Source: Halanaerobium sp.
Lineage (GTDB): Bacteria; Bacillota; Halanaerobiia; Halanaerobiales; Halanaerobiaceae
Direction: 5' to 3'
Length of the DNA stretch: 33,207 bases
NCBI GenBank assembly: GCA_018399955.1
Contig: JAGYNO010000011.1
Span: forward strand, 1-33,207
Part shown: positions 1 through 33,207 of the stretch, piece by piece
Layout: every line of letters begins with the position of its first letter
How positions within the stretch are numbered: the first letter of the stretch is position 1
The notes under the pieces: generated by a model
Seen by the model: the letters and a program-made list of their open reading frames with translations, nothing else
What the model was told of the DNA's origin: nothing
Database searches by the model: none
Position numbers and translations under genes: made by a program

Positions 1-469
1 GATAAATAAGCCTCATCCCAAGCAGATATGTAATTATTAAAATAATACTGTCTATTCCAATACCGAAAATGCTGAGATTTAAATTCATGAAGTGAGAAAT
101 AATAAGGCTGAATACTACTAAAGCTGAAAGTAGAATACCCAGAAGGCCGGAAAGAACATGACTGTAATTAACCTGAAGTAAAAGAGGGCCTTTACCCTGA
201 AGGAGATCTGCAAACGCCAGAATGGCTAAATTAAATGTGTTGCTTCCAAAAGCATTACCAACTGCAATATCAGGTGCACCTACAACAGCGGAAGTTATAC
301 TTGTAACAAGCTCAGGTAGTGATGTTGCCATTGCAATTAAAACACCACCGATAAAAGCGTGACCAAGTCCGGTTTTATCAGAAATTATATCACCAAATCT
401 TGAAAGATATGTACCAGCAGCTATTATTATAAGTGCCATTAATAAAAATTCTAGCCAGATTTGTGTCAA
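1..469 (-). CDS. Ca2+/cation antiporter (CaCA family), N-terminal part only
   Basis: About 156 residues of an integral membrane protein that runs off the left edge. The start is TTG at 469, with GAGGAG six bases upstream. Hydrophobic helices alternate with a CaCA alpha-repeat: GGVLIAMATSLPELVTS, then a G-N-x-F-G-S-N segment (GNAFGSNTFN), the cation-binding signature of Na+/Ca2+ and H+/Ca2+ exchangers of the YrbG type. It should exchange Ca2+ or another cation for Na+ or H+ across the cytoplasmic membrane. The second alpha-repeat lies outside the window, so ion specificity cannot be judged. The gene is separated from the upstream aldolase gene by a terminator and about 190 bases of AT-rich DNA, so it is probably transcribed on its own. 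Confidence 0.85.
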   Translation of the reverse strand, partial: MTQIWLEFLLMALIIIAAGTYLSRFGDIISDKTGLGHAFIGGVLIAMATSLPELVTSITSAVVGAPDIAVGNAFGSNTFNLAILAFADLLQGKGPLLLQVNYSHVLSGLLGILLSALVVFSLIISHFMNLNLSIFGIGIDSIILIITYLLGMRLIY

Positions 470-599
470 TTTAAACTCCTCTTTTTAAATAAGTCTATCC
501 AAACTATTTAAAGATAAATTCTTATAAGTTTTATTTTAAATTATTTTAGCCAGCTTTAAAAATTTAAAGCACCGATTTTTAAAATTTTCTTAGTTTATC

Positions 600-643
600 A
601 ATAAAAATAAGGGAAAACCTCCAGCTGGAAATCCTCCCTTATT
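600..643 (-). terminator. Rho-independent terminator after fba
   Basis: The inverted repeat AATAAGGGA / TCCCTTATT has arms at 606-614 and 635-643 and an inner CCAGCTGG palindrome. On the minus strand it is followed by TTTATT. It lies 20 bases beyond the aldolase stop. The plus-strand side also ends in a T-run, so it could work in both directions. Confidence 0.8.
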
Positions 644-663
644 TTTTATTATTTAAGATTTAA

Positions 664-1533
<870 letters not shown>

Positions 1534-1551
1534 CTATATTGATGTTAGTCT

Positions 1552-2205
1552 CTATAAATTTATCCAGGGATCTAGAGAATTATTTGCTTCTCCCTGAACA
1601 TCGTGCAGTTCTATACTATTTAAATGCCTCAGTTTCTCTAAATCATAATTATCAGAGGCTGAAATATTTAAATGTGTACTGCAGTTATTACATATCAGTT
1701 GAATTCTGTCAGTAAATAATTCTATATTGATATCTGCACTGCCGCATTCACAGCTTATTGAGCCTTTTAGTGCAAGATCATCAATAACATCTAATGCCTG
1801 AAGCATTATTTCTGGATTTTTAAAATCATCAAATCCAAGTTCTTCTGCCATTAAATTTAATTCTTCTTTTTCTTTCCTTATTTCTTTAGTCACTTTTTCT
1901 GGTGGACCAAAGAAACCAGGGTTTAAGCCTTCTTCCTTACAGGGAAGAGGATTAAGATTTTGAGAATGCCAGAACTTCTCAGGAGAGATGACCATTTTAT
2001 GGGCCTGATTACAGTTTAAACAAAAATAATATATTTCTATGTAGGAATTTTCTTTTCGCAGTAATGAAGCCTTGTCTGCACCACAGCTGCACTTAAGCTG
2101 CTTTAGTTCACCAAGGGGAAGCTCAAATATATTAACTTCTTCTTTTTCTAGACATCCACAGGCAGGACAGCTTAGAGCTACTGCTGTAGAAAATTTAATT
2201 ACCAT
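1552..2205 (-). CDS. Uncharacterised cysteine-pair (zinc-ribbon-like) protein
   Basis: I do not recognise this 217-residue protein. It carries repeated cysteine knuckles: CPAC at 13-16, CSC at 39-41, CLNC at 62-65, then a charged helical middle (about 100-125), and a second set, CEC at 152-154 and CNNC at 172-175. This suggests two or three zinc-ribbon modules, perhaps an N-terminal and a C-terminal copy of the same fold. No membrane segment or signal peptide is visible, so it is probably cytosolic. It sits 30 bases upstream of fba. The start is uncertain: ATG 2205 has no Shine-Dalgarno site nearby, while a strong AAGGAGGTG lies at 2242-2250, about 36 bases away. No function is proposed. Confidence 0.72.
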   Translation of the reverse strand: MVIKFSTAVALSCPACGCLEKEEVNIFELPLGELKQLKCSCGADKASLLRKENSYIEIYYFCLNCNQAHKMVISPEKFWHSQNLNPLPCKEEGLNPGFFGPPEKVTKEIRKEKEELNLMAEELGFDDFKNPEIMLQALDVIDDLALKGSISCECGSADINIELFTDRIQLICNNCSTHLNISASDNYDLEKLRHLNSIELHDVQGEANNSLDPWINL

Positions 2206-2321
2206 AATCAGCCCAGCCTGTTTTAATCAAGGCCAGGTCTTCACCTCCTTAATCTAATTATTCTCTATTATCACAAAAAACCCTTTTTTGATTTGAGAAA
2301 ACTAGATTAAATAAAGGCTGT

Positions 2322-3098
2322 TTAGTTATTATCCTCTTTTACAATCCTCTGAATTTCTCTGATTCTGATTCTATGTTCTTCAGTTTTGAAACTTTCTGCA
2401 AAAGCTTCATTTTCATATTCATAACCTGATTCAATACCATTGTGAAACCCTTTATTAATAGCTCTTTTAATCATTGTTACTGCTTTTGCAGAGCGGTCAG
2501 TTATCTCAAGCGCAATTTCTCTTGCACTTGATAATAGTGAACGAGGTGTAACAACTTCGTTAATTAAACCGATCTCATAGGCTACGGTGGCATCAATTAT
2601 ATCTCCTGTAAAAAGCAGTTCTTTTGCTTTGCCAATACCTATCAACCTCGGCAGCCTCTGTGTCGCTCCAAATGCTGGAATGATACCTAGTTTAACTTCT
2701 GGCTGTCCAAACCTGGCTCTGGTTGTAGCTAGTCTGATATCACATGCCAGGGTGAGCTCCATTCCACCACCAAGTGCATAACCATCAATCGCTGCTATGA
2801 CAACAGGACAGCTTGATTCAATCAAATCACAAATGGCCTTACCTTTTTTAGAAAGTTCTTCTGCTTCTTGACTGTTCAATTTTTCTAGATAGTCAATGTC
2901 TCCCCCAACAGAAAAAGCCTTTGTACCGACTGCGGTTAAAATCACTGCTCCCAGATCATCACGTGTAAAGACATCTTTAAGAGTTTGATGTAATTCATCT
3001 AAAAGCTGAGCATTGTAAGCATTTAGCACTTCAGGACGATTAATCTTAACGGTCGCCAGTGGAGCATCAAACTCGCACTTAATAAATTCTCCTCCCAT
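2322..3098 (-). CDS. Enoyl-CoA hydratase/isomerase (crotonase) family protein
   Basis: A 258-residue crotonase-fold protein. The oxyanion-hole segments are AFSVGGD at 61-67 and YALGGGMELTLACDIR at 107-122. Both acidic residues typical of true enoyl-CoA hydratases are present, Glu114 (GGGMEL) and Glu134 (GQPEVKLG), so it should hydrate a 2-enoyl-CoA or carry out a related reaction on an acyl-CoA in the cytosol. The C-terminal tail (EEHRIRIREIQRIVKEDNN) lacks the usual acyl-CoA-adjacent EKRxPxFxG ending. The gene lies 19 bases after pyrG, with no other fatty-acid or butyrate gene in view, so the substrate is unknown. The chosen ATG has AGGGGG upstream. Confidence 0.85.
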   Translation of the reverse strand: MGGEFIKCEFDAPLATVKINRPEVLNAYNAQLLDELHQTLKDVFTRDDLGAVILTAVGTKAFSVGGDIDYLEKLNSQEAEELSKKGKAICDLIESSCPVVIAAIDGYALGGGMELTLACDIRLATTRARFGQPEVKLGIIPAFGATQRLPRLIGIGKAKELLFTGDIIDATVAYEIGLINEVVTPRSLLSSAREIALEITDRSAKAVTMIKRAINKGFHNGIESGYEYENEAFAESFKTEEHRIRIREIQRIVKEDNN

Positions 3099-3117
3099 TC
3101 TTTTTCCCCCTATTTTT

Positions 3118-4755
<1,638 letters not shown>

Positions 4756-6417
4756 TTACATTTCTGCTGGGGCACTTATTCCAAGCAGAGTTAAAACATT
4801 TTTCAGCACCTGACGTGATGCATCAACTAAATAAAGCCTTGCTTTAGAAAGCTGAATATCTTCTGTGTTCACTCGACAGTTGTTATAGAAAGCATGGAAA
4901 GCTGTTGCCAAATCATAGGCATAACTTGTTAAATGATGAGGCTGTCTTGATTCTGCACTTAATTTAATTTCTTCTGGATATTTAGCAAGCATTTTCATCA
5001 GGTCTATCTCTGCCGGATCCTGAAGCAGATCTAAATTTTGATCTGAACCATCTACTTCAGCATTATCTATAATGCTGTGGATTCTTGCATGTGCATACTG
5101 TACATAATAAACCGGATTATTTGTGGATTCTTCTTTGGCAAGTTCTAGATCAAAATCAAGGTGACTGTCTGTGCTGCGCATTATATAATAATATCTTGCA
5201 GCATCAGTACCTACTTCCTGATTAACATCTTTCATTGTAACAAAACTTCCCGCTCTTTTGGACATCGGCATTTTTTTGCCTTTTCTGAGCAGTGTTACCA
5301 TCTGCACTACAATTACTTCTAATGTATCTCTTTTATAACCAAATGCTTCAATAACAGCTTTCATCCGCGGTATATAGCCGTGATGATCTGCTCCCCAGAC
5401 ATTGATTAATTTATCAAAACCTCTTTCGAGTTTATCTAAATGATAGGCTATATCTGCAGCTAGATAAGTAGGGGATTGGTCTGATTTAATGACTACTCTA
5501 TCTTTATCATCACCGAAATCAGTAGATTTAAACCAGAGTGCATCCTCTTCTTCGTAGATATATCCTTTGGCTCTTAATTTTGCAACTGCCTCATTAATTT
5601 TATCAGGATGAAGTGTGCGCTCACTGAACCAGCTGTCAAATTCTATGCCAAAATCTTTTAAATCTTCTTCTATATTTTTAAGCATTTCCTGATATGCATA
5701 TTCTCTGCAGATTTCTAGCTGTTTTTGCTCTGACTTATTTAAAATTTCATCTCCGTGCAGTTTATAGAGGTCTTCTGCTATTTCTATAACATAATCACCT
5801 GCATATACATCCTCGGGCATCTCAATATCACGGCCCATTATTTCTTTGTAGCGGAGCAGTGTAGACTGAGCAAGAATATCCATCTGATTACCAGCATCAT
5901 TTATATAATATTCTCTTTCTACATCATAACCTGCTGCTTCCATTATAGAAGCTGTAACATCACCAACAACAGCACCCCGACTGTGGCCAACATGAAGAGG
6001 TCCGGTTGGATTTGCAGACACAAATTCAATTTGTACTCTTTTTCCTTTACCCTGATCAATCTTTCCATAATCTTTACCAAGACCGATGATCAGCCTTAAA
6101 TTATCATAGAGCCAGTTATTATTTAATTTGAAATTAATAAACCCTGGGCCAGCAATAGAAACATCCTCTACCTCAGGTGCTTCTAAATTTTCTATAATTA
6201 TCTCCGCTATTTTTCGTGGATTCATACCGGCTTTCCCTGCTGTAATCATAGCCAGATTAGTAGCATAATCACCATGTTCTTTTTCGCGAGGAATTTCAAC
6301 AGACACTTCTGGTACCTGATCTAAATCCAATTCCCCATCATAAATTGCCTTTTTAACACTTTCTGCAAGATAGCCAACTAATTTCGCTTCAACTACAGCC
6401 TGTAAATTCTTATGCAA
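4756..6417 (-). CDS. argS: Arginyl-tRNA synthetase
   Basis: A 553-residue class I synthetase that charges tRNA-Arg in the cytosol. It has the N-terminal Add-1 tRNA-binding region (REKEHGDYATNLAM), the HIGH-like motif PLHVGHSRGAVVGD (HVGH at 142-145), a KMSKS-like loop MPMSKRAGSFVT, and a C-terminal DALR anticodon-binding domain. It ends in the usual LLGISAPAEM-type tail. The start is TTG at 6417; AGGAGG lies nine bases upstream and no ATG fits. The gene is preceded by a 292-base AT-rich leader with a good promoter and followed directly by pyrG. I looked for a T-box in the leader and found none. Confidence 0.97.
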   Translation of the reverse strand: MHKNLQAVVEAKLVGYLAESVKKAIYDGELDLDQVPEVSVEIPREKEHGDYATNLAMITAGKAGMNPRKIAEIIIENLEAPEVEDVSIAGPGFINFKLNNNWLYDNLRLIIGLGKDYGKIDQGKGKRVQIEFVSANPTGPLHVGHSRGAVVGDVTASIMEAAGYDVEREYYINDAGNQMDILAQSTLLRYKEIMGRDIEMPEDVYAGDYVIEIAEDLYKLHGDEILNKSEQKQLEICREYAYQEMLKNIEEDLKDFGIEFDSWFSERTLHPDKINEAVAKLRAKGYIYEEEDALWFKSTDFGDDKDRVVIKSDQSPTYLAADIAYHLDKLERGFDKLINVWGADHHGYIPRMKAVIEAFGYKRDTLEVIVVQMVTLLRKGKKMPMSKRAGSFVTMKDVNQEVGTDAARYYYIMRSTDSHLDFDLELAKEESTNNPVYYVQYAHARIHSIIDNAEVDGSDQNLDLLQDPAEIDLMKMLAKYPEEIKLSAESRQPHHLTSYAYDLATAFHAFYNNCRVNTEDIQLSKARLYLVDASRQVLKNVLTLLGISAPAEM

Positions 6418-6558
6418 AACAATAAACCTCCTAATTGCTATTTCTTATAATTATATAGATAGAACACCGAGACTAAAATATCTTTATTATCTTTAATGAA
6501 TTAACTAAAATACAATAAAATTCATTTAAATATTAATTAATATTTAATATCAAAATTC

Positions 6559-6586
6559 ATTATACAATATTATTTGCTATTATCAA
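6559..6586 (-). promoter_or_regulatory. Probable argS promoter
   Basis: On the minus strand, TTGATA (6581-6586) is separated by 16 bases from TATAAT (6559-6564), a near-consensus housekeeping promoter. It leaves about 135 bases of untranslated leader before TTG 6417. The rest of the 6418-6709 gap is AT-rich with no hairpin or gene I can support. Confidence 0.6.
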
Positions 6587-6709
6587 ACTAATTCAGCAAA
6601 TTAATTTCTAAACTTTAAACTCTCATATTATATATATTCATATTACAATGATCTTTAATAAGCCTTTAAGCATTAATATATGACTGCAAAAGTGCTTTTA
6701 TATTTTATC

Positions 6710-7141
6710 TTAATCCAAATGTTTATAATTAAGTTTCAAACTGTGTTTTGAGCTTAATTCTTCACCTAAATAAAGCTGGTATTTTATCTTTATTTCACCG
6801 CTTTTTTCTTTTATATTTATTTTTAGCTGATTTGTTTTAACAGCAGTTTTTATACTGCCATATCCTGTGCTAAAATAGCCTCTGATTTTTTTACCAATTT
6901 TAAAATCCTGCTTCATCTCTGCCGGCTCTTGGCGCATCAATAAAACTCTTTCTGCTGCAGGATCAATTTTAAGAATTGTTTTTGCTCCATTAATACCTTC
7001 TGAGTCTTCATTATAACTCAAATAATACTTCTGCTTTTTTTTATAAAATTCACCAGTATACTCTTTTTCTATTTTATCACTTTCTCTATTTTCTAAAAAA
7101 TCCTGTTTATTTTTAAGTTTTATTAAAATTTTTTGATCCAT
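6710..7141 (-). CDS. DUF1934 (YwiB-like) beta-barrel protein
   Basis: A 143-residue soluble protein of the DUF1934 family. It is rich in short beta strands with alternating charged and hydrophobic residues: a YTGEFYKKKQKYYLSYNE segment, then TILKIDPAAERVLLMRQ, then a GYFSTGYGSIKTAVKT core typical of the family, which folds as a lipocalin-like barrel of unknown function. Family members commonly lie directly upstream of argS, as here, which supports the assignment. It probably acts in the cytosol, as no signal peptide is present. ATG 7141 has AGAGGAGG about 14 bases upstream, slightly far. A separate argS promoter downstream suggests argS can be transcribed without it. Confidence 0.8.
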   Translation of the reverse strand: MDQKILIKLKNKQDFLENRESDKIEKEYTGEFYKKKQKYYLSYNEDSEGINGAKTILKIDPAAERVLLMRQEPAEMKQDFKIGKKIRGYFSTGYGSIKTAVKTNQLKINIKEKSGEIKIKYQLYLGEELSSKHSLKLNYKHLD

Positions 7142-7249
7142 CAGTTATATTTGAGCCTCCTCTGGACAAGCCTTTTTGTTATCTAAATAGACTTGAAGCT
7201 ATCTCATTCCAAACAATTTAACTTCCAGCAATCTAAATACTATGATTTG

Positions 7250-7282
7250 AAAAAACCACAGTATAAAGATAATTGACTGCGG
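7250..7282 (-). terminator. Possible terminator after the flavodoxin-like gene
   Basis: On the minus strand, CCGCAG and CTGTGG (7277-7282 and 7256-7261) can form a six-pair stem with a 15-base loop, followed at once by six T residues (7250-7255). The stem is short and contains one G-U pair, so confidence is moderate. Confidence 0.5.
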
Positions 7283-7304
7283 CTGTAAATAATATTAATA
7301 ATCT

Positions 7305-7712
7305 CTATATTTTAATGCTTTTACCAAATTCTACAGCAGAGCGCTGCTCAGAAAGTGCTTTGAAGTTTTTAACAATACATCCCTGTGCTTCCAGAGCTGC
7401 CATTACAGACTTTAAAGCTTTGTTTGTGGCAAAAAGTCTTGGTTTAACAAATGCATAAGCTTCTTGGCCTACTGTCCTTTTTGCATCAGCTAAAAATTTA
7501 TTTAAAGAATTATCTATTTTGCCTTTAAATATACCGAGGGTAGGACTGCCGGCAACTACAAGATCATATGGGTAAAAGGAAACAGAATTTCCGGTATCAG
7601 CTGTATTTTTAAGTTCAGCTCTAATACCGTTACTTTCTGCTCCTTCTTTTATACCTTCCGCAATCTCCTTGATGTCTTTATCAGGTGTATGAATAATTAA
7701 TATGCGCTGCAA
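7305..7712 (-). CDS. Flavodoxin-like protein
   Basis: About 135 residues with a flavodoxin-type alpha/beta order: a hydrophobic strand (RILIIHT) leading into a phosphate-loop position, a mid-protein YDLVVAGSPTLGIFKGKI segment that matches the second FMN loop of flavodoxins, and a C-terminal AYAFVKPRLF...ALEAQGCIV unit. The canonical TxTGNT phosphate loop is replaced by HTPDKD, so FMN binding needs testing. I place the start at TTG 7712 because GGGAGG lies seven bases upstream; the ATG at 7739 precedes that ribosome-binding site. It is likely a cytosolic electron carrier or flavin reductase-type protein. It stands alone between two terminators. Confidence 0.75.
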   Translation of the reverse strand: MQRILIIHTPDKDIKEIAEGIKEGAESNGIRAELKNTADTGNSVSFYPYDLVVAGSPTLGIFKGKIDNSLNKFLADAKRTVGQEAYAFVKPRLFATNKALKSVMAALEAQGCIVKNFKALSEQRSAVEFGKSIKI

Positions 7713-7860
7713 GTTTAAGCCCTCCCTAGATAATATCATTTAAATATCTTTAATAATAGTTATTTGAAAAGCAATGATTTTTATCATTCTTCATTTTATC
7801 ATATATTTTTATTATTTTACAGGGTTATTTATAGAAACACTGCTGTCTGCAAAAAAAAGA

Positions 7861-7880
7861 CCTCTCTTTAGGAAGAGAGG
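7861..7880 (-). terminator. Rho-independent terminator after trxA
   Basis: A strong hairpin, CCTCTCTT-CCTA-AAGAGAGG on the minus strand, is followed by a run of eight T residues (7851-7858) after a two-base gap. It ends the grx-like/trxA unit and isolates the flavodoxin-like gene. Confidence 0.85.
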
Positions 7881-7949
7881 ATTTCAATGCTTTAATAATT
7901 ATTTTATTAGTAATATTAAACTGTCTTAGCTATATATTTGATATAATAA

Positions 7950-8270
7950 CTATTTTAGACCAACTTTACTTGCAAGTTTATCTTTAGGCATATAACCTAC
8001 TAATTTATCCTGTAATTTACCATTTTCGAATACTAACATTGTTGGAATACTCATAATTCCATATCTTGATGCGGTTGACTGGTTTTCGTCAACATTTAAT
8101 TTTGCAACTTTTACATCTGCACTATATTCTTTAGCAATTTCTTCTACAACAGGTGCTACCATTCTGCAGGGCCCACACCATTCTGCCCAGAAGTCAACAA
8201 GCACCTTTTTGTCTGAATTGATGACCTCTTTGTTAAAATTTCCATCTGTTACTTTTACTGGTTTGCTCAT
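7950..8270 (-). CDS. trxA: Thioredoxin
   Basis: A 106-residue classical thioredoxin, a cytosolic disulfide reductase. It has the WCGPC active site (Cys32 and Cys35), the conserved buried Asp in LVDFWAEW, and the cis-proline Pro76 in MSIPTMLVF. The protein is full length with no signal peptide. ATG 8270 has AAGGGGG upstream. It lies 36 bases downstream of a glutaredoxin-like protein with two CxxC sites and is followed by a terminator, so the two form an operon. No thioredoxin reductase gene is next to them, so the electron donor must be encoded elsewhere or be the neighbour's partner. Confidence 0.96.
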   Translation of the reverse strand: MSKPVKVTDGNFNKEVINSDKKVLVDFWAEWCGPCRMVAPVVEEIAKEYSADVKVAKLNVDENQSTASRYGIMSIPTMLVFENGKLQDKLVGYMPKDKLASKVGLK

Positions 8271-8306
8271 TTTTGAATTTCCCCCTTGAAATATTATATA
8301 TAATAT

Positions 8307-8978
8307 TTAATCAGCTGCTACTGCTGCATCCTCCTGCAGTTTTTGGATCTTATTTAAAATTGTTTTAGCTGGTACTGCACCTACCTGCTCATCTGCACCA
8401 TGGTTAATAACTGTTTTCGGTACACCGGAAACATTATAGCTGGCAGATAGTTCTTCAAATTCAATAGCTTCTACCATTTCTCCTCTGATATTTGGATTAA
8501 GCATTGCCATCTGATGTGCCACTCTAACCGCACGCGGACAGTAAGGACAGGTTGGTGTTATAAACACCTGTAAAGTTACTTCATTTTCTACAGCTTTAAC
8601 CTGTTCTTTTATATCATCTGATAGATCAATTCTATCATTATCAGATGCATCAAGTATATCTTCAATTAATGAGGTAAATTCATATCCAGAAGGAATTCCA
8701 TAAAAATGAAGTCCACTGTCACCATCATCTTCATTTAAGAAAATAATAGCTGGTGCCCTATCAACACCGAATTCTTCTGCCTTTTTGCTTCCAAGCATAT
8801 ACTTTTCGAAATTAACTTTATCATCTAATCCAGTTACTTCTTCAAGTATTTCTTCTGTATCTCCACAGTACTGACAGTTTTCATCTTTGGAAAAGAAAAG
8901 AAGATTTACATCATCTTTTAAATTTTTAGAAAACAGTTCCTTGATTTTCACTTTTTCGTCTTGATCAATTTTAGCCAT
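8307..8978 (-). CDS. Two-domain glutaredoxin-like protein disulfide oxidoreductase
   Basis: A 223-residue protein with two thioredoxin-fold units in tandem, like archaeal PDO and the glutaredoxin-like family TIGR02187. The N-terminal unit has CQYC (Cys35, Cys38) with cis-proline Pro76 (RAPAI). The C-terminal unit has CPYC (Cys144, Cys147) followed by PRAVRVAHQ and cis-proline Pro187 (GVPKT). Such proteins transfer electrons between thioredoxin reductase-like enzymes and targets in anaerobes. The CQYC motif is less usual than the C-terminal CPYC. It is co-transcribed with trxA (36-base gap). ATG 8978 follows a GGGGAGTG ribosome-binding site. The 180 bases upstream are AT-rich and hold several TATAAT-like hexamers, but I could not choose one promoter. 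Confidence 0.87.
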   Translation of the reverse strand: MAKIDQDEKVKIKELFSKNLKDDVNLLFFSKDENCQYCGDTEEILEEVTGLDDKVNFEKYMLGSKKAEEFGVDRAPAIIFLNEDDGDSGLHFYGIPSGYEFTSLIEDILDASDNDRIDLSDDIKEQVKAVENEVTLQVFITPTCPYCPRAVRVAHQMAMLNPNIRGEMVEAIEFEELSASYNVSGVPKTVINHGADEQVGAVPAKTILNKIQKLQEDAAVAAD

Positions 8979-9155
8979 TGTAATATCACTCCCCTGTTAT
9001 ATTCTTTGCTTAATTATACTTTAAACACCATTAATATCTCAGTAATGTCTCATTATATTTTGAGCATATAATAAAAACTAACTATATTTATTATATAAGA
9101 TATAACTTTTATTAAAGTAAAGTAATTAACATTTTCTTAAAATAAATGTGCAAAC

Positions 9156-10565
9156 TTAATTTTCTAGAAAAACATTATAGGCAAGATAAGTGTGATAAAC
9201 ATCAGCTTTACTTACAACTTCATAAGGTGAATGCATCGATAATACTGCAGGACCACAGTCAACTACATCCATATTATAATTAGCTAAAAACTGGGCGATA
9301 GTTCCACCACCACCTTCATCAACTTTACCTAATTCGGCTGTCTGCCAGATAACTCCAGCTTTATTGAATAATCCTCTGATTTCACCCATAAATTCAGCAC
9401 TTGCTTCTGATGCTCCAGCCTTACCTCTTGCACCTGTATATTTTGATATTACTATTCCCTTACCTAAATAGGCGGAATTGTGTTTTGCATAAACCTCGGC
9501 GAAATCGGGATCATAGGCTGCATTTACATCTGCAGATAGCACTTTTGAGTTCTGCATTACTTTTCTGACAAGCAGTTCACTGTAATCACTGTAATAGAGA
9601 TCAACAAGATTTGCCACCTGGTCTTCAAAGAAATGTGACTGCATACCTGTACTTCCCATACTGCCAACTTCTTCTCTGTCCATCAGTAAAACAAGCGAGG
9701 TGTATTCTGGTTCGTTAAGATCTAAAATTGCTTCTAAAGCTGTATAACTGCAGACTCTATCATCATGTCCATAACCGGCGAGAAGCCCTCTGTCAAAACC
9801 GGCATCTCTGGTTTTAAAAGCAGGTACAACCTGTAAATCAGCACTGATAAAATCTTCTTCCTTTATATTATATTCTTCAATTAAATGAGAAAGTACAGCT
9901 GTTTTTATCTTTTCTTTAGCATCTTCATCATTTACCGGAATACTTCCGATTACAACATTCAGCTGTTCACCTGTAATTCCTTCATTCATAGATTTTTTCA
10001 TCTGTTTTTTCCCTAAATGAGGTAGAACATCACTGATGAAAAATACCGGGTCATCATCATTTTCCCCAATACTTATTTCCACCTGATTTCCGTCTTCTTT
10101 GACAACTACACCATGAATAGCAAGCGGCATTGTTACCCACTGATATTTTTTTACGCCACCATAGTAGTGAGTTTTAAATAATGACATTTCTCCATCTTCA
10201 TATAATGGCTTAGGTTTAAGATCAAGTCTTGGTGAATCAATGTGGCTGCCCACTATTTTCAGACCCTCTGTAAGCTCTTTTTCTCCAATTACTGCAGCAA
10301 GTAGAGCTCTTGATCTGTTCATCACATAAACTTTATCACCTTTTTTTAAGCTCTCATACTGCTCAATATTTTTAAATCCTGCTTCTTCCAGCTCAGCTGC
10401 AGCTGCTCTGGCAAATTCTCTTTCTGTTTTATTTTTTGTCAAAAAATCTGCATATGCCTTATTAAAGGAAAATACTTCTTCTCTTTCTTCTTCTCCCATT
10501 TCTAACCAGGCATTTTTTGCCTCATATGCATTCTCATTTTTTTTATTTTTTTCCTGTTCTGTCAT
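9156..10565 (-). CDS. M18-family metalloaminopeptidase
   Basis: A 469-residue M18 (aspartyl aminopeptidase-type) exopeptidase, a co-catalytic zinc enzyme of the cytosol that removes N-terminal residues during peptide recycling. Motifs in order are VGSHIDSPRLDLKP (metal ligand His, catalytic Asp), AGYGHDDRVCSYTALEA (bridging Asp), LMDREEVGSMGSTG (catalytic and ligand Glu), and a C-terminal VLSMHSPYEVVSKAD carrying the last His ligand. The length is typical. I choose ATG 10565, eight bases after AGGGGG, over the TTG directly before it. The N-terminus is strongly acidic and helical. The gene has its own extended -10 promoter and is probably monocistronic. Confidence 0.93.
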   Translation of the reverse strand: MTEQEKNKKNENAYEAKNAWLEMGEEEREEVFSFNKAYADFLTKNKTEREFARAAAAELEEAGFKNIEQYESLKKGDKVYVMNRSRALLAAVIGEKELTEGLKIVGSHIDSPRLDLKPKPLYEDGEMSLFKTHYYGGVKKYQWVTMPLAIHGVVVKEDGNQVEISIGENDDDPVFFISDVLPHLGKKQMKKSMNEGITGEQLNVVIGSIPVNDEDAKEKIKTAVLSHLIEEYNIKEEDFISADLQVVPAFKTRDAGFDRGLLAGYGHDDRVCSYTALEAILDLNEPEYTSLVLLMDREEVGSMGSTGMQSHFFEDQVANLVDLYYSDYSELLVRKVMQNSKVLSADVNAAYDPDFAEVYAKHNSAYLGKGIVISKYTGARGKAGASEASAEFMGEIRGLFNKAGVIWQTAELGKVDEGGGGTIAQFLANYNMDVVDCGPAVLSMHSPYEVVSKADVYHTYLAYNVFLEN

Positions 10566-10598
10566 CAATATTTCCCCCTTTTATATCTTTTCTAAACA

Positions 10599-10625
10599 AG
10601 TATACCAGCTTTATTGTAATTATGT
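10599..10625 (-). promoter_or_regulatory. Extended -10 promoter of the aminopeptidase gene
   Basis: On the minus strand TGG-TATACT (the -10 hexamer at 10599-10604 with TGn at 10605-10607) is preceded by a weak CTTACA-like -35. It lies about 35 bases upstream of the start. Confidence 0.5.
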
Positions 10626-10640
10626 AAGTAAGTCTTTTAC

Positions 10641-10673
10641 AAAAATAAAACCCCCGACCTAATTTAGCCGGGG
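10641..10673 (-). terminator. Rho-independent terminator ending the aro/SurA-like unit
   Basis: A CCCCG/CGGGG stem (10652-10656 with 10669-10673) has an inner CTAA/TTAG pairing and is followed on the minus strand by TTTTATTTTT. It lies 64 bases after the SurA-like gene and is the first strong terminator seen downstream of the aromatic operon. Confidence 0.85.
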
Positions 10674-10736
10674 ACTGCTCTATTTGCTCATTATATTATT
10701 AATTTATTGGAATACAATTATCTCTTTAAATTCTGC

Positions 10737-11498
10737 TTAAATATTTTTTTCGATATCAGCTTTATCTCTTAGTTCTTCAAGATATTCATTTATCTGCTGA
10801 CTCTGTTTCTGCTGGACAAGCATCTGTTCTACTCGGGGCTTAAGGTCTTCAAATGATGCATTTTCATCCTGCTGCTGGAAATTTTCTTTATTTTCTTCAT
10901 ATGCTTCTTTTAATTCCTCTTCTGAAACTTGAATATTACTTACAACTTCTTCTTCTATCAATTTATTTATCTTGAATTGGGGGTTTCCTATAATCTCATT
11001 CTTGTATTCGCTTTCTGATGCATAACCCTGATTTTCTAGAGCAGATTTAAATTCTTCTTCTGACATATTATTATTCTGTAATATTGACTGTTTTTGATTT
11101 TGATAAAATTCTTCTGCCTCTGACTCACTTAAAGTTATATTTTCTTCTTCTACCTGCTGTTCTAGCAGCACATTATTAATTAAAGAATCGAGCTGCTGCT
11201 CTTGATATGTTTCCAATAGCCTATTTCCTTCATCTGAATTTACCAAAAGCTGTACAAAAGTCTGATCAATCTGACTTACCTGCTGTAAAAGCTGATTTAC
11301 ATTTGCCTGCTGAGCTAATTGCTGTTGAGTTATTTCTTCTCCATTAACTTCAGCTACTACTTCAGTCTGCTGCTGTACATTTTCCTCAAGTGAAGGATCA
11401 GCAGGCTGGTCTGGATCGATTTCCATCTCCTGTGCAAATATAGTGGTCGGAACAATAAGAGCAGTGACTAAGAACAATATTACTAATTTCTTTTTCAT
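10737..11498 (-). CDS. Secreted SurA N-domain-like chaperone without a PPIase domain
   Basis: A 253-residue exported protein. Residues 1-22 form a signal peptide (KKK, hydrophobic core, TTIFAQ cleavage region) with no lipobox, so it is soluble outside the cytoplasmic membrane, unlike the lipoprotein PrsA. VAEVNGEEITQQQL at 48-61 begins a SurA_N-type helical domain, which runs through a Gln/Glu-rich helical body (SEEEFKSALENQGYASESEYKNEI) to the end. No parvulin domain is present: the protein stops where it would follow. A holdase for envelope proteins is the likely role. It starts 105 bases after aroC and may be read from the aro operon. ATG 11498 has only a weak GGGATG ribosome-binding site. 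Confidence 0.8.
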   Translation of the reverse strand: MKKKLVILFLVTALIVPTTIFAQEMEIDPDQPADPSLEENVQQQTEVVAEVNGEEITQQQLAQQANVNQLLQQVSQIDQTFVQLLVNSDEGNRLLETYQEQQLDSLINNVLLEQQVEEENITLSESEAEEFYQNQKQSILQNNNMSEEEFKSALENQGYASESEYKNEIIGNPQFKINKLIEEEVVSNIQVSEEELKEAYEENKENFQQQDENASFEDLKPRVEQMLVQQKQSQQINEYLEELRDKADIEKNI

Positions 11499-11603
11499 TA
11501 TTATTCACATCCCGTTTTAAGTTTTTTGCTTTGTTTTTCTTACTTCAATAAACATAATAGGGGACGAAGATTAAAAAGAAATTAAAATAAAATAAATTCC
11601 GGA

Positions 11604-12803
11604 TTAGAATTCAGCTGTATAGTCTAAATAATTCTTATAATTCCTTAAAATTTCAGTCATGCTGTCTCCACCGAATTTTTCGGCAGTACTCTGAGCTAAA
11701 ACCAAAGCTGTAACTGCTTCTCCAACAATACTGGCTGCCGGCACTGCACAGACATCTGTTCTCTCTTTGGCAGCAGTTGTCTGTTCTTTAGTTATGATAT
11801 CAGCGGAGCGAAGAGCAGCAGCCAGGGTGGGGATTGGCTTCATTGCAAGCCTAATTACAAGGTCTTCTCCATTGCTCATCCCGCCTTCTATGCCTCCTGC
11901 CTGATTTGTACTGCGGTAATAACCTTTATCAGTATCATAAAAAATTTCATCATGAACTTTTGAGCCCGGCAGACCGGCACCTTTAAAACCTGCACCGATT
12001 TCCACACCTTTAATTGCCTGGATTCCCATCAGCTGGGCTGCCAGTTTGCTTTCAAGTTTTAAGTCCCAGTGGACATGGCTGCCGATCCCGACCGGCATTC
12101 CTCTAACAACAATCTCAAAAACACCACCTACAGAATCTCCATTTGCCCGCCAGGAATCAATCATTTTTTTCATTTCTTCGGTTTTGATTTGATCTCCACA
12201 GCGAAGTGGGGTATCATCAAGTCCACTGAAATATTTTTCTACACCCTCTGCAGTCTGGAAACGCTCTGCATTTCTTTCTTTTAAATCATTCCATTTTTCG
12301 CTTTTTAAACTCCCAATCTGCACTACATGGCTGTATATTTTTATATCGAGCTTTTCCAAGAACTGTCTGGCTGCTGCTCCAACGGCAGTTCTGGCTGCTG
12401 TTTCTCGAGCACTAGCTCTTTCCAGGATGTTTCTAATATCTTTCTGATTATATTTAATAGCTCCCGGTAGGTCTGCATGTCCAGGCCTGGGATTGGTCAC
12501 TGCCTCTACATCAGCCCCTCGTTCTTTGTCTGGAGCCATAATCTCAAGCCAGTTCTGCCAATCTTTATTCTCAATTGTCATGCTTAAAGGTGAGCCGAGC
12601 GTTTTTTTGTGGCGGACCCCAGAATTTATAATTACCTTATCACTTTCAATTTTCATTCTGCCTCCACGGCCGTAACCCTGCTGTCTTCTATAGAGCTGCT
12701 CATTTATTTTTTCTATGTCTAATTCCAGCCCTGAAGGCAGACTCTTGATGACTGCAGTCAACCTCGGGCCATGTGATTCTCCAGCAGTTAAATATTCGAA
12801 CAT
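11604..12803 (-). CDS. aroC: Chorismate synthase
   Basis: A full-length 399-residue chorismate synthase, which uses reduced FMN to eliminate phosphate from EPSP, the last common shikimate step. Signatures are GESHGPRLTAV near the N-terminus, RRQQGYGRGGRMKIE, the NPRPGHADLPGAIKY stretch, RASARETAARTAVGA, and DSVGGVFEIVVRG. The FMN-contacting SGIEGGMSNG-type loop appears as GGIEGGMSNGEDLVIR. ATG 12803 follows GGGAGG closely. It lies 90 bases downstream of aroF1 with no terminator between, so it probably belongs to the Tyr-controlled transcript. No flavin reductase is fused to it. Confidence 0.97.
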   Translation of the reverse strand: MFEYLTAGESHGPRLTAVIKSLPSGLELDIEKINEQLYRRQQGYGRGGRMKIESDKVIINSGVRHKKTLGSPLSMTIENKDWQNWLEIMAPDKERGADVEAVTNPRPGHADLPGAIKYNQKDIRNILERASARETAARTAVGAAARQFLEKLDIKIYSHVVQIGSLKSEKWNDLKERNAERFQTAEGVEKYFSGLDDTPLRCGDQIKTEEMKKMIDSWRANGDSVGGVFEIVVRGMPVGIGSHVHWDLKLESKLAAQLMGIQAIKGVEIGAGFKGAGLPGSKVHDEIFYDTDKGYYRSTNQAGGIEGGMSNGEDLVIRLAMKPIPTLAAALRSADIITKEQTTAAKERTDVCAVPAASIVGEAVTALVLAQSTAEKFGGDSMTEILRNYKNYLDYTAEF

Positions 12804-12893
12804 AAAATATCCTCCCTTAAGTACTTCTTTATTACTATCTGCTCAAATTTAATCATAATTAATTATTTATTTGTTTTCATCCTAATATAATGA

Positions 12894-13946
12894 TTAAGCG
12901 TAGGCTATTTTCTTCTCTCTTGCTTTAAAACTTGCCAGTGACTTAGATATTGCTCTTATTTCATCCATTAATAAGCGGAAGTTGTCTGGTTTTAATGACT
13001 GATGTCCATCAGATAATGCGTTCTCCGGATTTGGATGGACCTCTACCATAATTCCGTCTGCTCCCACCGCTACTGCTGCTCTGCCGACTGGAACTACAAG
13101 TTCCCAACGTCCAGTACCGTGACTTGGATCTGCGATCACAGGCAGGTGACTTAACTGCTGAACAAGTGGAATTGAACTTAAATCCATCGTATTTCTGGTT
13201 TCTTCACCAAAGGTTCTTACTCCTCTTTCACATAATATTACCTGATGGTTACCAGCATTCATGACATATTCCGCAGCAAGCAGCCATTCCTTGATTGTGG
13301 CGGCCATACCTCTTTTTAACATCACAGGTTTATTGATTTTACCCAATTCTTTTAAAAGTGCATAGTTCTGCATGTTGCGGGCACCGATCTGTACAATATC
13401 TGTGTATTCACAAACAACATCTTTGTGTTCAATATCCATCAGTTCTGTTATTACCTTAAGACCTGTTTCTTCTCTCGCCTTTGCTAAAAGCTTTAATCCT
13501 TCTTCTCCTAATCCCTGAAAAGAATAGGGTGAGGTTCTCGGTTTAAAAGCTCCACCGCGCAGTATCTGGGCTCCAGCTGCTTTGACAACTCTAGCTGTCT
13601 CCAATATCTGCTCCTCATCTTCTACTGAACAAGGGCCGGCCATCACGGTCAGCTCTTCACCTCCAACTTTTACCCCATCACCCAGATCAATAATGGTTTT
13701 ATCCTGTTTGAAATTCCAGCTGGTTAACTTATAGGGATCGGAAATCACTATTACCTTATCCACACAGCTCATCGTCATCAGCTGTTCTTTTAAGTTTACC
13801 TTTTTATCAGGTGCAACACCTACAACACCTACAATAGTTGTTTCTACACCAGTATCTGGATGTGCTTTAAATCCTTTTTCTTCAATAGCATCTATTACCT
13901 TCTCTTTTTCCGCTTCAGTAGCATTTCTTTTTAATACCGCAATCAT
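12894..13946 (-). CDS. aroF: DAHP synthase, copy 1
   Basis: A 350-residue type I-beta 3-deoxy-D-arabino-heptulosonate-7-phosphate synthase, which condenses PEP and erythrose 4-phosphate at the entry to the shikimate pathway. Residues 1-70 form a ferredoxin-like regulatory domain ([16 protein letters not shown]...) as in the Thermotoga enzyme, and the TIM barrel follows. Barrel motifs are AGPCSVE (metal Cys106), [16 protein letters not shown] (PEP contacts), [12 protein letters not shown] and [11 protein letters not shown]. The start lies one base after the hisC stop, and its ribosome-binding site GAGAGGAG is inside the end of hisC. A second copy lies about 3.4 kb upstream in the same operon; the two barrels are about 88% alike by hand count but the regulatory domains only about 59%. 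Confidence 0.95.
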
Positions 13947-13947
13947 T

Positions 13948-15060
13948 TTAATTTCTCCTCTCAGCTAAAAGCTCTTTTAATTTTTTTAGAAAAAATTCAT
14001 TTTCTTCGCGAGTCCCAATTGTCACTCTTATCCAGCTTTCCATAGCAAATTGATTTCCCGGCCTGATGATTACACCTTTTTGCTGCAGCTCCTTAAAGAC
14101 TTCTACCGCATTCAGTCCGGTATCTACCATCATAAAATTCGTCTCTGTCTTTATGTATTCTAAACCCATCTCAGAAAATTCCTTGTAGAGAAACTCTTTT
14201 TCCGTTTTATTTAGCTCCTGACATTTTTTGAGATGATCTTCTGCCTCAAAAGCTGTGACAGCAGCCTGCTGTGCCATTCTATTTACATTAAATGGTCCTC
14301 TAATTCTATTTAAATAATCTATTAACCTGGCATTTCCCAGTGCATAGCCTATTCTCATACCTGCAAGGCCGTATGCCTTAGAAAATGTCCGCATCAAAAA
14401 TAGATTAGGATAATGAGCTAAAAGTTCTACTCCATCAAAATAATCATCAGAAGTTATATATTCAATATATGCCTGGTCAACAACCACTAGAATATCATCT
14501 GAAATATCTTCCAGAAAATCCTCTATTCCTTCTCTGGACAGCATTGTTCCAGTTGGATTATTGGGATTACAGATAAAGATAACCTTTACATCTTCTGTAA
14601 CTGCAGCTGCCATCTTATCGAGCTGATGGCGGTGATTGTCATCAAGAGGAACTTTTATGCTTTCTCCACCTCTGGACTTGACCGCCAGCTCATACTTGAT
14701 AAAAGCAGGGTCTCCCTGGATTACCTGACCACCATTTTCTAAGAGCAGAGTCATCAATAAGTCGAGTATTTCATCTGAACCATTACCAATAAATATCCTC
14801 TCTGCAGGCAGATTGTAATGCTGGCTAAGCAGCTCTTTTAAATCTCTGCTGTCTGAATCCGGATAAAGATAAACATTTGCTGCCTCAGATTTTATGGTCT
14901 CTATAACCTCTGGAGCCGGCCCCAGTGGATTTTCATTTGAGGCAAGTTTAACAATTTTATCCAGCCCGTATTCTCTTTTCACTTCATTAATACTCTTACC
15001 AGCTTTATAGCGCTTCATATTTTTTACCGACTCTAAAATTCCAGCAAATAACTTCTCCAT
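13948..15060 (-). CDS. hisC: HisC-type aminotransferase, probably acting on aromatic substrates
   Basis: A 370-residue PLP-dependent aminotransferase of fold type I with HisC-family motifs: KLASNENPLGP near the N-terminus, IGNGSDEILD, CNPNNPTGT, VVVDQAYIEY, and the PLP lysine Lys228 in TFSKAYGLAGMRIGY. By sequence it is a histidinol-phosphate aminotransferase. It lies between aroA and aroF1 with no histidine genes in view, so it may transaminate phenylpyruvate and 4-hydroxyphenylpyruvate or serve both pathways, as known for some HisC enzymes. ATG 15060 follows AGGAAGGTG. It is separated from aroA by a 101-base gap holding a perfect 22-bp inverted repeat. Its stop codon and aroF1 are one base apart. 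Confidence 0.9.
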   Translation of the reverse strand: MEKLFAGILESVKNMKRYKAGKSINEVKREYGLDKIVKLASNENPLGPAPEVIETIKSEAANVYLYPDSDSRDLKELLSQHYNLPAERIFIGNGSDEILDLLMTLLLENGGQVIQGDPAFIKYELAVKSRGGESIKVPLDDNHRHQLDKMAAAVTEDVKVIFICNPNNPTGTMLSREGIEDFLEDISDDILVVVDQAYIEYITSDDYFDGVELLAHYPNLFLMRTFSKAYGLAGMRIGYALGNARLIDYLNRIRGPFNVNRMAQQAAVTAFEAEDHLKKCQELNKTEKEFLYKEFSEMGLEYIKTETNFMMVDTGLNAVEVFKELQQKGVIIRPGNQFAMESWIRVTIGTREENEFFLKKLKELLAERRN

Positions 15061-15104
15061 AAATACACCTTCCTCTGTCTATTTTTGTTTAAATTTATTG
15101 GTAT

Positions 15105-15154
15105 TCCTTGGTACCAGGTACCTTTAGTTAAATAAAGGTACCTGGTACCAAGGA
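15105..15154. repeat. Perfect 22-bp inverted repeat in the aroA-hisC gap
   Basis: The arms at 15105-15126 and 15133-15154 are exact reverse complements around the six-base loop GTTAAA. Each arm contains two GGTACC palindromes (CCTTGGTACCAGGTACC). There is no T-run on the minus-strand exit, so it is not an ordinary terminator for the operon. It looks like an inserted REP- or MITE-like palindromic unit, or an RNA stem that shields or splits the mRNA between aroA and hisC. No second copy occurs in this window. Confidence 0.85.
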
Positions 15155-15161
15155 TTTTCGA

Positions 15162-16448
15162 CTATATCTTTTCTAAAAGGCCTTTGAAACCAGGAAATGA
15201 AGTGTTGATGATTTCACTTCCTTCTATTGTGATACCCTGCTGGCTTTTAAGTCCAAGTACGGCCAGGGACATTGCTATTCTGTGATCATGGTAGCTTTTT
15301 ACGCTGATTCCACCTTCTACTTCAGCAGAACCTGCAATTACCATTCCATCTTCATGTTCTTCTATTTCTATACCCAGTTTTTTAAATTCTTTTACTACAG
15401 CTGCAATTCTATCTGTTTCTTTTACTCTCAGTTCTTCTGCATCTTTGATAACGGTCTCCCCTTCAGCAAAAGCAGCCAAAACGGAGATGATCGGTATCTC
15501 ATCTATAAGGCGGGGAATAATCTCTCCACCTACTTCTGTTCCTTTTAGATCAGATGCCTTAACAAGAATATCTGCAGTAGGTTCTCCTCCCTGATCTTTT
15601 TGGTTGAGGAGTTCAATTCTCCCACCCATCGCTTCTACAACTTCAAGAAAACCACTGCGGGTATGATTGAGCCCCACATTTTTAATTAGAAGTTCTCCTT
15701 CTTCTGCAATTAATGCTGCAGTAATAAAGAATGCAGCTGAGGAAATATCTCCAGGTACCTTAATATTAAAAGCTTTGAGCTTTCTTTCTTTTGCTTTTTT
15801 GAGTGTGATTCTGTCTGCCTGGATTTCTAAATCTATTCCAGCTCCAATCAGCATTCTCTCGGTATGATCTCGAGAAACTGCAGGCTCTATGATTACTGTT
15901 TCTTCTTCTGTTTTTAAAGCTGCCAGTAAAATCGATGACTTAAGCTGAGCACTTGCTACAGGCAGTTTATATTCCATACCGCTCAGCTTTTGACCTCTGA
16001 TGCTGAGTGGTGCAAGTCCATCTCTGCGCGACCAAATCTGGGCTCCCATTCTCGATAGGGGTCCAATTATCCGCTGCATAGGTCTTTTTCGCAGTGAATG
16101 ATCTCCGGTTAAAACTGAATAGAAATCCTGAGATGCAAGAAGACCTGCCAGAAGCCTCATCGAAGTTCCTGAGTTTCCGCAGTCAAGCACATTATCCGCT
16201 TCTTCCAGACCGTTTAGACCCTTACCCTGAACTCTGTAGCTGCCGGGTTTTTCCTTTTTAATCTCTATACCAAGATCTCTCATGATACCCATAGTACTCA
16301 GACAATCTTCTGCTTCTAAAAGTCCTTCAATTTTACTTTCACCTTCTGCAATAGAAGACAAAATTAAAGAACGGTGGGAGATAGATTTATCCCCTGGAAC
16401 CCTGATCTCACCTTCTACTTTTTGCTTACTCTCTACTTTTAATTCCAT
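15162..16448 (-). CDS. aroA: 3-phosphoshikimate 1-carboxyvinyltransferase (EPSP synthase)
   Basis: A full-length 428-residue EPSP synthase, joining PEP to shikimate 3-phosphate in the cytosol. Motifs in order are VPGDKSISHRSLIL (Lys21), GNSGTSMRLLAG at 91-102, KRPMQRIIGPL (RPMxR at 122-126), SAQLKSSILLA, PRLIDEIPIISVLAA (catalytic Asp) and YHDHRIAMSLAV. The RPMxR motif and the lack of Pro101 context of class I enzymes place it with class II EPSP synthases, which tend to bind glyphosate weakly. ATG 16448 follows AAGGAGG. tyrA ends 15 bases upstream. It is one of the Tyr T-box-controlled genes. Confidence 0.96.
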   Translation of the reverse strand: MELKVESKQKVEGEIRVPGDKSISHRSLILSSIAEGESKIEGLLEAEDCLSTMGIMRDLGIEIKKEKPGSYRVQGKGLNGLEEADNVLDCGNSGTSMRLLAGLLASQDFYSVLTGDHSLRKRPMQRIIGPLSRMGAQIWSRRDGLAPLSIRGQKLSGMEYKLPVASAQLKSSILLAALKTEEETVIIEPAVSRDHTERMLIGAGIDLEIQADRITLKKAKERKLKAFNIKVPGDISSAAFFITAALIAEEGELLIKNVGLNHTRSGFLEVVEAMGGRIELLNQKDQGGEPTADILVKASDLKGTEVGGEIIPRLIDEIPIISVLAAFAEGETVIKDAEELRVKETDRIAAVVKEFKKLGIEIEEHEDGMVIAGSAEVEGGISVKSYHDHRIAMSLAVLGLKSQQGITIEGSEIINTSFPGFKGLLEKI

Positions 16449-16463
16449 AACGTCCTCCTTATC

Positions 16464-17402
16464 TTAGTCAATATCCTTTTTTAATTCAGCTGCTTCAGCT
16501 AAAAAATCGAAAATATTCTGCTCATCATTTTTTTCAAGATCAGCCTTTAATTCTTCAAGTTCTCTTATATATTTTTCTATCAGATCTATGAGATTTTTAT
16601 TATTTGATAAAATTATATCCTGCCAGAGTTCTGGAGAGCTGCCTGCTATTCTTGTCATATCCCTAAACCCACTTCCAGAAAGTTTAAGCATATTTGTATT
16701 ATCTTTTTCCAGGTTAAGCATATTTACCAGTGCTGAAGAGAGCAGATGAGGCAGATGGCTGACAAGTGCTGTACATCTATCATGTTCTTCTGCAGAAATA
16801 ATGTATGTTCTGGCCCCAATACTTTCTATAAGCTCTTTTAATGCAAGCAGTTCTTCTCTTTTGTTTTGATCCAGGTTATTAATTATCTCACTTTCTTTAT
16901 TAAAAAAAGTATTTTCATTAACTTCGGCTTGGGCCGGCTTATCATCAATTATCGGAGTTAAGATAAAAGGTGCTCCGACAAAAAGGTCTGGATCATGCCA
17001 GTCTATACCTGATTTATGTGAACCTGCCATCGGATGAGCTCCAATAAAAGTTTTGCTGCTTTTTTCTAGGATTTTTTCAGCTTTTTTTAATACTTCTTTT
17101 TTGGTGCTTCCAGCATCAATAATAAGCTGTTTGCTGTCACTGCCCCTGTCAATTTCTTTTATAATATCTGTTATTTTGGAAACAGGTACTGCTATAAATA
17201 TTAGCTCTGCTTCTTTGAGATTATCTTTGATTTCTAAAAAACCTTTATCAATTATCTTTAAGTCCTCTGCTTTTTTGATAGTATATTGATCCTGATCAAC
17301 TGCCAGTATTTTAAGATTTGAGTCAGATTTTTTAAAAGCTGCTGCCAGGGAAGCCCCGATAAGGCCGACCCCGACAACAGCAATTGTATTAAACTTAGGC
17401 AT
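16464..17402 (-). CDS. tyrA: Prephenate dehydrogenase
   Basis: A 312-residue NAD(P)-dependent prephenate dehydrogenase, converting prephenate to 4-hydroxyphenylpyruvate for tyrosine. The N-terminal Rossmann motif VVGVGLIGAS has its glycines at 11, 13 and 16, followed by IFIAVPVS, a GAHPMAGSHKSG substrate-binding stretch, and TALVSHLPHLLSSAL in the helical domain. There is no C-terminal ACT domain, unlike Bacillus TyrA, so direct feedback by tyrosine may be weak and the T-box may be the main control. I use ATG 17402, which overlaps the aroF2 stop (ATGCCTAA); the in-frame TTG at 17429 would add nine residues before the Rossmann strand and seems less likely. Confidence 0.93.
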   Translation of the reverse strand: MPKFNTIAVVGVGLIGASLAAAFKKSDSNLKILAVDQDQYTIKKAEDLKIIDKGFLEIKDNLKEAELIFIAVPVSKITDIIKEIDRGSDSKQLIIDAGSTKKEVLKKAEKILEKSSKTFIGAHPMAGSHKSGIDWHDPDLFVGAPFILTPIIDDKPAQAEVNENTFFNKESEIINNLDQNKREELLALKELIESIGARTYIISAEEHDRCTALVSHLPHLLSSALVNMLNLEKDNTNMLKLSGSGFRDMTRIAGSSPELWQDIILSNNKNLIDLIEKYIRELEELKADLEKNDEQNIFDFLAEAAELKKDID

Positions 17403-18444
17403 AAGCGATTTTTCTCTCTCTTGATTCAAAGCTGTGCAGAGAACTATGAATAGTCTTGATTTCGTCCATCATTAATCTGAAGTTTTCTGGTTTTAAAGAC
17501 TGTGGGCCATCAGAAAGAGCGTTTTCTGGATTTGGATGGACCTCTACCATTATTCCATCAGCGCCAACAGCCACCGCTGCTCTAGCCACAGGTGTTACTA
17601 ATTCCCAGCGGCCTGTACCGTGACTTGGATCAGCAATTACCGGTAAATGGCTTAACTGCTGAACAAGTGGTACTGAACTTAAGTCCATTGTATTTCTGGT
17701 TTCTTCACCAAAGGTTCTTACTCCTCTTTCACAGAGAATTACATCATGATTTCCTTCATTCATAACATATTCTGCGGCAAGCAGCCATTCCTTAATCGTT
17801 GCAGCCATCCCTCTTTTGAGCATAACCGGTTTATCAAGTTTACCAATCTCTTTTAATAGGGCATAATTCTGCATGTTGCGGGCACCAATCTGAATAATAT
17901 CTGTATATTCACAAACAACATCTATATGTGCTATATCCATCAATTCGGTTATTACTTTTAAGCCTGTTTCTTCTCTTGCCTGGGCCAGCAGTTTTAAGCC
18001 TTCTTCTCCAAGTCCCTGGAAAGAATAGGGTGAAGTCCTCGGTTTAAATGCACCACCACGCAGTATCTCTGCACCGGCTGATTTAACAATCTTTGCAGTT
18101 TCCATAAGCTGAATTTCATTTTCTACCGAACAGGGCCCTGCCATCACAGTCAGCTCATTACCTCCGACTTTTACACCATCACCAAGATCAATCACCGTTT
18201 TTTCCTGTTTGAAATTCCAGCTTGTTAGCTTATATGGGTCGAGAATCAGCACTACTTTTTCGACCTCACTCATCGTCATCAGCTTCTCTTTTAATTTTGT
18301 TCTGTTATCCTGATCACCAAGTACACCTATAATTGTTTTCTCTACTCCAACAATCGGATGAACATCAAAGTTTTCACCTTTTATAACATCAATCACCTTT
18401 TGCTTTTCTTCTTCACTTGCATTTCTTTTTAATACGGCTATCAT
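17395..18444 (-). CDS. aroF: DAHP synthase, copy 2 (first gene of the Tyr T-box operon)
   Basis: A 349-residue paralogue of copy 1 with the same layout: an N-terminal ferredoxin-like regulatory domain, then the barrel with [34 protein letters not shown] and [10 protein letters not shown] all intact. It should therefore be active. By hand alignment about 34 of 280 barrel residues differ from copy 1, but about 29 of 70 regulatory-domain residues do, including a one-residue gap at position 49. This suggests different feedback ligands. It is the first gene behind the tyrosine T-box and overlaps tyrA by eight bases. ATG 18444 follows GAGAGGAGA. Just upstream is a stretch resembling the last codons of hisC. 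Confidence 0.95.
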
Positions 18445-18486
18445 AATTTAAATCTCCTCTCTACTAAAATCCTTTTAATTTTTTTA
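18445..18486 (-). other. Possible relic of the hisC 3' end upstream of aroF2
   Basis: On the minus strand the 42 bases before aroF2 share three blocks with the hisC-aroF1 junction at 13947-13988, in order: TAAAAAAATTAAAAG, TTTTAG and GAGAGGAGA. The last nine bases are the ribosome-binding site of both aroF copies. In hisC these encode KKLKELLAERR; here a one-base length change breaks the frame. It looks like a remnant of a hisC-aroF duplication, although A-richness weakens the case. Confidence 0.45.
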
Positions 18487-18570
18487 TTATATAATCCCTG
18501 ACTTCTTTTTAAAAATAACAGTTCAAAACTAGCAAATTATCTGTTTAATGAATAAAAACCCTATAAAAAT

Positions 18571-18808
18571 GCAAAAAACCGCCCCTGTCAGGGCGATTGA
18601 AATCGCGGTACCACCTGTTTTAATCTCATTAATTAAAAAACAATATAACAGATTATCTCTTCTGGAAGCCAACACTTCCGCACCGGATAACGACGGCAGA
18701 CGGCCTACACTTACTCGTTTTCACTTTCAGCTGGCAGCTCAAGAGGTGTATTTCAGCTTTAAGCTTACTGGATCCTCTTTCAAAGATTTTAAGAGTTTTA
18801 ATTTGTTA
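18571..18808 (-). promoter_or_regulatory. T-box riboswitch, tyrosine specifier (UAC), upstream of aroF2
   Basis: The leader RNA on the minus strand contains the T-box sequence AGGTGGTACCGCG (18604-18616), whose UGGU bulge pairs with the uncharged tRNA end, and a terminator just after it. The Stem I base is AAGAGG/CCUCUU (18774-18779 with 18741-18746). The specifier loop has AGUA (18766-18769) on one side and GAAAUACA on the other, with UAC (Tyr) at 18748-18750. The stem above the loop is only AGCU-UAA-AGCU, so Stem I is about 39 bases and lacks the usual long distal arm. A Stem II region (GAGCUGCCAGCUGAAAG onward) follows. Uncharged tRNA-Tyr should favour read-through into aroF2-tyrA-aroA-hisC-aroF1-aroC. 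Confidence 0.9.
18573..18595 (-). terminator. Regulated terminator of the Tyr T-box
   Basis: The minus-strand hairpin CGCCC-TGACA-GGGGCG (18580-18595) is followed by six T residues (18573-18578). It overlaps the 3' side needed for the antiterminator that includes the T-box sequence. Confidence 0.88.
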
Positions 18809-18814
18809 ATGAGT

Positions 18815-18843
18815 ATTATAGCAGGAGAATTTTGCTTTGTCAA
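18815..18843 (-). promoter_or_regulatory. Consensus promoter of the aroF2 operon
   Basis: On the minus strand a perfect TTGACA (18838-18843) is separated by 17 bases from a perfect TATAAT (18815-18820). Transcription should start near 18808, placing the complete T-box in the leader. A 10-bp direct repeat, GTTTACAAAA (plus strand, 18889-18898 and 18900-18909, period 11), lies 46-66 bases upstream of the -35. Confidence 0.92.
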
Positions 18844-18997
18844 ATAGATTTTCCGCTTATCACCCAGATATTAAGTTTTCAAGCTGCAGTTTACAAAATG
18901 TTTACAAAAAACTAGATTTTCAGATTACTAAGTTTCATTACAATAAATAACTTAATATTACTTTCCACTCTTTTTGTATAAATAGCTCTAATTAAAT

Positions 18998-19864
18998 TTA
19001 TTCAATCACAGTTTTAGGATAAGAGCCCAGCATCCTAAAATAACCTGACATTTCTTTTACTTTATTGAGTGCCTCTTTCAAATCAGTATTCTCAGCATTA
19101 CCCTTAAGATCGATGTAAAATAAGTATTCTCCAAGTCTCTGTCTTGTCGGTCTTGACTCTATTCTGCTTAAGTCGATCTTCTTTTTCGCAAACTCACCTA
19201 AAATTCTGTATAAAACACCAGCTTCATTTACTTTTGGAGCACAGATAATGGATGTTTTAAATTCACTATCTGCTGAATCCCCAAGGTGTCTGTTATCACT
19301 AAAATCTTTATCTTTTTTTGCTGCAAGTACAAATCGAGTTGCATTTGGCAGATCTCCCTGCAGGTTTTCTGCAAGTATATTAAGATTATAAATTTCAGAG
19401 AGCCTGATCGACCCAATAACTGCACTTTTATCCTGATCCAATACCTTGGAAGCTGCTGCTGCAGTGCTTTCTGTATAAACAATTTTTGCATTTTTAAAAT
19501 GCTTGTTTAAGTACTCTCCAGACTGGGCGATCGCCTGAGGATGGCTGTATATTTTTTCTATCTCCTCTTTTTTTACACCCGGTGCTGCCTGAAGATAATG
19601 AGCTATCGGCAGGATGATTTCTCTGTATAACTTTAATTCCGAATGCTGATAGATCAAATCAAGGCTTAAATTAACTGATCCCTCAAGTGAGTTTTCCAGT
19701 GGGAGCAGCCCGAGGTCTACCCTATCACCGCTAAGTGCTTCAACTATATCTCTTATTGATTCACATTGATGTGTTCTGCCGCCATATCTGCTGCAGTAAT
19801 TAGAAATTGCCTGTTCACTAAATGTACCTGGTGGTCCTAAATAAGCATAATCTAAATCTCTCAT
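18998..19864 (-). CDS. pheA: Prephenate dehydratase
   Basis: A 288-residue monofunctional prephenate dehydratase, making phenylpyruvate from prephenate for phenylalanine synthesis. The catalytic part begins YAYLGPPGTFSEQA and includes LLPLENSLEGSVNLSLDLI and the NATRFVLA segment (Thr-Arg-Phe active-site motif). A C-terminal ACT domain (KTSIICAPKVNEAG...IDLSRIESRPTRQRLGEYLFYIDLKG) carries the ESRP motif that binds phenylalanine, so end-product inhibition is expected. There is no chorismate mutase domain. ATG 19864 has AAGGAGG six bases upstream; the earlier in-frame TTG at 19897 sits in the terminator T-run of the leader and is rejected. A Phe T-box precedes it. I see no terminator between it and the aroF2 promoter. 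Confidence 0.96.
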   Translation of the reverse strand: MRDLDYAYLGPPGTFSEQAISNYCSRYGGRTHQCESIRDIVEALSGDRVDLGLLPLENSLEGSVNLSLDLIYQHSELKLYREIILPIAHYLQAAPGVKKEEIEKIYSHPQAIAQSGEYLNKHFKNAKIVYTESTAAAASKVLDQDKSAVIGSIRLSEIYNLNILAENLQGDLPNATRFVLAAKKDKDFSDNRHLGDSADSEFKTSIICAPKVNEAGVLYRILGEFAKKKIDLSRIESRPTRQRLGEYLFYIDLKGNAENTDLKEALNKVKEMSGYFRMLGSYPKTVIE

Positions 19865-19895
19865 GTCCTTCCTCCTTATTTTCTCCCATAAATGC

Positions 19896-19927
19896 AAAAA
19901 TCCCCCGTTCTAATTAAAGAACGAGGG
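19896..19927 (-). terminator. Regulated terminator of the Phe T-box
   Basis: The minus-strand hairpin CCCTCGTTCT / AGAACGGGGG (10 positions, one G-U pair, loop TTAATT) is followed by a T-run at 19896-19900. Confidence 0.88.
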
Positions 19928-20202
19928 TTTAAATTCTCGTGGTACCAATCTTTTTGGCTAAATAGCCCACTCAGCAATTACAGGAATCCTTAAATGATTT
20001 CCAATAATCTGTCCGGTTAACGGTAGACAGCCGGTCAAGCTTACTTTCTGGTTCAGCCGACAACTCACAGGGGAACTTCACCAAAATATTTATTTGCAGG
20101 CTCTCACTAACCCCGCTTCGCTGAAATAAATAATTCTAATTACTTTCCCTGATCACAGTTTTTGAGTTATTTTTTGATAAACTCTGTTTAATTAACTTTG
20201 AT
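19896..20202 (-). promoter_or_regulatory. T-box riboswitch, phenylalanine specifier (UUC), upstream of pheA
   Basis: The leader RNA has a full-length Stem I: the base CAGGG/CCCUG, AGUA at 20141-20144, a long U/A-rich arm ending in an AGCGAAGCGGGG...GUGAGAGCC distal region, and the 3' side GAAGUUC with UUC (Phe) at 20073-20075. A Stem II-like region follows (GAGUUGUCGGCUGAAC onward), then the T-box sequence UUGGUACCACG (19938-19948) and the terminator. Uncharged tRNA-Phe should open transcription of pheA. The architecture matches the normal class and contrasts with the shortened Tyr leader next door. Confidence 0.93.
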
Positions 20203-20209
20203 TTTTTAC

Positions 20210-20238
20210 AGTGTACATCAAAAAAATGTTCTTGTCAA
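20210..20238 (-). promoter_or_regulatory. Probable pheA promoter
   Basis: On the minus strand a perfect TTGACA (20233-20238) is followed 17 bases later by TACACT (20210-20215, four of six matches). It sits just upstream of the Phe T-box Stem I. Nothing else recognisable lies between it and the symporter stop at 20300. Confidence 0.65.
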
Positions 20239-20299
20239 GTTTTTTATCAAATCAGCCCGTGCATTTAATTATAGAATCTATTATCGACAATATGTATCA

Positions 20300-21784
20300 T
20301 TAAATAATATTTTTTGCTTCACATTCTTCATTTAAATAGTCGATAAACTGATCAGCTTTTTCTTTCGGTGCCTCTGTAAATATACTGATAACAACAAACA
20401 CCAAAACACTCACGAGCAGTGTCCAGACTCCAGCTGCATGCCCGAATGGCCGCCAGCCGCTAAACTGCAGATAGACTGCTGTAAATGAGCCAATAATGAT
20501 ACTGCTTAAAGAACCTGCTGCTGTTGCTCCCTTCCAGAAAAATGCTCCAAACATAGACGGAACAACCACCATCAGTCCAACTGAAGCAGCCACTGATAAT
20601 GATGCAATCAGATCCAGTTCCTGTACTGCAAATAACATACCAAGTACAGCAATAATAATGATAGCTATTTTGGCAATTTTCAGCTGCCTGAGCTGCTCTG
20701 GTTCTTCTGCTTTTTCCAATTTATTAAATAAATCTCTAACAACTAAGGAAGAGAGTGTGAGCATTATCGAATCAATGGTAGAAATCGCAGCAGCTGTAAT
20801 ACCTATCATTGCTGTTAAAGCAAGAATTGTTGGCACATATTCTGAAGCCAATAGCTGTGGAGCGGCCATATCTGCATTTTCCAGACCCGGAATCAGTAAT
20901 TTTGCAGAAAAACCCCAGATTACAGATACTAATGTATAGATAAATCCAAAACCTAAAAAGCCTTTGATCATCGTTTTCATTGCTTTTAGATCACGGGGTA
21001 TAAAAAGCCTCTGGCTTACCTGAGGATTTGAGATCGAAAAGAAAAACCACGGCAAACTAAGTCCTAAAAATGTTTTAAAGGAAAAGAAACCGGGCCCAGG
21101 GACAGTCAAAAACTCCGGATGTTCACTGCTCAGCGATCCAAAAAAATTAACGAATCCTCCCAGATGATTATAAATTATATAGGCTAAAATTACAATACTT
21201 ACTGACATCATGATCAGTGACTGTAAAGAATCTGTCCAGGTCACAGATTTCATACCTGCAATTAAAGCCCAGGCAATTGCGAGCACTGAAGCAAGAATCA
21301 CTCCCATAAGAAAAGGTATTTTCCCTCCCGAGAGAGCACTCAAAAGATAACCAACCCCCATCAGCTGAACTGCTAGATAGGGTATTAAAAATACAGATGC
21401 AGATAGTGCTGCAGCTGAAGCAATCCAGTGGTTTTGATAGCGATCTCCAAGCATTTCATAAGGAGATATATAATTATTCTTTTTACCGATCAGCCAGAAA
21501 CGTGGACCGAAAAAAGCCACAAGTGAAAGTCCTGAAAGATATACCAGCTCAAAGCCAAGTGCACCAACTCCTCCAGAGTAGGTAAACCCTGCCAGTCCGA
21601 TCATCATAAAGGCACTATAGGTAGTTGCACTGTATGATAGTGCAGCTACAAAGCCTCCTGTGTTCCTATCACTTAAAAAATATTCCATAACTCCCTGTTT
21701 CATCTCACGTCGTGCTAAATATGCAGTAATAAAACCAGCTAGTATATAGATTAATATAGCTGTGTATAGATAATGTGACGGCAT
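20300..21784 (-). CDS. Sodium:solute symporter (SSS family)
   Basis: A 494-residue integral membrane protein with about 13 hydrophobic helices. Features of the sodium:solute symporter family are the early EYFLSDRNTGGFVAALSYSATTYSA stretch, the ISNPQVSQRLFIPRD signature region, and a helix ITAAAISTIDSIMLTLSSL whose Ser and Thr residues match the Na2 sodium site. The substrate is unknown; general resemblance is to PanF- and PutP-like members. It starts three bases after a small membrane protein, its likely partner. The unit lies just downstream of niaR and of three TCTTTACAG repeats, so a link to vitamin B3 or NAD metabolism is an inference to test. ATG 21784 follows GGAGGG. Confidence 0.9.
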   Translation of the reverse strand: MPSHYLYTAILIYILAGFITAYLARREMKQGVMEYFLSDRNTGGFVAALSYSATTYSAFMMIGLAGFTYSGGVGALGFELVYLSGLSLVAFFGPRFWLIGKKNNYISPYEMLGDRYQNHWIASAAALSASVFLIPYLAVQLMGVGYLLSALSGGKIPFLMGVILASVLAIAWALIAGMKSVTWTDSLQSLIMMSVSIVILAYIIYNHLGGFVNFFGSLSSEHPEFLTVPGPGFFSFKTFLGLSLPWFFFSISNPQVSQRLFIPRDLKAMKTMIKGFLGFGFIYTLVSVIWGFSAKLLIPGLENADMAAPQLLASEYVPTILALTAMIGITAAAISTIDSIMLTLSSLVVRDLFNKLEKAEEPEQLRQLKIAKIAIIIIAVLGMLFAVQELDLIASLSVAASVGLMVVVPSMFGAFFWKGATAAGSLSSIIIGSFTAVYLQFSGWRPFGHAAGVWTLLVSVLVFVVISIFTEAPKEKADQFIDYLNEECEAKNII

Positions 21785-21787
21785 TGA

Positions 21788-21994
21788 TTACTCCCTCCAG
21801 TAGCTTGTTATTTTAATAGTAGAAAAAATCACTAATAAGGCAAAGACTGTCCAGTAGAAAAATGCTCCAAAAAATGAATATACTTCACTTAAATAAAGAT
21901 AAGGAACTACAAACGCTGAAATAACTAATAATGATATAATAACAAGCCAAAATATTCTCTTTTTTTTCAATTCTTTTTTATTAATTACTTTCAC
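21788..21994 (-). CDS. Small membrane partner of the symporter
   Basis: A 68-residue protein with a very basic N-terminus (KKELKKKRIFW) and two hydrophobic helices (about 14-34 and 39-60), ending TSYWRE. Short two-helix proteins of the YhdT/DUF997, DUF3311 and symporter accessory type often precede SSS transporters, and the three-base gap to the symporter supports joint function at the cytoplasmic membrane. GTG 21994 gives the longest frame, but the ribosome-binding sequence AAGGGGTG abuts it. ATT 21985, at good spacing, is an alternative start, so the first three residues are uncertain. Confidence 0.72.
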   Translation of the reverse strand: MKVINKKELKKKRIFWLVIISLLVISAFVVPYLYLSEVYSFFGAFFYWTVFALLVIFSTIKITSYWRE

Positions 21995-22116
21995 CCCTTT
22001 TTAATTTGACAAAAAATATAAATAATTTGCATAAGTACTCAACAGCATGAAGAGCTCCAATCCTTGATCCAAAAATAGTTCTTTATAATTTAAAGATCAT
22101 CAGTAAATTATCCATC

Positions 22117-22164
22117 TTCTTTACAGCTAAAACTTTATATATGTCTTTACAGGTGTCTTTACAG
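22117..22164. promoter_or_regulatory. Three direct repeats TCTTTACAG, candidate NiaR operator
   Basis: On the plus strand TGTCTTTACAG occurs at 22142-22152 and 22154-22164 (period 12), and TTCTTTACAG at 22117-22126. The first and third copies are both followed by CTAAA at the outer sites. They lie between the niaR terminator and the symporter pair, so they belong to the symporter promoter region (a GATAAT -10-like hexamer lies at 22107-22112, with no convincing -35). Repressor sites in phase with the helix, bound by the adjacent 3H-domain regulator, are the simplest reading. I cannot confirm the match to a published NiaR motif. Confidence 0.5.
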
Positions 22165-22179
22165 CTAAAGCAAAAATAT

Positions 22180-22199
22180 AACCAGCCCGACGGCTGGTT
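22180..22199 (-). terminator. Rho-independent terminator after niaR
   Basis: A perfect eight-pair stem, AACCAGCC/GGCTGGTT, has a four-base loop and is followed on the minus strand by ATATTTTTG. It begins two bases after the niaR stop. On the plus strand it is followed by TTTTATT, so it could also act the other way. Confidence 0.85.
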
Positions 22200-22200
22200 T

Positions 22201-22731
22201 TTATTCTGAAAGCAGCAGACCTTTTTCTTCTAATTTTTCTTCAATTAAATTTAATACCTGCTTATTAACAACTTCTATTGTGTGCAGGTGAATTCCATCA
22301 GTTAATTCTGACAGTAATAATGTATCATTTAATCTGTAATTATTGATAAAATTCTCTACATCTTCGAGTGAAGAAATCATTAAATTTCCAATTAGTTCTC
22401 CATAAATCGGATGCTCAACTTTAACATCAACAATTCTGCCCCCATAATTAACTATTGTTCTTAATTCATCTCTTAATTCACTGCCGTCAAAATGTCTGCA
22501 GGCAATTGAAGCTCTAATTGTCTTCATACCCAGATTGTCTTCATAATAATAGCCCTGAGAAGTCGCAATAATCCTTTCTCCTTTTGCTCTCAAAAGTGCT
22601 ACATCCTGAACTATAACCTGTCTGCTGACATCAAAATTTTCAGCTAATTCGGATCCTGTTACTGCTTGATGTGATTGTTTAAGCTTTAAAAGCAGCTCAT
22701 TCCTTCTCGTTTCAGTATTAATAATCTCCAC
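22201..22731 (-). CDS. niaR: NiaR-type transcriptional repressor (HTH_11 plus 3H domain)
   Basis: A 176-residue regulator. Residues about 8-60 form an HTH_11 winged helix (RRNELLLKLKQSHQAVTGSELAENFDVSRQVIVQDVALLRAKG). The rest is a 3H domain with the three defining histidines in CRHFDG, VEHPIYGEL and GIHLHTIE. Known NiaR (YrxA) proteins bind nicotinic acid and repress NAD synthesis and niacin uptake genes. The neighbouring downstream genes are a symporter pair, with repeats between. GTG 22731 opens the frame, but GAGGTG overlaps it; ATT at 22722 (six bases after GAGGTG) is an alternative, the same odd layout as in the small symporter partner. A terminator follows directly. Confidence 0.88.
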   Translation of the reverse strand: MEIINTETRRNELLLKLKQSHQAVTGSELAENFDVSRQVIVQDVALLRAKGERIIATSQGYYYEDNLGMKTIRASIACRHFDGSELRDELRTIVNYGGRIVDVKVEHPIYGELIGNLMISSLEDVENFINNYRLNDTLLLSELTDGIHLHTIEVVNKQVLNLIEEKLEEKGLLLSE

Positions 22732-23051
22732 CTCATTTTCTAAAAAAGTAAGTTGATTTAATAATGTATTTACTAATATAATTTGGAAGGCATTAGAGAT
22801 TAGTCTTCTTGTAAATGTAAAACTCTAATTTTATTCTCTAAAGAAAACTCTTCATGTAAATATCTTATCATTTATATTACTATATTGTAAAGAAAATTTA
22901 TTTAATTGATTTTTCACCTCCACCCAATCCACAGCTTTGATAAAGCTGAATTGGCAGTTTTAGATAAAAGAAGGACTTTATTGCTTCTTATTGAATATAA
23001 TAATGAGATAAAAAATAATTATAATTAAAATTAACTAGGGAGATGATAATT
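22732..23051. other. 320-base divergent intergenic region
   Basis: AT-rich spacer between the minus-strand niaR and the plus-strand OsmC gene. It should hold both promoters; a TATAAT at about 22996-23001 on the plus strand has no good -35. A small hairpin, CAGCTTT-GAT-AAAGCTG (22932-22948), and a single TGTAAAGA (22886-22893), which resembles one half of the repeats downstream of niaR, are the only structures I see. No gene is supported. Confidence 0.5.
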
Positions 23052-23489
23052 ATGCCAACTGTAAATTTTTCAATTAGTGCTCAAAGCGAAAACCCAACAA
23101 AAGTTGTTGTAAAAACTGGAGAGGGCTTTGAAATAATTGTTGATGAGCCTGAAAACATGGGTGGAACAAATGATGGAGCAAGCCCTGTAGATTATGTTAT
23201 AGCTGCACTTTCTGGATGTTTAAATGTAGTAGGACACCTTGTGGCAAAAGAGATGGGAATTGAATTAAGGGGACTTTCCATTGATATAAGTGGGGAATTA
23301 GATCCAGCTAAGTTTATGGGTAAATCAGATGAAGTTAGAGCTGGATATCAAGCCATTAATGTCGAAATTGATGCAGACTGTGATGCAGACCAGGCTGTTT
23401 TAGATGAATGGATAGAGGCTGTTGAAAGCAGATGTCCTGTTAGTGATAACCTTGCCAATAAAACTCCTGTAAATATCAGTGTAAAATAA
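23052..23489 (+). CDS. OsmC/YhfA-family protein
   Basis: The only plus-strand gene, 145 residues. It shows the OsmC fold layout: an N-terminal beta region ending GGTNDGASPVDYVIAALSGC with the first reactive Cys56, a long central helix (LNVVGHLVAKEMGIEL), and a second Cys128 in ESRCPVSDNL. OsmC-family proteins with both cysteines reduce organic hydroperoxides in the cytosol, useful to an anaerobe exposed to oxygen; the YhfA-like subgroup is less well defined. An additional Cys110 is present. ATG 23052 lies nine bases after AGGGAG; the ATG at 23043 abuts that site and is rejected. A bidirectional terminator follows. Confidence 0.88.
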   Translation: MPTVNFSISAQSENPTKVVVKTGEGFEIIVDEPENMGGTNDGASPVDYVIAALSGCLNVVGHLVAKEMGIELRGLSIDISGELDPAKFMGKSDEVRAGYQAINVEIDADCDADQAVLDEWIEAVESRCPVSDNLANKTPVNISVK

Positions 23490-23566
23490 TGATCTGTTTT
23501 TATAAGATTAAAAAGATATATACTGCAGATAACTAAAATTTTAAAAATATATATCTAATGAGCTAG

Positions 23567-23603
23567 AAAAGCTCTGCTGGAATAATCAGCCGGCAGAGCT
23601 TTT
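23567..23603. terminator. Bidirectional terminator between OsmC and the COG3650-like gene
   Basis: An 11-pair stem, AAAAGCTCTGC / GCAGAGCTTTT (23567-23577 and 23593-23603), is followed by T-rich DNA on the plus strand. On the minus strand the stem itself ends in four T residues. It can serve both convergent genes. Confidence 0.8.
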
Positions 23604-23625
23604 TAACTGCATAATTATTTTTTTA

Positions 23626-24066
23626 TTAATTATTTTCACCATTTTCAGTTTCAACTAGTATTTTCCCTCCACCTGTATAACTCTTTTCGGGAAAAATCAC
23701 TCTTGCCTGATAGGGAAAAACTTCGCCACTCATTGTGTCCTGATAATTCTTTTTAATAATTATTAGCTGAAAAGGAATGACTTCATTTTCCACATAATAA
23801 ATTTTATCTTCTCCATCTGGACCAACCCATATATCATTAACAGGCACTTTGATTTCCATTTCTCCATAATGATTAATAAATTTAATGGATTCATCCTGGT
23901 TAACTTCTATCAGCCAGCCTGGTTCATTACCAAGTGCTCGGAATACTACACCTTCTGCTCTGGCTTTTGCCCAGGGATCATCCTGTGCATCCTGTGCTGC
24001 AGCATTACTCATAAATAGAGCTGCAAAAAATAAAGCTATCACAACCAGTATTAATTTTTTTTTCAA
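23626..24066 (-). CDS. Secreted COG3650-like protein of unknown function
   Basis: A 146-residue exported protein. A signal peptide covers about residues 1-24 (KKKLILVVIALFFAALFMSNAAAQ, cut after AAA or AQ), with no lipobox Cys. The mature part has the VVFRALGNEPGWLIEV motif typical of the COG3650 group, then HYGEMEIKVPV, a YYVENEVIPFQLIIIKK strand, and a SGEVFPYQARVIFPEKSYTGGG segment, all predicted beta. Function is not known for the group; it would sit outside the cytoplasmic membrane. The start is TTG 24066, with AGAGGAGGAG upstream. It lies 18 bases after the methyltransferase gene, so the two are co-transcribed. Confidence 0.7.
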   Translation of the reverse strand: MKKKLILVVIALFFAALFMSNAAAQDAQDDPWAKARAEGVVFRALGNEPGWLIEVNQDESIKFINHYGEMEIKVPVNDIWVGPDGEDKIYYVENEVIPFQLIIIKKNYQDTMSGEVFPYQARVIFPEKSYTGGGKILVETENGENN

Positions 24067-24084
24067 AAAACTCTCCTCCTCTAG

Positions 24085-24726
24085 TTACTTAAAATCTAAA
24101 TTTTTGAAAAGTATGTATTTTTCTCCGTTTGTATAGATGATTTTCAGATTATAATCTTCAGCTATTTTCTGAAAAGTATTAAGATTATAAAAAATAATGT
24201 GGGTTGGATCCCATTTATACCACCAATCAGCGAATTTTTCTGGCCCGGGATGAAAAGATGTCATAACCGCTAAATAACCACCATATTTAAGGTGGTGTTT
24301 AAGAAATTTCATCTCTTTTCTCGGTTCAGAAAAGTGCTCAAATACTTCTGTTGAAGTGATTAAATCATATTTTTTATTCTCAAAAACTCTGTCTGGGAAA
24401 AAATACGGATCATATTTATCTACCTGATAATCTTCTTTTTCAAGCAAATCGGCAAGTACTGGGCCGGGACCACAGCCGAATTCTAGCACATTATTTAGAT
24501 CCTGAATAAATGGAAAAACACCTACTTCAAGAAAATCTTTGAACATCTCGACATAACCTTCATTTTGATGGCTGTTATCATGGCCCATATATCTTTCTTT
24601 TTCTTCTTCTGGCCTAACAATTTCTTTTTTTTCTATAAAAATAGCCTGACAATTATTGCAGTAATAGTATCTTTGCTCAAAATCTAAAATTCTTAAATCA
24701 TCACTCCTACAAACTCTACAGTACAA
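24085..24726 (-). CDS. Zinc-finger SAM-dependent methyltransferase (Methyltransf_23 type)
   Basis: A 213-residue protein with an N-terminal zinc knuckle pair, CRVC (3-6) and CNNC (23-26), followed by a class I methyltransferase core: NVLEFGCGPGPVLADLL (motif I, SAM binding), QVDKYDPYF (motif II acidic), YDLITSTEVFEHFSEP (motif IV) and KYGGYLAVMTSFH. Related proteins with this architecture act on diverse substrates; none can be named here. It is cytosolic by sequence although its operon partner is exported. The start is TTG 24726 with GGAGTG eight bases upstream. The first residues after the start already belong to the zinc knuckle, so an internal start would destroy it. Confidence 0.82.
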   Translation of the reverse strand: MYCRVCRSDDLRILDFEQRYYYCNNCQAIFIEKKEIVRPEEEKERYMGHDNSHQNEGYVEMFKDFLEVGVFPFIQDLNNVLEFGCGPGPVLADLLEKEDYQVDKYDPYFFPDRVFENKKYDLITSTEVFEHFSEPRKEMKFLKHHLKYGGYLAVMTSFHPGPEKFADWWYKWDPTHIIFYNLNTFQKIAEDYNLKIIYTNGEKYILFKNLDFK

Positions 24727-24894
24727 AATATTTCACTCCATTATATATAAATTTGACTTCTCCAATATATTATATTACAGCAGCCTTGGTTTTGTAAATT
24801 TAATTTTAAAAAATATATACTGTAGATAACTGTTTTTTAAGAAAAAATTTGCTCTAAAGTTAATTGGAATTTAAAACTTATATGTAGACTACTC

Positions 24895-25374
24895 TTATAA
24901 ATGATAGGGCTCATTATTGTTGATTTTAAAAGCCCTGTATATTTGTTCAAGCAGGATCAATCTAATCATTTGATGAGTAAATGTCATATGAGAAAGTGAA
25001 AGTTTGTAATCTGCTTTCTGCAGAATAAAATCACTTAAACCGGTTGCCCCACCAATGATAAAAGTGAGAGAACTGTAGGATTTAAGCTGCAGATTCCTAA
25101 TTGATTTTGCAAACCCGGTTGAGCGCATGGGTTTTCCCTTAACATCCAGAGCAAATACATAGCTTCTCTCCACTATTTTTTCTGCAATACGGCTGCCCTC
25201 GATTTGCTGAAGTTTGTCTATATCTCTTTGAGAAGAGTTTTTAGCTATATGTTCAGCTTCTACCTCAATTATATTTAAACTGCAGAACCTCTGCAGACGT
25301 TTTGCGAATTCTTTAAGTGCTGGTTCCAAAAAAGAAGATTTAACTTTACCTACAGCAATAATATTGATTTCCAT
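24895..25374 (-). CDS. rlmH: 23S rRNA (pseudouridine1915-N3)-methyltransferase
   Basis: A 159-residue SPOUT-class methyltransferase that methylates pseudouridine 1915 in helix 69 of 23S rRNA on assembled ribosomes. It has the family start INIIAVGKVKSSFLEPALKEFAKRL, the SAM-knot FIIGGATGLS at 105-114, and the conserved C-terminal tail SHMTFTHQMIRLILLEQIYRAFKI...EPYH. Length and ending match the family, except that the last residue is Leu rather than the usual Lys or Arg. ATG 25374 lies two bases after the stop of the metallo-hydrolase gene, with only a weak GGTGA site, so translational coupling is likely. Last gene of the metG-rex-walJ-rlmH unit. Confidence 0.95.
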   Translation of the reverse strand: MEINIIAVGKVKSSFLEPALKEFAKRLQRFCSLNIIEVEAEHIAKNSSQRDIDKLQQIEGSRIAEKIVERSYVFALDVKGKPMRSTGFAKSIRNLQLKSYSSLTFIIGGATGLSDFILQKADYKLSLSHMTFTHQMIRLILLEQIYRAFKINNNEPYHL

Positions 25375-25376
25375 CT

Positions 25377-26225
25377 TTAATTATCACCATCAAATTTATT
25401 TTTTGCCTTTGCTCGCTGTCTTTTTCTGCTTTCTTTATCGAGTTTAATTATCGGACTCGGCTCTACCTGTGATGCACAGCCAAGCCTTAAATCTCTTCCT
25501 ACCTTATAACCTGTTTCTTTAAGTATGTTATTAACGGTAATATAGGCTACCTTTGGATTATTATTCTCCTCACTTAAATGAGCAAGCAGCACGGTCGGAA
25601 AATTATCAGCTAAAAGTTTCGGCAGAATTTTTGCGGCAGCATCATTTGAGAGATGGCCTTCTTTTCCCTTGATCCTATTTTTAAGAAAATACGGATAACT
25701 GCCTGTCATCAGCATTTCAAGATCATGATTTGATTCAAGAATTAATAAATCTGCACCACTGATTTTTTCAACAACCTCATTTTTCATAATGCCTGTATCA
25801 GTAGCAAGTACTATTTTCTGATCTCCAGCTCTGCAGATATAGCCGACAGGTTCTTCAGCGTCATGAGAAATATCATATGGACTAAAAGCCAGATCACCAA
25901 TCACAAAATCACCACTAAAAACCTGAGAGTTTTCTGCTTTTATTTTGCCCAGTTTTTTTTCTGATCCAGACCAGGTACCCTGATTTGCATAAATAGGTAT
26001 ATTAAATCTACGTGATAATACACCTACACCTTTGATATGATCACTATGTTCGTGGGTTACTAAAATGGCGTTAATTGAAGCTGGATCAATATCTCTGATT
26101 TTCATTCTTCTTTCAAGTTCTTTACCACTTAAACCTGCATCAATTAAAACAGAATATGCTCCAGCTCTGATATATACTGCATTACCATCACTACCGCTGG
26201 ACAAAACAGCTGCTTCTATTTTCAA
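25377..26225 (-). CDS. MBL-fold metallo-hydrolase of the WalJ/YycJ type
   Basis: A 282-residue metallo-beta-lactamase-fold hydrolase. Metal ligands are in VTHEHSDHIKGV (His58, His60, Asp62, His63), with further ligands in ISHDAEEPVG and the C-terminal LAHLSEENN. The N-terminal VLSSGSDGNAVYIRAGAYSVLIDAG stretch matches YycJ/WalJ proteins, which in other Firmicutes lie with rlmH near the walRK locus and have 5'-exonuclease-like activity. Here walRK is absent, but rlmH still follows directly. The start is TTG 26225, three bases after the rex stop. Its basic tail (KESRKRQRAKAKNK) may contact nucleic acid. Confidence 0.9.
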   Translation of the reverse strand: MKIEAAVLSSGSDGNAVYIRAGAYSVLIDAGLSGKELERRMKIRDIDPASINAILVTHEHSDHIKGVGVLSRRFNIPIYANQGTWSGSEKKLGKIKAENSQVFSGDFVIGDLAFSPYDISHDAEEPVGYICRAGDQKIVLATDTGIMKNEVVEKISGADLLILESNHDLEMLMTGSYPYFLKNRIKGKEGHLSNDAAAKILPKLLADNFPTVLLAHLSEENNNPKVAYITVNNILKETGYKVGRDLRLGCASQVEPSPIIKLDKESRKRQRAKAKNKFDGDN

Positions 26226-26228
26226 GAT

Positions 26229-26876
26229 TTACACTTCCATTTCTTCCTGCCAGCTCAAATGATAAATAAGGCTAACAATTCCAACAGCTAAATCTTCATT
26301 TTTCACTGAGACATCATCGGGAACATAAAGTCTTGTTGGCGCAAAATTCCAGATCGCCTTAATACCAGCACCAACCATCAGCTCAGCAACTTCTTGAGCC
26401 GCATCTGAAGGAACAGATATAATCCCTAATTTAATTTCTTCTTTCTGCACAATATCTTTTAATTCCTGAATACTTTCAACTTCTTTGTCATTAATTAAAT
26501 TACCAATTTTATCAAGATCATTATCGAAAACATAGCTAATTTCCAGCCCCATCATCGAAAAACTGCCGTAATTTACCAAAGCCCTACCTAGGTTTCCTGC
26601 ACCAACCAAGATTGACTGCCATGTCCGATCAACTCCTAATATCTTCCCAACTGATCTTTTTAAATCACTAACATTATAGCCAACTCCACGTCTGCCAAAT
26701 TCTCCATAATAAGAGAGGTCTTTTCGTACCTGAGTTGAAGGAATATCCAGTTTTCCTCCAAGATCTTTTGATGAAACAACATCTACATCTTCAAAAGTGC
26801 CCATTTTATCAAGACATCTGTAATATAGAGGTAGTCTTTCGATTGTTGCTCTGGGTATTTTATCTCTATCTTTCAT
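26229..26876 (-). CDS. rex: Redox-sensing repressor Rex
   Basis: A 215-residue NADH/NAD+-sensing repressor. The N-terminal winged helix is IPRATIERLPLYYRCLDKM...VSSKDLGGKLDIPSTQVRKDLSYYGEFGRRGVGY, and the Rossmann domain carries VGAGNLGRALVNY (glycines at 92-97) followed by the FDND acidic end of strand 2. A C-terminal swap helix ends in LIYHLSWQEE. Rex represses fermentation and hydrogen-related genes when NAD+ is high. ATG 26876 follows GGGAGG. It lies 21 bases after metG and is followed closely by walJ and rlmH. I looked for a Rex palindrome (TTGTTAA-N4-TTAACAA) in this window and found no good match. Confidence 0.96.
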   Translation of the reverse strand: MKDRDKIPRATIERLPLYYRCLDKMGTFEDVDVVSSKDLGGKLDIPSTQVRKDLSYYGEFGRRGVGYNVSDLKRSVGKILGVDRTWQSILVGAGNLGRALVNYGSFSMMGLEISYVFDNDLDKIGNLINDKEVESIQELKDIVQKEEIKLGIISVPSDAAQEVAELMVGAGIKAIWNFAPTRLYVPDDVSVKNEDLAVGIVSLIYHLSWQEEMEV

Positions 26877-26897
26877 ATTAATCCCTCCCGATAATAT

Positions 26898-28865
26898 TTA
26901 TTTTACCTGACTTCCATTTGCAATGTCATCACTAACCGTCGACAATACCATCTTACCTGCTGGATTTGAAGCAGCTAAAATCATTCCTTCTGATTTCACA
27001 CCAAAAATGGTAGCAGGTTCTAAATTAGCAACAACAAGAATTTTTTTGCCGATTATATCTTCTGCAGTGAAATGCTGAGAAATACCTGCCACTAATTGTC
27101 TTTCTTCCAGGCCTATATCAACCTGAAGTTTGAGCAGTTTGTCACTTCCTTCAATTATTTCTGCTTCCAAAATTTCGGCGACTCTTATATCTGCATTCAT
27201 AAATTCTTCAAATGTTATTCTATCTTTAATATCTACCAGATCCATTTCAGAATCCTCCTCTTTGCTCTTTTCTGCACCTTCTTCTGCCTCTTTTCTTGCT
27301 TCGATCTCTGCAAAATATTCTTCCAGATCAATCCGTGGAAAAATTGGTTCTCCGTTTGTTACTTTAACTCCAGTTTTCAGTCCACCCCAGTTTGCATCTT
27401 CCCAGCCGGCATTTTGGATTCCATCAAGCTGCGCAATCTGCTCACCGATTTTTTCTGGAGTATCAGTTAAAAACGGCTTTAACATTACAGCAGTTACCCG
27501 CAGTGATTCCAGTAAATTATAAAGAACTGTTTTCAGCCGCGGTTTATTGTTCTCATCCCTGCCGAGTATCCAGGGTGCTGTCTGATCTATATATTTATTG
27601 GTTCTGCGGACCAAATTCCATATTTTTTCCAGAGCAGCCGTATATTTGAGTTCTTCCATCTCTACTTCTACATCTGCTTTGGTGTTTTGTGCTAAATTGA
27701 TCAATTCTTTATCTATTTCTTCCTTTTCTTCGACCTCAGGTATTACACTGTCAAAGTACTGTTCTACCATCGATACAGTCCGATTAAGCAGATTACCTAA
27801 ATCATTTGCAAGGTCGGAATTTATCCTCTGAATCAAAGCTTCTGTTGAATAAGTACCATCTGTGCCAAAAGCAACCTCCCTTAAAAGATAATAGCGGATT
27901 GCATCTCTGCCAAAATCTTCAATTAAAACAACAGGATCTACAACATTACCTTTTGACTTCGACATTTTGCCGGTTTCACTTAAAAGCCAGCCGTGCCCAA
28001 ATACCTGTTTTGGCAGTTCAAGCTCAAGCGCCATCAATATTATCGGCCAGATAACTGTGTGAAAACGCAGTATATCTTTACCAACCAGATGCAGATCAGC
28101 AGGCCAGTAATGTTCGAAGTTTTCCTGGTCAGTTTTGTAGCCAATTGCTGTAATGTAATTGCTCAGTGCATCTATCCAAACATAAATGACATGACCATCA
28201 TCAATCGGAACAGGTACTCCCCAATCAAAGGTTGTTCTGGAAACACTTAAATCATCTAAACCATTTTCAATAAAATTAATCATCTCATTGCGTCTGCTTT
28301 CAGGTTCTATAAACTGCGGATGTTCTTTGATATGCTGCAAAAGGCGGTCAGCATATTTGCTCATCTTAAAGAAATAGCTTTCTTCCTCTACCCATTCAAC
28401 CGGGCGATGACAGTCAGGACATACTTTCTCTCCCCCTTTTTTTTCAAGCTGTCTTTCTGTCCAAAAAGCCTCACATGGAGTACAGTACCAGCCTTCATAC
28501 TTATCTTTATAAATATCACCTTTATCATAAAGTTCTTTAAATATCGCCTGTACTACTTTTTCATGTCTTGCTTCAGTTGTTCTAATAAAATAATCGTAAT
28601 CTATATCCAATTTTTTCCACAGTTCTTTAAAAGTTGTTACAATTTGATCTACATATTCCTTTGTGTCCTTACCTGCTGCTTCTGCTTTTCTTTCAATTTT
28701 TTGCCCGTGTTCATCAGATCCGGTTAAAAACATCGTGTCATAACCCTGCATTTTTTTGTAGCGGGCAATAGTATCTGCTGCCACCGTAGTGTAGGCATGT
28801 CCAATATGTAATTTATCACTTGGATAGTAAATAGGTGTTGTTACATAATATGTATCTTTACTCAA
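26898..28865 (-). CDS. metG: Methionyl-tRNA synthetase
   Basis: A class I synthetase of 655 residues charging tRNA-Met. The catalytic core has PIYYPSDKLHIGHAYTT (HIGH at 20-23), a zinc knuckle with four cysteines (CTPC and CPDC near 128-152), and KMSKSKGNVVDP at 300-311. The anticodon-binding helical domain follows, then an acidic linker (EEGAEKSKEEDSEMD), and a C-terminal EMAPII/Trbp111 domain (ITFEEFMNADIRVAEILEAE...GMILAAS) for tRNA binding and dimerisation. I choose TTG 28865, nine bases after AGGGAGG; the ATG at 28874 abuts that site and is unlikely to be used. It heads the metG-rex-walJ-rlmH unit. Confidence 0.96.
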   Translation of the reverse strand: MSKDTYYVTTPIYYPSDKLHIGHAYTTVAADTIARYKKMQGYDTMFLTGSDEHGQKIERKAEAAGKDTKEYVDQIVTTFKELWKKLDIDYDYFIRTTEARHEKVVQAIFKELYDKGDIYKDKYEGWYCTPCEAFWTERQLEKKGGEKVCPDCHRPVEWVEEESYFFKMSKYADRLLQHIKEHPQFIEPESRRNEMINFIENGLDDLSVSRTTFDWGVPVPIDDGHVIYVWIDALSNYITAIGYKTDQENFEHYWPADLHLVGKDILRFHTVIWPIILMALELELPKQVFGHGWLLSETGKMSKSKGNVVDPVVLIEDFGRDAIRYYLLREVAFGTDGTYSTEALIQRINSDLANDLGNLLNRTVSMVEQYFDSVIPEVEEKEEIDKELINLAQNTKADVEVEMEELKYTAALEKIWNLVRRTNKYIDQTAPWILGRDENNKPRLKTVLYNLLESLRVTAVMLKPFLTDTPEKIGEQIAQLDGIQNAGWEDANWGGLKTGVKVTNGEPIFPRIDLEEYFAEIEARKEAEEGAEKSKEEDSEMDLVDIKDRITFEEFMNADIRVAEILEAEIIEGSDKLLKLQVDIGLEERQLVAGISQHFTAEDIIGKKILVVANLEPATIFGVKSEGMILAASNPAGKMVLSTVSDDIANGSQVK

Positions 28866-28999
28866 ATTAATCATCCTCCCTATTTTTAAATAATATATGA
28901 TTATATATTTTGTTTTCTGAATATTATATAAGAGTTAATTCACAAAATCATTTAAAAAAATTTAAAATAATATGATTCCACTCTCTCAGCCATATTTTT

Positions 29000-29869
29000 C
29001 TAATTTTGATTATCTTTATTTACCGAAATGGCTGTGCCAACCTTATAAACCTCACTTTTAGGCAGATCTCGTAATCCCGCAACTTTCTTAACTGCCTGCT
29101 TTTTTGTGATACCACTCTGCATCAGTAATTTGATATGCTCAAGGATGGAAAGTTCTTCCCAGCCTTCACTTTCTTCTCTGATTTCGGTTCTACCCTCTAT
29201 TACAACAACAATCTCTCCCTTGATCTCCTGATCTTTAAGCCTTTGATAAAGCTCTGCAGCTGTTCCATAATATTTTTCTTCATGTACTTTTGTTATTTCT
29301 CTAGCGATAACAGTCTGCCTTACAGCCATTTCTTCACTAAATTCTTTTAAATCTTTTAATGTATTTTTCAAGCGGTAGGGTGATTCGTAAAAAACTGTGC
29401 TTTTATTTTCCAGAGCCAGTTCTTCTAAAAACTCTCTGCGTTCATTCCCACTGCGGGGAATAAATGATCTAAATACAAAAGAAGAAATATCGAGTCCAGA
29501 AACAACTAAAGCTGCCAAAAATGCACTTGGGCCGGGAATTGGTATTAGCTCTATACTAGCTTTAACTGCTTCCTTGACCAAGATTTGACCTGGATCTGAG
29601 ATAACAGGCATTCCTGCATCACTGAGTAAAGCTATATCTTGCCCAGAATTTAATTTTTCTATTATTTCTCTGCTTCTCTGCCGCTCATTATGTTCATGAT
29701 AAGAAAGCAGCTTTTTTTCTATAGAAAAATAGTTCAAAAGTTTTCTGCTGTGGCGGGTATCTTCACATGCTATCATATCCACCCTCTGCATAACATCCAG
29801 CAGGCGCTGGCTGACATCAGCAAGATTACCGATTGGAGTACCACAAATATATAGTTTACCTTTTCCCAA
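29000..29869 (-). CDS. rsmI: 16S rRNA (cytidine1402-2'-O)-methyltransferase
   Basis: A 289-residue tetrapyrrole-methylase-fold enzyme that 2'-O-methylates C1402 in the 30S decoding centre. Signatures are LYICGTPIGNLADVSQR at the start, IACEDTRHSRKLLNYF, ALLSDAGMPVISDPG and IPIPGPSAFLAALVVSGL, followed by the FYESPYRLKNTL and EITKVHEE segments. The C-terminal helical tail (KKQAVKKVAGLRDLPKSEVYKVG) is the usual RsmI extension. The start is TTG 29869 directly after the trmN6 stop, with GGGGAGG nine bases upstream inside that gene. It closes the darA-to-rsmI cluster, as in Bacillus. Confidence 0.96.
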   Translation of the reverse strand: MGKGKLYICGTPIGNLADVSQRLLDVMQRVDMIACEDTRHSRKLLNYFSIEKKLLSYHEHNERQRSREIIEKLNSGQDIALLSDAGMPVISDPGQILVKEAVKASIELIPIPGPSAFLAALVVSGLDISSFVFRSFIPRSGNERREFLEELALENKSTVFYESPYRLKNTLKDLKEFSEEMAVRQTVIAREITKVHEEKYYGTAAELYQRLKDQEIKGEIVVVIEGRTEIREESEGWEELSILEHIKLLMQSGITKKQAVKKVAGLRDLPKSEVYKVGTAISVNKDNQN

Positions 29870-30595
29870 TTATATGTCCTCCCCATAGATCTCTTTTACT
29901 TCAGCTGTGTATTGATTACTCTGCCCTTTGTAAATAAGCAAAACTGGCTTGATCCGCAGACCGGGATTAGCACCTTTTTTTGCCTTAAGTAAAAAAATAT
30001 CAGCTTCTTTATCAAGACGAGACTGAACGAGCCTAAGTTCTTTAGCCTGAAAATTATATTCCGAAAGTTTTTCTATAACTTCGGTCAGTCTTTCTGCTCG
30101 ATAAACAATATAAAAAATACCTCCATATTTTAATATATAAGCTGCTGCTTTTATGACATCCTCTATTTCTGCATGTATTTCGTGTCTTGCTGCTGCCAAA
30201 AATTTATTTTCTGTAATCTGTCCTTCATTGAGAGGTAAATATGGTGGGTTAGAAACTACAACATCAAATGAACCAGCTGTAGTGATATCTTCAAGGCTGC
30301 AGAGATCATGATTGATTATTTCTATTTTTTCTTCTAAATTATTATATTTAACATTTCTTTCAGCAAGATCTGCAAGAGCTTTTTGTATTTCTATACCTGT
30401 TACTTTTACACCTTTATTTTTATATGCTAAAAGCAGAGGAATAACTCCACTGCCTGTTCCCAGATCAACTACTCTATCACCACTGCGAAGTTCTGCAAAA
30501 TTAGCCAGCAGTACTGAATCAGTTCCAAATTTAAAAAACCTACTGTCCTGTATTATCTCCAACTCATCTTTGATAAGATAATGAATCTCTTCCAT
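29870..30595 (-). CDS. trmN6: tRNA1(Val) (adenine37-N6)-methyltransferase-like protein
   Basis: A 241-residue N6-adenine methyltransferase of the TrmN6/YabB family. It starts with the family segment LKD-type ELEIIQDSRFFKFGTDSVLLANFA, then motif I VVDLGTGSGVIPLLL (44-50), the acidic GIEIQ strand end, and the catalytic NPPY at 116-119 followed by LPLNEGQ. N6-methylation of A37 in tRNA-Val is the known role in Enterobacteria; the Firmicute substrate is inferred from family and synteny (yabA-yabB-rsmI). ATG 30595 follows GGAGAAAT, four bases after the yabA stop. Its stop and the TTG start of rsmI are adjacent. Confidence 0.87.
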   Translation of the reverse strand: MEEIHYLIKDELEIIQDSRFFKFGTDSVLLANFAELRSGDRVVDLGTGSGVIPLLLAYKNKGVKVTGIEIQKALADLAERNVKYNNLEEKIEIINHDLCSLEDITTAGSFDVVVSNPPYLPLNEGQITENKFLAAARHEIHAEIEDVIKAAAYILKYGGIFYIVYRAERLTEVIEKLSEYNFQAKELRLVQSRLDKEADIFLLKAKKGANPGLRIKPVLLIYKGQSNQYTAEVKEIYGEDI

Positions 30596-30599
30596 GCAG

Positions 30600-30920
30600 T
30601 TATTTCTCCTTACCTTGATTTTCTAAGAGGCTTAAGCAAAAAAGGCAGTCACCTTTTCTTTTTTCACCAAAACTTAAAGGACAGACATGATAACCTTCAT
30701 CATAAATATCTATCAGATTACTGTAGCCTTCTTTTTCCCGTAGTGAGTCATCTACCTGATCATCGAAAAGAAGATTTTTGAGTTCTTTATTTTCTCTCTG
30801 AAGTTCTTCATTTTCCTGATAAAGCTGGTAGGTTATATCCTTAAGTTTGTGAAAACGAAGTGAAAGTGCCTCTATCTGTTCCTGAAAATGGGCAAGGGTA
30901 CTCAAGATTTTCTGGTCCAT
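30600..30920 (-). CDS. yabA: Replication initiation control protein YabA
   Basis: A 106-residue negative regulator of replication initiation that bridges DnaA and the DnaN clamp. Residues about 5-50 form a leucine-zipper-like coiled coil (LAHFQEQIEALSLRFHKLK...ENEELQRENKELKNLL). The C-terminal zinc site is His78, Cys80, Cys92 and Cys95 in YHVCPLSFGEKRKGDCLFC, complete for the family. I use ATG 30920 rather than the TTG directly before it. It sits between ricT (gap about 36 bases) and trmN6 in the order found in Bacillus. Confidence 0.92.
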   Translation of the reverse strand: MDQKILSTLAHFQEQIEALSLRFHKLKDITYQLYQENEELQRENKELKNLLFDDQVDDSLREKEGYSNLIDIYDEGYHVCPLSFGEKRKGDCLFCLSLLENQGKEK

Positions 30921-30956
30921 CAACTACCCATCCTTTCAAAATCAGTTAATCTCATT

Positions 30957-31751
30957 TTAATCATCCAGATCATCTACATCAACTTCTATATTATCATCTG
31001 TGCCGATATCAACCTCTACCGTATGTTTTACAAGATTACGCTCAACTACTTTACCATGACCCATCTCTAACTCTACTTTTTCGCCTACATTAGGCATTTC
31101 TTTTTTTAATCTGCGGTAAGTAGTTGCCTCATATTGAAGACAGCACATTAAACGACCACATAAACCTGATATTTTAGCAGGGTTTAAAGATAAATCCTGT
31201 TTTTTTGCCATTTTTATGGAAATCGGCTGAAAATCTCTCAAAAATGTTGCACAGCAGATCGGTAAACCACATGGTCCAAGTCCACCAAGCATTTTTGCTT
31301 CATCCCTCACACCTATCTGCCTCAGTTCGATGCGTGTCTTAAATACTGAAGCTAAGTCCTTGACAAGTTCTCTAAAATCAACTCTTCCATCTGCAGTAAA
31401 ATAAAATATAATTTTATTATGGTCAAATGTAAACTCCACATCGATCAGCTTCATCGGCAGTCTGTGTTTTTCTATCTTATCTAAACAAATATCAAAAGCC
31501 TCTTCTTCAAGCTTCTGATTTTTTTCGTGTTTTTCTCTATCTCTAAGTGTTGCTTTCCTAATTACATCTTTTAGGGGAGCAACGATTTCATCTTCTGTTA
31601 CTTCTTTTTTACCAACAACTACTTCTGCATATTCTATTCCCCGTGCAGTTTCTACTATTACATTGTCTCCAGTTTTAATCTCTAAATTTCCAGGATCAAA
31701 GTAATAGATTTTACCGGCTGTTTTAAAACTAACTCCAACTACCGTATTCAT
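30957..31751 (-). CDS. ricT: RicT (YaaT/PSP1) protein
   Basis: A 264-residue PSP1-domain protein. In Bacillus it joins RicA and RicF in the Y-complex that adjusts RNase Y cleavage and carries iron-sulfur clusters. The six conserved cysteines are visible: Cys161, Cys166 and Cys167 in LGPCGLPICCATFL, and Cys198, Cys203 and Cys204 in GLCGRLMCCLQYE. The PSP1 core is TGDNVIVETARGIEYAEVV at the N-terminus. The C-terminus is unusually acidic (DIGTDDNIEVDVDDLDD). ATG 31751 follows GAGGTG. It lies 24 bases after holB. Confidence 0.93.
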   Translation of the reverse strand: MNTVVGVSFKTAGKIYYFDPGNLEIKTGDNVIVETARGIEYAEVVVGKKEVTEDEIVAPLKDVIRKATLRDREKHEKNQKLEEEAFDICLDKIEKHRLPMKLIDVEFTFDHNKIIFYFTADGRVDFRELVKDLASVFKTRIELRQIGVRDEAKMLGGLGPCGLPICCATFLRDFQPISIKMAKKQDLSLNPAKISGLCGRLMCCLQYEATTYRRLKKEMPNVGEKVELEMGHGKVVERNLVKHTVEVDIGTDDNIEVDVDDLDD

Positions 31752-31775
31752 TTATTTTTACACCTCTATTATTAG

Positions 31776-32765
31776 CTATTCTTGATCAGGCTGGCGTAGT
31801 TTAAAAAATAATACTTCCAGACTTAAATTTGCTCTTACATTTTCTTTAATATATCTTTCTGTTCTATCAATTGAGTCCAATTTTTCGATAATACTATCTA
31901 AACTCATTAAAGCTTTATTGTGTTTTAAATGCTCTAGATAATCTTTATTTTTTACTGCTCCCAGACAATCCTGTTTAATCATCATTATATCGCGATACCA
32001 GTCTGATAGCAAATCAAAACAGGGAAAGTCGGACTTTAATAATTCTAATAATTTATCTGTTATTTTAAATATATCGATTGTATTTTTAGAATCTATATCG
32101 GAGAGAAAATCATAGATAATTTTCCTGTTTTCAAAATAGCTTTCTCTTTCGGCAGCTTTTAATGCCCTACCCGGGCTTCCATCAGCTGTCAAACTTAGTA
32201 TTTCAGCCTTTTCTGCTTCCAAACCTTTATCAAGCAGCAGACTTTTTATTTTTTCTTTTTCTACATTTTTTAATTTTATCTGCTGACAGCGGGATATAAT
32301 TGTGGGCAGCATTTTACCTGTATCTTCAGCCAGCAAAATGATAGTCGCAAAAAAAGGAGGGTCTTCAAGTGTTTTTAATAAGCTGTTTGCTGCCTCTTTT
32401 GTCATTTCTTCAGCATTTTCAATTATATATATTTTATGGTCGCTTTCATATGGTTTATAAGCTATTTCTTTTTTTAACTCACGGATCTGGTCAATTGAAA
32501 TTGCATTTTTATCTTCTAAAATAGCAATCCTTTTAAAATCAGGATGATTTTGATGAGCCATCTTTCTGCAGTTAATACAGCTTCCACAGCTGTCCAGCTC
32601 TAATTCTTTACAAAAAACTGCCTTCGAAAATTCGAAGGCTAGTTTGAATTTACCTATCCCGTTTTGTCCACTAAAAAGATAAGCATGACTTATTCTGTCT
32701 TTTCTTATCTCATCTTTTAGTATTTTTACTGCCTCTTGTTGTCCCAATAATGAAACAAAACTCAT
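31776..32765 (-). CDS. holB: DNA polymerase III subunit delta-prime
   Basis: A 329-residue clamp-loader stator subunit. It has the AAA+ start (LGQQEAVKILKDEI), a P-loop GQNGIGKFK (Lys39) in which the usual Thr/Ser after Lys is Phe, as expected for a non-ATPase delta-prime, a four-cysteine zinc module (Cys52, Cys60, Cys63, Cys66), the NAEEMTKEAANSLLKTLEDPP stretch that is nearly diagnostic for the family, and ISRCQQIKLK (SRC arginine finger). ATG 32765 follows AGAGGAG. It comes after darA and before ricT; yaaR, often between darA and holB, is absent here. Confidence 0.93.
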   Translation of the reverse strand: MSFVSLLGQQEAVKILKDEIRKDRISHAYLFSGQNGIGKFKLAFEFSKAVFCKELELDSCGSCINCRKMAHQNHPDFKRIAILEDKNAISIDQIRELKKEIAYKPYESDHKIYIIENAEEMTKEAANSLLKTLEDPPFFATIILLAEDTGKMLPTIISRCQQIKLKNVEKEKIKSLLLDKGLEAEKAEILSLTADGSPGRALKAAERESYFENRKIIYDFLSDIDSKNTIDIFKITDKLLELLKSDFPCFDLLSDWYRDIMMIKQDCLGAVKNKDYLEHLKHNKALMSLDSIIEKLDSIDRTERYIKENVRANLSLEVLFFKLRQPDQE

Positions 32766-32796
32766 AGAAAAACTCCTCTAAATTATATATTATCAT

Positions 32797-33156
32797 TTAT
32801 AGTTTTGCGAACTGCTCTACATCGAGAATAAATACAGTTGCTCCACCTATCTTAATTTCCATTGGAAAAGAATAATAACCTTCAAGCGAATTTGCCACAG
32901 GTGACATAGGAGCTACTGTCTTTTTGCGGGATTCACAGTTCTCTTTGATAATTTCAAGCACCTCATCAACATGGTCTTCATCAGAACCAATTATGAAGGT
33001 GGTATTACCCTCCCGCAGAAATCCACCGGTAGATGCTAATTTAGTTGTTTGAAAACCAGCACCTGTCAAAGATTCCAGAAGATCTGATGCATCGTGATCA
33101 TGGACAACCGCAACCACCATTTTTACAGTCTTACCTGAATTAGCTCTTTTTTCCAT
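32797..33156 (-). CDS. darA: Cyclic-di-AMP receptor DarA (PII-like)
   Basis: A 119-residue PII-like signal protein of the DarA/PstA (YaaQ) family, which binds cyclic di-AMP. The hallmark TTKLASTGGFLREGNTTFIIG is present at about 37-57, followed by the EVLEIIKENCESRKK helix and the GGATVFILDVEQF C-terminal strand. The N-terminus carries about ten extra residues (EKRANSGKTV) before the usual first strand; ATG 33156 is well supported by GGGAGG and by its overlap (TAATG) with the preceding reading frame. It likely signals cell-wall or osmolyte status, relevant to a salt-adapted host. Confidence 0.92.
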   Translation of the reverse strand: MEKRANSGKTVKMVVAVVHDHDASDLLESLTGAGFQTTKLASTGGFLREGNTTFIIGSDEDHVDEVLEIIKENCESRKKTVAPMSPVANSLEGYYSFPMEIKIGGATVFILDVEQFAKL

Positions 33157-33207
33157 TATAATAACCTCCCGGTAGTTATTTTTTGTATTTCTTTCTGCAC
33201 TTTATTT
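33156..33207 (-). CDS. C-terminal end of a truncated gene, probably tmk
   Basis: The 16 residues NKVQKEIQKITTGRLL followed by TAA run in from the right edge, and the stop shares one base with the darA start (TAATG), a typical operon junction. Thymidylate kinase precedes darA in many Firmicutes and ends in a similar amphipathic helix. The assignment rests on synteny alone. Confidence 0.4.
   Translation of the reverse strand, partial: NKVQKEIQKITTGRLL

Follow-up and report, generated by a model that had tools for sequence, protein, structure and literature searches.

A NiaR-linked sodium:solute symporter as a candidate vitamin B3 transporter in Halanaerobium

The window analyzed here, a stretch of 33,207 nucleotides from a salt-loving Halanaerobium relative (genome 1.87 Mb, assembly 76% complete), carries what is very probably a vitamin B3 uptake operon, in which NiaR together with niacin would repress a Na+:nicotinate symporter that is encoded with a small partner protein. 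On the minus strand the order of transcription is niaR, a terminator, NiaR boxes, a small open reading frame (ORF) and the symporter gene (Table 1); a 3H-domain regulator, its terminator, three TCTTTACAG repeats, a two-helix ORF and a symporter had been listed in a first-pass annotation of this DNA, and all of them are found where it had placed them. With the niaR terminator before them and the symporter pair downstream, the boxes can sensibly serve only that pair. The argument draws on our computations of the identity of the regulator, the boxes and their conservation, the fold and Na2 residues of the symporter, its linkage with genes of NAD and nicotinate metabolism, and PncB, and it makes the symporter a good candidate for a missing bacterial vitamin B3 transporter.

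Table 1. Features of the putative niacin uptake locus in the window
Feature	Position	Strand	Basis
niaR, niacin-responsive repressor, 176 aa, GTG start	22201-22731	-	HTH_11 + 3H domains, 7cv0 match
Terminator-like hairpin (intrinsic) 3' of niaR, 8 pairs	22180-22199	-	stem prediction
NiaR box 1, TGTCTTTACA (TGTAAAGACA read on the - strand)	22154-22163		exact match to type I operator TGT-N4-ACA
NiaR box 2, TGTCTTTACA, 12 bp from box 1	22142-22151		exact match to type I operator TGT-N4-ACA
Third copy of repeat TCTTTACAG, half-site only, TGT missing in front	22118-22126		
Two-helix membrane ORF, 68 aa, GTG start, candidate symporter partner	21788-21994	-	
Sodium:solute symporter, 494 aa, predicted Na+:nicotinate symporter	20300-21784	-	PF00474

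The assignment of the regulator to NiaR, which the first-pass annotation had also made, is secure at the level of sequence: both of its domains exceed their cut-offs (PF02829 3H, 111 bits; PF08279 HTH_11, 57 bits), its top match in the PDB is the niacin-bound NiaR of Bacillus halodurans (7cv0, E 1e-37, with 9ebr and 1j5y also matched), and the histidines of the 3H domain are preserved in the alignment with 7cv0. The type I NiaR operator is TGT-N4-ACA (PMC7713382), and the repeats resolve into this operator as two exact boxes and a half-site, given that TCTTTACAG stands on the plus strand at 22118, 22144 and 22156 and that two of these three copies fall within exact TGTCTTTACA cores. The surrounding region also resembles the pneumococcal NiaR operator TACWRGTGTMTWKACASYTRWAW, which has been tested by mutation (PMC5343564). 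The window has four copies of TCTTTACAG where 0.52 would be expected; the fourth (21221, minus strand) is internal to the symporter gene. The probability of two exact boxes arising by chance in the 206-bp gap is 0.00055 as estimated from first-order shuffles. Even when three mismatches are allowed, the double box of 22 bp has no other site in the 1.87-Mb genome, in a search whose backwards-read control also gives 1 match. The longer motif CTGTAAAGACANCTGTA is found exactly in the genus solely at the niaR-symporter operon (backwards control, 0). Additional one-mismatch CTGTAAAGACANCTGTA sites elsewhere in the genus, among those read, fall within coding sequence, e.g. gatA-like ORFs, and were set aside as intragenic.

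With ample niacin, NiaR would bind it as co-repressor, occupy the TGT-N4-ACA boxes between the niaR terminator and the small ORF, and block transcription of the latter and of the symporter gene; when niacin is scarce, the block would be lifted and the two-helix protein and the SSS symporter would be made. The Na+ gradient would then drive the import of nicotinate through the symporter, and PncB would convert the imported nicotinate to nicotinate mononucleotide, from which NAD synthesis could proceed. PncB is encoded in this genome (G000:C89, 667 bits against a cut-off of 469) and nadA was not found in the assembly, which is 76% complete, so that a nicotinate importer makes metabolic sense here.

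The window holds other genes around the locus. An OsmC-like gene (23043-23489, plus strand) is divergent to niaR; such a gene also adjoins niaR in two further genomes (G011, G013; L080, L081) and is likewise seen by the symporter region of G014 (L084). On the other side, a T-box leader (RF00230, 105 bits; 19915-20165, minus strand) stands before a prephenate-dehydratase-like gene (18998-19897), the first of a run of aromatic amino acid genes that includes two DAHP-synthase-like genes that closely resemble each other (350 and 349 aa; 12894-13946 and 17395-18444, minus strand).

The linkage is conserved across the order. In a survey of 38 Halanaerobiales genomes, a close symporter orthologue (67-81% identity) is present in 19, and niaR lies directly 5' of it on the same strand in 18 of these; three genomes have niaR without the symporter and 16 have neither (Fisher 1.3e-6, kinship ignored). 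Kinship inflates p values of this kind, but not the direct linkage itself. A TGT-N4-ACA box is found in the gap between niaR and the pair in every Halanaerobiales genome examined for it, and in several of the more distant ones it abuts a -35 TTGACA. The gene order also ties the pair to NAD synthesis: two sister species (G011, G013) carry an uninterrupted run of niaR, small ORF, symporter, nadA, nadB, nadC and nadA2, the nad genes being confirmed by curated models; a third genome (G008) retains a 76-aa nadA remnant 3' of the symporter, in the same place; and in G001 the order is nadE-niaR-small ORF-symporter. The gene that we call nadA2 is a second, diverged quinolinate synthase gene behind nadABC (L080:7460-8386, L081:3463-4374), and in G010 the whole niaR-small ORF-symporter cassette occurs as a tandem duplicate (L098:3406-8139).

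The three genomes with niaR and without a close symporter (G024, G025, G029) have in its stead niaR, a box TGTATATACA that overlaps a -35 TTGACA, and then a gene for a small membrane protein, which we read as NiaX-like. This protein gives no match among NCBIfam, Pfam or PDB entries, and it is absent from the symporter-bearing genomes apart from one weak match in G013 (7.5e-4).

The expectation that the repeat would recur upstream of nadABC, pncB and niaP in the same genome is not borne out as worded: no typical box precedes pncB in this or the other Halanaerobium genomes (PncB is over its cut-off in 15 Halanaerobiales genomes), and this genome has no nadA at which to look; in the two sister species, however, the boxed operon runs into nadABC. 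The lone nadA of G018 likewise has no typical box upstream; it stands without nadB or nadC near pdxS/pdxT-like vitamin B6 genes (L082:6681-7610). It also speaks against the nicotinate reading that in several Halanaerobiales genomes with niaR and the symporter no nadA was found, nor any PncB scoring above its cut-off; they have only a nicotinate-phosphoribosyltransferase-like (NAPRTase-like) protein of 441 aa that is below its own family cut-off, and G032 has neither PncB over the cut-off nor a match to this protein. In the present genome the 441-aa protein (G000:C35 15993-16874; L125:650-1975) is also below the family cut-off; its gene adjoins a pyrimidine-nucleoside-phosphorylase-like gene and is present in nearly all Halanaerobiales.

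A scan of named genomes that reached beyond the order returned 80 loci with a symporter at 52-81% identity, some TGT-N4-ACA site being present in 32 of them against 5.1 expected. NiaR adjoins the pair in Halanaerobiales and in two other Bacillota metagenome-assembled genomes (MAGs; L142, L149), and divergently in Ornithinibacillus (L202), while in Gracilibacillus, Cytobacillus, Paraliobacillus, Saliterribacillus and Aquibacillus a box TGTCTTTACA stands 5' of the pair though niaR is elsewhere. Among 46 genomes outside the order, the pair has a box in front of it in 18 of the 34 with NiaR and in none of the 12 that lack it (p 0.0008, relatedness ignored); the remaining 16 of the 34 have no recognizable box there. 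Within one Bacillaceae family, where 73 of 159 genomes have the symporter family, extra genomes added TGTCTTTACA at 7 of 15 new loci. All of these context counts share ancestry.

A second set of neighbors is catabolic. Nicotinate-fermentation genes flank the pair in Peptococcaceae-type, Desulfovirgula and other MAGs: the molybdenum (Mo) subunit of nicotinate dehydrogenase adjoins it at L141, L143, L150, L175, L198 and L205 which, with the FAD and FeS subunits at L173, makes 7 of the 80 loci, and an enamidase or hnr-like gene stands beside it at four (L150, L173, L175, L198). The enamidase adjacent at L150 matches 2vun (E 3e-161), and the Mo subunit at L175 finds its best solved matches in nicotinate dehydrogenase, namely in the large and medium subunits (3hrd_A, 1.4e-126; 3hrd_B, 8e-100); the label hnr-like, for 6-hydroxynicotinate-reductase-like, is given from ferredoxin domains and position alone. 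In a third context, LarE adjoins or nears the pair at five Syntrophomonadaceae-type loci (L147, L152, L181, L197, L208; 309-325 bits against a cut-off of 150), and the LarE pathway begins with nicotinic acid adenine dinucleotide. At L168 (Desulfotruncus) an isochorismatase-like neighbor could not be assigned as a nicotinamidase, its best match being an N-carbamoylsarcosine amidase-related protein. Many Syntrophomonadaceae and Thermodesulfobacteriota loci have no nicotinate link. In the tree, the NiaR and catabolic contexts are interleaved in one clade, with the group of the window sister to that of L140, L141 and L143 (SH-aLRT 99).

Of the metabolites that NiaR-controlled NAD synthesis, nicotinate fermentation and the Lar cofactor could share, nicotinate appears, from context, to be the simplest, and it is for this reason that we read the substrate of the symporter as nicotinate. 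The first-pass annotation had proposed that the symporter may import vitamin B3, and that proposal has gained from the nadABC genes behind the pair, the nadE before niaR, the NiaX-like gene in the same slot, the Bacillaceae boxes and the fermentation clusters. The broader proposition, that of a widespread Na+:nicotinate symporter family in Firmicutes and their neighbors that serves NAD salvage, nicotinate fermentation and the LarABC cofactor with the small protein as an obligate subunit, seems to us evenly balanced between being right and being wrong.

The symporter itself contains the SSF domain of the SSS family (TC 2.A.21; PF00474, 141 bits against a cut-off of 22.8), and not the fold of NiaP (MFS) or NiaX (ECF), to which it therefore does not belong; nor is it a PutP (98 bits on TIGR02121, cut-off 515.5). 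Its AlphaFold2 model, built from an alignment of 30 homologues, has the SSS/LeuT fold (pLDDT 85.5), the nearest structures being SGLT2 (TM 0.81-0.84), SiaT (TM 0.79/0.81), CHT1 and NIS, with 7sl9 also matched. The Na2-site hydroxyls on TM8, S335 and T336, align with S342 and S343 of SiaT, D185 aligns with D182 of SiaT, and all three residues are invariant across the 30 homologues; at the positions of Na3, a second site that only part of the family has, D185 and S339 are preserved and the position of SiaT S345 is occupied by D338. As the Na2 residues are intact and invariant, Na+ coupling is likely on the evidence of the alignment. A homologue of the small ORF lies directly 5' of the symporter in most of the 80 related loci, and this constant co-occurrence suggests that the two-helix protein is a symporter subunit, a parallel being MAP17, the subunit of SGLT2 among the matched structures. 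The small ORF has no Pfam or NCBIfam match, and a comparison with YhdT/DUF997 gave none either (hhalign probability 1.3%).

How new this prediction is depends on NiaY, which we take to be BH3254 of Bacillus halodurans: the pair may be this already predicted NiaR-regulated transporter, in which case its function would not be a new prediction, a reading that is possible, though we doubt it. One paper assigns NiaY in Streptococcus sobrinus and streptococci, to our knowledge, usually lack SSS carriers, which speaks against the equation. In its favor, NiaY is NiaR-controlled and was reported from five genomes of Bacilli and Clostridia (PMC5343564), a host range that is also the range in which the pair carries NiaR boxes. 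The literature searched, which did not include the paper that defines NiaY, neither states its protein family nor mentions BH3254.

That nicotinamide or a different NAD precursor, such as quinolinate or nicotinamide riboside, is what the pair takes up, with nicotinate acting just as the co-repressor of NiaR, is unlikely on balance. Control by NiaR is compatible with any of these precursors, quinolinate would also suit the operon that runs into nadABC, and nicotinamide could be used in the 22 of the 38 Halanaerobiales genomes in which PncA is over its cut-off; however, PncA was not found in the present genome (76% complete), nadC is missing from most symporter-bearing genomes, to which quinolinate would be useless, and the fermentation clusters start from nicotinate. 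Nicotinamide is moreover uncharged and membrane-permeant, so that a Na+ symporter would be less needed for it. Nicotinate, rather than nicotinamide, would be the main substrate of the predicted carrier.

Far less probable still is a conserved accident, whereby niaR and the symporter would be separate transcription units and the boxes would serve niaR alone or nothing; the terminator does separate niaR from the pair, yet the boxes follow that terminator on the side of the pair, the box and the pair are retained in G014 where IS200/IS605-like transposase genes have replaced niaR (L084:7529-9012), and the Bacillaceae boxes precede the pair where niaR is elsewhere. Hardly credible, finally, is a PanF-type pantothenate carrier incidentally under NiaR, for although TIGR02119 panF is the top NCBIfam match and a small two-helix protein, YhdT, is likewise encoded ahead of panF in E. 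coli, the score of 161.6 bits falls short of the 328.05 cut-off, the symporter shares 25.6% identity with E. coli PanF, the product of the small ORF gave no match to YhdT, and the neighbors are NAD and nicotinate genes. Grouping with pantothenate or proline carriers, which the first-pass annotation had named as counting against its proposal, is not what the tree gives: by a quick method, E. coli PanF and PutP fall on long branches far outside the symporter clade.

A Na+:nicotinate symporter under NiaR would have consequences beyond this locus. Transporters of the three known B3 families are found in just 25% of the B3 auxotrophs in a large set of gut genomes, and even for E. coli no B3 transporter is known (PMC6593275); a Na+-driven symporter family recognizable by sequence would fill part of this gap in bacterial B3 uptake and would account for the entry of nicotinate into cells that ferment it, and the pair would add to the SSS carriers that have a small membrane protein as partner. 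The literature searched, which did not include the 2008 NiaR regulon paper, returned no bacterial SSS nicotinate carrier and no paper joining NiaR and Halanaerobium. The view of the first-pass annotation that this is a new role for the family was nonetheless overstated, as mammalian SLC5A8/SMCT1, a member of SSS/SLC5, carries nicotinate with Na+ (PMC6412771) and NiaY may be the same protein.

Vitamin carriers of the SSS family are indeed already known, as are niacin carriers controlled by NiaR, and the predicted system shares features with both. NiaX likewise takes up niacin under NiaR and has its counterpart in the NiaX-like gene described above, but it is the substrate-binding component of an ECF transporter, whereas the carrier of the window is an SSS Na+ symporter; NiaP is likewise a single-gene secondary carrier of NiaR regulons, but of the MFS. 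The NiaY of the 2008 regulon paper, which follows the same regulatory scheme in the same range of hosts (Bacilli and Clostridia; PMC5343564), may belong to the same family as the symporter. The E. coli Na+:pantothenate symporter PanF with YhdT is likewise an SSS vitamin carrier with a small two-helix protein encoded just 5', and differs in its 26% identity, which goes with a score below the panF cut-off, in a small protein that is non-homologous in the comparison made, and in its gene context. SLC5A8/SMCT1, lastly, has the SSS/SLC5 fold in common with the window symporter (the model matches 7sl9), but is a broad monocarboxylate carrier that takes nicotinate at pharmacological doses, without a small bacterial partner or NiaR control.
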